DNA of 64,000 bases from Halorubrum sp. BOL3-1 (GTDB lineage Archaea; Halobacteriota; Halobacteria; Halobacteriales; Haloferacaceae): the NCBI RefSeq assembly GCF_004114375.1, contig NZ_CP034692.1:2046001-2110000 (forward strand), given 5' to 3'. Position numbers and translations under genes: made by a program. The first letter of the stretch is position 1. Every line of letters starts with the position of its first letter. Positions 1 through 64,000 of the stretch are shown in pieces. Under the pieces are notes generated by a model. It saw nothing but the letters and a program-made list of their open reading frames with translations, was not told where the DNA came from and made no database searches.

Positions 1-1
1 C

Positions 2-1657
2 CCGAGCGTCCTCGTCGAGGGCGTGAACCTGATGTGGGTCGCGGTGGTCTGTTTCCTGATCTTCTTCATGCACGCCGGCTTCGCGATGCTCGAAGCGGGG
101 CAGGTGCGCGCGAAGAACGTCGCCAACCAGCTCACCAAGAATCTGCTGACGTGGAGCGTCGGCATCCTGATCTACTTCCTCGTCGGCTTCGGCGTCGAGG
201 GACTCTCCACCGGCGGCGGCTTCTCGGCGGCCTCCGCTCTTGCCGACGGCGGCTGGGTCGACAGCTGGCTGTTCGGGGCCGTCTTCGCGATGACCGCCGC
301 GACGATCGTCTCCGGCGCTGTCGCCGGTCGCGCGAAGCTCCGCGCGTACGTGGCGTACACGATCGCCATCTCCGCGGTCATCTACCCGGTCGTCGCGGGG
401 ATCACCTGGGGCGGCGGCTTCCTCGGTGGAAGCGGCCTCGGCTTCACCGACTTCGCGGGCGGCATGATCGTCCACGGGATGGGTGGCATCGCGGGTCTCA
501 CTGCGGCGTACGTGCTCGGTCCGCGGATGGACCGCTACGCCGAGGACGGCTCCTCGAACGTCATCCCCGGTCACTCGATGACGTTCGCGGTGCTCGGCAC
601 GCTCATCCTGGCGTTCGGCTGGTACGGCTTCAACGTCGGCACGACCGCGACGGTGTTCGCGGTCGACGGCGGCGAACTCGTACTTGACGGCTACGCTTCC
701 GTCGGACGCGTCGCACTCGGGACGACGCTCGGTATGGCCGCCGGCGGCGTGGGCGCCGCCGCGGCCTCGCTGGCGCTCTCGAAGAAGGTCGACACGCTGT
801 ACGTCGCGAACGGGCTGCTCGCCGGGCTGGTCGGCGTGACCGGAATCGCGAACCTCGCCACGTGGTGGGGCGCGGTCGCGGTCGGCCTCCTCTGCGGTCT
901 CCAGCTCCCGCTGGTCTTCGAGTTCGTCTCGGACACTATGAAGATCGACGACGTCTGCGCGGTGTTCCCGGTCCACGGGTCCGCCGGAGTCCTCGGCGTG
1001 CTCGCGCTGCCGTTCGTCAGCATCAACGGCTTCTCGGTCGACCTACTCGTCTCGCAGGTGATCGGCGTGGTCGTCATCGGCGCGTGGACCGTCGTCGCGA
1101 CCGCGGTCGTCTTCGGCGCGTTCAAGGCTGCCGGACAGGCCCGCGTCACCCCCGAACACGAACGCGACGGGCTCGACGTCAGCGAGCACGGCGTCGAGAC
1201 GTACCCCGAGTTCGGCCGCGCGAACGTGGCGACCGACGGCGGCTCGTCGGTCGTCGACACGACCGACACGACCGACGACTCGCCGCGCGCCGACGGCGGC
1301 GAGGAAACGGGCGCAGAGATCAAGATGGTCACCGCGGTCGTCCGCCCCGACAAGCTCGGGGCCATCAAGCAGGCGCTCGCGGAGGTCAACGCGCCCTCGC
1401 TCACGGTGACGAACGTCTCCGGCCGCGGCAGCCAGCCCGCGAAGAAGGGCCAGTGGCGCGGCGAGGAGTTCACCGTCGACCTCCACCAGAAGGTGAAGGT
1501 CGAGGTCGTCGTCGCCGACATCCCGGCCGACGAGGTCGCGGAGGCCATCGCCGACGCCGCCGAGACCGGCGAACCGGGCGACGGCAAGGTGTTCGTCCTC
1601 CCGGTCGAGGACGCGCTTCAGGTCCGCACGGGCGCGACCGGTCCGGAGGCGGTGTAG
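2..1657 (+). CDS. Ammonium transporter (Amt) fused to a C-terminal PII domain, 5'-truncated by window edge
   Basis: Membrane channel for ammonium uptake with its own nitrogen-sensing domain. The reading frame is open to the window edge upstream of the internal GTG at 23, so the true start lies outside. Residues to about 395 form a multi-TM Amt domain ([10 protein letters not shown] near the N-terminus, [18 protein letters not shown]). A low-complexity acidic linker with Thr-Asp repeats follows, and the last ~105 residues are a PII/GlnK-like domain ([18 protein letters not shown], then the [18 protein letters not shown] signature). At the T-loop position where bacterial PII carries the uridylylated Tyr (RGxEYxVD) this protein has RGEEFTVD, so that Tyr is Phe. 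PII proteins normally act in trans on Amt; here the regulator is covalently attached. Confidence 0.93.
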
Positions 1658-1755
1658 GCGCGTAGCGCGCGAACCGATAGTCACCGTTTTTCTCGAATCG
1701 GCCGCGCGCGGTCGGTTCGGCAACTACTTTCAGCCCGCCGGCCCAACTATCGCGC

Positions 1756-3093
1756 ATGAACCACGAGCGCTCGCGCGGGCTGTACGACCGCGCGCTGTCG
1801 GTCATGCCGGGCGGCGTCAACTCCTCGGTCCGGGCGACGATGCCGCACCCGTTCTTCGTCGAGCGCGGCGACGGCGGCCACGTGATCGACGCCGACGGCA
1901 ACCGGTATATCGACTGGGTGATGGGGTACGGACCCCTGCTGTACGGCCACGACCTCCCGGACCCGGTCGAGGCGGCGGTCCGGTCGCACGTCGCGGAGGG
2001 ACCGATGTACGGCGCTCCCACGGAGATAGAGGTCGAACACGCCGAGTTCGTGGCGCGACACGTCCCGAGCGTGGAGTCGATCCGGTTCGTCAACTCCGGC
2101 ACGGAGGCGACCGTCTCGGCGGTGCGACTGGCGCGCGGCCACACCGACCGCGACAAGATCGTCGTGATGCGGGGAGGGTATCACGGCGCACAGGAGTCAA
2201 CGCTGGTGGAGGGCTCGCCCGACGACCCCAGTCCCTCGACGAAGGGGATCCCGACGGAGTTCGCGGAACACACCCTTCCGATCCCCTTTAACGACCCGCA
2301 GGCGGCGAAGGAGGTGTTCGCGGAGCACGGCGACGAGATCGCGGCGGTCCTCGTCGAGCCGATCCTCGCCAACACGGGGATCGTGACTCCCGTCGACGGC
2401 TACCACGAGACGCTTCGGGACCTCTGTGACGACAACGGCGCCCTCCTGGTCTTCGACGAGGTGATCACGGGGTTCCGCGTCGGCGGGCTGGGCTGTGCGC
2501 AGTCGAAGTTCGGCGTCACGCCCGACGTGACGACGTTCGGCAAGATCATCGGCGGCGGCTTCCCGGTCGGCGCGATCGGCGGGAAGGCGGAGATCGTCGA
2601 GGGATTCACGCCCGCGGGCGACGTGTTCCAGTCGGGGACGTTCTCCGGCCATCCGGTGACGATGGCGGCCGGGAAGGCCACGTTGGAGTACGCCGCCGAG
2701 AACGACGTGTACGAGCACGTCAACCGGCTCGGACGGAAGCTTCGCGAAGGGATCGCGGAGATCTGCGCCGAGCGCGCGCCGGAGTACACCGTCGTCGGCA
2801 CCGACTCGATGTTCAAGACGGTGTTCACCCGCGAGGCCCCCGACGACGTCGACGCCTGCTGTGCGGGCGGCTGTCGGCAGGATCCCGACTGCGCGCGCTA
2901 CGACAGCTGTCCGAAGACGGGCGCCGACGTCGCCGCGACCGCGACCGACCGCTGGGAGCGCGTGTTCTGGCAGGAGATGAAAGACCGCGGCGTGTTCCTC
3001 ACGGCGAACCAGTTCGAGTGTCAGTTCACCTCCTACGCCCACACCGAGGAGGACATCGAGCGGACGCTGGCGGCGTACCGCGAGGCGATCTGA
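1756..3093 (+). CDS. hemL: Glutamate-1-semialdehyde 2,1-aminomutase
   Basis: Cytosolic PLP enzyme that converts glutamate-1-semialdehyde to 5-aminolevulinate, the committed precursor of haem, sirohaem and cobamide. At 445 residues it matches the family. The N-terminus ([15 protein letters not shown]) is typical and the PLP lysine lies in [12 protein letters not shown] at K263. An odd feature is a cysteine-rich segment near the C-terminus with C368, C369, C373, C379 and C385, absent from the bacterial enzymes I know. ATG 1756 is the first start before the conserved N-terminus. The gene stands alone between the Amt gene and a small membrane protein. Confidence 0.95.
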
Positions 3094-3238
3094 CGCGAGG
3101 GGGCCGAACGGAAACGGCGGGCGAAGGCCCGCGAGTGCCCGACGGGCGCGAGTCAGCGTGTCCGGACGGCCGACTTTCTCCGTACGTCTCCTCGTGGCTA
3201 CCGGAACGTTCAACCGGACGGGGTCTCGAGCGGCTTCC

Positions 3239-3484
3239 ATGCCGGCCGTCACCCCGCTCGCAGTCCTCCTCGGTGCGGTCCAGCTCGTCGTCGGCCACCG
3301 GGTCTCGCGGTCGGTCTCCGGCCCGTCGGGGATCGCCCGCGCGCTCGTCGCGCTCGCCGTCGCGGCGCTCGGCGTCGTCGCGCTGCTCGGGTTCGGCGTC
3401 GTCGGTATGGTCTTGTTCGATCTGCTCGCGCTCGTCGTCGTCGCGTTCGGCCGACCGTCCGATCACGCTCCGACGACCGGCTAA
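3239..3484 (+). CDS. Small two-TM membrane protein, unknown function
   Basis: An 81-residue hydrophobic protein with helices at roughly residues 3-20 and 33-68 separated by a short Arg/Ser loop. I do not recognise a family. The frame stays open upstream to 3158, but ATG 3239 directly precedes the hydrophobic segment and is the most sensible start. It lies between hemL and the end of the convergent uvrA gene. Its codon use (strong G/C third positions) fits its neighbours, which supports it being real. Confidence 0.55.
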   Translation: MPAVTPLAVLLGAVQLVVGHRVSRSVSGPSGIARALVALAVAALGVVALLGFGVVGMVLFDLLALVVVAFGRPSDHAPTTG

Positions 3485-3518
3485 GAACGCTCCGCGACCG
3501 ACGCCGTCGAACGCCGCC

Positions 3519-6470
<2,952 letters not shown>

Positions 6471-6544
6471 TTCACTCCACCGTTGCGGGCGCGCGCGGGA
6501 ATACTCGTCGGTCCCGGCGGTCAGAATCCCCGGGAGACGGCGCG

Positions 6545-8782
6545 TCAGCGCCCGACGAACTCCGCGGGCGACGAGAGGTCCCGCCGGCCCCCGAAGGTGA
6601 CCAGGTACAGGACGGCGATACCGACGCCGTACGCCGCCATCAGCGGGATCGTCGCGAGGAACATCGTGATCACGTCGGCGGGGGTGAACACCGCCGCGAT
6701 CACCATGATACCGATCGTCGCCTCGCGCCAGCGCTCGCGGAGCGCGCGGTACGGGACGCCGGCCTTGTTCATGAGGACCATCGCGATCGGGATGTCGGCG
6801 AGGAAGCCGATCCCGAGCGTGGTGTAGATGACGAGCCAGAGGAAGTCGCTCACCTGGTAGGTGATGATCATGTCGGCGAGGCGCGCGTCGGTGACGAGCC
6901 AGCCGATGAGTCCCGGCGCGACGTACGCGTAGCCGAGCGCGAAGCCGCCGATCATCCCGGCGCCGAGCGCGCCCGCCCACAGGTACACCTGGCGGATCCG
7001 CCCGGCGACGAAGCCGCGCTCGCGGAGCGCGGGCCACGCGTAGTAGAGGACGACGGGGAACGCGGCGAAGATCCCGAGTACCACCGAGAACTTCACCATG
7101 AACACCAGCGCCTCAACCGGGTGGAGCGTGATGATGTTGATCCCGCCCTCGACCTCCGCGGGCACGCGCCGTTCGAGGTCACCCCGGACCGTACCGAGAC
7201 CGCCGAGGTACAGCCACATGAACGCGGCCGTCATCACGGCGGCGAAGACGGCGACGATCCGGAACGACCGCGTGCGCAGCGAGTCGAAGATGAACTTGAG
7301 GTCCGTGTAGTAGCCGCCGATGTCGTCTTCGGCCGCCTCTCCCTCGCCGTCGGTGAGTTCGGTCAGGAACGTCGAACCCGCTCGGGACCCGCGATTCCGG
7401 ACGGACCCCATCAGTCCGCTGCCGCCGGTGTCGTCCGTGCCGCCGTCGCTCGCGTCGCCCCCCGCAGCGTCTCCGCCTTCGCCGTCACCCTCCGCGGCCT
7501 CTCCGTCGGTCACCTCGTCGAATCGGTCGAGGATCGCCTGCGCCTTCTCCGGGCGGTCGTCGTCCATCGCGGCCTGCGCGAGCGCGAGCGACTCCGACTC
7601 CTCCATCTCCGCGAAGGCGTCCGCGGGGGCCGCCCGCACGCCCGCGGCGTCGAGTTCGCTCACGTCGATCGCCGTCGGGTCGCCGTACCGGCGGCCCGCG
7701 CTCGCGGTGTCGAGGTCGGTGTACACCGCCCACAGCGTCGCGACGACGGCGAACGCGACGGCCCACGCGACGGCGTAGACCGCGAGGGCCGTCGCGGGGT
7801 CGACGCCGAGTCCCGCGCCGGGTTCGAGGAAGCGCCAGTCGCTGTCGACCCGGGGGTACCGCAGGAGACCGTTGACGGCCGCGCGGCCGCCGTACTCGTA
7901 GAACCCGTACGCGAGCGCGCCGCCGAGGACGGTCACGCCGCCGACGACGTTCCAGTGGTTCCGGACCGCGCCCGGCACGTCGATCCGGTCGGAGCTCCGC
8001 TTGGCCGTGACGACGAGCTTCGCGAGGTAGAGGCTGAACCCGTACAGCGCGGTCAGCGGGAACGCCCACAGCAGCTGGGTGAACGGGTCGGGCGGTGAGA
8101 AGAACGCGCCGAAGACGAAGATCGCGAGGACCGCGTAGCGCCACTTGTCGCGGAACGTCTCGTACTGGACGATCTCGGCGTACGACAGCCCGGTGACGAG
8201 GAGGGGCATCTGTCCCGCGAGACCGAAGGAAAGCGAGAGGAAGACGATGAACTCCGTCCACATCACGATCCCGTAGGTGGGCTGAATGTCGGCCTCCAGC
8301 CCGAACTCCGCGAGGAAGCCGAACATCAGCGGGAAGAACGCGAAGACGCCGTAGGCGACGCCGGCGCTGAACAGCCCGGCACCGAGCAGCGCGACCCCCG
8401 CGAGCTTCCAGCGCGCGATCGGTGACTGCGGCCACATTCCCCGGGCGCGGAGTTCGTCGCGGGTGACGTAGATCAGCGGCGGAATCGCGGTGATCACGCC
8501 CACGACCAGCCCGATCTTCGCCTGGAGGAGGATCACTTCGAACGGCGTCGTCGCGATGATGTCCGCCTCCGCGGCGACCGCGGGACTCATCTTCGACTCC
8601 GTCACGTCTCGGAGCCAGTCCCAGATGTAGACGCGCAGCGCCCAGAACGTCAGGAGGAAGCCGAACAGGAAGACGACAAACACCTTCTGGAGGTCCTTCT
8701 GTATCGACCGGAGGAACGCCTTCGCCGTCTCGCGCCCCTCCGCGATCGACCGCTGAGTGTCATCGTCGAGGGCGCTCGCCAT
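6545..8782 (-). CDS. tatCt: Twin-arginine translocase TatCt (two fused TatC domains)
   Basis: Membrane receptor of the Tat pathway, which exports folded proteins; haloarchaea send most secreted proteins this way. The 745-residue protein starts at ATG 8782 (MASALDDD). A first TatC domain spans about residues 20-275 and is followed by extra TM helices to ~370. An acidic, Gly/Asp/Ser-rich linker covers about 385-485, and a second TatC domain spans about 490-725. This double architecture is known for haloarchaeal TatCt. It is divergently transcribed from tatCo across a 99-bp gap. No TatA gene is visible in the window. Confidence 0.93.
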   Translation of the reverse strand: MASALDDDTQRSIAEGRETAKAFLRSIQKDLQKVFVVFLFGFLLTFWALRVYIWDWLRDVTESKMSPAVAAEADIIATTPFEVILLQAKIGLVVGVITAIPPLIYVTRDELRARGMWPQSPIARWKLAGVALLGAGLFSAGVAYGVFAFFPLMFGFLAEFGLEADIQPTYGIVMWTEFIVFLSLSFGLAGQMPLLVTGLSYAEIVQYETFRDKWRYAVLAIFVFGAFFSPPDPFTQLLWAFPLTALYGFSLYLAKLVVTAKRSSDRIDVPGAVRNHWNVVGGVTVLGGALAYGFYEYGGRAAVNGLLRYPRVDSDWRFLEPGAGLGVDPATALAVYAVAWAVAFAVVATLWAVYTDLDTASAGRRYGDPTAIDVSELDAAGVRAAPADAFAEMEESESLALAQAAMDDDRPEKAQAILDRFDEVTDGEAAEGDGEGGDAAGGDASDGGTDDTGGSGLMGSVRNRGSRAGSTFLTELTDGEGEAAEDDIGGYYTDLKFIFDSLRTRSFRIVAVFAAVMTAAFMWLYLGGLGTVRGDLERRVPAEVEGGINIITLHPVEALVFMVKFSVVLGIFAAFPVVLYYAWPALRERGFVAGRIRQVYLWAGALGAGMIGGFALGYAYVAPGLIGWLVTDARLADMIITYQVSDFLWLVIYTTLGIGFLADIPIAMVLMNKAGVPYRALRERWREATIGIMVIAAVFTPADVITMFLATIPLMAAYGVGIAVLYLVTFGGRRDLSSPAEFVGR

Positions 8783-8804
8783 ACGGAGGGCGAAGGCCGT
8801 CGCC

Positions 8805-8857
8805 GTTATCAACCTTTTCGACCGCGCGCGGCGTCGCCATCCGAAAAGGTTGATAAC
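8805..8857. promoter_or_regulatory. Perfect 16-bp palindromic divergent promoter between tatCt and tatCo
   Basis: GTTATCAACCTTTTCG at 8805-8820 is repeated as its exact reverse complement CGAAAAGGTTGATAAC at 8842-8857, with a 21-bp GC-rich centre. Each arm ends 22-24 bp from the start codon on its side. Read toward its own gene, each arm resembles a haloarchaeal core promoter, with a BRE-like CGAAAA followed by a TATA-like TTGATA. That spacing would give near-leaderless transcripts. The perfect symmetry could equally be a regulator binding site. Confidence 0.7.
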
Positions 8858-8881
8858 CGCCCGGTCGCGTAGGGCAACTGA

Positions 8882-10087
8882 ATGGACGACTCGGACCGCT
8901 CGCGCGACGACGACTCGGCCGCCGCCGACGGGTCGACCGACGAGGTCGCCCCCGACGGCGACGACGCCGAGGGGCGGTCGCCGGACGCGGACGCGGCCGA
9001 CCCCGAGACCCCGGACGAGGACGGGTCGGACGGCGACACCTTCGAGTCCGAGGTGACCCCGGAGGTCACTCCTCAGGTCGGGGTCGACGAGGACGAGTCG
9101 GCGGGCGACGATCCACTCGATCCGGACGAGGTTGTCGAGGCGGAGGACGCGGCTCGGGCGGAGTCCGTCGACGGCGATGACGCGGCGGACGGCGGCGACG
9201 GAGAGACCACGACTGCCACCGACGAAACCGCCGCCGCAGGAGCCGTTGACGACGGCGCTGCCGCGGCCGAGCCCACCGAGAGCCTCGGTGATGGCGGCAC
9301 GCCGGCGACATCGGCGGACGCGGCCGCGGTCGTCGACGACGAGGACGAGCCGTTCGAGGGCATCGAGGGTCCCGAGACGGACGAGGAGATGCCGCTTGCC
9401 GCCCACATCGAGGAGATGATGCGCCGGCTCGCGGTCGTGTTCCTCATCGGCGGGCTGGCGACGCTCGTCGTCGTCACCGAGTCGACGGAGCTCATCAACT
9501 ACTTCTGGAGCTACCACATCCCGGCGCCGCTGGAGAACCGGCCGCGGCTATACGGACCGCTGGAACTCCCGCTCACCCGGCTGAAGGTGGCCGGACTCGC
9601 GGGCGTCGTGGTCGGGCTTCCGGCGTTCGTCTACGAGACGTACCGGTTCATGCGCCCCGGACTCTACCAGACGGAGCGGCGCTACTACCTCGCGGCGGTG
9701 CCGACCAGTCTGGTCCTCGGCGGGGTCGGGATGACGTTCGCGCACTTCCTCGTGTTGCCCGCGATCTTCTCGTATTTCACCACCTACACCGCCGACGCGG
9801 CGACGATCGCCTTCGGACTCGCGGAGACGTTCAACCTGATCGTCATCATGCTGTCGTTCATGGCGATCGTGTTCCAGATCCCGCTGTTCATCATGCTCGC
9901 GATCATGATGAACCTCGTCACCCGGCAGTGGCTGGAGGCGAAGCGGCTGATCTTCTGGGGGTCGTTCCTCGGGATCGCCTTCCTGTTCAGCCCCGACCCG
10001 ACCGGGATGGCGCCGATCATCGTGACCCTCACGATGATCGTCCTCTTCGAGGGGACGCTCGCGGCACTGCGCTGGACCGGGAACTAG
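8882..10087 (+). CDS. tatCo: Twin-arginine translocase TatCo with long acidic N-terminal extension
   Basis: Single-domain TatC, receptor for twin-arginine signal peptides. Of 401 residues the first ~165 are a disordered, strongly acidic extension rich in Asp, Glu, Ala and Thr. The TatC core begins near MPLAAHIEEMMRRLAVVFLI and shows six hydrophobic segments, including GVGMTFAHFLVLPAIFSYF and a C-terminal FSPDPTGMAPI region. It pairs functionally with divergent tatCt. Length of the extension is unusual for the TatC family in general. ATG 8882 is placed 25 bp after the palindromic promoter arm, fitting a leaderless transcript. Confidence 0.92.
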   Translation: MDDSDRSRDDDSAAADGSTDEVAPDGDDAEGRSPDADAADPETPDEDGSDGDTFESEVTPEVTPQVGVDEDESAGDDPLDPDEVVEAEDAARAESVDGDDAADGGDGETTTATDETAAAGAVDDGAAAAEPTESLGDGGTPATSADAAAVVDDEDEPFEGIEGPETDEEMPLAAHIEEMMRRLAVVFLIGGLATLVVVTESTELINYFWSYHIPAPLENRPRLYGPLELPLTRLKVAGLAGVVVGLPAFVYETYRFMRPGLYQTERRYYLAAVPTSLVLGGVGMTFAHFLVLPAIFSYFTTYTADAATIAFGLAETFNLIVIMLSFMAIVFQIPLFIMLAIMMNLVTRQWLEAKRLIFWGSFLGIAFLFSPDPTGMAPIIVTLTMIVLFEGTLAALRWTGN

Positions 10088-10129
10088 ATCCGGACCGCGG
10101 GTCGGGGGTTTGTGCGTTTCTCGTCGCGG

Positions 10130-10393
10130 GCGAGACCGTCGGATCCCCAGCCGCTCGCGACGACGGACGGGTTGCTGCTGTGAGCACGACCGCCGAGGCC
10201 CCAGTCGCTCGATACGTCGTAGTCTCCTCCGACGCTCCGACTGAGACCGCCGAAGCCCCAGCCCCTTCGAGTCCCGCCCCGTACCGCACAGCCTCACGCC
10301 TCCCCAGCCTCGTCAGTCGCCGTCGCTTCGCTCCGGCGACCTCGCGCGGCGCTCCTCGGCCGCGATGCGGCCTCGGAGGCGCGCGCCACGGCG
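10130..10393 (-). repeat. Modular intergenic repeat, copy A (minus orientation)
   Basis: This fills the tatCo to small-ORF gap. Read on the minus strand it starts with GTGGCGCGCGC and a nested hairpin (CCGAGGCCGC / GCGGCCGAGG). A GTCGCCG / CGGCGAC hairpin around GAGCGAAGC comes next, then the conserved core at 10313-10292 (GAGGCTGGGGAGGCGTGAGG). After that come GGGCGGGACTCGAAGGGG and three degenerate tail units containing CTGGGGCTTCGGCGGTC or variants (near 10262, 10210 and 10150). Copies B, C and D in this window share the same order. The large terminal hairpin seen in C and D is absent here. Confidence 0.85.
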
Positions 10394-10395
10394 TT

Positions 10396-10410
10396 CTATT
10401 TATAAATAAA
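10396..10410. promoter_or_regulatory. TATA-like element beside repeat A
   Basis: CTATTTATAAATAAA is a strong AT-rich, nearly palindromic TATA element in otherwise GC-rich DNA. On the minus strand it lies just upstream of the start of repeat A and could drive transcription through it. On the plus strand it lies ~55 bp upstream of the small ORF at 10464. Copy B has a similar TTATAAAT just ahead of its first base. Confidence 0.5.
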
Positions 10411-10463
10411 GTCGTTGATGCGGAGTCAGGCCTATTCGGGTTTGGACGGTAGCGGGTCCCGAT

Positions 10464-10619
10464 ATGGTCCTTGGCCTGCTCCTTCCGGCAGGGATCTCGT
10501 TTGTGTTCGCCGCGGTCGCGGCGTACGTGGGCGCCCTCCGCGCGCTGGAGGTCTACTTCGATCCGACACAGGACAGCGTCTTCCTCACCGACGACCGCGA
10601 TCCGCCGCAGCGTCGCTGA
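10464..10619 (+). CDS. Small single-TM protein, unknown
   Basis: A 51-residue ORF with a single hydrophobic segment (about residues 3-26, VLGLLLPAGISFVFAAVAAY) followed by an acidic tail (YFDPTQDSVFLTDDRDPP). It has the look of a small haloarchaeal membrane protein, and codon third positions are mostly G/C as in real genes here. It converges with argF. No family is assigned. Confidence 0.5.
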   Translation: MVLGLLLPAGISFVFAAVAAYVGALRALEVYFDPTQDSVFLTDDRDPPQRR

Positions 10620-10665
10620 CTTCCGTCTCTCCTCTACTCGGCCCCGTCTACTCGCTGCTTCCGGT

Positions 10666-11565
10666 CTACTCGCCGCCAAGCAGTTCTACGAGCAGCGCGT
10701 TCTGCGCGTGCATCCGGTTTTCGGCCTGATCCCAGACCAGGGCCCGGTCGGATTCGAGCACGTCGTCGGTTATCTCCTCGCCACGATGGGCGGGCAGGCA
10801 GTGCATCACCTTCGCGTCGGTGTCGGCGAGCAGGTCGGCGTTCACCTGGAACCCGTCGAAGGCGGCCAGCTTCTCGTCGCGCTCGTCCTCCTGGCCCATC
10901 GAGATCCACACGTCGGTGTAGACGACGTCCGCGCCGTCGATCGCCGCTTCGGGGTCCGTCGTCGGGTCGACCCCGGCGCCGAACGCGGCGGCGCGGTCGA
11001 AGACGTCCGGGTCCATTCCGTAGTCGGCGGGGGTGGCGACACGTACGTCGATACCCGCCATTGCGGCGCCGACGACGAACGACTGGCCGACGTTGTTGCC
11101 GTCGCCCACCCACGCGACCGTCGCGTCCTCACCGACCGTCTCGCGGATCGTGAGGAGGTCCGCGAGCGTCTGGCAGGGGTGCGCCGCGTCGGTGAGTCCG
11201 TTGATCACGGGGCAGTCGGCGTGTTCCGCGAGCGTCTCGACGTCCTCGTGGTCGAACAGCCGCGCCATCACGCCGTCGACGTACCGACCGAGCACGCGCG
11301 CGGTGTCGCGCAGGGGTTCGCCGTGCCCGAGCTGGATGTCGTCGGGACCGAGGAACATCGCGTGGCCGCCGAGCTTCGTCATCCCCGTCTCGAAGGAGAC
11401 GCGCGTCCGGGTCGACGGCTTCTCGAAGATCATCCCGAGCGTCGCGTCCGGGAGTCGAGGGTCGGTCTCGCCCGCCTTCATCGCGGCGGCGCGGTCGAGC
11501 AGGGCGTCCAGTTCGGCGGGCGTCACGTCGTCGATGTCGAGGAAGTCGTCGGTGGCGAGTGGCAT
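10666..11565 (-). CDS. argF: Ornithine carbamoyltransferase
   Basis: Transfers the carbamoyl group to ornithine to give citrulline. At 299 residues it fits the family. The carbamoyl-phosphate motif appears as FEKPSTRTRVSFE, followed by HPCQTLADL and the C-terminal HCLPAHRGEE that binds ornithine. ATG 11565 (MPLATDDFLD) is the natural start; a longer open frame upstream overlaps lysK and is not conserved. It is the last gene of the leftward arginine operon, 32 bp after lysK. Confidence 0.97.
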   Translation of the reverse strand: MPLATDDFLDIDDVTPAELDALLDRAAAMKAGETDPRLPDATLGMIFEKPSTRTRVSFETGMTKLGGHAMFLGPDDIQLGHGEPLRDTARVLGRYVDGVMARLFDHEDVETLAEHADCPVINGLTDAAHPCQTLADLLTIRETVGEDATVAWVGDGNNVGQSFVVGAAMAGIDVRVATPADYGMDPDVFDRAAAFGAGVDPTTDPEAAIDGADVVYTDVWISMGQEDERDEKLAAFDGFQVNADLLADTDAKVMHCLPAHRGEEITDDVLESDRALVWDQAENRMHAQNALLVELLGGE

Positions 11566-11597
11566 CGTGTGGGTAGTGTGCGGTAGTCGTTCGCGCG

Positions 11598-12794
11598 TTA
11601 CAGTCGCCCGCGACAGATCTCGGTCAGCACGCTCACGGCGCGGTCGAGGTCCGGTAGCGGGAGCCGCTCGTCGGGCGCGTGGTCCAGGTCCGAGTTCCCG
11701 GGCCCGTAGGTGACCATCGGGCAGTCCCACGCGGCCGCGAAGAGGTTCATGTCGCTCGTGCCCGTCTTCCGCAGCAGGCGCACGTCGCCGCCCGCCGATC
11801 GGATCGCGACCCGGAACGCCCGCGCGAGGCCGGTCCGGGGACTCTCCATCACGGGCGGCATCGGGTCGCCCCACTGGACCGAGCCGGTCGACAGCTCCGC
11901 CTCCGCGAGCTCGTGGATCTCGTCGACCGGCCGCGACGGCGGGACCCGGAGCTGGACGTCCATCGTCGTCTCCACGGCCAGCCCGTCGTCGCTCAGGCCG
12001 CCGTCGACCGAGATGGGCTTGGTCGTCACCTGGTCGAACACGGCGGTCTCCGGGTCGTCGGGGGTGAACGCCTCCTCGACGCCGTGCCACCAGTCGATCG
12101 CGTGCTGGATCGCGTTCGGCTCCGGCCGCGAGGAGTGGCCCGACTCGCTCGTGTTCACGTACGTCCCCTCCAGCAGGCCGCGGTAGCCGAGGGTGATCCC
12201 CCGCCAGCCCGACGGCTCGCCGTTGATCACCGACTCGGGGGCGTCGCGGTCGCCAATGAGGTGACGCGCGCCGCCGGAATCGACCTCCTCGCGGACGACG
12301 CCGGCGAACGAGACGCCGGTCTTCACCGCCGCGACCGCCATCGCGACCAGCGGGCCCGTCGCGTCGGCCGCCCCGCGACCCCACAGCACCGGGTCGCCCG
12401 GCTCGCCGACGCGGACGTCGGACGGCTCCGGCAGCTCCCCTTCGGGCGGCGCCGGCCGTACCTCGACCGGAATGTCGCCCGGGACGGTGTCGACGTGCGA
12501 GGTCAGGAGGACGGCGTCGTTCGCCGGCGCGCGGACGTTCCCGATCTCGTCGATCCACGCCTCCCGGCCGTTCGCCTCGAAGAAGTCGACGAGCCGCTCG
12601 GCCGCCCGCTCCTCTTCGCCCGACGGCGAGGGGATCGACACCATGTCGTACAGCAGCCTCCGGGCCGCCGTGTCACAGGCCGCGGGGTAGCCGCCGCCGG
12701 CGACGACATCGGTGCCGGTGGCGCTCTCGCCGTCGTCGCCTTCCGACGCGCCGTCGCCCTGACGCTCCTTGGTCCGCTTCTCACCGGCCGCCAT
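11598..12794 (-). CDS. lysK: [LysW]-ornithine (or lysine) hydrolase
   Basis: M20-family metallopeptidase that releases ornithine (or lysine) from the LysW carrier protein; equivalent in role to ArgE. It is 398 residues from ATG 12794, whose codon overlaps the argD stop. Metal-site motifs are seen in LLTSHVDTVPG, WGRGAADATGP and REEVDSGGA. The N-terminal ~35 residues (rich in Gly, Asp and Ser) are extra relative to the core. Its place in an operon that holds lysW, argX, argC, argB and argD makes ornithine the likely product. Confidence 0.9.
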   Translation of the reverse strand: MAAGEKRTKERQGDGASEGDDGESATGTDVVAGGGYPAACDTAARRLLYDMVSIPSPSGEEERAAERLVDFFEANGREAWIDEIGNVRAPANDAVLLTSHVDTVPGDIPVEVRPAPPEGELPEPSDVRVGEPGDPVLWGRGAADATGPLVAMAVAAVKTGVSFAGVVREEVDSGGARHLIGDRDAPESVINGEPSGWRGITLGYRGLLEGTYVNTSESGHSSRPEPNAIQHAIDWWHGVEEAFTPDDPETAVFDQVTTKPISVDGGLSDDGLAVETTMDVQLRVPPSRPVDEIHELAEAELSTGSVQWGDPMPPVMESPRTGLARAFRVAIRSAGGDVRLLRKTGTSDMNLFAAAWDCPMVTYGPGNSDLDHAPDERLPLPDLDRAVSVLTEICRGRL

Positions 12795-13921
12795 CAGCCG
12801 ATCACCTCCGCGATCGCGTCGACGACGGCGTCGGCGTGGTCGCGTTCGATCGTCAGCGGCGGCAGCAGCCGCAGGACGGTCCGTCCCGCGGGAAGCGCGA
12901 GGACCCGGTGGTCGATTGCGAGGTCCCGAAGCAGCCGATTGGAGCCGCGCCGCACCTCGATCCCGACCATCAGCCCGTCGCCGCGCACGTCGCGGACATC
13001 GTCTCCGAGGCGGTCGCGGAGTTCGCCGCGGAGGTACGCGCCGACCTCCTCGGCGTGCGCGGGCAGCCCCTCGCGCTCGATCACGTCGAGGGTCGCGCCC
13101 GCGGCTGCCGAGACGACCGGGCCGCCCGAGAACGTCGAGCCGTGGTCGCCGGCGTCGGCGGCGATCCAGTCGCGACACAGCGTCGCGCCGATCGGGAGCC
13201 CGCTGCCGAGCCCCTTCGCGGTCGTGAGGATATCCGGGACCACGTCGTGGCGGTCGGCGGCCCACAGCGAGCCGGTCCGGCCGAGTCCGGTCTGGATCTC
13301 GTCGAGGATCATCGCAGCCCCGCTGGTCGCGGTCGCCACTCGCACCGCTTGGAGGTACTCGGTCGAGACGGGGTTGATCCCGCCCTCGCCCTGGAGCGGT
13401 TCCAGGATGACGGCGGCGGTCTCGTCGTCGACGGCCTCGCGCATCGCGTCCGCGTCGCCGTACTCGACGAACTCCACGCCGCCCGCGAGCGGACCGAACC
13501 CCTCCTTGTACTTGTCTTTCCAGGTGGTCGCGAGCGTCCCCATCGTCCGCCCGTGGAACCCCTGCGTGGTCGCGATTATCTTCTCGCGGCCCGTCGCGTG
13601 CCGGGCGAACTTCAGCGCGGCCTCGTTGGCCTCAGTCCCGGAGTTACAGAGCCAGACGTTGTCGACGTCGACGGGAGCGAGGTCGGCCAGCTGCTCGTAC
13701 AGCGCCGTCCGGGCCGCGTGCGGGTACGACGCCTGAACGTACATGAGGTCCTCCAGTTGGCCCGTCGCGGCGTCGACGACCTCGGGGTGGCAGTGCCCCA
13801 CCGGGGTACACGCGTAGCTCGCGCCGAAGTCGAGGTACTCGGTGCCGTTCGCGTCGGTGAGGTACACGCCGTCGCCCGAGGTGATCTCGATCGGCTTCTC
13901 GGAGAAGACGAAGCCGCTCAC
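12794..13921 (-). CDS. argD: [LysW]-glutamate semialdehyde / acetylornithine aminotransferase
   Basis: PLP aminotransferase that converts the carrier-bound glutamate semialdehyde to carrier-bound ornithine. At 375 residues it is normal length. The PLP lysine sits in LTTAKGLGSGLPIGA, the Asp in MILDEIQTGLGRTG, and STFSGGPVVSAAAG matches the class III aminotransferase pattern. Start is GTG 13921, overlapping the argB stop by four bases, and its own stop overlaps the lysK start, implying translational coupling. Confidence 0.95.
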   Translation of the reverse strand: MSGFVFSEKPIEITSGDGVYLTDANGTEYLDFGASYACTPVGHCHPEVVDAATGQLEDLMYVQASYPHAARTALYEQLADLAPVDVDNVWLCNSGTEANEAALKFARHATGREKIIATTQGFHGRTMGTLATTWKDKYKEGFGPLAGGVEFVEYGDADAMREAVDDETAAVILEPLQGEGGINPVSTEYLQAVRVATATSGAAMILDEIQTGLGRTGSLWAADRHDVVPDILTTAKGLGSGLPIGATLCRDWIAADAGDHGSTFSGGPVVSAAAGATLDVIEREGLPAHAEEVGAYLRGELRDRLGDDVRDVRGDGLMVGIEVRRGSNRLLRDLAIDHRVLALPAGRTVLRLLPPLTIERDHADAVVDAIAEVIG

Positions 13922-14838
13922 GCGGTCTCACCTCCGTTTTCCGGCTCCGACCCGCCGTCGTCTGCCCCGTCCTCGTCAAGCGCCGACCGCCCGATCGTCG
14001 TCCCCGCGCCGCCGAGCGCGGCGACGACGGGGTCGCGGACGTTGGCGTCCGCGATCACGACGCGGCCGGAGCCGCCGGAGAGCGCTTCGCGGGCGGCCAT
14101 CATCTTCTTGCTCATGAACCCCTCCGCTGCGTCCTCGACGGCGGCCAGCTCGTCGGGCGTCGCGGCCGACTCGATCAGCGTCTCGGGGTCGTCCGGGTCG
14201 GCGTACACGCCCGACACGTCGGTCAGCAGGACGAGGTCTGCGCCGAGCGCGCCCGCGACCGCCGCGGCCGCGCGGTCGGCGTCGACGTTGACCGCGGTCA
14301 CCTCGCCGTCGCCCTCGTTGCCCGCCATCGGCGGCGAGACGACCGGCGTGTAGCCGTCTTCGAGGAGGCCGGCGAGGAGGCCGGCGTTCACCGACTCGAT
14401 CGTCCCGGAGTGGTCGCCGCGCCGGATCTTGCGTTTCCCGTCCTCGACGACCCGAACCGCCGACTTGCGCGGTCCCGAGAGGAGTCCGCCGTCGACGCCG
14501 GAGAGGCCGACCGCGTCGACGCCGGCCGAGCGGAACCGCGCCGTCAGCTCGGTGTTGAGCTTACCCGCCATCGCCATCGAGAACGCCTCCATCGTCTCCG
14601 CGTCGGTGAACCGGCCGGTGACGCCCGAGGCGGACTCGACGTACTCCGGCTCGACGCCGAGGCGTTCGAGCGTCTCGTCGACGACCGTCGAGCCGCCGTG
14701 GACGACGGCGACCTCGCGCCCGTTGGCGACGAGGTGCGCGACGTCACCGACCGCGCCGGCCGGGTCGACCGCCTTCGCGCCGCCGACCTTGACGACGACC
14801 GGCGGCTTCGCCTCGGGGTCCGCTTCGGTCCCGCTCAC
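13918..14838 (-). CDS. argB: [LysW]-glutamate (aminoadipate) kinase
   Basis: Amino-acid kinase family enzyme that phosphorylates the side chain of the carrier-bound substrate, the second step of LysW-dependent ornithine synthesis (LysZ/ArgB). Of 306 residues, the N-terminal VVVKVGGAKAVDP and the VNVDADRAAAAVAGAL nucleotide-site region are typical. The C-terminus has an acidic extra tail (DEDGADDGGSEPENGGE). GTG 14838 overlaps the argC stop. In haloarchaea the carrier-bound route is expected because lysW and argX are adjacent. Confidence 0.92.
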   Translation of the reverse strand: MSGTEADPEAKPPVVVKVGGAKAVDPAGAVGDVAHLVANGREVAVVHGGSTVVDETLERLGVEPEYVESASGVTGRFTDAETMEAFSMAMAGKLNTELTARFRSAGVDAVGLSGVDGGLLSGPRKSAVRVVEDGKRKIRRGDHSGTIESVNAGLLAGLLEDGYTPVVSPPMAGNEGDGEVTAVNVDADRAAAAVAGALGADLVLLTDVSGVYADPDDPETLIESAATPDELAAVEDAAEGFMSKKMMAAREALSGGSGRVVIADANVRDPVVAALGGAGTTIGRSALDEDGADDGGSEPENGGETA

Positions 14839-15920
14839 GGCGATCCCACCGGGTGAAGCCCGTCGAATTCGAGACCGGCGGTCTCGTCCAGTCCGAGCGC
14901 GACGTTCGTCGCGTGGACCGCCTGCCCCGCCGACCCCTTGGTCATGTTGTCGATCGCGGAGAAGACGACGACCCGGCGGTTCTCCGGGTCGAGCTCGAAG
15001 CCGACCTCGCCGTGGTTGGTTCCGGCGACCGACTTCGGCTCGGGGTAGCGGTAGACGCCGCCCCCGCCCGAGACGATCCGCACGAACGGCTCGTCGGCGT
15101 AGGCGTCGCGGTAGGCCGTCCAGAGGTCTCCCTTCGTTATCGGGTCGTCGGGGAAGACGTGACAGGTCGCGCTCGCGCCCCGCACCATGTCGACCGCGTG
15201 GACGGTGAAGGAGACCGAGAGACCGAGGTACGCCTCGATCTCGGCCTCGTGGCGGTGGCCGGTGGGCGCGTACGGGCGCACGACGCCCGAGCGCTCCGGA
15301 TGCGAGGAGGCCGCGCCGCCGCCCGCGCCGCCCTCCGAGGAGCCGACCTTCACGTCGACGACGACTTCGCCGGTCTCCGGGCCGAGCGCACCCGCGTCGA
15401 CGAGCGGCTTCAGCCCGAGGATCGCCGCGGTCGCGTTACAGCCGCCGCCGGCGATCAGGTCGGCGCCGGGGAGGTTCTCGCGGTTGAGCTCGGGGAGCGC
15501 GTACTCGGCGCGTTCGAGGTACTCCGGCGACTCGTGGCCGTCGTACCACTCGTCGTAGGCGTCGGCCTCCGGGAGCCGGAAGTCGGCCGAGAGGTCGACG
15601 ACGGTGTCGGCGGCCTCGGTGAACTCGTCGATCCGACCCATCGAGACGCCGTGGGGCGTCGCCGCGAACAGCACGTCGACCGACTCCAGCTCGTCGGGGT
15701 CCGAGAAGCGCAGGTCCAGCCCGCGAAGGTTCGGGTGCGAGCGCCCGACGGTCATGTTGTCTGCCGACCGCGACGTGGCCTGGACGACCTCGAAGTTCGG
15801 GTGGCCGGCGAGGATCCGCAGCAGCTCGCCGCCGGTGAAGCCGGTGCCGCCGACGACGCTCGCCGTGTAAGTCTCGCCGGTCGCCGTCGCGTCGGTCGCC
15901 GCCGCGTCGGTCGCGGTCAC
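14835..15920 (-). CDS. argC: [LysW]-glutamyl phosphate reductase
   Basis: NADPH-dependent reductase that turns carrier-bound glutamyl phosphate into the semialdehyde. The 361-residue protein shows a Rossmann start (ASVVGGTGFTGGELLRIL), the catalytic cysteine in AGGGCNATAAI and a downstream HRHEAEIEAYL histidine. The first ~18 residues are an Ala/Thr/Asp-rich lead. Start is GTG 15920, overlapping the argX stop by four bases. Confidence 0.94.
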   Translation of the reverse strand: MTATDAAATDATATGETYTASVVGGTGFTGGELLRILAGHPNFEVVQATSRSADNMTVGRSHPNLRGLDLRFSDPDELESVDVLFAATPHGVSMGRIDEFTEAADTVVDLSADFRLPEADAYDEWYDGHESPEYLERAEYALPELNRENLPGADLIAGGGCNATAAILGLKPLVDAGALGPETGEVVVDVKVGSSEGGAGGGAASSHPERSGVVRPYAPTGHRHEAEIEAYLGLSVSFTVHAVDMVRGASATCHVFPDDPITKGDLWTAYRDAYADEPFVRIVSGGGGVYRYPEPKSVAGTNHGEVGFELDPENRRVVVFSAIDNMTKGSAGQAVHATNVALGLDETAGLEFDGLHPVGSP

Positions 15921-16867
15921 GTCGGCACCTCCTCGGCGCCGGCCGCCGCGGCCGCCTTCTCTTCCAGCCAGTCGACGACGCGCGCGGGGACGTCGACCTC
16001 GGTGGCCGAGTCGAGCGCCTTGAACTCGACGGTGTGGTTCACCTCGTGGACGGTGTAGTCGTCGGCGGAGACGGCCGTCTCGTCGGCGTCCGCTTCCGCG
16101 TCGACACCGGCCTCAGCGGTGTCCGCTTCCGTCTCGACTCCCACCTCCATCAGGTCGACGCCGAGCATTCCGCCGCCGACCGCGTCGGCGGCGCGCTCGA
16201 CCAGTTCGGTCGCCCGCTCGTCCAGCTCGAATCCCGCCGTCTCGCCGCCCTTCGCGGCGTTCGTGAGCCAGTGGTCGGACGAGCGCGTCATCGCGGCGAC
16301 CGGGTCGCCGTCGACCGCCAGCACGCGGACGTCGCGGCCGGGCTTGTCGACGAACTCCTGCACGTAGAACACCTTGTGCTCGTAGTGGCCGAGCGTCTCC
16401 TTGTGTTCGAGAATGGCCTCGGCGGCGTTCCGCGAGTCGATCTTCGCCATCAGCCGCCCCCACGAGCCGGTGACCGGCTTGAGGACGCACGGGTAGCCGA
16501 ACGACTCGACCGCCTCCAGGGCGGCCCCCTTCGTGAACGCGACCTCCGTCGCCGGGGTGGGCACGTCCGCCTCCGCGAGCGCGAGCGAGTTCTTCGCCTT
16601 GTCGGCGCACACGTCGCCCGTCTCGGGGGAGTTCACCACGGGAACGCCGTAGCTGTCGAGGAAGCGCGTCGCGTACAGCGACCGGCTCGTCGACAGACAG
16701 CGGTCGACGACGATGTCGAGGTCGTCGACCGCGGCGGTCGTGGACTCCAACCCGAACCGCTCCTTGCGGACGTCGATCTTCTCGACGTCGTGGCCGCGGT
16801 CGCGGAGCTCCCCGAGCAGGAGCTTCTCGTCTTTGCGGATCCGAGAGTAGAGGAGGCCTACGCGCAC
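15917..16867 (-). CDS. argX: Glutamate-[LysW] ligase (ATP-grasp, LysX/ArgX family)
   Basis: ATP-grasp enzyme of the RimK type that attaches the amino group of glutamate (or aminoadipate) to the C-terminal Glu of LysW, protecting it from cyclisation. Motifs include GVPVVNSPE, PCVLKPVTGSWGR, and VHEVNHTVEFKA near the metal site. An insertion of about 30 acidic residues lies just before that last motif, made of Glu-Ala-Asp repeats (AEAGVDAEADADE). GTG 16867 is the start; 79 bp separate it from lysW upstream. Confidence 0.92.
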   Translation of the reverse strand: MRVGLLYSRIRKDEKLLLGELRDRGHDVEKIDVRKERFGLESTTAAVDDLDIVVDRCLSTSRSLYATRFLDSYGVPVVNSPETGDVCADKAKNSLALAEADVPTPATEVAFTKGAALEAVESFGYPCVLKPVTGSWGRLMAKIDSRNAAEAILEHKETLGHYEHKVFYVQEFVDKPGRDVRVLAVDGDPVAAMTRSSDHWLTNAAKGGETAGFELDERATELVERAADAVGGGMLGVDLMEVGVETEADTAEAGVDAEADADETAVSADDYTVHEVNHTVEFKALDSATEVDVPARVVDWLEEKAAAAAGAEEVPT

Positions 16868-16946
16868 GTCGACTCCCCCCCGTTCGCGTCGGCTCTCACG
16901 CGCATATGTACCACTCGCGTGTCGCGGCCGTGGCGGTCGGGGCCAT

Positions 16947-17135
16947 CTACTCGCCCCAGTCCTCCTCCAGCTCGGGCGCCTCCTCCAAGACGACCGGATC
17001 GAGCGAGATGACTTCCAGTTCGGTCCCGGTGACCGGACTGTCGATGATCTCGCCGACCTCGACGTCGGCCGGGAGTTCGATCTCCTCGCCCGTGATCGGG
17101 TCCTCCGCTACCAGCGTGTCGGTGTCGCTCGTCAT
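16947..17135 (-). CDS. lysW: Amino-group carrier protein LysW/ArgW, lacking the zinc cysteines
   Basis: Small acidic carrier protein whose C-terminal Glu is joined to the alpha-amino group of glutamate while ArgB, ArgC and ArgD act on it. The 62-residue product from ATG 17135 ends in ELEEDWGE, the functional EDWGE tail. Characterised LysW proteins bind zinc through two CxxC pairs of the form CPxCGxE. Here the matching places read DPITGEE and SPVTGTE, so all four cysteines are gone. The fold must be stabilised in some other way. An upstream Met-containing extension is not needed. Confidence 0.9.
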   Translation of the reverse strand: MTSDTDTLVAEDPITGEEIELPADVEVGEIIDSPVTGTELEVISLDPVVLEEAPELEEDWGE

Positions 17136-17158
17136 CGTGCCTCTCCCTCCGCGACGAG

Positions 17159-17199
17159 AAAACATAAAGGTTCCGAACTTACCAGATAAATTATACTAA
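17159..17199 (-). promoter_or_regulatory. AT-rich internal promoter region upstream of lysW
   Basis: On the minus strand there are two candidate TATA boxes. CCTTTATGTTTT lies ~30 bp before the lysW ATG, the spacing for a leaderless transcript. TTAGTATAATTTATCTGG lies ~50-60 bp before it. This AT-rich patch in a GC-rich operon suggests that lysW-argX-argC-argB-argD-lysK-argF can be transcribed separately from argG-argH. Confidence 0.55.
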
Positions 17200-17256
17200 C
17201 TAAAGCACCAGCTGTCGGAGAGAACACGGCCGGAGGCGGCCGAACGAGACCGTCTG

Positions 17257-17376
17257 TCAGGATTCGATAATCAGTTCGCTCCCTCGCGGAAACGAGATCG
17301 CGACCGGCGGTCGCGGCGTGACCCCCGGTCGCGGCGGTCGTCGCATCCGGTCCGGCTGTGGCGGGTAGTCACTCAT
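17257..17376 (-). CDS. Possible 39-residue basic/Pro-rich ORF coupled to argH
   Basis: The ATG at 17376 overlaps the end of argH (stop TGA at 17369-17371), an arrangement typical of translational coupling. The product is short, rich in Pro and Arg (MSDYPPQPDRMRRPPRPG at the N-terminus) and ends in a hydrophobic stretch (ELIIES). No family is recognised. It could be a real small protein or chance; comparison with argH-lysW gaps of other haloarchaea would decide. Confidence 0.35.
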   Translation of the reverse strand: MSDYPPQPDRMRRPPRPGVTPRPPVAISFPRGSELIIES

Positions 17377-18895
17377 ACGTCGCCACCTCCGCGTCGAGCG
17401 CGTCGGCGGCCGCCGCGAGCGACTCGTACCGCTCGTCGAGGGCCGTCGCGTCCGCGTCGAGCGCGTCGGTCGCCGCCGTCAGTTCCTCGGCCACCGCCGC
17501 GGGAGCCGGACCGCCCGCGGAGTCGCGGCTCGCGACGCTCGCCGCCGGATCGAGCACGCGTTCGACCTCGTCGCGGGACACGCGCTCGAAGAGGGACTCG
17601 CCCAGCACGGTCCGTGCGGCCTCGTCAACTTTTGCGGCGGCCGCCGCGGGGTCGTCGCCGTCCGCGACCTCGGGCGCCGCGCTCGCGACGATCTCGTGGG
17701 CGGTCCGGAACGGGAGTCCGCCGGCCGCAAGCAGGTCGGCAACGCCGGTCGCCGTCGAAAAGCCCTCGCCCGCGGCGGCCGCGAGCGCGTCCTCGTCCCA
17801 GTCGGCGGTCGCGACCGCGCCAGCCGCGACCTCGGTCGCCTCGCGCACGTCGCCGGCGGTCTCGAAGACGCTCGCGTGAGCGCGCTGGAGGTCGCGGTTG
17901 TAGGCGCGCGGCAGCCCCTTCAGCAGGCTCAACGTACCGGTCGCCTCACCTATCGCATCGCCCGCGACGCCGCGGGTCAGCTCCAGCGTGTCGGGGTTCT
18001 TCTTCTGGGGCATGATCGACGAGGTGGAGGCGTACGCGTCCGACAGCCCGATCACCCCCCTGTTCGAGAACACGATCAGGTCCTCCGCCAGCCCCGACAG
18101 CGTCGTCGCCAGCGTCGCGAGCGCGCTCGCGGACTCCGCGAGGAAGTCCCGCGTCGAGACCGCGTCGGTCGAGTTGCGGACCGTCCCGTCGAACCCGAGC
18201 AGCGCCGCGGTCCGGTCGCGGTCGACGTCGAACGGCGTCCCCGCGAACGCGGCCGCGCCGAGCGGCGAGCGGTTCGTCCGGTCGTAGGCGTCGAGGAGCC
18301 GGTCCGTGTCGCGCGCGACCGCGCCCTCGTACGAGAGGAGGTAGTGCCCCACGGTCGTCGGCTGCGCCGGCTGGAGGTGGGTGTACCCCGGCATCACGGT
18401 CTCGGCGTGTTCGTCCGCGACGTCGACGAGCGCCTCGCGGAACGCGAGCGTCGCCTCGACGGCGTCGAGCAGGTCCCCGCGCAGCCGGTAGCGGATACAG
18501 GTCGCCACCTCGTCGTTGCGCGAGCGGGCGGTGTGCATCTTCCCGCCGTCGGGACCGACCCGGTCGATGACGGCCGTCTCGATCGCCTCGTGGACGTCCT
18601 CGCCGTCGGGCAGGTCGCCGTGACCGGCCGCCTCCACGCCGTCGAGGGCGGCGAGGACCTCGCCCGCGACCGCGTCGTCGACGATCCCCCGCTCCGCGAG
18701 CATGACCACGTGCGCGCGGTCGACCGCGAGGTCGGCCGCGAAGATGGCCTCGTCGGCCGCGAGGCTCGACAGGAACTCGCGGGCGGGACCGCCGCTGAAG
18801 CGGTCGCGGCGGACGGCGGTGCCGCCGTCGTCACCCGTATCGCCGTCGGCGTCGCCCGCGTTCGCGTCGACCGTGCGGGGGTCGTCGTCGGTCAT
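17369..18895 (-). CDS. argH: Argininosuccinate lyase
   Basis: Cleaves argininosuccinate to arginine and fumarate, the last step of arginine synthesis. At 508 residues it is a little longer than the usual ~460 because of acidic N-terminal residues and an Ala-rich C-terminus. The fumarase-family signature SSIMPQKKNPDTLEL is intact, as is the N-terminal FSGGPAREFLSSL region and MPGYTHLQPAQPTT. The ATG at 18895 directly abuts the argG stop, so the two are coupled. Confidence 0.97.
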   Translation of the reverse strand: MTDDDPRTVDANAGDADGDTGDDGGTAVRRDRFSGGPAREFLSSLAADEAIFAADLAVDRAHVVMLAERGIVDDAVAGEVLAALDGVEAAGHGDLPDGEDVHEAIETAVIDRVGPDGGKMHTARSRNDEVATCIRYRLRGDLLDAVEATLAFREALVDVADEHAETVMPGYTHLQPAQPTTVGHYLLSYEGAVARDTDRLLDAYDRTNRSPLGAAAFAGTPFDVDRDRTAALLGFDGTVRNSTDAVSTRDFLAESASALATLATTLSGLAEDLIVFSNRGVIGLSDAYASTSSIMPQKKNPDTLELTRGVAGDAIGEATGTLSLLKGLPRAYNRDLQRAHASVFETAGDVREATEVAAGAVATADWDEDALAAAAGEGFSTATGVADLLAAGGLPFRTAHEIVASAAPEVADGDDPAAAAAKVDEAARTVLGESLFERVSRDEVERVLDPAASVASRDSAGGPAPAAVAEELTAATDALDADATALDERYESLAAAADALDAEVATYE

Positions 18896-20134
18896 TCAGT
18901 TCTCGTCGGTCTCGACGGTGTCGTTCCCCGACCCGTCCGTCGCGAGTTCGGGCTTCTCGACGCCGGCCTTCACGTCGTTTGCGAGGCGCTCCTGAAGCCC
19001 GTGGTACTTCGCGACGCCCGTCGCGTCCGACTGGGCGATGCCGGCGACGTCCTCGGTGTTGAACGAGGCCATCTCCTCGGAGTAGACGGCGTACTCGGAG
19101 TCGCGGGCGACGACGCGGCAGTCGCCGCCGGACACCTTCACCGTCGCCGTGCCGGTCACCACGTCCTGCGTCTCGTCGACGAAGGCGTTCAGCGCGTCGA
19201 CGACGGGCGCGAAGACGAGACCCTGGTACGCCTTCTCGGACCACTCCTGTTCGATCCCCTTCTTGAACGAGCGCTCGTTCTTCGTGAGGACGAGGTCTTC
19301 GAGCGCTCGGTGGGCCGTGAGCAGGACGGTCGCGGCCGGGTGCTCGTAGTTCTCGCGCACCTTCAACCCGAGCATGCGGTCCTCCATCACGTCGGTGCGG
19401 CCGACGCCGTAGCCGCCGGCGTACTCGTTGAGGTGCTGGATGAGCGACACCGGGTTCATCTCCTCGCCGTCGACGGCGGTCGGGACGCCCTCCTCGAAGG
19501 TCACCTCGATGGTGGTCTCCCCCTCCGGCTCCGCGGTCCACTCGTAGATGTCCTCCGGCGGCTCGTAGTCCGGGTTCTCCAGTTTCCCGCCCTCGACCGC
19601 GCGCGACCAGATGTTCTCGTCGATGGACCAGACGCCGCCGTCGCCGGCCTCGACGGGCAGGTCCTTCTCGGCGGCGTAGTCGATCTCCCACTCGCGGGTG
19701 AGACCGAGCTCGCGTACAGGGGCGATCACTTCGAGGTCGGACCCGCGCCAGACGGCCTCGAACCGGAGCTGGTCGTTCCCCTTGCCCGTACAGCCGTGGG
19801 CGATGGCGTCACAGCCCTGCTCTTCAGCCACCCCGAGGATCGCCTCGGCGATGACCGGGCGCGCGAGCGCGGTGCCGAGCGGGTAGCCCTGATAGCCGGC
19901 GTTGGATTTCACCGCGTCGAAACAGAGGTCCGCGAACTCCGCCTTCGCGTCGACGACGTGGAGGTCGAGACCCAGCGCCTCTGCGGTCTCCTCGGCCTCG
20001 TCGAACTCCTCGGTCGGCTGGCCGACGTCGACGTTGACGCCGATGACCTCGTCGTGGCCGTACTCCTCTTTCAGTAGCGGTACGCAAACGGTGGTGTCGA
20101 GTCCCCCGCTGAACGCGAGTGCAACCTTCGTCAT
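18896..20134 (-). CDS. argG: Argininosuccinate synthase
   Basis: ATP-dependent joining of citrulline and aspartate. The PP-loop is at the N-terminus (LAFSGGLDTTVCVPLL), with YGVGRTDVMEDR further on. I chose ATG 20134 (412 residues) over the in-frame GTG at 20149. A TATA-like TTTAA at 20160-20166 would place the transcription start near 20137, so the GTG lies upstream of the RNA and the ATG would be leaderless. First gene of the arginine operon. Confidence 0.96.
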   Translation of the reverse strand: MTKVALAFSGGLDTTVCVPLLKEEYGHDEVIGVNVDVGQPTEEFDEAEETAEALGLDLHVVDAKAEFADLCFDAVKSNAGYQGYPLGTALARPVIAEAILGVAEEQGCDAIAHGCTGKGNDQLRFEAVWRGSDLEVIAPVRELGLTREWEIDYAAEKDLPVEAGDGGVWSIDENIWSRAVEGGKLENPDYEPPEDIYEWTAEPEGETTIEVTFEEGVPTAVDGEEMNPVSLIQHLNEYAGGYGVGRTDVMEDRMLGLKVRENYEHPAATVLLTAHRALEDLVLTKNERSFKKGIEQEWSEKAYQGLVFAPVVDALNAFVDETQDVVTGTATVKVSGGDCRVVARDSEYAVYSEEMASFNTEDVAGIAQSDATGVAKYHGLQERLANDVKAGVEKPELATDGSGNDTVETDEN

Positions 20135-20157
20135 TACCGGAGTAGACACGTCTTACG

Positions 20158-20190
20158 CCCTTAAATTCAGCGGTATTAATTTTGTAAGAA
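20158..20190 (-). promoter_or_regulatory. Promoter of the arginine operon
   Basis: On the minus strand ACAAAATTAATACC is followed by GAATTTAAGGG. The second element sits ~28 bp before ATG 20134 and fits a TATA box for a leaderless argG transcript. The upstream AT-rich element could be a further TATA box or a regulator site. No ARG-box of known type is recognised. Confidence 0.55.
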
Positions 20191-20444
20191 ATTGGCAGCG
20201 ACGGCACTCCCGACCGACGTAGCTGTGACTCTCCGAAACGAAGCGGCGCGAACGCGACGAGGGATGAAGATTACTGGCCCGAAGGGGCCCGTCGTCGCGC
20301 CGCGCCGGAAGCCGGTCGCGGCGGTCGGACGACTCGTCGCGGTCGCAGGGCTCGTCGGCCTCCGAAGGGGGCGGCGCCGAGACGAGCCGCTGCCGTCATC
20401 GCGTAGGTTTTGTCGCGCTCCGATACAAAAGTGTTCCGTAACCG

Positions 20445-20483
20445 CGTCGCGTCCGTTCGGCGTCGCGTCCGTTCGGCGTCGCG
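20445..20483. repeat. 16-bp tandem repeat (2.4 copies) between argG and the MutS-like gene
   Basis: CGTCGCGTCCGTTCGG occurs at 20445-20460 and again at 20461-20476, followed by a partial third CGTCGCG. It lies in the 393-bp gap 20135-20527. Apart from this and the argG promoter I see no convincing gene in that gap. Short open frames on both strands there are Arg-rich and look like GC-rich chance frames. Confidence 0.6.
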
Positions 20484-20527
20484 GGCGTACGCCACCGCGG
20501 TTGTCGACCCGAACGATGGTCGACGCC

Positions 20528-22573
20528 TCAGAACTTCTCCAACAGGTCGCCGTAGAACTCGCCGCCGCGGTCGTCCGCGAGCTTCTCGACGATGAGTTCC
20601 GGGGTCGAGCGCGCGAGGTGGCCCTTCTTCGGCGAGCGGTTCACCCGGAGTTCGCCGTCGACGAGTCCCGCGGCCTCGATGCCGTCGACGGCGACCTCGA
20701 AGTCGGCCGCGTCCCGGATCTCGCGGGCGAGATGCGAGACGAAGACGGCGGTGGCGTCCTGGTCGTCGAGCGCCTCCAGGATGCCCGCGATGATCTTCGC
20801 GGAGGCGCCCGGCTCGGTGATCGACTCCAGCTCGTCGACTAAGACGAGCCGGCCGTCCGCGCCGTCGACGAGGTCCCCGAAGTCGCGGAGCGTCGCCTCG
20901 AACGCCCCCGCGTCGAGGGTCCCCTGCGATTTCGCGTAGTAGTGGACCTCCTCGAAGCGCTCGACGGTGGCCGACTCGGCGGGGACGGGCAGCCCCATCT
21001 GCGCCAGCACGACGACGAGCGCCACGAGGTCGAGGGTCGAGGTCTTTCCGCCGGAGTTGACCCCGGACAGGAGCGTCGCGCCCGAGACGGCGTAATCGAC
21101 CGGCTCGACCGCTTCGAAGTCGACGTCGAGCAGCGGGGAGCGGCCGCCCTCGATTCGGAAGCCCTTCGCGCCGTCGGCGGTGTCGGCGTCGTCGCCGTCC
21201 GCGCCGCCCTCGACCTCCGGGTCGACCACCTCCGGCAGCGTGCAGTCGAAGTCGCGGGCGAACCGCGCGATCGCGAGTTCGACGTCGAGTTCGAGCGCGT
21301 CTCGCACCAGCTCCTCGACCGGCTCCCGGAGGTCCCCGAGGTCGCTCGCGAGGTCGGCCTTCAGCCCCGCGGCGCGGCGGTCGCGGGCCGCGGAGAGTTC
21401 GGTCCGGAGCCGGGAGACGGCGCTCTCGTCGTGGTCGACCGGGAAAGAGGGGTCGCCGCCGAAGGCGCGCTCGGCCAGCTCCGCCTCCTCGGGTTCGAGC
21501 CGGAGCGCGTCCGCGAGGTGGTCGCGGGCGGCGTCGACCGCGTCGTCGTACTCGTCCGCCAGCTCGCGGTCGAGGAGCGAGTCGACGCGGGCGCCCTGCT
21601 CGACGAGAGAGAGGAAGTCGGTCCCCTCGATGGTGACGTCGCGCTCGCGGATCGCCTCGCGCAGGCGGTCGTCCGCGACCGACGCCGCCGTCGACACCGC
21701 GGCGTCGAGGTCGTCGACGGCGGCCGTGAGTCGGTCCAGCTCCGCGTCGCCGGCGATCGTGCCGTCGTCGTCGAGCCGCGAGAGCGCGTCGCGGAGGCGG
21801 TCGAGGTCGGCGGCGGGCACCGGGGCGTCCGCGCCGTCGCCCGCCGCGACCGCCTCGTGGACCGCCGCGGCCGCCGCCAGACGCTCGCGGTTCTCCGCGA
21901 AGAAGGTCAACAGCCGCTCGGGGACCGTCTCCGCCGGGGTTTCCAGGGCGTCAGGGCGGACTGTCACGTCGCCCTCGACGTCGAGACCGGCGAACTCCTC
22001 GTCGACCACGATCACGGACGCGTACGAGCGCCCGAGTTCGGAGACGTCGCGAGCGTCCTCGACGGTCTCGACGGAGAGCTCGGGGACGGCGGTCTCGGCG
22101 CGCGCGAGCGTCTCTGCGTCGGCGGTCGCGAGACAGCGGTCGCGGACGCGGACGGTCGGGGGGTCCGAGAGGGGCGCGCAGTCCGCGAGCGCCTCGCGGA
22201 CGGCCGGGTCGGGGTCGCGCTCCGTCGCCGCGGCCGCGAACGACTGCGCCTCCGCGATCCGCGAGGCGGACGCGCTGGGGTAGAAGGTCTCCAGCCGCTT
22301 GGCCGCGTAGTCGGTGACCGTGCGCTCGCGCAGCAGGTCGATCGCCTCGCGGTACAGCTCGCGGGCGCGGTCGGTGACCAGCACGCGCCCCTCGTCGCCG
22401 TGGCGGCGCCGGATCGCTCCCCGGGCGATCCGGGCCGCGCGCGCCTCGTTGACGCCCGGGGCGCGGGCGATGGCGGCCACGTCGCCGGACTCGACGGTCG
22501 CGGCCGGGTCGTCGAGCTCGCGCAGCGCCGCGGCCGTCTTGGCGCCGACACCGGGGATCGCCTCCAGCTCCAT
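20528..22573 (-). CDS. MutS-related ATPase with N-terminal helix-hairpin-helix (archaeal MutS5-like)
   Basis: DNA-binding ATPase of the MutS superfamily. The 681 residues start with a helix-hairpin-helix region (MELEAIPGVGAKTAAALREL), continue through a long Glu/Asp/Arg-rich helical part, probably the lever/clamp (about 90-470), and end in an ABC-type MutS ATPase. Walker A reads GVNSGGKTST near residue 503, Walker B reads LVLVDELES near 578, and a DQDATAVFVSHL H-loop follows. There is no mismatch-reading Phe-x-Glu domain I of MutS1. A role in recombination or structure recognition is likely but unproven. Confidence 0.85.
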   Translation of the reverse strand: MELEAIPGVGAKTAAALRELDDPAATVESGDVAAIARAPGVNEARAARIARGAIRRRHGDEGRVLVTDRARELYREAIDLLRERTVTDYAAKRLETFYPSASASRIAEAQSFAAAATERDPDPAVREALADCAPLSDPPTVRVRDRCLATADAETLARAETAVPELSVETVEDARDVSELGRSYASVIVVDEEFAGLDVEGDVTVRPDALETPAETVPERLLTFFAENRERLAAAAAVHEAVAAGDGADAPVPAADLDRLRDALSRLDDDGTIAGDAELDRLTAAVDDLDAAVSTAASVADDRLREAIRERDVTIEGTDFLSLVEQGARVDSLLDRELADEYDDAVDAARDHLADALRLEPEEAELAERAFGGDPSFPVDHDESAVSRLRTELSAARDRRAAGLKADLASDLGDLREPVEELVRDALELDVELAIARFARDFDCTLPEVVDPEVEGGADGDDADTADGAKGFRIEGGRSPLLDVDFEAVEPVDYAVSGATLLSGVNSGGKTSTLDLVALVVVLAQMGLPVPAESATVERFEEVHYYAKSQGTLDAGAFEATLRDFGDLVDGADGRLVLVDELESITEPGASAKIIAGILEALDDQDATAVFVSHLAREIRDAADFEVAVDGIEAAGLVDGELRVNRSPKKGHLARSTPELIVEKLADDRGGEFYGDLLEKF

Positions 22574-22663
22574 CTACCCGCGAGTATCGCGGCAACGGTC
22601 TAAAGCGTGCGGGTCGCTGCCGAGGGACGACGACTTTTTTCACGCCCGCCGCCAACGCCGGCC

Positions 22664-23641
22664 ATGAGCGAACACGCGCGCCCCGTCGGCGACGGGTCGC
22701 TCGACCCCGAGACGGCGGCGAAGGCGAGGAGCGCTCGCGACGCGCTCGGCGAGCGCGACGGCGTCCTCGTCGCGTTCTCGGGCGGCGTCGACTCCTCCGT
22801 GGTCGCGGCGCTCGCCCGCGACGCGCTGGGCGGCGACGCGGTGGCGTGTACCGCCCGCAGCGAGACGCTCCCGGCGGCGGAGCTGGGGGACGCGAAGCGG
22901 GTCGCAGGCGAGGTCGGAATCCGCCACGAGACGGTGACGTTCTCGGAGCTGGACGACCCGGAGTTCGTCGCTAACGACGGCGACCGCTGTTACCACTGCC
23001 GGACGATGCGGCTCGGCCGGATGTACGAGACCGCCCGCGACCTCGGGATCGACACCGTCTGCGACGGGACGAACGCCGACGACCCCGGGGAGGGCCACCG
23101 CCCGGGCCTCCGCGCAGTCGAGGAGCTCGACGTGTTCTCGCCGCTGCTCGACGCGGGGATCTCGAAGGAGGAGGTCCGCGCGGTCGCGGAGTCCTACGAC
23201 CTGTCGGTGTCCGACAAGCCCTCGATGGCGTGTCTCTCCTCGCGGATCCCGACCGGACTGGAGGTGACAGAGGAGCGGCTGACCCGGATCGAGAAGGCCG
23301 AGCGGGTGCTCCGCGAGTGGGGATTCGAGGGGTTCCGCGTCCGCGACCACGACGGTCTCGCGCGCGTCGAGATCGCGCCCGACGAACTGGAGCGCGCGCT
23401 CGATCCCGCGTTCGCCGACGCGGTCCACGAACACCTCACCGACCTCGGCTTCGAGTACGTCACGCTCGACATGGCCGGCTACCGGACGGGGAGCGTGAGT
23501 CCGGGCGGCGCGGACGAGGGCGGTTCGAACGGCGCGGACGGCACGGACGGCGAGCGGGGTTCGAACGGCGCGGACGACGACCGCGAATCGGGCGAGGGAA
23601 CGGACGACGGCGTCGACATCGGCCGTCGATACCCGCGCTGA
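22664..23641 (+). CDS. larE: LarE-like ATP-dependent sulfur transferase (PP-loop)
   Basis: PP-loop ATP pyrophosphatase of the LarE group, which adds sulfur to the pyridinium dicarboxylate cofactor used by nickel enzymes such as lactate racemase. It is 325 residues from ATG 22664. The PP-loop is SGGVDS at 39-44. Three cysteines that could carry sulfur or a cluster are present, in DRCYHCRTM and in SMACLSSRIPTG. The last ~50 residues are a repetitive Gly/Ser/Asn/Asp tail. LarA, LarB and LarC are not in the window, so the substrate is inferred from family only. Confidence 0.8.
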   Translation: MSEHARPVGDGSLDPETAAKARSARDALGERDGVLVAFSGGVDSSVVAALARDALGGDAVACTARSETLPAAELGDAKRVAGEVGIRHETVTFSELDDPEFVANDGDRCYHCRTMRLGRMYETARDLGIDTVCDGTNADDPGEGHRPGLRAVEELDVFSPLLDAGISKEEVRAVAESYDLSVSDKPSMACLSSRIPTGLEVTEERLTRIEKAERVLREWGFEGFRVRDHDGLARVEIAPDELERALDPAFADAVHEHLTDLGFEYVTLDMAGYRTGSVSPGGADEGGSNGADGTDGERGSNGADDDRESGEGTDDGVDIGRRYPR

Positions 23642-23737
23642 AGGAACTGCTGCGCCGCGTTGACGGCCGGTAACGGCGTTATCACCCGGGAGAACCCGGC
23701 GCGAACGCTTATATACCGTGTTACTGAATCGACATCT

Positions 23738-23941
23738 ATGCGCCAGGCGCAGACGCTCGCGGTGATCGCCGGCGGCGTCGGCGGGTCGGTCGGCGCCTTC
23801 GTCGGCGTCGCGGTCGGCGGGTCCGCGGTGTCGGTGACGCTGACGACCCTCGGGGTCGCCGTCCTCGTCGGCGTCGGGGTCATCGCGAGCGCGGTCGTCG
23901 CCGGCGACGTGGAGTTCCTCGCCGACGCGGACGGCGAGTGA
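23738..23941 (+). CDS. Small two-TM glycine/valine-rich membrane protein
   Basis: A 67-residue protein with two hydrophobic segments (residues ~6-27 and ~33-55), rich in Gly and Val, ending in an acidic tail. A clear TATA box, CTTATATACC, lies ~25 bp ahead of ATG 23738, as expected for a leaderless haloarchaeal message, which supports it as a real gene. Function unknown. Confidence 0.65.
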   Translation: MRQAQTLAVIAGGVGGSVGAFVGVAVGGSAVSVTLTTLGVAVLVGVGVIASAVVAGDVEFLADADGE

Positions 23942-23987
23942 GCCGTCGACCGCGCGCTTCAAGGTCCCGCCGTGACGAGCGAGTGCC

Positions 23988-24638
23988 ATGAGTCTCATCG
24001 CGTTCGACTTCGACGGGACGCTCTCCGACTCCGAGATGACGGTGCTACTCGCGGAGCGGGCCGGCGTCGCCGACGAGGTCGCCGGGATCACCGAGCGGGC
24101 GATGAACGACGAGATCAGCTACGCCGAGAGCCTCTACCGACGCGCGGAGCTACTGGAGGGGCTCTCCGAGTCGGACGCCGCCGACGCGTTCGGCGCGGTC
24201 AAGATTCGTCCCGGCGCCGCGCGCCTCGTCGAGCGCCTGCGCGACGAGGGGCACCACGTCGCCGTGCTCACGGGCGGGTTCGAGCGCGGCGTCGAGGCGG
24301 CGCTGGACCGAGAGGGCGTCGCGGTCGACACGATCGTCGCGAACCGCCTGCCGACCGGGGCGGACGGGGCGCTCACCGGCGAGGCCGAGGGACCGCTCGT
24401 CGAGGGGACGAAAGACGACGCGCTCGCGGAGCTGGCGGCCGGTGTCGGCGTGCCGACGGCCGACACGGTGGCGGTCGGTGACGGCGCGAACGACCTGCCG
24501 ATGCTGGAGGTCGCGGGTCTCGCCGTCGGCTTCGTCCCGAAGTCGGCGGTCCGGCCCGTCTGCGACGCCGTCGTCGCCTCCATGTACCGGCTCGGGAAGG
24601 TGTTGGAGGCGCACGGCGTCCTCGCGGCGGCGGAGTGA
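23988..24638 (+). CDS. serB: Phosphoserine phosphatase-like HAD hydrolase
   Basis: HAD-family phosphatase; by similarity it releases serine from phosphoserine in serine synthesis. The 216 residues carry the HAD motifs in order: FDFDGTLSDSE (motif I), VAVLTGGFE (motif II), a lysine in EGTKDDALAEL (motif III) and VGDGANDLPML (motif IV). The cap region is short and helical, as in SerB. Related small-molecule HAD phosphatases cannot be excluded. Confidence 0.85.
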   Translation: MSLIAFDFDGTLSDSEMTVLLAERAGVADEVAGITERAMNDEISYAESLYRRAELLEGLSESDAADAFGAVKIRPGAARLVERLRDEGHHVAVLTGGFERGVEAALDREGVAVDTIVANRLPTGADGALTGEAEGPLVEGTKDDALAELAAGVGVPTADTVAVGDGANDLPMLEVAGLAVGFVPKSAVRPVCDAVVASMYRLGKVLEAHGVLAAAE

Positions 24639-24707
24639 TCCGACCGGGAGCGACACCTGACCATGTTTGGATCAAGCCTTAATCAACGACGCGCCGAACG
24701 CGATCGC

Positions 24708-24749
24708 ATGAGCGTCCTCGCCGGGGTGATCCGATGCTGCCGACGCTGA
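24708..24749 (+). CDS. Possible 13-codon upstream ORF overlapping the crtY start
   Basis: ATG 24708 opens a frame ending at TGA 24747-24749, past the crtY ATG at 24734 in another frame. The likely TATA box (CCTTAATC, centre ~24681) lies 27 bp before this ATG. The transcript would therefore begin at or near the small ORF. That would make it a leaderless leader ORF whose translation could affect crtY. This is speculative; the peptide would be MSVLAGVIRCCRR. Confidence 0.3.
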   Translation: MSVLAGVIRCCRR

Positions 24750-25564
24750 CGTACCTCCAGTTCCATCTCGTATTCAGTCTCCCGGTGCTCGGACTGCTGT
24801 GGTACCTCGCACCGCGGTACGACGCGATGCGACAGCGACGCGCGACGGTCGGGATCGCGATCCTCGTCGCCATCGCGTATTTCTACACGACGCCGTGGAT
24901 CAGCTACATGATCCGGCGGGGAGCGTGGTCGTACGCCGACGGGGCGGTGTTCGTCCGGGCGCTGTCGATCCCCCTCGGTGAGTACCTCTTCTTCACCGTT
25001 CAGACCGTCATCACCGGGTTCGCGCTCTACCTGATCGGGTTCGACCCGACGTTCCGCGAGGACGACTTCGACCGGAAACCGCGGGTCGCCGGGGCCCTCG
25101 CGGGGATTACGATGCTCGTCGGGGGGCTCTGGCTCGTCACGCTCGGCCCCTCGTACCTCTACCTCGGCGGACTGATCGGGTGGGTGGGTCCCGTCGTCGC
25201 GCTCCAGTGGGCGGTCGGCGGCGGCTACCTCGTCCGAACGCCGCGGGTCTGGCTCGCGGCGACGCTGACCCCGGCCGCGTACTTCTGGGTCGCGGACCGG
25301 ATCGCGATCGCGATGGGGACGTGGCGCCTCTCCGCCGAGTTCACGACCGGAGTCGCGGTGTTCGGACTCCCCGTCGAGGAGATGCTGTTCTTCGCCGCGG
25401 CCGGCGTGATGACCGTCAACGGCCTCGTGCTGTTCGAGTGGGTGCTCGACTGGAACGACCGCCGGGGGAGCGTCGCGGAGTCGGTCCGGTCGGAGGGAAG
25501 CGAGCGCGACGTTCCCGGCCCGGAACCGCCCGCCGACCCCGATCCCGACGCGGTCGATGACTGA
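24734..25564 (+). CDS. crtY: Lycopene beta-cyclase (fused CrtYc-CrtYd type)
   Basis: Integral membrane cyclase that closes both ends of lycopene to give beta-carotene, the precursor of retinal. The 276 residues hold about seven hydrophobic helices and two tandem lycopene-cyclase domains. The repeated pattern is PLGEYLFFTVQT in the first half and LPVEEMLFFAAAG in the second, with conserved ProxxE motifs. It overlaps the brp/blh start by 8 bp, so retinal synthesis is encoded as a pair. No opsin is present in the window. Confidence 0.92.
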   Translation: MLPTLTYLQFHLVFSLPVLGLLWYLAPRYDAMRQRRATVGIAILVAIAYFYTTPWISYMIRRGAWSYADGAVFVRALSIPLGEYLFFTVQTVITGFALYLIGFDPTFREDDFDRKPRVAGALAGITMLVGGLWLVTLGPSYLYLGGLIGWVGPVVALQWAVGGGYLVRTPRVWLAATLTPAAYFWVADRIAIAMGTWRLSAEFTTGVAVFGLPVEEMLFFAAAGVMTVNGLVLFEWVLDWNDRRGSVAESVRSEGSERDVPGPEPPADPDPDAVDD

Positions 25565-26753
25565 GACGTCGCCGGCGTCGACGGGAGCGACCGAGTCCCG
25601 TTCCGAGGGCCGCGAACGCGACTCCGAGGTACCGCCCTCGGACGTGCCGGCCGGCTCCGAGTCCGCGAGCGAACGGGTCGACCGGTGGTTCGCGCGCCGC
25701 CCGGCGCTGGCGCTCGCCGCGCTGCTGCCGATCGGCGCCGTGACCCCCCTGTTTCCGGTCGAACTCGGCGTCGCGACGTTCGCGCTCGGCACCCTCGTCG
25801 TCGGGATGGCGCACGGCGCGGTCGACCACCTCGTTCCGCTTCGTGCGGCGCCGGACGTATCGCTCCGGCGGTCGCTCGCGGTCGTCTCGGTAGTCTACGC
25901 GGTCCTCGGCGGGGCCGTCGTCGCCGCGTTCTTCGCCGCACCCGGCGCGGCGTTCGTCGGGTTCGTCGCGCTCACGTGGCTCCACTGGGGGCAGGGCGAC
26001 GTGGCGACGCTCGCGGTCGCGGGCGTCGACCACCTGCCGACCTCGGCGGAGCGGTGGCTGGCGCTCGTCGTCCGCGGCGGCCTGCCGATGGGGGTCCCGC
26101 TCCTCGCGCACCCCGAGGAGTACCGGCTGGTCGCGGAGTGGGTCGTCGGGCTGTTCCTCGTCGACTCGAGCGCGGCCGCGAGCGCGGTCGACCCGCTGTT
26201 CACGCCCGCGGTCCGGGTCGCGGTCGGCGTCGGGATGGCGGCCGCGACGCTGGCGTCGGTCGGACTCGGCTACCGTCGGGTCCGAATCGGGCGGAGCGAG
26301 ACCGGCGAGCGGAACGAGTCGGGCGGGCGGAGCGGGTGGGACGGCCTCGACCCGGCCGGCTGGCGCCGCGACCTCGGAGAGCTGTCGGTCCTGTGGGCGT
26401 GGTTCCTCCTCGCGGCGCCGGTGTTCGCGATCGGGGTGTACTTCGCGCTGTGGCACGCGCTCCGGCACGTCGGGCGGCTCGTCCTCGTCGACCCCGAGGC
26501 CGCGAGCGCCGCGTCGGCCGGCGACGCCGTCGGGGCGCTCGCGCGCTTCGGCCGGGACGCGGCGCCGCTCACGATCGGCGGGTTCCTCGTGGTCGGCGCG
26601 GTCGCCGCGAGCGTGCCCGCGGGCGTGGCGGCACCGGGCGACCTGCTGGCGGTGTCGCTGGTCGCCATCGCCGCGTTGACGCTCCCGCACGTCGTCGTCG
26701 TCGCGTGGCTCGACCGGCGGCAGGGGATCTGGCGCCCGGGCGTCGGTCGGTAG
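25557..26753 (+). CDS. blh: Beta-carotene 15,15'-dioxygenase, Brp/Blh family
   Basis: Membrane oxygenase that splits beta-carotene into two retinal molecules for rhodopsins. The 398-residue protein begins with ~40 disordered residues (Ser/Glu/Arg-rich) and then has multiple TM helices. The metal-binding histidines are represented by GMAHGAVDHLVPLR, ALTWLHWGQGD and LWHALRHVGRL. Start ATG 25557 overlaps crtY, consistent with co-translation. Brp and Blh cannot be separated from sequence alone. Confidence 0.9.
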   Translation: MTETSPASTGATESRSEGRERDSEVPPSDVPAGSESASERVDRWFARRPALALAALLPIGAVTPLFPVELGVATFALGTLVVGMAHGAVDHLVPLRAAPDVSLRRSLAVVSVVYAVLGGAVVAAFFAAPGAAFVGFVALTWLHWGQGDVATLAVAGVDHLPTSAERWLALVVRGGLPMGVPLLAHPEEYRLVAEWVVGLFLVDSSAAASAVDPLFTPAVRVAVGVGMAAATLASVGLGYRRVRIGRSETGERNESGGRSGWDGLDPAGWRRDLGELSVLWAWFLLAAPVFAIGVYFALWHALRHVGRLVLVDPEAASAASAGDAVGALARFGRDAAPLTIGGFLVVGAVAASVPAGVAAPGDLLAVSLVAIAALTLPHVVVVAWLDRRQGIWRPGVGR

Positions 26754-26827
26754 GCGGGGACCGAGCGGAGAACCGTCGGATTCCGACACCGCACCGCTCT
26801 TGGTCGGGGAACGCGTCTCTCCGACGG

Positions 26828-27406
26828 ATGGACGAGATCGCGATCCGCGACCCGCGGCCGAGCGACGCCGAGCCGCTGGAGGAACTCATCACCTCGCACT
26901 TCAGCGAGGGGAACTCCTACGGCGTCGACCTCGGACTCGACGACACGACGTATCACGTGCTGGTCGCGGTCGAGACCGAGACGGGCGGTTCCGACTCGGG
27001 AGGTGCGGTCCTCGGCGTTATGGCGCTCCGCGAGCTCTCGGAGCCGGGCGCCGTCGCCGACGAGATGTACTTCTTCGACGATCCGGACCTCCTCCCGGCC
27101 GCGGGGCTGTACGGCCACCTGGAGATGGGGTACGTCCGCGGCGGCGCGACCGGACGGGGAATCGGGAGCCGGCTGCTCGAACGGCTCCACGCGCTCGGCG
27201 CCGAGCGCGGAGTCGGCCTGTTCGTCGCGGACTCGTGGTATCACGGCGGCGACGACTCGCCGGAGCGGCTGTTCGACGGGTACGGCTACGAGACGGTCCA
27301 CCGCGACCCGATCGACCGGTCCGCCGCGGAGTGTCCGAAGTGTGAGGGCGAGTGCGTCTGTGAGGCCGCGCTCGGGGTGCGGCGGGTCGAGGGGGTAGCG
27401 GAGTGA
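26828..27406 (+). CDS. GNAT N-acetyltransferase with a C-terminal cysteine cluster
   Basis: A 192-residue GNAT protein. The acetyl-CoA site is in GGATGRGIGSRLLERL, preceded by a YVRGGATG strand. The C-terminus adds a cysteine cluster C169-x2-C172-x3-C176-x-C178 (CPKCEGECVC), a likely zinc or Fe-S site, which most GNATs lack. The acceptor substrate is unknown. The gene is followed, with a four-base overlap, by a small acidic protein gene, which suggests they work together. Confidence 0.8.
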   Translation: MDEIAIRDPRPSDAEPLEELITSHFSEGNSYGVDLGLDDTTYHVLVAVETETGGSDSGGAVLGVMALRELSEPGAVADEMYFFDDPDLLPAAGLYGHLEMGYVRGGATGRGIGSRLLERLHALGAERGVGLFVADSWYHGGDDSPERLFDGYGYETVHRDPIDRSAAECPKCEGECVCEAALGVRRVEGVAE

Positions 27407-27699
27407 ACCACGACCGCGTCCACGCGCGAGAGCCGTCGCACCACGTCGACCGGTGGTCGGTCGGGGTGATCGGATCGATCGACGAGCGCGACGGTCACTG
27501 TGTCGTGACGGTTCGCCCGGTCGGGTCGGGAGAAGAAAAGAGCGGAGAGAACCGCGACGGGAGCGGAACCGAGGGCGACGGTCCCGTCGAACTCACGATC
27601 ACCCTCGCGGTCAGAGACCTGTTCGTGGGACGGCTCCCCGTTGACGACGGCGAATCACCGGTCGGTGAGCGCGTGTGGTATCGGAAGCGCGGGGGATGA
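27403..27699 (+). CDS. Hypothetical protein coupled to the GNAT gene
   Basis: A 98-residue protein from GTG 27403, which overlaps the GNAT stop (GTGA). It looks like a small beta-rich domain (WSVGVIGSIDERDGHCVVTV, then ELTITLAVRDLFVG) split by a charged loop of ~20 residues rich in Gly, Glu and Ser. No family recognised. The overlap with the GNAT gene implies co-expression. Confidence 0.6.
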   Translation: MNHDRVHAREPSHHVDRWSVGVIGSIDERDGHCVVTVRPVGSGEEKSGENRDGSGTEGDGPVELTITLAVRDLFVGRLPVDDGESPVGERVWYRKRGG

Positions 27700-27833
27700 G
27701 CGTGAGACGCGAAAGGGTCAGACCCGGCGGAGCTCTCGGCCGGTGACGGTGTTGAATCCGCACCGGACACGGGACGCGTACCTCGCGATCGACGACGCTT
27801 CGAGCCTTCACGCGAGGCCGACGTATCCGAACG

Positions 27834-28535
27834 CTAACCGTCGTCGTCCGTCGCCTTATCAAACGCGTAGCGGGCGTGGAGAGCGGTCGTGTTGAGGGCG
27901 GGGACCGGCAACTCATCGGGGTCCAAGATCAGGGGTAGCTCCGTACAGGCGAGCGCTACGGCGTCGATGTCGCTACGTTCAGCCATCGCACGAATGATGT
28001 CGATCAATCCCTGTTTCGTCTCGGCGGTGTGCCGGCCGTTGGTCAGTTCTCCGAATATCTTTCGATGCGTCCACTCTTTTTCGTCCGCGGGGGGCGTGAC
28101 CACGTCGAGCCCGTGGGCGTCGAACCCCTCGGGGTAAAACTGGCCGTTCATCGTAAACAGGGTCCCCAGAACACCGACCCGTTCGTATCCCTCGGCGGTC
28201 GCCGCTGCCGCCGTCGCAGTCACGATGCTCACGAGCGGGATCGGAGATTCCTCCGTCAGCTGATCGAAGAATTGATGCGGCGTGTTCGAAGCGAGGATGG
28301 CGAAGTCGGCGCCCGCATTGGCGAGAGACTCGATTCCGTCCAGTAACACTCCGAGTACCACTCCGTCCTCGCCGTTTGAGAGCGGTTCGTAGAACTCTTC
28401 GAAGTTCAGCGAGTGGATGACCGTTCGGGGGTACCGCTTGACCCATCCCCGGTCGTGGCTGGCGTCGATTATCTGGCGGTAGTACTCGAGGGTGGACTCC
28501 GGAGCCATCCCTCCGAGAATTCCTATCGTTTGCAT
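27834..28535 (-). CDS. Aspartate/glutamate racemase family protein with altered first catalytic position
   Basis: A 233-residue protein of the Asp/Glu racemase fold, with GILGGMAPESTLEYYR at the start. Two-base racemases use two cysteines. The second is present here (LACTELPLIL) but the first site reads LASNTPHQF, where aspartate racemases have a Cys in PCNTAH. One catalytic Cys therefore seems replaced by Ser. It may be a racemase with a different base or act on another substrate. The ATG at 28535 lies ~28 bp after a TATA-like GATTTAAAAG, fitting a leaderless transcript. Confidence 0.8.
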   Translation of the reverse strand: MQTIGILGGMAPESTLEYYRQIIDASHDRGWVKRYPRTVIHSLNFEEFYEPLSNGEDGVVLGVLLDGIESLANAGADFAILASNTPHQFFDQLTEESPIPLVSIVTATAAAATAEGYERVGVLGTLFTMNGQFYPEGFDAHGLDVVTPPADEKEWTHRKIFGELTNGRHTAETKQGLIDIIRAMAERSDIDAVALACTELPLILDPDELPVPALNTTALHARYAFDKATDDDG

Positions 28536-28845
28536 CAACCGCTTATTTTACCACTGTCTTTTAAATCTGTGTGACTTGAGGGCCGTAACGACGGTCAGCT
28601 GCTGACACCTCGGTGAACGTTGGAAGAACAGACGTGGATGCGGACCGACGTCCGGACGGGATCGATTGACGGGGCTCGTGCTGCGTGGACCGTTTCTGTG
28701 CTGTGTGGGCCGTCTCTGCGACACGTCGCTCGCGCCGGTATCGCCGGGTTTTCCACGGCGCGATCGGATCGACGCGCGGTGAATGAGACGCCGTCAGCGG
28801 GACGGACCAGACAGAAACGCTCGAAGCCGACCGCCGGCCGATGGC
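28536..28845. other. 310-bp intergenic region
   Basis: It holds the promoter of the leftward racemase-like gene (TATA-like TTTTAAAT at 28558-28566) at its left edge. The rest lies downstream of the flavoprotein gene. I see no convincing gene, tRNA or repeat; an open frame on the plus strand from 28620 continues as antisense of the flavoprotein gene and has no homology I recognise. Confidence 0.5.
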
Positions 28846-30633
28846 TTACTCCAACTGGTGGTAGTCGAGTTCGTGGCCCTCGTCGAGGGCGGCCTGAACC
28901 GCCTCGCTCGGCTCGTCGACCGGTTCGGTCCGGAGCGCCATCCCCCCGACGTCGGCCGCCTCGAAGTAGACGTTGCGCCGCCAGTCGACGTCGCGGTCGG
29001 GGAAGTCGGTGCGGTGGTGGGCGCCGCGGGACTCCTCGCGTTCGAGCGCGCCGCGGAGCACCGCCTCGGTGGCGACCGTCATGAAGCCGAGGTCGACGGC
29101 GAACTCGAACGACTCGCTCGTGACCGGACCGACGCGCAGGTCGCCCGCGCGCTCGCGAACGTCGGCGAGGCGGGCGAGCCCCTCCCGGAGCGACGACTCG
29201 TCGCGGAGGATCCCGGCGTGGTCCCACATCAGTTCTCGCAGGTCGGCGAGCACCGCGTCCACGTCGTGGTCGCCGTCGCGGTCGGCCATCGCGCGCAGGT
29301 CGCGGAGGTGCGGCTCGACGAGGCTCTCGCGGAGGTCGTCGGGCACGCTTCCCGGCCCGTCGACGCGGTCGACGATCCGCTCGCCGGCGACGACGCCGTA
29401 CGCGACGGTTTCGGCCAGCGAGTTGCCGCCGAGCCGGTTCGCACCGTGGACGCCCGCCATCGTCTCGCCGATCGCGAACAGCCCGTCCACGTCGGTCTCG
29501 CCGGAGTCGTCGACGGCGACGCCGCCCATCCCGTAGTGGGAGGTCGGCGCCACCTCGACCGCTTCCGCGGCCATGTCCACGCCGAGGTCTTGGAACCGCT
29601 CGTACATCCGGGGGAGGCGCTCCCGGATGAAGTCGGCGTCCCGGTGAGAGATGTCGAGGTAGACGCCGCCGTTCTCGGTACCGCGTCCCTCGGCGACCTC
29701 CTGCGCGATCGCCCGAGCGACCACGTCGCGGGCGTCCAACTCCATCTGGTCCGGCGAGTAGCGCTCCATGAACCGCTCGCCTTCGGCGTTGAACAGGCGA
29801 CCGCCCTCGCCCCGGACCGCCTCGGTCACGAGGCGGCCGCTCCACGGCTCCCACTCGGGGTCGCTCTCGTCGACGGCCATCCCGGTGGGGTGGAACTGCA
29901 TGAACTCCATGTCCATCAGCGACGCCCCGGCGTCGAACGCCAGCGCCGCGCCGTCGCCGTTGTTCTCGTCGTCGCGAGAGGTGTGCCGGCCGTAGACCGC
30001 CGCGTGACCGCCGGCGGCGAGGACGACGGTCCCCGCGTTGAACAGGACGAACTTCCCCGTGTCCATGTCGTAGCCGACGGCGCCGTAGGCCGTGTCGCCG
30101 TCGGAGACGAGCTTCGTGATCATCACGTTCTCGCGGTACGGGACGGACAGCTCCTGCGCCCGGTCGACGAGGGCGTTCAGCATCGACTCGCCCGTGTGGT
30201 CGCCGGCGAAGGCCGTCCGTCGGAACGACTGGGCACCGAAGAAGCGCTGGTCGATTCCGCCGTCTTCGGTGCGCGAGTACTCCATCCCCCACTCGTCGAG
30301 TTCGCGGAGGCGCTCCGGCATCTGTGCGGTCACGGTCTCGACTTTCGCCGGGTCGTTGACGAAGTGGCCCTCGTTGAGGGTGTCGGCCGCGTGGATCGCC
30401 GGCGAGTCCTCGGGGTCGTGCGTCCCGAGCGCGCCGTTGATCCCGCCGCGAGCCCACGTCGTGTGCGCGTCGCCGTGGCCCCGCTTGCCGAGCACCAACA
30501 CGTCGTCGACGCCCCGCTGTGCGAGTTCGATCGCGGCCCGGGCGCCCGCCGCACCGGCGCCGACGACGAGGACGGAAACGTCCTCGCGGCCGTACTCGAC
30601 CGGTTCGTCGTCGATCGGTTGCCGTTCGCTCAT
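28846..30633 (-). CDS. FAD-dependent succinate dehydrogenase/fumarate reductase or L-aspartate oxidase-like flavoprotein
   Basis: A 595-residue flavoprotein. It has an N-terminal FAD-binding VLVVGAGAAGARAAIEL, the HTTWARGGINGAL region, the substrate motif MQFHPTG, RGEGGRLFN, and the C-terminal GVHGANRLGGNSLAE. These are shared by fumarate reductase flavoprotein (FrdA/SdhA) and L-aspartate oxidase (NadB). No iron-sulfur or membrane subunit genes flank it, so it may work as a soluble oxidase. ATG 30633 (MSERQPIDDEP) is the best start. Confidence 0.8.
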   Translation of the reverse strand: MSERQPIDDEPVEYGREDVSVLVVGAGAAGARAAIELAQRGVDDVLVLGKRGHGDAHTTWARGGINGALGTHDPEDSPAIHAADTLNEGHFVNDPAKVETVTAQMPERLRELDEWGMEYSRTEDGGIDQRFFGAQSFRRTAFAGDHTGESMLNALVDRAQELSVPYRENVMITKLVSDGDTAYGAVGYDMDTGKFVLFNAGTVVLAAGGHAAVYGRHTSRDDENNGDGAALAFDAGASLMDMEFMQFHPTGMAVDESDPEWEPWSGRLVTEAVRGEGGRLFNAEGERFMERYSPDQMELDARDVVARAIAQEVAEGRGTENGGVYLDISHRDADFIRERLPRMYERFQDLGVDMAAEAVEVAPTSHYGMGGVAVDDSGETDVDGLFAIGETMAGVHGANRLGGNSLAETVAYGVVAGERIVDRVDGPGSVPDDLRESLVEPHLRDLRAMADRDGDHDVDAVLADLRELMWDHAGILRDESSLREGLARLADVRERAGDLRVGPVTSESFEFAVDLGFMTVATEAVLRGALEREESRGAHHRTDFPDRDVDWRRNVYFEAADVGGMALRTEPVDEPSEAVQAALDEGHELDYHQLE

Positions 30634-30761
30634 ACCGTATCGGAGGGTCCGCGCACGGGTAAGTCTCACGCGCGTGTGCGCGCACGCGAGTGGACTTGGC
30701 GCGCCGGCGGCGTTCGCGGGAGACACGACAGCCGTCCCGGTTCGGCAACGGCGCGGCCTAG

Positions 30762-31649
30762 TCAGTTCCAGCCCGGCGTGCCGGGCGCGCCCGCGTCGTC
30801 CTCCAGCTCGCGCACCAATCGATCGAGGGGGGTCGCCGTCGCGTCGACGCGGTCCCCGTCACCGCCGGCCCGTTCGGTCCACTCGCGGACCGCGTTCCCG
30901 ACCCACGAGTCCGCTTCCCGGGCGCGCTCCCGAGCGTCGGCCATCCGGTCCGAGTCGACCGACAGCGATCCCGGGTGAGAGCCGGCGGCGGCGCCGGCGA
31001 AGCGCGCCCGGTCGTCGGCCGTTGGCTCGCCGTCGCGGAGTCGGACGACGACGCCGTCGAGGTCGTCGGGGTCGGGGTACGCGAACACGGTCGCGCCGAG
31101 CGCCTGCGGGCCGAACGCCGGCGCCGGGAGGTCCGCGGGCGGCTCGTCGTCGAGGAGACGGTCGCCGCCCCCGGCGGCCTCGACGCGCTCGCACTCGGTC
31201 TCGGCGCCGAGTTCGAGGTTGTGCCCGGGGTACGTCGCGCAGGTGCGCGGGTAGCGGTCGTCGCCGTGGATCCGACACTGGAGCGTCGTCGGGTCGAGGA
31301 AGACGCAGGCGTCGAGCCAGCGCGGCTCGTCGGTCCCGACCGGCGCGACCGGCTTCGGGGGTTTCCGCAGTCCGACGACGAAGACGGGGCGGTCGTCGAC
31401 GGCGGCGAGGTCGACCCCGTCGATCCGGACGCTGTCGTCGCGCTCGCCCGGTTCGAACAGTCTCGGAGTCAGGGCGTCAGCGAGATCGTCGTCGACGAAT
31501 CCGGCGACCTCGTCGCGGGTGAGCGGCGCGAGGTCGTAGACGTCGTCGAGCGGGGGGCGGGAGCCGGTGCGGTCGGAGTCCGTGACTTCGGGCGCCAGCG
31601 GACGCCAGTCGACACAGCAGCCGGCACACCCCTCACAGCGGAGGTCCAT
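30762..31649 (-). CDS. YkgJ-type zinc/iron-chelating cysteine-cluster protein
   Basis: A 295-residue protein with an N-terminal cysteine cluster (RCEGCAGCCVDWRPL) and later cysteines in WLDACVF, LQCRIHGD and PRTCATYPGHN. This pattern is that of the YkgJ family, proposed to bind a metal or Fe-S cluster. The C-terminal third is variable, Ala/Asp/Arg-rich. Physiological role unknown. It runs in the same direction as hisB and the flavoprotein but the gaps are too long to prove an operon. Confidence 0.8.
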   Translation of the reverse strand: MDLRCEGCAGCCVDWRPLAPEVTDSDRTGSRPPLDDVYDLAPLTRDEVAGFVDDDLADALTPRLFEPGERDDSVRIDGVDLAAVDDRPVFVVGLRKPPKPVAPVGTDEPRWLDACVFLDPTTLQCRIHGDDRYPRTCATYPGHNLELGAETECERVEAAGGGDRLLDDEPPADLPAPAFGPQALGATVFAYPDPDDLDGVVVRLRDGEPTADDRARFAGAAAGSHPGSLSVDSDRMADARERAREADSWVGNAVREWTERAGGDGDRVDATATPLDRLVRELEDDAGAPGTPGWN

Positions 31650-31700
31650 ACGGTCATGGGAACGGTTCGCAGGGGGATAAGCGATCGGTGGTCTCCGCGC

Positions 31701-32297
31701 TCAGAGTTCGCCCTTCGTGCTGGGCGTGTCGCTCCGTCGCTCGTCGATTCGGGTCGCGTCGTCGAGCGCGCGCGCCAGCGCCTTGAACAGCGCCTCGACC
31801 TCGTGGTGGGCGTTGTCGCCGCGCTCGACCGCGGCGTGGAGCGTCAGCCCGGCGTTGTGCGCCAGAGAGAGCGCGAAGTGGTCGGCCATGACGCTGTTGA
31901 ACTCCCCGACAGACTCCTGTGAGAACTCGCCGGAGAACTCGTAGTACGGGCGTCCAGCCACGTCGACGACGACGCTCGCGACCGCCTCGTCGAGGGGGAC
32001 CCGCCGGTCGGCGTACCGTCGAATTGCGCGCTTGTCGCCCAGCGCCTCGTCGAACGCCTCGCCGAGGCAGATCGCCACGTCCTCGACGGTGTGGTGGTCG
32101 TCGATGTCGAGGTCGCCGTCACACCGGACCGTGAGGTCGAACAGGCCGTGCTTCGCGAACGACTCCAGCATGTGGTCGTAGAAGCCGATCCCGGTCGATA
32201 TCTCGCTGTCGCCGTCGCCGTCGACAGCGAGCGTCAACTCGATCGTCGTCTCCGCGGTCTCGCGGGTGACCGCCGCGGTCCGGTCGTGCTCGCTCAT
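31701..32297 (-). CDS. hisB: Imidazoleglycerol-phosphate dehydratase
   Basis: Manganese enzyme of histidine synthesis, dehydrating imidazole glycerol phosphate. It is 198 residues long. Metal-binding histidine motifs appear twice, in [10 protein letters not shown] and [13 protein letters not shown], plus [10 protein letters not shown]. Start is ATG 32297. It shares direction with hisA upstream, but ~350 bp containing repeat copy B lies between them, so the repeat probably entered a his cluster. Confidence 0.96.
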
Positions 32298-32362
32298 ACC
32301 TGTCCGTCGCGGGCGCCTCTTAAGGGGATTGCGGGGGAGCAGACATTGGTTATAAATCGGAT

Positions 32363-32588
32363 TGCGGTGGCGCCGCCGGCGGTAGAGCCGCCGGCTACCG
32401 GAGAATCTCCGATTCTCGCTGGAGTCGGTCGCCGGAGCGAAGCGACGGCGACTGACAGGGCGAGAGCTTCGCTCTCGCTTGCAACCGGCGCGCAGCGCCG
32501 GTGACGAGGCTGGGGAGGTGTGAGGTGCTGTGCGGGGCGGGACTCGAAGGGGCGGCCGTGAGGCGGGGCTTCGGTGGTCTGGGTCACG
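32363..32588 (+). repeat. Modular intergenic repeat, copy B
   Basis: Lies between hisB and hisA. It begins TGCGGTGGCGC, preceded by GGTTATAAATCGG (TATA-like). In order it has a GCCGGCGG / CCGCCGGC hairpin, GAGAATC / GATTCTC, a GTCGGTCGCCG / CGGCGACTGAC hairpin around GAGCGAAGC, GCGAGAG / CTCTCGC, and ACCGGCGC / GCGCCGGT. The conserved core is at 32504-32525, then GGGCGGGACTCGAAGGGG, and one tail GGGGCTTCGGTGGTC. The long terminal hairpin of copies C and D is reduced to a few bases here. Confidence 0.85.
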
Positions 32589-32644
32589 GAATCGAACGCG
32601 ACGGAACTGGTCGATCCGCCGAAAACGCACACCGGATATCGGTA

Positions 32645-33384
32645 TCAGACCTCGTCGGCCGCCTTTTGCGCCTCCCGCAGCGTGAACTCGCCCTCGTAGA
32701 GCGCGGTCCCGACCACGACCGCGGCCGCGCCCGCCTCCTTCAGCGCGACCACGTCGTCGACCGACGCAACCCCCCAGAGGCTATCACGGGAATATCGACC
32801 GCGTCGACCACGCTCTCGACCGCCTCGCGGTCGATCCCCGCCAACTGTCCCTCCACGTCGACGTTCGTAAAGAGGATCGCGCGCGCACCGAGCTCCTCGT
32901 AGCGGGCCGCCGCCTCTGCGGGGTCGAGACCGGTCCCCTCTGTCCAGCCCGAGACGACGACCTCGCCACCTTTCGCGTCGAGGCTGACGACGACGCTGTC
33001 GGGGTGGGTCTCGTCGATAGCCGCGACGATCTCGGGCGTCTCGACCGCCGCGGTCCCGAGGATGACGCGGTCGAGGCCCAGGTCGAGGAGGTCGCGCGCG
33101 CCCTCGGCGGCCCGGATGCCGCCGCCGAGCTGGAGACCGACCTCGTCCGGCACGCTCTCCACGACCGACTCGATCGCGGCGGCGTTGACGCGCTCGCCCT
33201 CGAACGCGCCGTCGAGGTCGACGAGGTGGAGCGTGCGGGCGCCCGCGTCGATCCAGCGCTCGGCGGCGTCGACCGGGTCGCCGTAGCGTTTGCCCGTGCC
33301 GCGCTCGCCGCCGACCAGCTGGACGACCTCGCCGTCCTGGACGTCGACGGCGGGGATAACCTCGAACTCGGGAAAGTGGTTCAT
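32645..33384 (-). pseudogene. hisA: Frameshifted phosphoribosyl-formimino imidazole carboxamide isomerase
   Basis: TIM-barrel isomerase of histidine synthesis (ProFAR isomerase). From ATG 33384 the frame reads a normal HisA (VIPAVDVQDGEVVQLVGG, LQLGGGIRA, VVSLDAKGG) up to VIASGG. It then runs out of frame at a run of six C's (32770-32775) and stops at 32740. Adding one base to that run restores [20 protein letters not shown] and [12 protein letters not shown], ending at 32645. The second phosphate-binding motif is therefore lost in the sequence as given. This is either a sequencing error or a real lesion. Confidence 0.9.
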
Positions 33385-33460
33385 GTCGGGTCGGAGCCGC
33401 GGACGCGGATTAAACGGGTCGGTTCGGACGGCGAACGAGAGGCCCCCGAGCCGAGACCGC

Positions 33461-34279
33461 TCACTCGACCGAGATGAGCAGCTGCGAGACGTCCTCGTCG
33501 AAGGCGGCCGGGTCGGTCGCGAGCGCGGCGGCCGCGTCCTCGCCGGCGAGCTCCGTCACGGCCGTCTCCGCGTCGACCAGGTCCGGGAGCGCCTCGTCGA
33601 CGACCTCGATCAGCGGGTTCGTCGGGTACGCGCCGCCGGCGACGATCACGTCCGTCCCGTCGTGCCAGACGCCGAGGCGGGACTCCGTCTCGACGGTCTC
33701 GTCGACCGGGCCGGTCGAGCCGTCCGGCAGGGGGAACTCGCCGGCGAGCGCGAACGCGCCCGCCAGCCGCCACGCCGTCGCGGTGTGGCCGCTCCGTACC
33801 GTCGTCGTCCCCTCGTCGACGATCTCCACGTCCTCGATCCCGCTGTTCCGGAGCTGCGCGCGGAACGCGTCGACCGCGGCGGTCTCGACCTCCTCCATGA
33901 GCCGGCCGCGGCCGACGCCCGCGGGCAGCTGGTCGACCGCCGGCCGGAGGTCGATCCGGGTGGCGAAGAAGACCACGGGCGAGCCCGCGGTGTCGAACGT
34001 CTCCGCGAGCGCCTCCGCGACGTCGACGTACTCGTAGACCAGCGTGCGCTCGCGCGCCCGGACCGTCACCGGCCCGTACGACTGCTCGAAGACGGTGCTG
34101 GCGGACTCGTCGATCCGCCGCCAGTCGTCGATCCGGTCGCTGGTCACCGTAGGCGCCGGCACCGGACCGTCGCGGCCGCCCAGACAGCCTGCCAGCCCGA
34201 CCAGCCCGAGGCCCCCGGCGCCGGCCAGCAGTCGCCGCCGCGTGGTTTCCGTCGACCGCCCCGTCGATGAGTCGTTCAC
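33461..34279 (-). CDS. Tat-secreted lipoprotein, unknown
   Basis: A 272-residue protein with a twin-arginine signal and lipobox (TTRRRLLAGAGG, then LVGLAGC), so it is exported folded and lipid-anchored at the outer face. The mature part is acidic, with no TM segment, and resembles haloarchaeal lipoproteins of unknown function (possibly DUF6517). GTG 34279 is chosen over a TTG at 34306 because it gives a short signal peptide. It diverges from the thiamine ABC operon. Confidence 0.7.
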   Translation of the reverse strand: MNDSSTGRSTETTRRRLLAGAGGLGLVGLAGCLGGRDGPVPAPTVTSDRIDDWRRIDESASTVFEQSYGPVTVRARERTLVYEYVDVAEALAETFDTAGSPVVFFATRIDLRPAVDQLPAGVGRGRLMEEVETAAVDAFRAQLRNSGIEDVEIVDEGTTTVRSGHTATAWRLAGAFALAGEFPLPDGSTGPVDETVETESRLGVWHDGTDVIVAGGAYPTNPLIEVVDEALPDLVDAETAVTELAGEDAAAALATDPAAFDEDVSQLLISVE

Positions 34280-34399
34280 GACGGCCCGAACGACGGGACG
34301 GGACAAAGCGGTGTCGACGGCGAGGTCTCCCCGGACGAGTCGACGACGGCGCGACCGACACGGATCCCTTATGTAACCACCGAGTACAACAACCGAGTG

Positions 34400-35638
34400 A
34401 TGACTACCGACGAGAGCGAGACGCGGCGGCGACGTGCCCGGCCACGCACCCGACGACGGTTCCTGACGGCGGCCGGGACGGCCGGGGCCGCCGCGCTGGC
34501 GGGCTGTAGCGCCGAGCAGGTCGACGACGGTGACGGGAACGACGGAGGCGACGGGGGCGGAGGCGGCGGGAACGGTACCGACGGGGACGACGGCAGCGAC
34601 GGCGACGACGAGCCGCCGACGCTGACGGTCGCCACCTACACCAACTTCATCGACGCGCCCTCCGTGAGCCCCGGCGAGTGGCTCAAAGAGGAGTTCGAGA
34701 GCCGCTACGACGCCGAGTTAGAGTGGGCGACGCCCGACAACGAGGTGAACTACTACGTCGAGCGCGCGGCCTCGGGCGCGGGCGTCGACGCCGACCTCTA
34801 CGTCGGCCTCACCACCGAGGACCTCGTGCGCGTCGACGAGGAGGTCGACGCCGACCTCTTCGCGGAGCGGGGCGAGGTCGACGGGTTCGACGGCGTCCGG
34901 GAGGGGCTCCTGTTCGACCCGTTCGACCGGGCCGTCCCGTTCGACACCGGCTACATCAGCCTCGTGTACGACGGGACCGCCGCGGAGGCGCCCGAGACGT
35001 TCGAGGGCCTGCTCGACGACGAACACGCCGGCGCGCTCATCGCGCAGAACCCCGGCGCGTCCTCGACCGGCCGCGCGTTCCTCCTCCACACGGTCAACCG
35101 CTTCGGGGACGGCGGCGTCGCGAGCGACGGCGACGGGGAGACGGTCGAGGGCGAGGACGGCGACTCCGAGTATGACTACCTCGACTACTGGGCGGACCTC
35201 CAGGCGAACGACGTGCGCGTCCTGGGCGACTGGGACGAGGCGTACACCGCTTGGAGCAACGGGGAAGCGCCGATGGTCGTCTCATACTCCACCGATCAGG
35301 TGTTCGCGGACATGGAGGGTCAGGACCTCGAAAAGCACCAGATCCGATTCTTGAACGACCAGGCGTACGCGAACCCCGAGGGGATGGCCGTCTTCGCCGA
35401 CGCCGACGAGCCCGACCTCGCCCGGCAGTTTATGTCGTTCATGCTGGAGCCGGACGTGCAGGGCGAGATCGCCCAGCGCAACGTCGCGTTCCCGGCGATC
35501 GGTGACGCCGAGCTGCCGAGCGACTACGCCGAGCTGGCACAGGAGCCGGCCGACCCGGTGACGTTCACCTACGACGAGCTCCGGGGCTCGGCCGACGCGT
35601 GGGTCGAGGCGTGGGAGCGACAGTTCGCCGGGAACTAA
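34400..35638 (+). CDS. ABC transporter substrate-binding lipoprotein, thiamine type
   Basis: Solute-binding component of a thiamine-type ABC importer. The 412-residue protein has a Tat signal and lipobox (RTRRRFLTAAGTAGAAALAGC), then a Gly/Asp linker of ~35 residues. The ThiB/TbpA-like domain follows, with VATYTNFIDA near the start and FDTGYISLVYD and YSTDQVFADMEG further on. Substrate is inferred from these motifs and the operon. It is followed four bases later by the permease gene and then the ATPase, forming a three-gene unit. Confidence 0.8.
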   Translation: MTTDESETRRRRARPRTRRRFLTAAGTAGAAALAGCSAEQVDDGDGNDGGDGGGGGGNGTDGDDGSDGDDEPPTLTVATYTNFIDAPSVSPGEWLKEEFESRYDAELEWATPDNEVNYYVERAASGAGVDADLYVGLTTEDLVRVDEEVDADLFAERGEVDGFDGVREGLLFDPFDRAVPFDTGYISLVYDGTAAEAPETFEGLLDDEHAGALIAQNPGASSTGRAFLLHTVNRFGDGGVASDGDGETVEGEDGDSEYDYLDYWADLQANDVRVLGDWDEAYTAWSNGEAPMVVSYSTDQVFADMEGQDLEKHQIRFLNDQAYANPEGMAVFADADEPDLARQFMSFMLEPDVQGEIAQRNVAFPAIGDAELPSDYAELAQEPADPVTFTYDELRGSADAWVEAWERQFAGN

Positions 35639-35642
35639 GCGC

Positions 35643-37481
35643 GTGAGTCGAGGGACCGACCGAGTGACCGACGACCGCGGCCGCACGGGAGGCGGAGACG
35701 GACCGCTGGCCCGAGTTCGGGAGGCGATCGAAACGCGCGCGCTGACCGCGCTCGCGGTCCTCACCAGCGCCGCGCTCGTTGTCGCGTTCTACTACCCGAC
35801 CGCGACCGTCCTCGTCGAAGCGGTCGTCGTCGACGGCGCGCTCACCCTCTCCGTCTTCGCCGAGGTGCTCACTGACCCCTTCTACTTCGGGGAACTCGCG
35901 CGACTGTTATCCGGTGAGTCGCCGGTCGAGGTCACGCGCGCGCTGCTCTCGTCGGAGCGCCGGCTGGGGATCGTCGGGTTCACCGCGTATCAGGCGGTCC
36001 TCTCGACGGTCGCGAGCGTTGCCCTCGGGCTCCCGGCCGCGTACCTGCTCGCGCGCTTCGAGTTCCCCGGCCGGCGGACGATACGCTCGCTCACCATCGT
36101 CCCGTTCGTCCTCCCGTCGATCATGGTCGCGGTCGGGTTCGTCGCCACGTTCGGGCAGAACGGCACTCTGAACGCCGCCCTCTCCGCCGTCGGCCTCCCG
36201 CGAGTCGACCTCATGTTCACCCTCGAAGCCGTGGTGATCGCCCACGCGTTCTACAACGCGCCGCTCGTGGCGCGCGTGACGACCGCGGCGTGGGAGTCCG
36301 TCGACGCGAGCGCGGTCGAGACCGCGCGGAGCCTCGGCGCCGGCCCGGTGCGGGCGTTCCTCGACGTCGTCGCGCCACAGGTGTACCCGGCCGTGCTGAC
36401 GGGCGCGGCGCTGACGTTCGTGTTCACGTTCGGCACGTTCCCCATCGTCCTCGCGCTCGGCGGGTTCGAGCTGGCGACGGTCGAGGTGTTCGTCTACCGA
36501 CTGGTGAGAGACCTGAGCTACGCCGAGGCCGCCGCGCTGGCGGTCGTCGAACTGGGGATATCGCTCGGCGTCCTCCTCGCGTATCTCCGGTACGAGGCCC
36601 GGAACTCGACCGACACGCGCGGGGCGCGGCCGCTGCCGCGGCGGCCGCTCGTCCCGCCGACTCCCTCGCTCCGCGAGCTGCTGCCGCGGGCGGGGCTGGC
36701 CGCCTACGCGGCCGTCGCCGGGGTCGTCTTCCTCGCGCCGATCGCGTCGATGGCGCTCGCGTCGGTGACGGCCGGCGACGGCGCGCTCACGCTGGACCAC
36801 TACCGGTTCCTGGTCGAGCGCCAGCAGACGGGGGCGGCGTTCCAGGTGCGGCCGTGGCCCGCGATCCGGAACTCGCTCGCGTTCGCGGCGGCCGCGACCC
36901 TGCTCGCGCTCCCGATGGGCGTCGTCGTCGCGGTGCTGACCACGCGCCGGTACCGCGGGCGGACGCTGGTCGACGCGGCCGCGATGGCGCCGCTTGCGGT
37001 GTCGGGGATCATCGTCGGACTCGGACTGCTCCGGGGTCTCGTGTTCGGGGTCGAGGTCGCCGGCTGGCGGATCGCGGCCGGCGGCACGGTCGCCATCGTG
37101 GTCGCGCACGCGGTCGCGGGCTACCCGTTCGTCGTGCGTACCGTCTCGCCCGGACTCGCCGGACTGGACCGGTCGGTCGTCGAGTCCGCCCGGGCGCTCG
37201 GTGCGTCGCGGGCGCGGGTGATCCGCGACGTGGAACTGCCGCTCGTCTGGCCGGCGGTCGTCGCGGGCGCCGCGTTCGCGTTCGCGATCTCGATCGGGGA
37301 GTTCACCTCGACCGTCGTGCTGGCCACGGGCGCCGACGCGTACACGATGCCCGTCGCGATCGAACGGTTCATCGGGCGGCGGCTCGGACCGGCGACCGCC
37401 ATGGGCGTCGTCCTGCTGGTCGTCACCGGACTCAGCTTCGTCGTCATCGAGCGGCTTGGAGGTGAGACGCGTGGACTCTGA
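35643..37481 (+). CDS. ABC transporter permease with two BPD domains, thiamine type (ThiP-like)
   Basis: A 612-residue integral membrane permease with 12 or so hydrophobic helices. Two BPD (EAA-loop) domains occur as tandem halves: ESVDASAVETARSLGAGPVR in the first and DRSVVESARALGASRARVI in the second. This fused arrangement is typical of ThiP. GTG 35643 starts four bases after the binding-protein stop. The gene overlaps the ATPase gene at its end, consistent with one operon. Confidence 0.85.
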   Translation: MSRGTDRVTDDRGRTGGGDGPLARVREAIETRALTALAVLTSAALVVAFYYPTATVLVEAVVVDGALTLSVFAEVLTDPFYFGELARLLSGESPVEVTRALLSSERRLGIVGFTAYQAVLSTVASVALGLPAAYLLARFEFPGRRTIRSLTIVPFVLPSIMVAVGFVATFGQNGTLNAALSAVGLPRVDLMFTLEAVVIAHAFYNAPLVARVTTAAWESVDASAVETARSLGAGPVRAFLDVVAPQVYPAVLTGAALTFVFTFGTFPIVLALGGFELATVEVFVYRLVRDLSYAEAAALAVVELGISLGVLLAYLRYEARNSTDTRGARPLPRRPLVPPTPSLRELLPRAGLAAYAAVAGVVFLAPIASMALASVTAGDGALTLDHYRFLVERQQTGAAFQVRPWPAIRNSLAFAAAATLLALPMGVVVAVLTTRRYRGRTLVDAAAMAPLAVSGIIVGLGLLRGLVFGVEVAGWRIAAGGTVAIVVAHAVAGYPFVVRTVSPGLAGLDRSVVESARALGASRARVIRDVELPLVWPAVVAGAAFAFAISIGEFTSTVVLATGADAYTMPVAIERFIGRRLGPATAMGVVLLVVTGLSFVVIERLGGETRGL

Positions 37482-38622
37482 GGACGCGTCCGAGGTCGAC
37501 CCCGCGGTCGCCGTCGAACTCGACGGCGTGACGAAGCGCTACGGTGACGCGACCGCGGTCGAGGACGTGAGCCTCCGAGTGCGCGAGGGGGAGTTCTTCA
37601 CGCTCGTCGGTCCCTCCGGCTGCGGGAAGACGACGACGCTCCGGCTGATCGCGGGGTTCGAGGAGCCGACCGCGGGGACGGTCCGCTTCGCCGGCGAGTC
37701 GGTGGCGGGCGTGCCCCCGGAGGACCGCGACGTCGGCGTCGTCTTCCAGAACTACGCGCTGTTCCCGCACATGACCGTCGGGGAGAACGTCGCGTACGGA
37801 CTCAACTTCGCGGCCCCGCCCGAGGGCGTCACGCGCGACGAGCGCGTCGCGGGGCTGCTCGACCTGGTCCATCTTCCGGACGCCGCCGACCGCGACCCGG
37901 GGAGCCTCTCGGGCGGGCAACAGCAGCGGATCGCGATGGCGCGGGCGCTCGCGCCCGGTCCCGACGTGCTCCTCCTGGACGAGCCGATGAGCGCGCTCGA
38001 CGCCCGCCTCCGCGAGCGGCTCCGCGCTCAGGTCAAGGAGATTCAGTCCGAACTCGGGATCACCACCGTCTACGTCACCCACGACCAGGAGGAGGCGCTG
38101 GCCGTCTCCGACCGCGTCGCAGTCATGCGCGACGGGACGCCCGAGCAGGTCGCCGCACCGCGGACCGTCTACCGCGAGCCGGCCACGCGGTTCGTCGCGG
38201 AGTTCGTCGGGGACAACAACGCCTTCGCGGGCGGAGTCGTCGAGGCGGTCGAGAGGGAGCTCGCGGTCGACGTCGACGGCGCCGACGAGACGCTTCGCGT
38301 CGAGGTCGGCGGCGGGACCGCCCCCGTCCCCGAACCCGGCGACCGCGTCGCCTTCTGCGTGCGCCCGGAACACCTCCGGGTCGCGGGCGACGGAGACGCG
38401 GGGGCGACGACCGGCGACGCCGGTGCGACGAGCGACGACGCGGAAAACTCCATGCGCGCGACCGTCGCCAGCGCGGAGTTCCTCGGGGAGACCACCAGAG
38501 TCACCCTCGACTGGGGCGACCGCGGGCTGCTCGTCCGCGCCGTCGACCCCCTCGACGGCGAGGTGGTCGTCTCGTTCGCCCCCGGCGACGCGCATCTGAT
38601 CGGCGTCGAATCTCGGCGGTAG
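37471..38622 (+). CDS. ABC transporter ATP-binding protein with C-terminal TOBE-like domain
   Basis: Powers the importer. The 383-residue protein carries Walker A (GPSGCGKTTTLRL), the signature LSGGQQQRIAMARAL, Walker B (VLLLDEPMSALDARL) and the H-loop (TVYVTHDQEEAL). The C-terminal part (about 240-383) is a TOBE-like domain interrupted by an Asp/Gly/Ala insert. Start GTG 37471 is preferred over TTG 37456 because GGAGGTGA lies 5-13 bases upstream of it. It overlaps the permease end by 11 bases. Confidence 0.88.
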   Translation: MDSEDASEVDPAVAVELDGVTKRYGDATAVEDVSLRVREGEFFTLVGPSGCGKTTTLRLIAGFEEPTAGTVRFAGESVAGVPPEDRDVGVVFQNYALFPHMTVGENVAYGLNFAAPPEGVTRDERVAGLLDLVHLPDAADRDPGSLSGGQQQRIAMARALAPGPDVLLLDEPMSALDARLRERLRAQVKEIQSELGITTVYVTHDQEEALAVSDRVAVMRDGTPEQVAAPRTVYREPATRFVAEFVGDNNAFAGGVVEAVERELAVDVDGADETLRVEVGGGTAPVPEPGDRVAFCVRPEHLRVAGDGDAGATTGDAGATSDDAENSMRATVASAEFLGETTRVTLDWGDRGLLVRAVDPLDGEVVVSFAPGDAHLIGVESRR

Positions 38623-38706
38623 ACGACGCAATCGAGTTCTGCGGTGGCGCGTGCGGACGAGCGCCCGCAGGGCGCGAGTCGCACGCGCGAGGTCGCCGGC
38701 GCTATA

Positions 38707-39811
38707 GTGATCGTCATAATATTTGAATAGATAGGAAGCGATCTATCCATGATTCTGCGAAGCTTATCCGATCGGCGTAGTCGTGAAAGACCGAACAGAT
38801 CAGTTCTCGATACCTTTCAAGATCTGACGCGTCAAGCGGTGAGAGATCACGTTTTACGCTTTTCCAGATCTGTTCGATCGGATTGAGATCCGGCGAATAC
38901 CGCGGCAGTGCTACTCTGTGTAGATCGTGTTTATTTACTACCTTATCGACATACTCGGCAAAGTGAGACGAAAAGTTATCGCAGATGAGTATGATCGGTT
39001 GATCTGAGTTCTTCTCACGTATCTTGAGGGAAAAAATCGCCCACAGATTCCTTGCTCAGATCGTCTTTACACGAGACAACGCTGGTTCCGTTCAATGCGT
39101 AAAATCCGAAGACGACATCGTCAAAGTTCGCTGTCGGCGTCTCTTTTTTCAGGGTTGGTCGGCCGAAGCTCCACAGCCGCCGGCTGTTGTCTGTTGGACG
39201 AGGCCAGGCTTCGTCGAGAAACCCGACGACGACACCGCCGTCAGTCACTGTATCGTCGTCGAGGTCGTCGAGAGCGGCCTCGAGACGCTCTTCGAGTTGT
39301 TCTTCTGCGTCGTCAGGCCGATCTGGCGACTCTGGTCGCGGGATCGCATAATTTAATCCAAGTTTATTGAGAAGTCGCGATGTATGTCGCTGAGAGTATG
39401 ATACATCGAACCCATCTTCGATGAGCTGTTGAACTTGATGGGTGGTAAGTGGTTGATGCTGTTTGAGGACCTCTTGAAGCCGGTCGCGTTGGTGCTCGTC
39501 AAGTTTTGGTGGGCGCCCGTCACCAGAATCTGGTCGAAGACCGCCCACAGCGTCGTTGTTCCAGCGATCAACCCAGCGGCTCGCGGTCGGCGTCGTGACG
39601 CCGACACGTGTCGCCGCTTCCGTGAGCGTATCACCGAGATAGATATTTTTGATCAGACATAATCGCCGGACGAGATAGGGTTCTTTGTCAGATTGAGCTT
39701 GATCGATCGCCTCATCGAGTTCCTCTTCACTCAGATGTTCGAGGTAATCTTTTGATGGTCCAGGCATAGTTCATACTCATACTCCAACATTACAAATTCT
39801 TCGACTATCAC
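38707..39811. mobile_element. IS630-family insertion sequence, 1105 bp
   Basis: Ends are imperfect inverted repeats of about 24 bp (left GTGATCGTCATAATATTTG; right, read inward, GTGATAGTCGAAGAATTTG). TA dinucleotides flank both ends (38705-38706 and 39812-39813), the target duplication typical of IS630/Tc1-mariner elements. It encodes one transposase on the minus strand, frameshifted. The insertion lies inside repeat copy C. Its lower GC content than the surroundings marks it as foreign. Confidence 0.85.
38714..39767 (-). pseudogene. IS630-family DDE transposase, frameshifted
   Basis: Reading from ATG 39767, the protein has an N-terminal helix-turn-helix (TEAATRVGVTTPTASRWV) and a second DNA-binding part, then the first Asp of the DDE triad (GFLDEAWPRP). 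The frame stops at 39015 just after a run of six A's (39031-39036; T's on the coding strand). A +1 shift in this run gives IREKNSDQPIILICDNFSSH (second Asp) and YSPDLNPIEQIWKSVK (Glu), ending at 38714. Some IS630 elements use programmed frameshifting, so it might still be active; a lesion or sequencing error is equally possible. Confidence 0.85.
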
Positions 39812-40171
39812 TAACGCGCCGGCTGCCAGAGAATCTCCGATTCTCGCTGGAGTCGACCGGTCGGAGCGAAGCGGAGGCCGGTCGACGAGGCTGGGGAGGT
39901 GTGAGGTGCGGTTGCGGTGCTGGCGGGGCGGGATTCGAAGGGGCAGTCGCGAGGACGACGCAGACGACGCAAGCACCACAGGGAGCGAACGGAGTGAGCG
40001 ACCGAGGCGCGCAGCGAGTGTGCGTCGTCCTCGCGACTGGGGCTTCGGCGGTCTCGGTCGGATCGGTCGTGACGACCTTGTCTGAGGCATCTAGTCGCTG
40101 AGGAGTGCGAATTTTATCATGAAGGCCCACACAAAACGTGTTTTGAACGGGATTTTTGATACTGTAAGTGT

Positions 40172-40375
40172 ATGGCTCACAGCCGGGAGACCATCTTCCA
40201 CGGTCACACGAGTTGGTATCTCAGAGCGATTATCTGGATGGTACAAGCCGCTACTGCGGGGTTCGTTCTCGAACTAGTGCTCGGCCGGGTAGGGTACCTA
40301 CTCGCGAGCCCAATTGCTGTGATTCTGTTGTTTCGACAGTTCCACACCCACGTACGTCAGGAAACGGCAGAATAA
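40172..40375 (+). CDS. Small membrane protein, unknown
   Basis: A 67-residue protein with one or two hydrophobic segments (residues ~17-55), starting at ATG 40172. Its codon use has more A/T than neighbouring genes, and it lies next to an IS-disrupted repeat, so it may be a recent acquisition or the end of a degraded gene. No family recognised. Confidence 0.5.
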   Translation: MAHSRETIFHGHTSWYLRAIIWMVQAATAGFVLELVLGRVGYLLASPIAVILLFRQFHTHVRQETAE

Positions 40376-40546
40376 CGACGCGAACTGTACTGAGCGATTG
40401 AGGGTATGAAACCAGCAACTACTGGGAATTTCAACAGAGCCGAGGGATCGGAACTTCAACCGTCTCGGTCGCAACACCGACCGGTCGCCGTTCTCCACCC
40501 GAAACCGTGCCGACACGCCTTACCCCGCAGAACCCGTACGCGACGT

Positions 40547-40804
40547 ATGGCCTCCGAGTCGTGCGACGTCTGTGAGCGGTCCGTGCGGATCGCCGGCGGG
40601 ATCGGCGACCTCTGGAACTTCGCGTTCGAGTCGACGCAGGGACTAACCTTAGAACTCACCGACGGCTCGGAGTTCTTCCTCTGTTTCGACTGTATGGAGC
40701 GGCTCCCCGACGACCGCGAGCCGACCGCCGAGGACGTCGCCGACCTCCGCGAGCGCACCGAGCCGGTCGAAGGCGACGGCAACCACTTCTGGCACTGGGG
40801 CTGA
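40547..40804 (+). CDS. Small zinc-ribbon-like protein
   Basis: An 85-residue acidic protein with two CxxC pairs (SCDVCERS and FLCFDCMERL) separated by ~40 residues, as in a zinc ribbon. ATG 40547 precedes the first pair. It is convergent with the permease gene that follows. Role unknown; nucleic-acid or protein binding is possible. Confidence 0.7.
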   Translation: MASESCDVCERSVRIAGGIGDLWNFAFESTQGLTLELTDGSEFFLCFDCMERLPDDREPTAEDVADLRERTEPVEGDGNHFWHWG

Positions 40805-40857
40805 GCGGCCGCGGGCTCGGTTCGCGTCTCCGCGGACTCGAAAAAGCGCCGACTGCG

Positions 40858-43221
40858 TCAGTTCCCGCTCGACCGCTCGTCCGACTCCTCGTCGATCGCG
40901 GGCGTCGTCGGCTCCGGCTCGACGCCGGTCTCGGCGGACGTCTCGACTTCCTCGGCGACGTCGTTCGACCGCGCGCCGCTCCCGAAGAGCCGGTCGAGGA
41001 GTCCCCGGTCGCTCTTCGGCTCGGCGAGCAGCACGGAGCAGTTCACCTCGCCGAGCACGTCCAACACGAGCGAGCCGCGGACCAGCCGCGAGAGCAGTCC
41101 CTTCTGGGTCGCACCGATGATCAGCATGGTCGCGTCGCGGGCGGCGCGCTCGATGCTCGTCTCGACGTCGCCCGTCTCGACCCGGAGCCTCGCGTCCGAG
41201 AGGTCGTGCGCGTCGGCCCACTCGGAGAGGAACGTCCGTCCCGCCTCCTCCTCGCCGTCCTCGGCGACGTGGAGCAGCGTCACGTCGCCGTCGAACTCGA
41301 CCTGGAGCATCTTCGCCACCGCGCCGGACAGATCCGAGGCCGGGCCGCCGGCGGTCGGCACTAAGATTTGCGAGGGGTCGAACCCGCGGTCGCGGAAGAC
41401 GAGGAAGTCCGAGGGCAGCGAGTACGCCAGCTCGTCGACCGCGGACTCGGCGCGGCCGGGCGCCCCGTGGGAGTCCTCGCCCCAGCCCATCACGGTCATG
41501 TCGGCGCCGTAGGTGCGCGCGGCGTCGAACACCTCCTCGAACACGCGGTGCGACAGGACGACGTGGGTCTCCACGTCGACGCCGAACGTCTCGGCGTCGC
41601 CGCGAGCCCGGTCGAGCAGGTCGTGTGCCGCCTCGTGGGCACCGCGCTCGCGGGCGGCCTCCAGCGGGGTCTGGTCGGGCACGTTCGCGATGTTGACCGC
41701 GACGACCGTCCCGTTCCGCCGCTTCGCGATGGCCGACGCGAGCGTGATCAGGTGTTCCTCCGTGCGCGGGTTCGCGATCGGTACCATCACGCGGTAGTCG
41801 CCGCCGCTCGGCTGGACCGAGGTGGCCGCCGACACGGCGGCCTTGGGAAATTCGTCGGAGCGGGAGAGAATGAGTCCCGACAGTATTCCCTGCTTTTCGG
41901 TCCGGGGGCGAGCGTAGACGACGTACCAGACGATGCCGAACAGTATGAAGACGAGGCTCACGAGAATCTCGACGCGGGCCATGTAGGCGATGAGACCGAA
42001 CGAGAACACCGCGCCGAGGATCGGCGTTACCGGGTACAGCGGCACGGTGAAGTCGGGGTCGTACTCGGGGACGTCGGCCTCGCGCATGACGATGAGCGAG
42101 AGGTTCATCAGGCCGTAGACGACCAGGTGGAGGACGCTCCCGGCCTTCGCGAGCACCTTGATGTCGCCGTAGACGATGAACGCGAGGATGAACACCCCGG
42201 TCACGGCGATAGAGCGGTACGGGGTGCCGAACCGGTCGTGGATGTCGTTGAGCCACGAGGTGACGAGCTTGTCCCGTCCCATGGCGAAGTTGATCCGCGA
42301 GGAGGCCAGGATCGACGCGTTCGCGCTGGAGGCGGTCGCCAACAGGCCGGCGAAGAGGATGAGACCCCCGCCGACCGCGGCGAGTCCGAGGGTGTTCCCG
42401 AACGCGACCTCGGCCACGTCGATGACCGGCCGGTTCGACTCAGCGAGGACGTCCCAGTTGATGACGCCCATCAGGACGACCATGATGATGCCGTACATGA
42501 CCGTCACGATGACGACCGACCCGATGATCGCGAGCGGGAGGTTCCGACCGGGGTTCTTGATCTCCTCGGCGACGGTCGTGATCTTCGCGAAGCCGAGGTA
42601 CGAGACGAACACCAGCGCGGTGCCGGGCAGCAGCTGGCCGTAGCCCCGCGGCGCGAACGGCTGGAGCGTCGAGAAGTCGGCGTTCAGCAGACCGAGGACG
42701 GTGAAGAGCGTGAGGATCGCGACGAGCGTGATGACGATGATGTTCTGGAGCCGCCCCGTCTCCTTGGCGCCGACGTAGTTGATGAACACGAAGGCCGCGC
42801 CGGCGACCAGCGCGGCGACCTGCGTCGAAGTCAGCGTCAGTCCGAGGAGGGAGAGGCTCGGCACGGAGACGAGTTCGATGAGGAACCCGCCGAAGCCGAT
42901 CATGTAGAACGCCGAGGCGAACGCCAGCCCGATCCAGTTGCCCATCCCGGCGATGGAGCCGAACAGCGGGCCGAGCGCGTGGTTGACGTAGTAGTAGCTT
43001 CCGCCCGCCTTCGGCATCGCCGTGCCGAGTTCGCTCGCCGACAGCGCGGTGAAAAGCGAGATGATCCCGCCGACGATGAAGGAGACCGCCACGAGCGGGC
43101 CGGCGACCCCCGCCGCCTGCCCCGGCAACACGAAGATGCCCGCGCCGATCATCGTCCCGATCCCGATCGTGAGCGCCGCGAGCGGACCGAGGTCCTTCGC
43201 GAGCTCCTCGTCGCCGCTCAC
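40858..43221 (-). CDS. APC-family amino acid permease with two C-terminal UspA domains
   Basis: A 787-residue protein. About residues 1-430 form an APC transporter of 12 helices ([18 protein letters not shown], then [10 protein letters not shown]). Residues ~465-745 form two universal-stress (UspA) domains, the second with the nucleotide-loop-like [17 protein letters not shown]. The tail is Glu/Thr-rich. UspA domains may bind ATP and tune transport under stress; substrate unknown. GTG 43221 has GAGGTGA a few bases upstream. A TATA box (CTTTATAC) lies ~70 bp upstream on the minus strand. Confidence 0.88.
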
Positions 43222-43495
43222 GGGGGGTCACCTCGGTCGGTTGTGACTATCCGGGCGTGTATCATATCCGGGGTCTCTGCTCTGTTCGTATAAAGCCGGT
43301 TGATCCGGGCGAGGTCGTGAGACACGGAACCACCGGATCGCGACGAGGCCGTCGCGCGCAGCGGGCGTGGTCGCGTCGGCACGGCGCCACGGGCACGTCG
43401 AACTCGTCCGCGGCCGCGTCGCTCCCGCGAGTTTCCGCCCGTATCACAAGGGACATACACGCACGCGTCCCTCCCTCACACGACAGGTGGATCCC
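43222..43495. promoter_or_regulatory. Divergent promoter region between permease and aminotransferase
   Basis: The minus strand carries GGCTTTATACGAAC at about 43286-43299, a TATA box for the permease with a ~40-nt leader. On the plus side CGTATCACAAGG at ~43440-43451 is the only AT-leaning element before the aminotransferase GTG at 43496. No other gene is apparent. Confidence 0.4.
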
Positions 43496-44605
43496 GTGAC
43501 GGAAAAACGCGAATACCGCGACGACTACGACGACAAGACGCTGTACATCCCCGGCCCGACGGAGGTCCGCGACGACGTCATCGAGGCGATGGCGGAGCCG
43601 ATGTTCGGCCATCGGATGGACCGGATGACCGACCTGTACACCACCATCGTCGAGGACACGAAGGAGTTTCTCGGCACCGACAACGAGGTCGTCATCCTGA
43701 CCGGCTCCGGCACGGAGTTCTGGGAGGCGACGACGCTCAACCTCGTCGACGAGCGCGTCCTCGTCCCGACCTGCGGCGCCTTCAGCGAGCGCTACGCCAA
43801 CGTGGCCGAGCGGCTCGGGAAAGGCGTCACCCGGCTGGAGTACGAGTGGGGAGAGGCCGTCAAACCGGAGGACATCCGCGAGGCGCTCGACGCCAGCGAC
43901 GAGGGGTACGACATGGTCGCCGGCGTGATGAACGAGTCGTCGACCGGCGTCCGCAACCCGGTCGAGGAAATTGGGGACGTACTCAGCGAGTACCCGGACA
44001 CCTACTTCGCGGTCGACGCCGTCTCCTCGCTCGGCGGCGACTACGTCGACATCGACGCCCACGGTATCGACGCGATCTTCGCGTCGACCCAGAAGGCGTT
44101 CGCGATGCCGCCGGGACTGGCGGTCTGCGTCGTCAGCGACGACGCCTACGACCGCGAGGTCGAGAAGGGCGACTCCTCGTGGTACGGCGGCTTCCGCCGT
44201 AGCATCGACTACTACGACCGGAAGGGACAGACCCACTCGACGCCCGCGATTCCGATCATGTTGGCGTACCGCAAGCAGATGAAACACATGCTCGACGAGG
44301 GGCACCGCGCCCGCGACGAGCGCCACCGCGAGATGACCGAGTACGTCCACGACTGGGCCGACAAACACTTCGCGATGTTCCCCGAGGAGGGGTACGAGTC
44401 GCAGACTGTCGCCTGTATCGAGAACACGCGGGGGATAGACGTCGCGGCGACCATCGAGGAAGTGAGCGAGGAGTACGACATGGCCTTCTCGAACGGCTAC
44501 GGCGACATCGGGGAAGAGACGTTCCGGATCGGCCACATGGGCGAACACACCGTCGAGAGCGTGAAGGAACTCACCGACGCCATCGAGGACGTCGCCGGCC
44601 TGTAG
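43496..44605 (+). CDS. Class V PLP aminotransferase (alanine/serine-glyoxylate aminotransferase-like)
   Basis: A 369-residue protein starting at GTG 43496 (MTEKREYRDDYDDKTLYIPG). It opens with the family pattern YIPGPTEVRDDVIEAM and has the PLP lysine in IFASTQKAFAMPPG. Related enzymes move amino groups between alanine or serine and glyoxylate. A longer frame upstream starts earlier but lacks similarity to the family. Substrates are not determined by sequence. Confidence 0.88.
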   Translation: MTEKREYRDDYDDKTLYIPGPTEVRDDVIEAMAEPMFGHRMDRMTDLYTTIVEDTKEFLGTDNEVVILTGSGTEFWEATTLNLVDERVLVPTCGAFSERYANVAERLGKGVTRLEYEWGEAVKPEDIREALDASDEGYDMVAGVMNESSTGVRNPVEEIGDVLSEYPDTYFAVDAVSSLGGDYVDIDAHGIDAIFASTQKAFAMPPGLAVCVVSDDAYDREVEKGDSSWYGGFRRSIDYYDRKGQTHSTPAIPIMLAYRKQMKHMLDEGHRARDERHREMTEYVHDWADKHFAMFPEEGYESQTVACIENTRGIDVAATIEEVSEEYDMAFSNGYGDIGEETFRIGHMGEHTVESVKELTDAIEDVAGL

Positions 44606-44649
44606 CTCGTCGGATTCCGTCGTCAGTCCTCGTCGCGGTCGAACGCGGA

Positions 44650-44985
44650 TCAGTCCTCGTCGCGGTCGACAACGAGTTCGATCCGATATATCCGACCACC
44701 GGCCGCCGTTCGGTCGGCGTCCACGACGACGAAAGCGTGGTCGCCGACATCAACGATGTCTCCCGTGTCGAGCGGTTCCGTCGGTCTGTCGTCGCCCGGT
44801 TCGCCCCCGTTGTCCGCGCCGACGGCGTCCCCGCCGACGCCGAGGGCGGCCTCGCCTCGGTCGATCGCGCGGCGCCAGAAGGCGTCGGACGGCGGTCGCG
44901 GTCCCACCCGCGACGCCAGGTCGCTCCGCGTGAGTCGTCTCATCGAGTCCGCCTCGTCGCGCTCGGCCTTAGCCGGTTCGATCAT
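44650..44985 (-). CDS. Hypothetical acidic protein
   Basis: A 111-residue protein that may start at ATG 44985 or, more compactly, at ATG 44943 (98 residues, MRRLTRSDLASRVGPR). The N-terminus is basic/helical and the C-terminus has a beta-rich VDVGDHAFVVVDADR. It runs with the DUF424 and TPR genes on the minus strand but is not overlapping. No family recognised. Confidence 0.5.
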   Translation of the reverse strand: MIEPAKAERDEADSMRRLTRSDLASRVGPRPPSDAFWRRAIDRGEAALGVGGDAVGADNGGEPGDDRPTEPLDTGDIVDVGDHAFVVVDADRTAAGGRIYRIELVVDRDED

Positions 44986-45002
44986 CGCGTCAGTGCGACA
45001 GT

Positions 45003-45302
45003 CTACAGCCAGAGCAACTGCGCGTGCCTCGTCTCCTCGAACTCCAGGACGGTCTCCTCGTCGACGAGGCCCGCCTCGACGGCGACCCCGACCGCCTCGG
45101 TGCCGACGATGTTCGCGACCTGCGCGCGCCGGAGGCCCGCGATAACCTCCGATTCGGTCGCCTCAACGGCGTCGTCGCCGCCGTAGAACTCCTCGCTTAC
45201 GGTGAGCGTGACGGGACCGTCCTCGAACGTCTCTCCGAGGCAGTCGGGGTCACAGACGGAGACGAGCCGTCCCTCGGCGGTCTCGCGCTCGCGGAGGAGC
45301 AT
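45003..45302 (-). CDS. DUF424 family protein
   Basis: A 99-residue archaeal DUF424 protein: an N-terminal MLLRERETAEGRLVSVCDPD, GETFEDGPVTLTVSEEFYGG and C-terminal ALG-type NIVGTEAVGVAVEAGLV are characteristic. Its function is not established. The ATG at 45302 abuts the TPR gene stop, so both are likely translated from one mRNA. Confidence 0.85.
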   Translation of the reverse strand: MLLRERETAEGRLVSVCDPDCLGETFEDGPVTLTVSEEFYGGDDAVEATESEVIAGLRRAQVANIVGTEAVGVAVEAGLVDEETVLEFEETRHAQLLWL

Positions 45303-46280
45303 TCAGAAGCCCTCGGGACCCTCGCCTTGAAGCTCTCGCTCCGGCCCCTCGGCCTCGCCGTCCTGCCCGCTGCGACTGCCCTCTCCACCGCGACCGCCGG
45401 CACCGCCCTCTCCACCGCGACCGCCGGCACCGCCCTCTCTACCGCGACCGCCGGCACCGGGCTGCCCACCGCGACCACCCTGTCCGCCGGGTCGGCCGCC
45501 CTGTCCGCCCTGCCCTCCGGGACCCGGCGCCTGTCCCGTCTGTTCTTCGATCAGCTGTTCCTCCGTCTCGCGGCGGAGTTCGTCGGCGCGGTCGGCGACC
45601 TCCTCTGCCTGCTCGTGTTCGCCGGCCTCTTCGAGCGCACGCGCTTTCTCCTCTAAGACGCCCGCGTCGCGGTAGCCCAGCCGGATCGCGTTGTCGAAGC
45701 AGGAGACCGCGTCCTCGGCGAGGCCGCGCTCGACCAGCAGGAACCCGCGGTTGTACCACGCCTCGGCGAAGCGGGGGTCGGCCTCGACGGCGCGCTCGGC
45801 GTGTTCGAGCGCCTGCTCGCTCCGGCCGGACTCCCAGAGCGCGTACGCGAGGTTGGTCTCGGCGGTCGCGGCGTGTTCGGAGTCCTCGTCGATGCGCAGC
45901 GCCTCTTGGTAGGCGCCGGTCGCCTGGTCGAACTCCTCCAGCTGGGCGTGGGCTGCCCCCTTGTTCACCCACGCCTCCTGCGCTTCGAGCGAGTCCTCGT
46001 CGGCGAAGCGGGCGGCGCGCTCGAACGTCTCGGTCGCCGCCTCGAAGCGGTTGATCCCCATGTACGAGAGGCCGACGTCGACCAGCTGCTCGACGTCGAC
46101 GTCCTCGCTCCCGATGTTCCGGCGGTCCAGCTCGTCGGTCAGCGCCCGGGAGTCGACCGGGTCGACGCGGCTCGGGTCCTCGCCGAGCTCCGGCGGCTCC
46201 AGCGTGAACGCGTCGTAGTCGGCGTCGACGCCCTGCCCCGAAGAGAACTCGTGGCCGTCGTCGTCGCGTTCGTCGGTCAT
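45303..46280 (-). CDS. TPR-repeat protein with Gly-rich C-terminal repeats
   Basis: A 325-residue protein from ATG 46280 (MTDERDDDGHEFSSGQG). TPR helices occupy about residues 60-240 (for example GINRFEAATETFERAARF and RFAEAWYNRGFLLVERG). The C-terminal ~75 residues are Gly/Gln/Arg-rich repeats (GGAGGRGGEG) and a Glu/Gly end, probably disordered. TPRs bind protein partners. The DNA for the tail is a 27-bp-type tandem repeat of GCCGGCACCGCCCTCTCC, so its length may vary between strains. Confidence 0.75.
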   Translation of the reverse strand: MTDERDDDGHEFSSGQGVDADYDAFTLEPPELGEDPSRVDPVDSRALTDELDRRNIGSEDVDVEQLVDVGLSYMGINRFEAATETFERAARFADEDSLEAQEAWVNKGAAHAQLEEFDQATGAYQEALRIDEDSEHAATAETNLAYALWESGRSEQALEHAERAVEADPRFAEAWYNRGFLLVERGLAEDAVSCFDNAIRLGYRDAGVLEEKARALEEAGEHEQAEEVADRADELRRETEEQLIEEQTGQAPGPGGQGGQGGRPGGQGGRGGQPGAGGRGREGGAGGRGGEGGAGGRGGEGSRSGQDGEAEGPERELQGEGPEGF

Positions 46281-46436
46281 ACCCCCGAATTGGCGGTCAC
46301 GACGCGTAAGGGTTGCGTCGCACGGGTCCTTCGGGGCGGATCCCCACGGGGAACGGCCGAGAGCGGGCGGTAGCCTCCGAGGGACCGTTCGGGAGCCACC
46401 GCTGCGGGGAGCGTTGGCGGGTCTCGTCGGGACGTT

Positions 46437-46505
46437 CGGAGGACACATCGAGGGCGGATCGGAGGACACATTGAGGGCGAATCGGAGGACACATCGAAAG
46501 CGTAT
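46437..46505. repeat. 23-bp tandem repeat, three units, upstream of the SdpI-like gene
   Basis: Three adjacent units of 23 bp (46437-46459, 46460-46482, 46483-46505), each starting CGGAGGACACAT and ending in GAT, AAT or TAT. They differ at a few bases. They lie ~70 bp before ATG 46577 in a 296-bp gap (46281-46576). They could be regulator binding sites or simple slippage. No gene is visible in the gap. Confidence 0.75.
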
Positions 46506-46576
46506 CGCAGCTACAGCGCCCGAAACGGCGGTTCGCGGACGTAGTTTTATGAATTCGGCACGCAAACGTTCGGGTG

Positions 46577-47272
46577 ATGATTGGTTCCCGACTCTCCACG
46601 CGGCTCCGGTTCGGCGTCGCAGCGCTCCTTGTCGCCGTGGGCGCCGTCGCCAGCCTCGCGACCGCACCGGACCTCCCCGAGCGGATGGTAACGACGTGGA
46701 ACGCCGCCGGCGGGCCGACGGGGACGCTCGCTCGGACGGCCGGAATGTGGCTCGTTCCGGGGCTCGCGGCCGGGCTGATCGGCCTGTTCGCACTGCTCCC
46801 GCGGATCGATCCCCTCGGTGGAAACATCGCCGCGTTCCGGGTCCACTACGACCGGTTCGTCGTCATAGTCACCGCGTTCCTCGTCGCCCTCCACCTCGCC
46901 GTCCTCGCAGTCAACCTGGGCTACGCGGTCAACGTGACGACGGTCGCCGTGGCCGGGGCGGCCGCACTGTTCTACTACCTCGGCACCCTCTTACCCCACA
47001 TCGAGCCGAACTGGTTCGTCGGGATCCGGACGCCGTGGACGCTCAGCGACGACACCGTCTGGGACCGCACCCACGCGCTCGGCGGCCGGCTGTTCAAGAT
47101 CTCGGCCGCGGTCGCGGTCGTCGGTCTCCTCGTCGGGGAGTACGCCGTCTACTTCCTCGTCGGTCCGGCGCTCGCGACGGTCGCGGTCACCGCGGCGTAC
47201 TCGTACGTCCTGTACGCGCGCCGGAGGGAGGAAGGGGCCAACGGCGACCCCGCGACTCGGACCACGAAGTAG
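46577..47272 (+). CDS. SdpI/DUF1648-type membrane protein
   Basis: A 231-residue integral membrane protein with six or so hydrophobic segments. MVTTWNAAGGPTG near residue 35 matches the DUF1648 pattern, and GIRTPWTLSDDTVWDRTHALGG matches SdpI. In Bacillus SdpI confers immunity to a toxin; haloarchaeal members are of unknown role. ATG 46577 is preferred over the GTG at 46574. Confidence 0.85.
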   Translation: MIGSRLSTRLRFGVAALLVAVGAVASLATAPDLPERMVTTWNAAGGPTGTLARTAGMWLVPGLAAGLIGLFALLPRIDPLGGNIAAFRVHYDRFVVIVTAFLVALHLAVLAVNLGYAVNVTTVAVAGAAALFYYLGTLLPHIEPNWFVGIRTPWTLSDDTVWDRTHALGGRLFKISAAVAVVGLLVGEYAVYFLVGPALATVAVTAAYSYVLYARRREEGANGDPATRTTK

Positions 47273-47361
47273 GGTTCGACGACCGGCGACGTCCGGCTCT
47301 CCCGCTGGCGAGTTCCGCCCCGGTGCCGGGCGTTTATATCCGCGGCCCCGAAGGGATCCGT

Positions 47362-48021
47362 ATGAGCGAGGAGTCACGCGCGGACCGTCGGTCCCCCGTC
47401 GGCGAGCCTGTGGTCCGGTCGGACCCGGCGGTGACCGGCGACCGGGCCGCCGAGGCGGTGGGGTTCGACCCGAACGACCCCGACAGCGTCGCCGAGGCCG
47501 CGGAGACGGTGGCCCGGTTCGCGGCGGGCGACGTGGGCGACGACGACAACGTCTTGATGTTGCGCGGCGCCGCCGCCTGCGCGGCGCTCGTCCGCGGCGT
47601 GGGATCGTACAAGGAGGCGGTCGAGCGGGCGGGCGACGGCGTCTCGGTCGCGTTCATCCGCAAGTGGGCGCGAGTCCACGACCTTCCGCAGGCGGTCCGC
47701 CGACAGGTCGCTAACGGTCAAATCGCCCCGAGCGCCGCGAAACACGTCGCGCGGCTCGGCGGCCGGGACCGGTACCTGCTCGCGTGGGCGACGATCGACG
47801 GCGGCCTCACGGTGCGAGAGGTCCGGGCGGTCGCCTCGGCGGTCAACGACGGAGCCGAAGTCGAGGGCGCGGTCCGCGACGCGGGCGTCGAGCTCGGCCG
47901 GCTTCAGGTCCGGCTCCCGGCGGACACCTACGTCGAACTCCGCCGCCGCGCCTCCATGGAGACCGTCGAGCCGGGCGAGATCGTCGCCGACGCGGTCGAT
48001 GAGTACTTCGACGACGGGTAG
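47362..48021 (+). CDS. HTH-containing protein, ParB/KorB-HTH-like, possible regulator
   Basis: A 219-residue protein with a helix-turn-helix region (FIRKWARVHDLPQAVRRQVA, followed by APSAAKHVARLGG and GLTVREVRAVASA) that resembles the KorB/ParB HTH. No Arg-rich ParB N-terminal box is present and no ParA lies nearby. The C-terminus (VELRRRASMETVEPGEIVADAVDEYF) looks like an extra helix set. Start ATG 47362. It may bind DNA; the target is unknown. Confidence 0.6.
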   Translation: MSEESRADRRSPVGEPVVRSDPAVTGDRAAEAVGFDPNDPDSVAEAAETVARFAAGDVGDDDNVLMLRGAAACAALVRGVGSYKEAVERAGDGVSVAFIRKWARVHDLPQAVRRQVANGQIAPSAAKHVARLGGRDRYLLAWATIDGGLTVREVRAVASAVNDGAEVEGAVRDAGVELGRLQVRLPADTYVELRRRASMETVEPGEIVADAVDEYFDDG

Positions 48022-48089
48022 CCGTCCGCGAACCGCGTCGCGACGGTTCTAAACGTTTATCCGTGGTCTGTCCTTACCTATTGTCGCCT

Positions 48090-48163
48090 GGGCCGGTAGC
48101 TCAGTTAGGGAGAGCGTCCGGCTTTTAACCGGACGGTCGGGGGTTCGAATCCCTCCCGGCCCG
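48090..48163 (+). tRNA. tRNA-Lys (anticodon TTT)
   Basis: A full cloverleaf: 7-bp acceptor GGGCCGG / CCGGCCC with discriminator G, D-arm GCTC / GAGC, anticodon stem TCCGG / CCGGA around CTTTTAA (anticodon TTT) and T-arm with TTCGAAT. There is no encoded CCA. A TTATCCG-type AT-rich patch (AAACGTTTATCC) lies ~40 bp upstream as a likely promoter. Confidence 0.95.
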
Positions 48164-48164
48164 T

Positions 48165-48196
48165 GTCCTGTCGCGAGTAACCGCGAGCGACAGGAC
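48165..48196 (+). terminator. Perfect 10-bp hairpin just after tRNA-Lys
   Basis: GTCCTGTCGC pairs exactly with GCGACAGGAC across a 12-base loop, two bases after the tRNA discriminator. It is well placed to act in 3'-end formation or processing. Haloarchaeal terminators often rely on T-runs instead, which are absent here, so a processing role or chance are alternatives. Confidence 0.5.
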
Positions 48197-48202
48197 TCGA
48201 AA

Positions 48203-48261
48203 GAGGGAGGGGTTCGAATAAGGGAACGCTCGCTTCGCTCGCGTGGATCCCTCCCGGTCCG
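48203..48261 (+). repeat. Degenerate second copy of the tRNA-Lys 3' end, split by a hairpin insert
   Basis: AGGGGTTCGAAT (48208-48219) and ATCCCTCCCGGTCCG (48247-48261) match the T-arm and 3' end of tRNA-Lys (TTCGAATCCCTCCCGGCCCG) except for one base. Between them is ~27 bp holding GCTCGCTTCGCTCGC, a hairpin-prone insert. This is what an old integration or duplication at the tRNA would leave. Confidence 0.65.
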
Positions 48262-48318
48262 TACTCCTCGCTCGTCGAGTCCGCGATCCGCGGGACGGTC
48301 GACCGCGTCATGTCGCGG

Positions 48319-49137
48319 TCACTCCGTCTCGCTGACCCACTCTAACACCGTCCGCCGGCAGTCGAGCAGCGCACCGAGGTGATCGGTCTCGACGGTCTCC
48401 AGCGTCCCGCCGCGCTCCCGAACGAGCGACCGAACGGGCGGAAGCGGCGTGTTCTCGTCGCCCGTGCCGTGCCAGGCGCGGACGGAAACGTCGGACGGGG
48501 GATCGAACGACGCGCTCGCGAACGACCGGTTCTCGCGTTCGACCGCACGCGCACCGCGGTCGAGCGCCTCGTGAAAGTCGGTCGCGACCGCGTCGGCGAC
48601 CGCGTCGGACACCGATCGGTCCGTGTACTGCGAGACGACCGCGCTCGGGCCGGAAAACGACGCGAACACCTTCGATATCCGGAACATCGCGCGCAGCGCG
48701 AACGGGACCGACGCGAGCGTCGCGAGAGCGTTCTCCGCCGGGAGGACGACGGTGCTGACCAAACCGACTCGGGTCACCCGGTCGTCGGTCGCGGCCGCGA
48801 GGGCGAACGGACCGCCGCCGGAGAAGCCGACCGCGCCGGCCCGGTCGATCGACTCCGCGTCGAGGAGTTCGACGGCGTCTTTCCCCCAGTCCTCCCAGAA
48901 CCACTCGCTCGGCGGGGGCGACGAGCGACCGTATCCCGGCCGGTCGGGAACGAGGAGTCGGACGCCGACCTCGGTCGCGGGCGCCGACAACAGCGCCCCG
49001 AACAGCCGCGACCCAGGCGTACCGTGGTGGACGACGACCGGGAACCCGTCCGGGTCGCCGCCAGTCGCGTACGAGAGGGTGCGTCCGTCGGGGAGGGTAC
49101 ACGCGTCCGTCCGAAGTTCCGTGGGGCAAGACGTCAT
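48319..49137 (-). CDS. Alpha/beta hydrolase
   Basis: A 272-residue cytosolic alpha/beta hydrolase. The oxyanion region is HHGTPGSRLFG, the nucleophile elbow GFSGGGPFALA holds the Ser, an acid candidate lies in GTGDENTPLPP, and the catalytic His in TDHLGALL. Substrate unknown. ATG 49137 is the start; a longer frame upstream is not conserved. It sits next to tRNA-Lys. Confidence 0.85.
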   Translation of the reverse strand: MTSCPTELRTDACTLPDGRTLSYATGGDPDGFPVVVHHGTPGSRLFGALLSAPATEVGVRLLVPDRPGYGRSSPPPSEWFWEDWGKDAVELLDAESIDRAGAVGFSGGGPFALAAATDDRVTRVGLVSTVVLPAENALATLASVPFALRAMFRISKVFASFSGPSAVVSQYTDRSVSDAVADAVATDFHEALDRGARAVERENRSFASASFDPPSDVSVRAWHGTGDENTPLPPVRSLVRERGGTLETVETDHLGALLDCRRTVLEWVSETE

Positions 49138-49375
49138 GGCGGGACCTACGCGGCGTTTCTCGGAGGAACGGAAAACGGATTACGGTCTCGCGGCCGCTCG
49201 ATGAGCGTGCCGCTTCGCGGTCGAGTTCGTCGATGAAAATCGCGTGTCGTCGAGGCCCGAGTGGGGCGCGACGTTCGGTTGGAGGCGGTACTGCGGTCGA
49301 AACGGGCTTGGGGGCGAGTGTGTGCCCTACGCGGAGCTTACGCCTCGCGGGTCGCGTACGCTCTCCGCTCGGCAA

Positions 49376-49396
49376 CGAGGTTCTTTCAGAACCTCG
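49376..49396 (-). terminator. 9-bp hairpin at the thermosome 3' end
   Basis: CGAGGTTCT and AGAACCTCG form a perfect 9-bp stem with a three-base loop, one base past the thermosome stop codon. A terminator or mRNA-stability element is the simplest view. A run of T's is absent. Confidence 0.55.
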
Positions 49397-49397
49397 C

Positions 49398-51083
<1,686 letters not shown>

Positions 51084-51105
51084 TACAACCATTGATTGAT
51101 TGTGA

Positions 51106-51118
51106 TTCTATATAAACC
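51106..51118 (-). promoter_or_regulatory. Thermosome promoter TATA box
   Basis: GGTTTATATAGAA on the minus strand is centred ~29 bp from ATG 51083, the usual distance for a near-leaderless haloarchaeal transcript. A similar CTTTTATATAG lies on the plus strand at 51191-51201, in the other direction. Confidence 0.7.
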
Positions 51119-51190
51119 TATCGTTCAGTTCGTGCGAAACCGCAACACGGTGGGGGAGTACCGGCCAGTGTGAGGCACGTTCACACGCTC

Positions 51191-51308
51191 TTTTATATAG
51201 AACTCTGGACCGAGCGTTTGGGTGTGGGTTATTTATAGACAACCGCGTACGGCCGAGCGGCCGGGGCTTCGGTGGTGCCCGTATCGCTCACTAGTTTATT
51301 TTAATAGT
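51191..51308 (+). promoter_or_regulatory. Cluster of plus-strand TATA boxes with a solo repeat tail
   Basis: Three AT-rich elements occur in 120 bp: CTTTTATATAG (51191-51201), TATTTATAGAC (51231-51241) and GTTTATTTTAATAG (51295-51308). The last lies ~25 bp before ATG 51326 and suits that ORF. Between the second and third is CCGGGGCTTCGGTGGTGCCCG (about 51261-51281), the tail motif of the modular repeat family without its other parts. Confidence 0.5.
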
Positions 51309-51325
51309 CCAGTCGATGTGCCCGT

Positions 51326-52321
51326 ATGGCAACCGACGGTCCCCCGAAACCAAGCGACTCTGCGAGATTGTTCGAAGGGCGAACAGTCCCTGTCATTCTC
51401 GGAATCGGACTTATGATTGCTGGCCTGTCGTCTCTCTTCGTGATTGCGCCCCAGCTTGCGTTCGGAGTCTTGCTCGTCCTCTCGGGGGGATTCTGTTTGA
51501 AACATATTTGTGACATCCGACCAGAAGTTGAAACACTCGGTTACGGGTCACGCAGAAGCCGATCGAGGAGAGATATCGACAGCCCAGAGACCGAGACCGT
51601 ATCTCGCTTACTGGGGCGCGTTGAAGCTCACGTCGTCGTCGAGCTCGTTCGACATGCGCTCCAAGTACGAGTACACCGCGCCGTGCGGAGCCCCGTCCAA
51701 CAGCATTCCGACCGCCCGCCGGACGACCTCCAGCTCCTCGGGCTGGCCGACCGCGCCCACCGTCGACCCGTAGACGACGACGTTCGCGCCCGACAGCTCC
51801 TCCATGAGTTCGCGCGTCCGCCCGTTCTCACCGATGATCCGGCCCTTCTTGCGCTGGAGGTCGTTGTCGTTACGGGTGTGCTCCGAGAGGTCGATCAGAT
51901 CGAGCGTCCGGAGGTCGTGGTCGAGGATCGACAGCGCCGTCTCCGGCTTGAAGCCACGCCCGATCGCCTTGATCACGTCCGGCGCGACCATCGCGGCCAC
52001 GGGGTCGTCGCGCTCCTCGATGGCGACGCTGCCCGACTCCGAGTCGATGTCGAGCCGCACGTTCGCCCGCTCTTCGATCTCCCGCATGGTCTCGCCGCCG
52101 CCGCCGATGACGACGCCGATCCGGTCCTGCGGAACCGTCACGTGTTGCATACCACGGAGTACCCGGCGGAGCCCTTTAAGCGTGTTCCGGTACGTTCGGG
52201 TGTGTCGACCCGTGACGAGGCGATTTCTGACGTGTGGCGGAGGAACCTCCGGTCGCGCGGTCACCGCCGCGCCGGCGACGAAACGGTGACAGGAGGTGAC
52301 ACACCGTCCCACCTTACTTGA
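51326..52321 (+). CDS. Small two-TM protein, ORF runs on antisense to the KH gene
   Basis: From ATG 51326 there is a plausible protein of ~85 residues: a charged start, two hydrophobic helices (VPVILGIGLMIAGLSSLFVI and AFGVLLVLSGGFCL) and a basic stretch. The frame then continues without a stop as antisense of the KH gene up to 52321. That second part is almost certainly not native protein sequence. The original stop may have been lost, perhaps by truncation where the genes meet. Codon use is less GC-biased at the start, suggesting a newcomer. Confidence 0.4.
   Translation: MATDGPPKPSDSARLFEGRTVPVILGIGLMIAGLSSLFVIAPQLAFGVLLVLSGGFCLKHICDIRPEVETLGYGSRRSRSRRDIDSPETETVSRLLGRVEAHVVVELVRHALQVRVHRAVRSPVQQHSDRPPDDLQLLGLADRAHRRPVDDDVRARQLLHEFARPPVLTDDPALLALEVVVVTGVLREVDQIERPEVVVEDRQRRLRLEATPDRLDHVRRDHRGHGVVALLDGDAARLRVDVEPHVRPLFDLPHGLAAAADDDADPVLRNRHVLHTTEYPAEPFKRVPVRSGVSTRDEAISDVWRRNLRSRGHRRAGDETVTGGDTPSHLT
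51608..52150 (-). CDS. KH-domain RNA-binding protein (archaeal Dim2/Pno1-like)
   Basis: A 180-residue protein with two KH domains: RIGVVIGGGGETMREIEERA and KKGRIIGENGRTRELMEEL. Such proteins act in late maturation of the small ribosomal subunit. ATG 52150 is the natural start. In related genomes the rio1 gene lies directly upstream; here a plus-strand acetyltransferase gene is inserted between them. Confidence 0.9.
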   Translation of the reverse strand: MQHVTVPQDRIGVVIGGGGETMREIEERANVRLDIDSESGSVAIEERDDPVAAMVAPDVIKAIGRGFKPETALSILDHDLRTLDLIDLSEHTRNDNDLQRKKGRIIGENGRTRELMEELSGANVVVYGSTVGAVGQPEELEVVRRAVGMLLDGAPHGAVYSYLERMSNELDDDVSFNAPQ

Positions 52322-52343
52322 ACTCCGACGGTGAGAGCGGGAT

Positions 52344-52897
52344 ATGGAGATCCGCCGAGCGGAATCGGACGCGGACGTCGCTGGGCTGATCCGAGCGCAC
52401 GGGCTGTCGTGGCGCGCGGCGTACGACGAGATTCTCCCGGACGCGGTGCTCGCGGAGATGACCGTCAAACCGACGCCCGAAGACGTCGCCGCGTGGAGGG
52501 AGAGACCGCGGGGCGACGACAGGGGGTTTTCGTCGCGGCCGACCGGACGGCAGAGACAGGGACAGAGGCAGCAGCAGAGGCAGACGCGGTCACCGGGTTC
52601 GTCGACGTGCGCTGGGGCGAAGAGACCACGAAGCCGTTCGTCGGTCGCGGGGAGGCCGGCGTGAAAGCGGTCTACGTTCGCCCGGACCGATGGGGCCGGG
52701 GGATCGGGACCGCGCCGCTGGAGCGCGGACTCGACGCGCTTCCCGACCGCGTCGACACGGTCCGGCTCGAAGCCCTCGCGGAGAACGACGTCGGAGCCGG
52801 CTTCTACGAGGCGCGGGGTTTCGAGCGGACCGACGCGATCGAGCGCGATATCGCCGGCGAACCGCGCGCGCTCGACGTGTGGACCAAGCGGGTTTAG
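52344..52897 (+). pseudogene. Frameshifted GNAT N-acetyltransferase
   Basis: The N-terminus in frame from ATG 52344 reads MEIRRAESDADVAGLIRAHG and SWRAAYDEILPDAVLAEM, typical of GNATs. Near 52522-52530 (five G's then four T's) the frame breaks. Another frame then gives VFVAADRTAE, VTGFVDVRWG and the acetyl-CoA motif RPDRWGRGIGTAPLERGL, ending at 52897. One missing base at this homopolymer would join them. The last four bases overlap the Rio1 stop on the other strand. Confidence 0.85.
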
Positions 52898-53859
52898 TCG
52901 TCGTTTCGGTCCGACTCTCCACCCGACTCTCCCTCCGGCTCTCCGCTCGGTTCCGGATCCGGCTCGGTCACGTAGTCGCGGAGGTCGTCGGGGTCGACGT
53001 CGATCCCCTGTCGGGTGAAGAAGGCCGCCACGTTCTCGCAGTCGCGCGCTAAGAACTCCCCGGCGTTCGGGTGGTGGACCGTCACGGCCTGGCCGAGGTC
53101 GATGATCACCAGCTCGCCGTCGTGGATGATCATGTTGTACTCCGAGAGGTCGCCGTGGATCAGCCCCGCGCCGTAGAGGCGACGCATGTACTCGCGGACG
53201 ACCTCGTAGGCGGTCTCCGGGTTCTCCACGTCGACCTCGTTCAGCCGCCGGGCGCGGTCGTCGGCGTGCCCGACCAGCTCCATCACGAGGACGTTGCGCT
53301 GGACCGCGATCGGTTCGGGAACCCGCACGCCCGCCTTGCGCGCCCGTTTGAGGTTCGCGAACTCCTTGCGGGTCCACGCCAGCACGACCGCCTTCTTGTC
53401 GCTCGCGATGCCCTCGAACCGCGGGTCGCCTTCGAGGTAGTCGCGCATCTGCCGGAAGTTCGAGGAGTTGATCCGGTACACCTTCACCGCGACCTCGCGC
53501 TCGGGCGTGACGCCTTCGGGGCCGCCGCGCGCCGCCTCCGACCCCGGTTCCGGCCGCTCGCCCGCCTGCCCGCCGAGCGCCTCGAAGACGCTCGCCTCCT
53601 TGCCCGTCGAGACCGGGCCACCGAAGGCGTCGACGTAGCCGTCCTGGACGAGCTTGTAGACGGCGGCGAGCGTCGCGTCGTCGAACACCGACTCCTGCAG
53701 CTTGAACTGCTCGGTGTCTTTGATCCGCTTGCGGAACTCGTCGAACTCGCGGTCTTGTCTCCGGGCGATCCGGTCGGCCTCGGTGTCGGAGACGTCGAGC
53801 TGCTCCCACTCGTCGCCGGGCTGGTCCGCGGGTTCGAGCAGGCCGAAGTCCTCACTCAT
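52894..53859 (-). CDS. rio1: Rio1-type serine/threonine protein kinase
   Basis: Atypical protein kinase of ribosome biogenesis, 321 residues from ATG 53859. STGKEASVFEAL is the Rio nucleotide loop, VAVKVYR holds the ATP lysine, LIHGDLSEYNMI is the catalytic loop, and VIIDLGQAV the metal-binding DxG equivalent. An acidic tail of ~25 residues and an Ala/Glu/Pro-rich insert before VAVKVY (about residues 95-120) are extra. Confidence 0.95.
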   Translation of the reverse strand: MSEDFGLLEPADQPGDEWEQLDVSDTEADRIARRQDREFDEFRKRIKDTEQFKLQESVFDDATLAAVYKLVQDGYVDAFGGPVSTGKEASVFEALGGQAGERPEPGSEAARGGPEGVTPEREVAVKVYRINSSNFRQMRDYLEGDPRFEGIASDKKAVVLAWTRKEFANLKRARKAGVRVPEPIAVQRNVLVMELVGHADDRARRLNEVDVENPETAYEVVREYMRRLYGAGLIHGDLSEYNMIIHDGELVIIDLGQAVTVHHPNAGEFLARDCENVAAFFTRQGIDVDPDDLRDYVTEPDPEPSGEPEGESGGESDRNDD

Positions 53860-53935
53860 TCGTCGCGTAGTTCGACGCCGCGAGGGATAAGCGAGGGGGT
53901 CGCGGTCGACCGCCGAGCGGGGCGCGCGACCCGCC

Positions 53936-54490
53936 TCACAGCACGTCGAGCGCGTCCTCGACGGGCATGTGGCCGTCGCGAACCGCCTCCAGGATCGTCC
54001 GCCGCTCTTCCGTCTCGGGGTCGACCGACCCCCCGTCGTCGCCGTCGGCCTCCTCCCCGACCTCGGAGAGCGTCACCTTCTCCGTCTCGCCGGCGAACTC
54101 GGGGAAGTCGGTCCCCTCGGCCAGCGCCGTCTCCTTCTTGACGCGGTACGACCCGGCGTCCGTGGTGTAGAGGTCACCGGGGTGGAAGAAATACCAGTCC
54201 TCGCGGTCGAACCGCACCGCGATCCGGGCCTTCGCGCCGAAGTTCCGGGCGAAAAAGAGGAGGGCCTCGACCTCCTCGCCGGTGAGGTAGATGGGGTCGC
54301 CCGCGCTGGACTTGGCCTCGATGGCGTAGAACGTCTCGCCGTCGCCCGCGAGCACGTCGGGCAGCTCCCGCTCCGTGGCGGAGCCGCTGGCGGGCGCGCG
54401 CATCACGGCGAACCCCGTCTCGTCCAAGGCGTTCACCAGCTCGCGCTCGCGGCGGTCGCCCTTTCGGTTAGCGGACACGGTCGTCGTCAC
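53936..54490 (-). CDS. hjc: Holliday junction resolvase Hjc
   Basis: Structure-selective nuclease that cuts four-way junctions during recombination. The core (residues ~1-120) has [12 protein letters not shown] near the start and the PD-ExK site in [20 protein letters not shown]. After it comes an acidic C-terminal extension of ~60 residues, rich in Glu and Asp, longer than in most Hjc. Start is GTG 54490; a later GTG four codons in is possible. Confidence 0.92.
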
Positions 54491-54570
54491 CCGGTTCGGT
54501 CATAGATTCCGTAGGCGCGAGGCGTTCAAAAGCGCGGCGGGTCGACGGCCGCGACCGGCTGACTCTTCGG

Positions 54571-55128
54571 TTACTCCCGCAGTCGCTCGGCGTGCTCGAC
54601 GACGACGCGTCCCAGCGTCTCCGTGCGTCGCCGGACGTCGTCGTCCGTGATCTGCGGCTCGGGGCCGGGGTCCCCCGCGTCGCCCGTCTCGACGACCGAG
54701 GAGGCGTTTCGTATCCCGACCTCGTGGGGGACCGTCCACGCGTGGACGTTCCGGAACGTCGACCGGAGGTGTCCGAGCGTCCCGCCGTAGGAGCCGCCGC
54801 CAGCGGTCGCGAGCAGACCGACGGCCGTGCGCTCGTACTCCTCGGAGCCGCAGAAGTCGTGGAAGCTCTTGAACGTCGACGAGTAGGAGCCGCGGTACAC
54901 CGGGGTGCCCGCGATCACGCCGTCGGCCTCCCGCACTCGGCGCCTCAGCGCCTCGCTGTCGCCCTGCGCGTCTTCGTCGGGATGGTACAGCGGGAGGTCG
55001 ACGGCGGCCAGATCGATCAGGTCGGTCTCGGCGTTCGCGTCGGCCGCGGCGTCGAGCGCGACTCGGATCGCGGCCCGCGTCGTGCTCTCCGCCCGGCGGC
55101 TGCCGGAGATGGCGGCGATGCGTGTCAT
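54571..55128 (-). CDS. NAD(P)H-dependent FMN reductase
   Basis: A 185-residue flavodoxin-like NADPH:FMN reductase. It begins RIAAISGSRRAESTTRAAI (phosphate loop), then GVIAGTPVYRGSYSSTFKSFHDF and LLATAGGGSYGG. ATG 55128 is the start. The left end of the TnpB element lies only about 20 bp upstream, so its native promoter may have been displaced. Confidence 0.85.
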   Translation of the reverse strand: MTRIAAISGSRRAESTTRAAIRVALDAAADANAETDLIDLAAVDLPLYHPDEDAQGDSEALRRRVREADGVIAGTPVYRGSYSSTFKSFHDFCGSEEYERTAVGLLATAGGGSYGGTLGHLRSTFRNVHAWTVPHEVGIRNASSVVETGDAGDPGPEPQITDDDVRRRTETLGRVVVEHAERLRE

Positions 55129-55133
55129 AGCAA

Positions 55134-56535
55134 TACAAGGGGGAAACCCACGGCTTTAGCCGTGGGGGGAAGCCGACGTGGTGGGAAACAGCCACCGAGA
55201 AACGACAGTGTGACTCCCCCACGCTACCGTAGTATTTATAAATCTATACCTACTTTTATGAAGTATGGCGGAGGTGCGTCGCACGGTCGTCGTCAAACTC
55301 AACGTCGACGACAGCGACGCGACTCTCCTCCACGAAACCATCGAGGAGTATCTGTGGGCGTGTAACTACGTCGTCCAAGACGCATGGCAGGACGACTACA
55401 AACCGACGTCCAAGAACAAACTCCACGACCGGACGTACTCCGACGTGCGCGAACAGACGCGTCTCCAAGCGAATCTCGTCCAATCCGCACGCAACCGTGC
55501 CGCCGAAGCTATCAAAGGCGTTATCGCCCGCTGGCAGAACGGCAAGAAGGCGTCGCAACCGCACTTCACGACGCCTTCCGTCCGGTACGACAAACGGAGT
55601 GCGACGTTCCACGACGATCACGTATCGCTCTCCACGGTGAGCGGACGTATCGAAGCCGAATACGTCCTCCCACCAGAAGGTGACAACCCGCAGACGAAGT
55701 ACCTCTGTAACGACGAGTACGAGGTCACGGATGCGACGCTTCAGTACCGCGACGCGACGGACACCTTTTTCCTCCACATCGGAACGAAGGCCGACGTGGA
55801 GTCCGAGATACCGGACGAAGGCGACGCCGAGAACAGCACAGTCCTCGGCGTGGACCTCGGTATCGAACAAATCGCCGTCACGTCGACCGGGATGTTTTGG
55901 AGCGGCGGCTACCTCACCCACCGTCGTCAGGAGTACGAGCGCGTCCGTGGCGATCTACAGCGGACGGGTACGGAGTCAGCCCATCGAACGATCGAACGGA
56001 TGGGCGACCGAGAGAGACGGTGGGTAGAGGATTACCTCCACCGCATTTCGAAAGCTATCGTCCAAGAAGCCGTCGCGCACGGGTGCGACCGGATAGCGTT
56101 CGAGGAGTTAACGGACATCCGCGACCGGATGCCGGATGTAAAGAAGTTCCATGCGTGGGCGTTCCGACGCCTGTACGACTACGTGGCGTACAAGGCCGAA
56201 GGGGAAGGTATCGACACCACACAGGTAGACCCGGCGTACACGTCCAAGCGGTGTTCGAAGTGCGGGACGACGCTAGACGAGAACCGCCGGTCGCAAGCGA
56301 GGTTCTGTTGCCAGAAGTGCGGCTACGAGGTCAACGCAGACTACAACGCGGCGAAGAACATCGGATTTCGGCTACTCCGTGCGGAGCAAAAGTCTCCGCA
56401 CGGAGGGGCGATCAGTCACCTCGCCCTCAAGTCGGGGACGCTGAACGTGAACGGCGGCTACTCGCCTGCCTCTGAATAAAGGCCAGAACGGGAGTCCACC
56501 GACAAGCCCACCCCTTTAGGGGTGGGTTGGTGACA
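55134..56535 (+). mobile_element. IS200/IS605-type element carrying only tnpB (IS1341-like)
   Basis: Both ends have the subterminal hairpins of this family with 8-bp stems and the same TTTA loop: CCCACGGC / GCCGTGGG at 55147-55166 and CCCACCCC / GGGGTGGG at 56507-56526. No TnpA (Y1 transposase) is present, so movement would need one in trans. Exact cleavage sites are not known; the ends given are approximate. The element lies between the FMN reductase gene and repeat copy D. Confidence 0.8.
55265..56479 (+). CDS. tnpB: TnpB, RNA-guided nuclease of an IS605-type element
   Basis: A 404-residue TnpB. The RuvC site is complete: D197 in LGVDLGIEQIAV, E280 in RIAFEELTDI and D359 in VNADYNAAKNI. 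The zinc finger C330, C333, C349, C352 lies between the last two. TnpB is guided by an RNA made from the element's right end and cuts DNA at a TAM-flanked target, helping the element persist. The guide would be read from sequence just beyond the right-end hairpin near 56530. ATG 55265 follows the AT-rich TATTTATAAATC. Confidence 0.93.
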   Translation: MAEVRRTVVVKLNVDDSDATLLHETIEEYLWACNYVVQDAWQDDYKPTSKNKLHDRTYSDVREQTRLQANLVQSARNRAAEAIKGVIARWQNGKKASQPHFTTPSVRYDKRSATFHDDHVSLSTVSGRIEAEYVLPPEGDNPQTKYLCNDEYEVTDATLQYRDATDTFFLHIGTKADVESEIPDEGDAENSTVLGVDLGIEQIAVTSTGMFWSGGYLTHRRQEYERVRGDLQRTGTESAHRTIERMGDRERRWVEDYLHRISKAIVQEAVAHGCDRIAFEELTDIRDRMPDVKKFHAWAFRRLYDYVAYKAEGEGIDTTQVDPAYTSKRCSKCGTTLDENRRSQARFCCQKCGYEVNADYNAAKNIGFRLLRAEQKSPHGGAISHLALKSGTLNVNGGYSPASE

Positions 56536-56595
56536 CGTCGGATTCGGAGCGAAGTAGCAAAAACGGGGACGATTCGGAACCTGAGCGCAGTGGAC

Positions 56596-57022
56596 TGCGG
56601 TGGCGCGTGCCTGCGAGGCCGCCTCGCGGCCGAGCAGCACGCGCGAGGGAGTTAGCGGCGACCAGCGGGAGCCGCTAACGAGGCTGGGGAGGCGTGAGGT
56701 ACGGTTGCGGTCGGGTGGGACTCGAAGGGGCAGCCGGGAGGACGAAGCACGGCGACGGAAGCACCGCAGACCGCGAACGAAGTGAGCGGTCGAGGAGCGC
56801 ACCGAGCCGCGCGAGTCCTCCCGGCTGGGGCTTCGGCGGTCCCGGTCACAGTGTCGATCACGGCATCACAGATCCTGTATAGCTGGGGCTTCGGCGGTCC
56901 CGGTCACAGTGTCGATCACAGCATCACAGATCCTGTATAGCTGGGGCTTCGGCGGTCTCGGTCACAGTGTCGGTTCCGCAGTAGCGGTCGACTGAGGCTT
57001 CGGCGGTCTCGGTCGCCGTGAC
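56596..57022 (+). repeat. Modular intergenic repeat, copy D, with a tandem tail
   Basis: It begins TGCGGTGGCGCG and a nested hairpin (GCGCGTGC / GCACGCGC). A GTTAGCGG / CCGCTAAC hairpin follows, then the core at 56678-56699 and GGGTGGGACTCGAAGGGG. Next is a 13-bp stem CAGCCGGGAGGAC / GTCCTCCCGGCTG enclosing ~75 bases, then a tail. The tail CTGGGGCTTCGGCGGTC starts at 56825, 56883 and 56941 (58-bp units, the first two almost identical), with a degenerate fourth at 56992. The gene after it, the phosphohexomutase, starts 90 bp later. Confidence 0.85.
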
Positions 57023-57112
57023 GTCGACCGATCTCGCCACCCGATCGACCGGATCGAAAACCTCACACACGCGACACCGGGCATTATGAGCCTCGCCGTC
57101 AACGACACGCGT

Positions 57113-58516
57113 ATGGACCAGATTGCCTTCGGCACGGACGGCTGGCGGGCCACCCTCGACACCTTCACCGACGACCGCCTGCGGATCGTCGGGCAGGCGG
57201 TCGCAGACCACCTCGATGCGGCCGAGCACGACGGGCCGGTCGCGGTCGGCTACGACGCCCGCGAGACCTCGGAGGGGTTCGCTGAGAGCCTCGCGGAGGT
57301 GCTCGCCGGCAACGGCTTCGACGTGATACTCCCCGAGCGCGACGCGCCGACGCCCGTCATCGCCCACGCCATCGTCGCTCGCGGGCTGGCGGGCGCGTGT
57401 ATGGTCACGGCCTCGCACAACCCGCCCGAGTATAACGGCGTGAAGTTCATCCCGCACGACGGCGCACCCGCGCTCCCCGAAGTCACGGGGGACATCGTTG
57501 AGCGCCTCGCGGAGCCGGACCTACTGCCCGAGGCCGAGCGCGGCGAGATATCGCGCATCGACCTCGTGCGCGACCACGCGGCGGCCGCCCGGGAAGTCGT
57601 CGGAACGGCGCTCGGCGCCGACGGCGGCATCGACCTCTCCGGACTCACGGTCGCGTACGACGCGATGCACGGGAGCGGGCGCGGCGTCACCGACGCCCTC
57701 CTCGAATCCGCCGGCGCCGACGTGGTCCGCCTGCGCTGCGAGCGGGACGTGACCTTCGGCGGCGACTCGCCCGAGCCCTCCGCCGAACACCTCGAAGCGC
57801 TGGCCGAGCGCGTCACCGACCCCGGAAGCGACGTCGACCTGGGGATCGCCAACGACGGCGACGCCGACCGGATCGCGCTCGTCACGCCCGAGCGCGGCGT
57901 CCTCGACGCGAACCTCCTCTACGCCGCCTGCTACGACCGACTCTTGGAGACCGACTCCGGGCCGGCGGTCCGCACCGTCTCGACGACGTTCCTCGTCGAC
58001 CGGATCGCGGAGGCCCACGGCGAGTCGGTGTACGAGACCCCGGTCGGCTTCAAGTGGGTCGCGGAGGCGATGGGCGAGCGCGACGCGCTGTTCGGCGGCG
58101 AGGAGTCGGGCGGCTTCACCGTCCGCGGACACGTCCGCGAGAAGGACGGCGTCCTGATGGCGCTGCTCGCGGCCGCGACCCACGCCGACGAGCCGTTCGA
58201 CCCCCGGGTCGACCGCCTGCTCGACGAACACGGCCGGATCGCGGCCGGGAAGGTGTCGCTCGACTGCCCCGACGACCGGAAGGCGGGCGTCCTCGACGAG
58301 CTGGAGGACCACATCCCGGAGTCGGTCGACGGCCACGCGGTCTCGAAGGTCGTCACCCTCGACGGGTTCAAGCTCCTCTTAGAGAACGGGTCGTGGCTGC
58401 TCGTCCGGCCGTCCGGCACCGAGCCGAAGCTCCGCGTCTACGCCGAGTCCGACTCCGAGGGCGCCGTCGACGACCTCCTCGGGGCGGGCCGCAACCTCGT
58501 CGAACCGCTGATCTAG
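57113..58516 (+). CDS. Phosphoglucomutase/phosphomannomutase family protein
   Basis: Alpha-D-phosphohexomutase, 467 residues. It has FGTDGWRATLD at the N-terminus, the phosphoserine loop MVTASHNPPEYNG, the metal loop IANDGDADRIAL, the sugar loop FGGEESGGF and the C-terminal phosphate site VRPSGTEPKLRVY. ATG 57113 is chosen over ATG 57086 because MDQIAFGTDGW is the usual start. Glucose, mannose or glucosamine phosphate cannot be told apart here. Confidence 0.9.
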   Translation: MDQIAFGTDGWRATLDTFTDDRLRIVGQAVADHLDAAEHDGPVAVGYDARETSEGFAESLAEVLAGNGFDVILPERDAPTPVIAHAIVARGLAGACMVTASHNPPEYNGVKFIPHDGAPALPEVTGDIVERLAEPDLLPEAERGEISRIDLVRDHAAAAREVVGTALGADGGIDLSGLTVAYDAMHGSGRGVTDALLESAGADVVRLRCERDVTFGGDSPEPSAEHLEALAERVTDPGSDVDLGIANDGDADRIALVTPERGVLDANLLYAACYDRLLETDSGPAVRTVSTTFLVDRIAEAHGESVYETPVGFKWVAEAMGERDALFGGEESGGFTVRGHVREKDGVLMALLAAATHADEPFDPRVDRLLDEHGRIAAGKVSLDCPDDRKAGVLDELEDHIPESVDGHAVSKVVTLDGFKLLLENGSWLLVRPSGTEPKLRVYAESDSEGAVDDLLGAGRNLVEPLI

Positions 58517-58701
58517 CCCCGGAGCGACGGTTGAGCGGGCGGTCTCGACAGCCGGCGGGCCGACTGTCGAGCGGCCGGCCTCGACCGATCGGTGGAGGGA
58601 CCGCCGCCGAGAGTTTCAGTTTCGCCTTGCCTTCGGCTCGTTTATTTATGAATTAACCTCGTACCGTCGTGTACGGCCGGAGTCACGGCCGGGAGCGACC
58701 C

Positions 58702-59061
58702 ATGATCGACGAACCGCTGCCGACGCCGAGTGGCATCGACGCCGAATCAGAATCGAACGATGGAGAGCCGAGCGGTCGAGATCCGAGGGGCCGATATCCG
58801 AGCGATCGGGAGCCGAGCGGTCGGCGGCCGGACGCGGAACGACCGACCCACGAGTCGACGACTGGCCCGGATCGAGCCACCGATCCGCCGCCCGATCCGG
58901 GCGAGGGCGAGGAGCGCAGTGACGGCGAGCCCGAACCGGCGGCCGGCGACGACGACTCGGAAGAGTCGGAACCGCTCGAATACCGGCTCGAACGGCTCCG
59001 GCTGTGGCGAACCCTCGTGACGCTCGCGGTCGTCGTCGCCCGCCTCGTCCGGTCGATTTGA
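58702..59061 (+). CDS. Hypothetical acidic disordered protein with C-terminal helix
   Basis: A 119-residue protein starting at ATG 58702. The first ~85 residues are Ser/Gly/Asp/Glu/Pro/Arg-rich, with repeats of the type EPSGR and DPRGR, most likely disordered. The end (PLEYRLERLRLWRTLVTLAV) is a helix, possibly membrane-associated. Tandem-like DNA (GAGCGGTCGAGATCCGAGGG) underlies the repeats. Unknown role, located just before pcn. Confidence 0.55.
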   Translation: MIDEPLPTPSGIDAESESNDGEPSGRDPRGRYPSDREPSGRRPDAERPTHESTTGPDRATDPPPDPGEGEERSDGEPEPAAGDDDSEESEPLEYRLERLRLWRTLVTLAVVVARLVRSI

Positions 59062-59089
59062 ACGTTGCCGTGCCGACCCGATCGGGTGC

Positions 59090-59101
59090 CTTTTTAGGTG
59101 A
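59090..59101 (+). promoter_or_regulatory. pcn promoter TATA box
   Basis: CCTTTTTAGGTG lies ~28 bp before ATG 59123, as expected for a leaderless PCNA transcript. Confidence 0.6.
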
Positions 59102-59122
59102 TACCGCCCAAGTTGATCGTAT

Positions 59123-59866
59123 ATGTTCAAGGCCATCGTGGGCGCGTCGACGTTTCAGGACGCGCTCGATTCGGTGAGCGTGTTGGTCGACGAGTGTAAG
59201 ATCCGCCTGAACGAGGAGGCGCTCTCCATCCGCGCCGTCGACCCCGCCAACGTCGGCATGGTCGACCTCACGCTGGAGACCGCGGCGTTCGAGTCCTACG
59301 ACGCCGACGGCGGCGTCATCGGCGTCAACCTCGCCCGGCTGGAAGACATCGCCGGGATGGCGAACTCGGGCGACCTGATCCACCTCGAACTCGACGAGGA
59401 GACCCGCAAGCTCCACATCGAGATCGACGGCCTGAGCTACACCCTCGCGCTCATCGACCCCGACTCGATCCGGCAGGAGCCGGACATCCCCGACCTCGAT
59501 CTCGCCTCCGAGATCGTCGTCGAGGGCGCCCAGCTCGACCGCGGTATCACGGCCGCCGACATGGTCTCCGACCACATCCGCCTCCGCGTCGACGAGAGCG
59601 ACGAGGCGTTCTTCATCGAGGCCGAGGGCGACACCGACGACGTCAACCTCAAGCTCGACCGCGGGGACCTCATCGCGCTCACCGCCGGGGCCGCCGACTC
59701 GCTGTTCTCGCTCGACTACCTCAAGGACATGAACAAGGCGATCCCATCCGACGCCGAGGTCACCGTCGAACTCGGAGAGGAGTTCCCCGTCAAGCTCCAC
59801 TACGGGTTCGCGGAAGGGTTGGGGAATGCGACGTATATGCTAGCTCCGAGGATTCAGAGCGACTAA
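59123..59866 (+). CDS. pcn: DNA polymerase sliding clamp (PCNA)
   Basis: Ring-shaped clamp that tethers replicative polymerases and repair factors. The 247-residue protein begins [20 protein letters not shown] and has the interdomain pattern around [18 protein letters not shown] and the C-terminal [18 protein letters not shown]. All of the family length is present. It is strongly acidic, as usual in haloarchaea. Confidence 0.97.
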
Positions 59867-60038
59867 GAGAATCTATAAGCTGTTTTAGTAGCTTCTTTGT
59901 TACCACTCAGGTGAGTCGTCGCGCCGGTCGTCCGAGACCGGAACCCCACCGTTGCCGTCGTCCCGCACGGTTCCGGCCGCCCCGCTGGACGACGGACGGT
60001 ACGCCACCGTTTTGCCTGCGGACCGAGAATGAGAGAGT

Positions 60039-60239
60039 GTGTCACAGTCGTTAGCAGTCGCGCTCGCGCCGGCACAGGTACTGGGAGACGGGCTGCTCGG
60101 CTGGGCGATCACCTTCCTGGTGTTGGCCGTCATCGCCGGAGTCGCCGGATTCCGCGGGGTCGCCGGCCTGACGATGCGTATCGCAAAGCTGCTCGTCGTC
60201 GTCTTCCTCGTGCTCGCCGTCGTCAGCCTCCTGCTCTAG
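60039..60239 (+). CDS. Small DUF1328-type membrane protein
   Basis: A 66-residue protein with two hydrophobic helices ([19 protein letters not shown] and [16 protein letters not shown]), the layout of DUF1328 proteins. GTG 60039 is the start. Such proteins are often stress-associated in bacteria. The gene is convergent with the histidine kinase gene, ending five bases from its end. Confidence 0.75.
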
Positions 60240-60243
60240 CGGA

Positions 60244-62118
60244 TCACTCGTCGGTCCCGATCCCCGACCCGTCCTCGCCGTCACCGTCGCCGTCGTCACC
60301 GGCGGCGTCGCCGTCGATCGGGACCCGCACCGTCACCGTCGTCCCGCGCGGCTCGCGGTCGGCGTAGTCGACGTCGGCGCCGAGCGCGGCGGCGCCCCAC
60401 TCGACGACCCACAGCCCCAGCCCGGAGCCGTGTTCGAGCGCCGTCTCGCGGCCCGACTCGACCGCCTCGACCTCGTGGTCGGGGATCCCCGGCCCGTCGT
60501 CCTCGACGGTGAGGACGAAGCGGTCGCCGGACTCGTCCGCCTCGTCCGACCGCTCCCGGCGGAGGTCGACGCTGACCCACGGTTCGCCGTCCCCGCGCTC
60601 CGTCCCCTCTCCGTCGTGGTGGTCGAGCGCGTTCTCGACGGTGTTCTCGATGACCGCGCGGAGCGCGTCGGGCCTGACACGCGTGGTCCAGTCGCCCTCG
60701 GTGTCGTCGCCGCCGTCGTCGACCGCGAGTTCGACGGTCGCACCCGCGCCGCGCTCGCGGGCGTCCGCGACGACCGAGTCGAGGAGGTCGCGGACGTCGG
60801 TGGCCTCGGGGTCGTTCTCCGAGAGGAGCCGCTCGACCGTCCCGGCCTTCTCGCCGAGCGCGGCCAGCGCACCCGCGCGGCGCTCGACCGCGTCAGCCAT
60901 CCGGACGAGCTCCGGGTCGTCGAGGCGGTCGCGGAGGATCTCGCCGTAGCCGTGGACCACCCCGGCGTCGTTGCGGAGGTTGTGCCGCAGGATCCGGTTG
61001 AGCACCTCCAGCTGCTGGCGGCGGCGCTCGCGCTCGGTGACGTCCGAGAGGACGACCGTGTACCCGACGTGCGTCTCGTTGGGGTCGGTCAGCCGGGAGA
61101 CCGACACCGCGTAGGTGCGCTTCCCGGTGCCGGCGGCGTCGACCTCGACCGTGTCGCGGGAGCCGCCGCCCGCGTCCTCGTCGGCGCCGGACTCACCGCC
61201 GCCCGGTCCGTCCGCACCTCCGTCACCGATCCGGACCGGCAGCTCTAGGAAGTCGTCAAGCGGGCGGTCGCGAGCGGTCTCGGCGTCGACGCCCAACACC
61301 GCCTCGGCGGCGGGGTTGAGCCGGACGACGCGGCGGTCGAGCGCGAGCGCGACGATGGGGTCGGCGAGGTCGTCGATCGCGGTGCGCTCGGCGGCGCGGC
61401 TGGTCGTCGGGTTCCGGTCGAACATCTCGGCGCGGTCGAACGCGTACGCGTCGAGGACCATGTGGGGGACGAACATCAGCGGGGCGAGCTGGAGCTGCGG
61501 AACCGGGCCGACCTCCAGCGTCCACGCGACCAAGGCGAACCCGGGCGGCAGCGAACTCAGCGCGACCGCCGCGCTCTCTCGGCGGTACAGCGGGCCGTAG
61601 CTGAGCAGCGTATCGACCAGCAGGAAGACGGCGCTAGCGACGAGGACGGTCTCGACGGCGACCGTCAGGTACGCCCACGGCCCGAACGCGTACGAGGCGG
61701 TTTCGACGCCGAAGGCGGGGTCGCGCGCGAAGCCGGTCCAGAAGGCGCCGTGGAGGGAGTTCGTGGCGACGAGCGCGGACGAGAGGAGACCGAACCCGGC
61801 GACTCCCGCGAACAGGCGGCTCCGGACCACGTCGCTGCGCCCCGTGTACTCCAAGGCGAATCCGAGGAAGGCGATACCGGTCCAGACGACGCCGAGCCAC
61901 ATCGTCGCCTCCAAGACGGGCCGGAGCGCCGGGTCGGAGACGAGCAGCCCGACGCCGTAGGAGAGACACCACGTCGCCTGCGCGGCGAACACGCCGAGGA
62001 ACCAGTCGACGCCCGGGCGACCGCGGTGTTCGCGGATCGCCCACGCGAGCGCGAGCGCCCCGACCCCGCCCGCGAGCGAGCCGACGGCGGGCCACGCGGG
62101 GACGAGGTCGAAGACCAT
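60244..62118 (-). CDS. Membrane histidine kinase with 7TM sensor, PAS and HATPase domains
   Basis: A 624-residue sensor kinase from ATG 62118. The first ~220 residues hold seven hydrophobic helices (7TM sensor type). A PAS domain follows (about 265-375, TAIDDLADPIVALALDRRVV) with a Gly/Asp/Ser insert. The phospho-acceptor His sits in ILRHNLRND near residue 378, and the HATPase domain ends the protein (VIENTVENALDH, VEDDGPGIPD, GSGLGLWVVEW). No response regulator is adjacent. The tail is acidic. Confidence 0.88.
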   Translation of the reverse strand: MVFDLVPAWPAVGSLAGGVGALALAWAIREHRGRPGVDWFLGVFAAQATWCLSYGVGLLVSDPALRPVLEATMWLGVVWTGIAFLGFALEYTGRSDVVRSRLFAGVAGFGLLSSALVATNSLHGAFWTGFARDPAFGVETASYAFGPWAYLTVAVETVLVASAVFLLVDTLLSYGPLYRRESAAVALSSLPPGFALVAWTLEVGPVPQLQLAPLMFVPHMVLDAYAFDRAEMFDRNPTTSRAAERTAIDDLADPIVALALDRRVVRLNPAAEAVLGVDAETARDRPLDDFLELPVRIGDGGADGPGGGESGADEDAGGGSRDTVEVDAAGTGKRTYAVSVSRLTDPNETHVGYTVVLSDVTERERRRQQLEVLNRILRHNLRNDAGVVHGYGEILRDRLDDPELVRMADAVERRAGALAALGEKAGTVERLLSENDPEATDVRDLLDSVVADARERGAGATVELAVDDGGDDTEGDWTTRVRPDALRAVIENTVENALDHHDGEGTERGDGEPWVSVDLRRERSDEADESGDRFVLTVEDDGPGIPDHEVEAVESGRETALEHGSGLGLWVVEWGAAALGADVDYADREPRGTTVTVRVPIDGDAAGDDGDGDGEDGSGIGTDE

Positions 62119-62204
62119 GTGTGGCGTATGACGCGGACTGCCGGCGTAAAACTGTCGTGCGGCGCGAGGATATCGAGTTCCCCCCAGCGGTCCCGCGCGC
62201 CGCG

Positions 62205-62798
62205 CTACAGGTGGCGCTCGATGACGCGTTTCGCGGCCTGCCCCTTCTCCTTCCAGCCGTACCCCTCGTCGTACACGTGGCGCTTGGCGTCGACGAGCTC
62301 CTCCGGGGTCGACTCCTCGAAGCCGCCCCGGTCCCACGCGCCCGACTCGCGGAGCCACTCGACGACGTTCTCGCGTGACTCCGGCCACGAGAGGCCGACC
62401 ATCTCGTACCACGCCACCATCGCGAAGACGGCGTTGTCGTGACAGCCGGGGACGGAGCCGTGTTCGTACACCGTGCGCATCGGCTCGCGGGTCGGCTCGG
62501 AGACGAGTTCCTTGAACTCGGCGGCGGTGAGCAGCCGGAGGCTGTCGCCGTCCTCGACGACGCGCTGGTCGCGGCGGAGCGCGCCGAGCGCCGCCTTGTG
62601 GAGTCCGCCCCAGTCGGCCGGGACCGCGTCCCGGAGCGCCGCCTCCGAGAGACCGTCCGGCTCGGCGGAGAGCACCGACAGGAGGTCCGTGTACGCCTTC
62701 TCGACGGCCGGCCAGCTCACGCCCTCGAACTCGCAGTCGGCGTCGTGAAGGCTGTTCGTCGTCCGACAGCCGGGACACGGGTAGCGGAACGTCGGCAC
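62205..62798 (-). CDS. Hypothetical protein with N-terminal zinc-ribbon-like motif
   Basis: A 197-residue protein. The start chosen is GTG 62798 (MPTFRYPCPGCRTTNSLHD); a longer frame from GTG 62849 is possible but its N-terminus looks unlike protein. CPGC near the start pairs with a later C in DADCEFEG, a partial zinc ribbon. The rest is helical, Trp/Glu-rich (YEMVGLSWPESRENVVEWL). Possibly a haloarchaeal DUF family such as DUF7474; no function assigned. Confidence 0.6.
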   Translation of the reverse strand: MPTFRYPCPGCRTTNSLHDADCEFEGVSWPAVEKAYTDLLSVLSAEPDGLSEAALRDAVPADWGGLHKAALGALRRDQRVVEDGDSLRLLTAAEFKELVSEPTREPMRTVYEHGSVPGCHDNAVFAMVAWYEMVGLSWPESRENVVEWLRESGAWDRGGFEESTPEELVDAKRHVYDEGYGWKEKGQAAKRVIERHL

Positions 62799-62866
62799 GG
62801 GGAGTCGCTTCGACGCCGCGGGAGTTAGGGGTTTCGCGACGACGTTCACGAACGTTGCTGTGATTC

Positions 62867-62879
62867 CGAAACGTTTACT
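62867..62879 (+). promoter_or_regulatory. mdh promoter
   Basis: CGAAACGTTTACT combines a BRE-like CGAAA with a TATA-like TTTAC, ~30 bp upstream of ATG 62907, a usual leaderless haloarchaeal arrangement. Confidence 0.55.
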
Positions 62880-62906
62880 CGCCGTCCGGACGCGATCGCA
62901 TACGGT

Positions 62907-63821
62907 ATGACAAAGGTCAGCGTCATCGGTGCGGCGGGGACCGTGGGAGCCGCGACCGGCTACAACCTCGCCTTACGCGACGTGGTCGACGAGCTCGTCC
63001 TCGTCGACATCCCGGACCAGCGCGAGACGACGATCGGGCAGGCCGCCGACACGAATCACGGCGTCGCCTACGACTCGAACACGACCGTCCGGCAGGGGGA
63101 GTACGCGGACACCGCCGGCTCGGACGTGGTCGTCGTCACGGCCGGCATCCCCCGGAAGGAGGGGCAGACGCGGATCGACCTCGCGGGCGACAACGCCCCG
63201 ATCATGGAGGACATCGGCTCGCAGCTGGCCGAGCACAACGACGACTTCGTCACCGTCACCACCTCGAACCCGGTCGACCTGCTGAACCGCCACCTGTACG
63301 AGGTCGGTGACCGCGACCGCCATCAGGTGATCGGCTTCGGCGGGCGGCTCGACTCCGCGCGCTTCCGATACGTCCTCTCGCAGCGGTTCGACGCGCCCGT
63401 AAAGAACGTCGAGGCGACGATCCTGGGCGAACACGGCGACGCGCAGGCGCCCGTCTTCTCGAAGGTGCGCGTCGACGGCCGCGACCCCGGGTTCGACGCC
63501 GACGAGCGGGAGGCGATCCTCGAAGACCTCCAGGAGTCCGCGATGGACGTGATCAGCCGGAAGGGCGCCACGCAGTGGGGTCCCGCGACCGGCGTCGCCC
63601 ACGTCGTCGAGGCCGTCCTGAACGACACCGGCGAGGTGCTCCCCTGTTCGGTCGTCCTCGACGGCGAGTTCGGCTACGAGGACACCGCGCTCGGCGTGCC
63701 CGCGAAGCTCGGCTCGGACGGCGTCGAGGAGGTCGTCGAGTGGGAGCTCGACGAGTACGAGGCGGACCTGCTCGACGAGGCCGCGGAGAAGCTCTCCGAG
63801 CAGTACGAGAAGATCGCGTAG
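62907..63821 (+). CDS. mdh: Malate dehydrogenase (LDH-like)
   Basis: NAD-dependent oxidation of malate to oxaloacetate in the TCA cycle. At 304 residues it matches the halophilic LDH-like MDH. The Rossmann start is [17 protein letters not shown], the Asp that sets NAD preference is at VLVDIPD, substrate arginines lie in [10 protein letters not shown] and RLDSARFRY, and the catalytic His in [13 protein letters not shown]. Highly acidic surface. Confidence 0.97.
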
Positions 63822-63924
63822 CGAACCGGCCGACGCGATCGGTTCGGGTCGCGGGGACCGACGCGGACCGCCGCGGCGACCGTCACCCACCGGATTTTTA
63901 CCGCCGCCCCGCGCCGGGTACGGC

Positions 63925-64000
63925 ATGAACCGCGCCGAGATCGACACCGACGACCTGCTGAAACTCGTCCTGCTGCTCGTCGTGGTATGGCTTCTCGTGG
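63925..64000 (+). CDS. Start of a small membrane protein, truncated by window end
   Basis: From ATG 63925 the frame reads MNRAEIDTDDLLKLVLLLVV and on into a hydrophobic helix at the window edge. Only 25 residues are visible. The AT-rich GATTTTTACC at 63892-63901 lies ~28 bp upstream as a likely TATA box. Confidence 0.6.
   Translation, partial: MNRAEIDTDDLLKLVLLLVVVWLLV

What the first reader, a model, noticed from the sequence alone, without database searches (positions are those of the whole stretch)
55134..56600. Intact TnpB guide nuclease upstream of an FMN reductase
All RuvC and zinc residues of TnpB are present. Ends carry hairpins with the same TTTA loop. The left end lies about 20 bp from the FMN reductase ATG, so the element may now control that gene, and the guide sequence after 56530 could target this or a sister site.
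Basis: partly seen in the sequence, partly recalled or inferred. Interest (0 to 1): 0.5.

Follow-up and report, generated by a model that had tools for sequence, protein, structure and literature searches.

The report
TnpB element inserted at start codon
A small mobile element carrying its own RNA-guided DNA cutter sits exactly in front of a gene's start codon in a salt-loving archaeon, and many of its relatives sit exactly on stop codons and put the stop back, which suggests that these elements settle at gene edges.

Summary
The element is 55129-56534 (1406 bp), a solo-TnpB IS200/IS605 (IS1341-type) insertion in a Halorubrum-like genome. RuvC triad and zinc ribbon are intact; both ends carry TTTA-loop hairpins; constraint and covariation mark an omega-RNA. 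The left end is 0 bp, not 20 bp, from the FMN reductase ATG: the element lies directly after TCAT (antisense of ATGA) and has moved the gene's native T-rich promoter box 1.4 kb away. The guide (from 56535) is the displaced native flank; in relatives' empty sites it has 2-14 mismatches of 20 (at most 5 in 7 of 29).

The element alone is a new member of a known kind; control of FMN reductase is untested. More striking: in a sister class (TCAG left, GTTTAC right) 25 of 47 distinct sites fall exactly on C|TGA stop codons (background 30 of 879), and the right end supplies an in-frame TAA. A second class shows 6 of 30 versus 3 of 453. The window's own clade shows no significant start-codon excess (2 of 21 versus 18 of 346). 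Ten searches of an open-access library showed no report of this.

The parts
55125..55128 (+). TAM / insertion motif TCAT; its complement ATGA is the start of the FMN reductase gene
   Evidence: TCAT at the same place in the 29 relatives read (located the sites with a pattern that ends in TCAT); TCAT found at the left end of 28 of 35 clade loci with a recognised right end (duplicates included)
55129..56534 (+). Complete element, 1406 bp, no target duplication
   Evidence: Empty-site comparison; the copy in another species is also 1406 bp, 1348 identical
55147..55166 (+). Left-end hairpin, loop TTTA
   Evidence: Fold, z -3.3
55234..55243 (+). ATTTATAAAT, TATA-like box 22-31 bp before the tnpB ATG; palindromic, so it could also fire outward
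   Evidence: Sequence; function inferred
55265..56479 (+). tnpB, 404 aa RNA-guided nuclease
   Evidence: NF040570, Pfam, PDB alignment; triad and zinc residues
56384..56534 (+). Predicted omega-RNA scaffold (overlaps the tnpB 3' end); 5' border approximate
   Evidence: 4-fold sites nearly frozen in codons 374-398 (0.048 versus 0.154-0.468 in the 15 other 25-codon windows); covariation; fold z -3.2
56507..56526 (+). Right-end hairpin, loop TTTA
   Evidence: Fold, z -3.9; compensatory changes
56535..56554 (+). Predicted 20-nt guide = native flank of the empty site
   Evidence: length of 20 assumed
56558..56564 (-). Displaced native promoter-like box (GTTTTTG on the minus strand), originally about 24-30 bp before the FMN reductase ATG
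   Evidence: T-run or TATA at this place in 28 of 29 relatives by eye; promoter role inferred
54571..55128 (-). NADPH-dependent FMN reductase whose start codon abuts the left end
   Evidence: PF03358; same start in relatives

Best explanation
The feature is a solo-tnpB IS200/IS605 (IS1341-group) element. It was inserted, with no target duplication, directly 3' of TCAT; that TCAT is the antisense of the ATGA start of an FMN reductase gene. Shown: borders, TAM-like motif, intact catalytic residues, an RNA-level constraint at the right end, and a guide equal to the native flank. Inferred: TnpB processes an omega-RNA from the right end and cuts TCAT plus guide wherever the site is empty (after excision, or on a sister chromosome), so that repair copies the element back. 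Movement would use a Y1 transposase in trans, as the element has none and the genome has one. FMN reductase kept its start codon but lost its adjacent native promoter box. It is probably transcribed from the left end or by read-through; whether it is regulated by the element is open.
For: TnpB family and residues. Borders from empty loci and other copies. A copy 95.9% identical (1348 of 1406 bases, no indel) at another locus of another species, with 35 synonymous versus 10 non-synonymous codon changes: mobility in the past under purifying selection. Omega-RNA: (all 27 distinct right ends: 88.7% of cells paired; 9 of 15 pairs with a change on both sides; 39 such cells against 13.7 in shuffles, 0 of 500 as high). 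Guide with TAM absent elsewhere in the genome. One Y1 transposase in the genome.
Against: No RNA or cleavage data. No Rfam match. Guide mismatches at relatives' empty sites are many (median 8 of 20), so homing between species at this site would be weak. Two of the seven pairs of the upper helix fail in 12 and 14 of the 27 sequences. The one TnpA may not act on these ends: the ends of its own element are only partly similar.
Confidence: 0.85

Rival explanations
1. The element has been taken over as a regulator: TnpB or its left end now sets expression of FMN reductase (like TnpB-derived RNA-guided repressors).
For: The left end touches the start codon and the native promoter box is displaced.
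Against: The nuclease triad is intact, unlike the nuclease-dead repressors (recalled). The element is at this site in none of the 29 relatives read, so there is no sign of long co-evolution. Own-clade copies lie at unrelated genes or intergenic sites. The guide has no second target in the genome.
Confidence: 0.1
2. The start-codon position is chance plus purifying selection: TCAT occurs at many starts, and insertions inside genes are lost.
For: In the window's own clade, 2 of 21 sites are at called starts against 18 of 346 background TCAT (p 0.32); including near starts 4 of 21 against 25 of 346 (p 0.07). Nine or ten of the 21 sites lie inside called genes.
Against: Pooled TCAT classes show an excess at starts (8 of 51 versus 36 of 799, p 0.003), though four of those eight are stop/start overlaps of class T2. 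By eye four of the 21 sites are clear starts (window, mevalonate kinase, lipoprotein-like, cytochrome P450), but the background was not judged by eye.
Confidence: 0.5
3. The stop-codon pattern of the sister classes is only a filter: stop codons are harmless places, so those insertions survive.
For: The right end supplies an in-frame TAA (GTTTAC read backwards is G TAA AC), which makes stop-codon insertions harmless.
Against: Outside genes alone the excess remains: 25 of 39 versus 30 of 343 (p 1e-14). Two TnpB lineages only 48.5% identical sit on the same stop codon of the same M50 protease gene in genomes whose flanks are 90-92% alike.
Confidence: 0.4

Closest known systems
IS1341-group (solo tnpB) IS200/IS605 elements of haloarchaea (PMC3119063, passages read)
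   Same: Solo tnpB, subterminal palindromes, no target duplication, short targeting sequence at the 5' end
   Different: Here the TAM, guide and omega-RNA are worked out from sequence, and insertion points are placed on codon boundaries; the passages I read do not mention that
ISDra2 TnpB and other characterised TnpB nucleases (PMC8612924, start of abstract in a search listing; details recalled)
   Same: RuvC triad, zinc ribbon, right-end omega-RNA with the guide from the flank (recalled)
   Different: TAM here TCAT; TTGAT for DraTnpB is named in PMC11043419 (passage). No adjacent tnpA
Sulfolobus islandicus IS605 TnpB7 (PMC11043419, passages)
   Same: Archaeal TnpB with a right-end derived RNA and short TAM
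   Different: IS605 group with tnpA, predicted insertion site TTTAA, guide placed after TTCAC
Halobacterium omega-RNAs / sotRNAs (PMC12558985, abstract, outline and passages)
   Same: Haloarchaeal RNA at the 3' end of tnpB, with a predicted guide
   Different: Expressed there; expression unknown here

Membership tests
IS200/IS605 TnpB RNA-guided nuclease | RuvC triad D..E..D | tested here: met
   D197, E280, D359 invariant in 25 clade copies with a full-length frame (two copies with early stops left out) and aligned to solved Cas12f/TnpB-like chains
IS200/IS605 TnpB RNA-guided nuclease | Zinc ribbon CxxC...CxxC | tested here: met
   C330, C333, C349, C352 in the window; C330 is also seen as Y in the clade alignment
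IS200/IS605 TnpB RNA-guided nuclease | Omega-RNA at the right end, overlapping the tnpB 3' end | tested here: inconclusive
   Constraint and covariation support it; the RNA itself cannot be tested here
IS200/IS605 TnpB RNA-guided nuclease | RNA-guided cleavage next to a TAM | not testable with these tools
   No wet data
IS200/IS605 element | Subterminal hairpins, fixed 5' motif, no target duplication | tested here: met
IS605 group (tnpA + tnpB) | Adjacent Y1 transposase gene | tested here: not met
   The only Y1 match is at G000:C3:992992, 1.1 Mb away; so IS1341 group
Type V Cas12f effector | Curated Cas12f2 score | tested here: not met
   131.6 bits against cut-off 450; CRISPR arrays not searched
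Nuclease-dead TnpB-derived repressor (recalled) | Lost RuvC residues | tested here: not met
   Triad present

The most novel reading that the evidence does not exclude
Haloarchaeal solo-TnpB elements are codon-boundary elements. Their insertion motif is the antisense of a codon signal (TCAG = C|TGA stop; TCAT = ATGA start, or overlapping stop/start). Classes whose right end reads G TAA backwards settle on stop codons and put the stop back in frame. Their guide then lies in the conserved last codons of the host gene, which gives a harmless site with a conserved target for RNA-guided homing, as homing introns have. The window element belongs to a TCAT branch whose right end (GGTGAC) does not supply a stop.
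Probability: 0.6. Interest if true: 0.75.

Novelty: new member of a known kind. Interest (0 to 1): 0.5.

Why it matters
The window element gives a clean TAM-like motif, border and guide for a haloarchaeal TnpB clade, and a natural experiment in which a gene had its promoter box replaced at the start codon. The sister classes suggest how guide nucleases come to rest at persistent sites: where the insertion is silent (a restored stop codon) and the guide reads conserved coding sequence. That makes the open question of whether TnpB supports spread between strains directly testable in Haloferax.

Tried and rejected
Rfam gave nothing for 54500-57200 even at E up to 1. A second guide target in the own genome was not found. 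I first thought that the window's clade prefers start codons, because four sites looked so by eye; the automatic test did not support it, so I dropped that claim for this clade. I looked for a TATA box in LE at leaderless distance from the ATG and saw none; the hairpin loop lies there. I considered that the one TnpA of the genome mobilises the element; its own element's ends are only partly similar, so this stays open.

Limits of the counts. The gene caller is a GC3 heuristic of mine; with the stricter settings it called 71% of 464 kb coding, so it misses genes (there: 100 of 2232 TCAG at called stops, 91 of 1902 TCAT at called starts). Searches used looser settings. Only loci with both ends recognised were used there: of 176 loci, 68 were class S, 44 T2, 35 T1, 8 other and 21 without a recognised right end; after removing duplicates and loci without a recognised left motif, 47, 30 and 21 distinct sites were classified. 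Requiring the left motif leaves out copies with another motif (for example L018 with TGAT, L044 with TCTG). Sites may share descent: the 25 stop sites include two pairs at the same gene end. A test without the left end: of 61 distinct class-S right flanks, the minus-strand coding frame ends exactly at the junction in 36, is another frame in 3, and is not detected in 22. A further clade-1 copy on a Halobellus plasmid, with no annotated gene start next to it, was not in the tally. Of the 38 RE-side ORFs listed, chosen because they looked like gene ends, 30 were scanned with Pfam: 29 had a match at E up to 0.001, two of these (L036, L233) below every curated cut-off. The structure tested was drawn by me from these same sequences; one search used 22 of the 27 distinct right ends and left out a copy with a broken hairpin (L103), so I repeated it with all 27 and quote that.

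Guide comparisons used the best 30 loci of 51-52 genomes with a match (for the FMN reductase site 29 relatives plus the own genome), the query differs per gene, and coding ends are compared with a non-coding flank, so the difference in conservation is expected in part.

Literature: ten searches of the open-access library were answered; most subscription papers and bioRxiv are not covered. I read passages only of PMC3119063, PMC7290912, PMC4983044 and PMC11043419, and the abstract, outline and passages of PMC12558985; everything else was seen as search listings or recalled.

Full report
What is there. The window lies in a 3.67-Mb haloarchaeal genome, G000:C3:2046001-2110000. tnpB is 55265-56479 (+), 404 aa, and scores well above the NF040570 cut-off. 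The triad D197/E280/D359 and the four zinc cysteines are present. Fifteen further TnpB-like matches lie in the same genome, two of them pieces of one broken copy, but only one Y1 transposase match.

Borders. The FMN reductase site was compared with the same site in genus relatives (all 52 genomes, the own one included, have some match; 29 relatives' loci were read). In these 29 the FMN reductase start reads TCAT on the + strand (the pattern requires TCAT and found it in all 29). In the closest ones TCAT is followed by the sequence that continues, in the window, after the right end (L049: 2 mismatches in 20; L052: 3; L047 and L071: 4); in distant ones little similarity is left (up to 14). The element is therefore 55129-56534, inserted between TCAT and its native continuation. 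The other copies of the clade (83-98% identity) mostly show the same left motif TCAT (28 of 35 loci with a recognised right end, duplicates included), TGAT in L018 and unrecognised left ends in others, and the right end GGTGAC. One copy in another species is 95.9% identical over all 1406 bases.

Omega-RNA. Among 25 clade copies with a full-length frame, four-fold degenerate sites differ in 15-47% of comparisons along tnpB but in 4.8% in codons 374-398, and in 2 of 933 comparisons in the last six alignment columns. Two hairpins, one with the tnpB stop codon in or near its loop and one at the right end, covary over all 27 distinct right ends: 9 of 15 pairs have a change on both sides, 39 cells against 13.7 in shuffles, 0 of 500 shuffles as high. 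Two pairs of the first hairpin are unpaired in 12 and 14 sequences. This shows selection on RNA or single-strand DNA structure; the terminal hairpin may serve TnpA, omega-RNA, or both. Rfam has no match.

Guide and target. The 20 bases from 56535 equal the native flank. At the 29 empty sites they have 2-14 mismatches, median 8, at most 5 in seven. In the own genome TCAT plus the first 16 guide bases occurs, within 3 mismatches, only as the element's own junction, where TCAT is replaced by TGAC. So the occupied site lacks the TAM and an emptied one would have it; cutting itself is not shown.

FMN reductase. In 28 of 29 relatives (by eye) a T-rich or TATA box lies about 24-30 bp before the ATG, as expected for leaderless transcripts, which are 72% of protein-coding transcripts in Haloferax volcanii (PMC4983044, passage). 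The insertion moved that box to 56558-56564, 1.4 kb from the ATG. LE has no TATA box at that distance, but a palindromic ATTTATAAAT at 55234-55243 could serve both tnpB and outward transcription (inference). If such genes are needed, the insertion must leave them expressible (inference).

Codon boundaries. I classified the rejoined native sites of TnpB relatives with a GC3-based gene caller and used all other copies of the same motif in the same flanks (400 bases at each edge left out) as background. Class S (TCAG left, GTTTAC right; 45-65% TnpB identity to the window): 25 of 47 sites are exactly at a C|TGA stop, background 30 of 879, p 3e-21; outside genes 25 of 39 against 30 of 343, p 1e-14. 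Read on the host gene's strand, the right end is G TAA AC, so the stop is restored in frame with at most the last residue changed. Class T2 (TCAT; right end CTTAC or CCTAC): 6 of 30 at an ATGA stop against 3 of 453 (p 3e-6), four of them overlapping stop/start junctions; 6 of 30 at starts (the same four included) against 18 of 453 (p 0.002). Class T1, the window's clade (TCAT, GGTGAC): start 2 of 21 against 18 of 346, p 0.32; stop 1 of 21 against 4 of 346, p 0.26. So the stop pattern is significant in the two classes whose right end supplies a stop and not in the small class whose right end does not. The start pattern is significant in T2 and when the TCAT classes are pooled (8 of 51 against 36 of 799, p 0.003), not in the window's clade alone.

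Checks on the stop pattern. Without using the left end, 61 distinct class-S right flanks give 36 with the coding frame ending at the junction, 3 with another frame and 22 without a detected frame. Pfam finds families in 29 of 30 ORFs scanned, chosen as likely gene ends, two of them below every curated cut-off; several domains run to the junction, for example DUF7110 2-188 of 188, Sec61-beta 120-160 of 160 and universal stress protein 1-138 of 139. The last two of these were not counted as stops by the caller, so it misses some. Of the best 30 loci at the M50 protease end, 22 read CTGA, 6 have another stop context and 2 show an element's end there, one being the source locus; at the GlmM end 26 of 30 read CTGA. 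The window's own GlmM ends in TAG and lacks the motif. Two elements with TnpBs 48.5% identical occupy the same M50 stop codon in genomes with 90-92% identical flanks, and two with TnpBs 69% identical occupy one HerA-like gene end. Guides at the M50 and GlmM ends are better conserved in relatives (median 3 and 2 mismatches of 20) than the window's guide (median 8); coding against non-coding sequence explains part of this.

Verdict. The assigned element is an intact, ordinary member of the haloarchaeal solo-TnpB elements with a well-defined TAM-like motif, guide and predicted omega-RNA, placed exactly at a start codon. Its control of FMN reductase is possible and untested. The stop-codon habit of its sister classes is, as far as my ten searches of open-access papers show, not described; its cause (homing to conserved gene ends, or survival of harmless insertions) is not settled.

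Noticed in passing
L030, L034, L036, L041, L042, L045, L131, L149, L211, L248 and others: Class-S TnpB elements sit exactly on stop codons of conserved genes (GlmM, M50 protease, Sec61-beta, HerA-like and others) and restore the stop as TAA.
   Followed up: yes
L045 and L131; L211 and L248: Divergent TnpB elements (48.5% and 69% TnpB identity) occupy the same stop codon of the same gene in related genomes; a third genome (L290) also shows a class-S end at the M50 site: recurrent sites.
   Followed up: partly
window 56824-56972: Tandem repeat, period 58, 2.6 copies, 97% matches, between the element and the GlmM gene.
   Followed up: no
window 56592-56620: A 20-29 nt word (GGTGGCGCGTGCCTGCGAGGCCG) dispersed over the genome, about 38 further matches; also at the empty site of L047.
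   Followed up: no
L005/L006 (G000:C3:772814-777023): A broken class-S TnpB (one in-frame TAA) in the same genome; its right-flank gene (EamA-like) ends at the junction stop.
   Followed up: partly
L204 and L021 (G116): Two clade-1 copies in one genome with TnpB stopped by TGA after codon 211.
   Followed up: no
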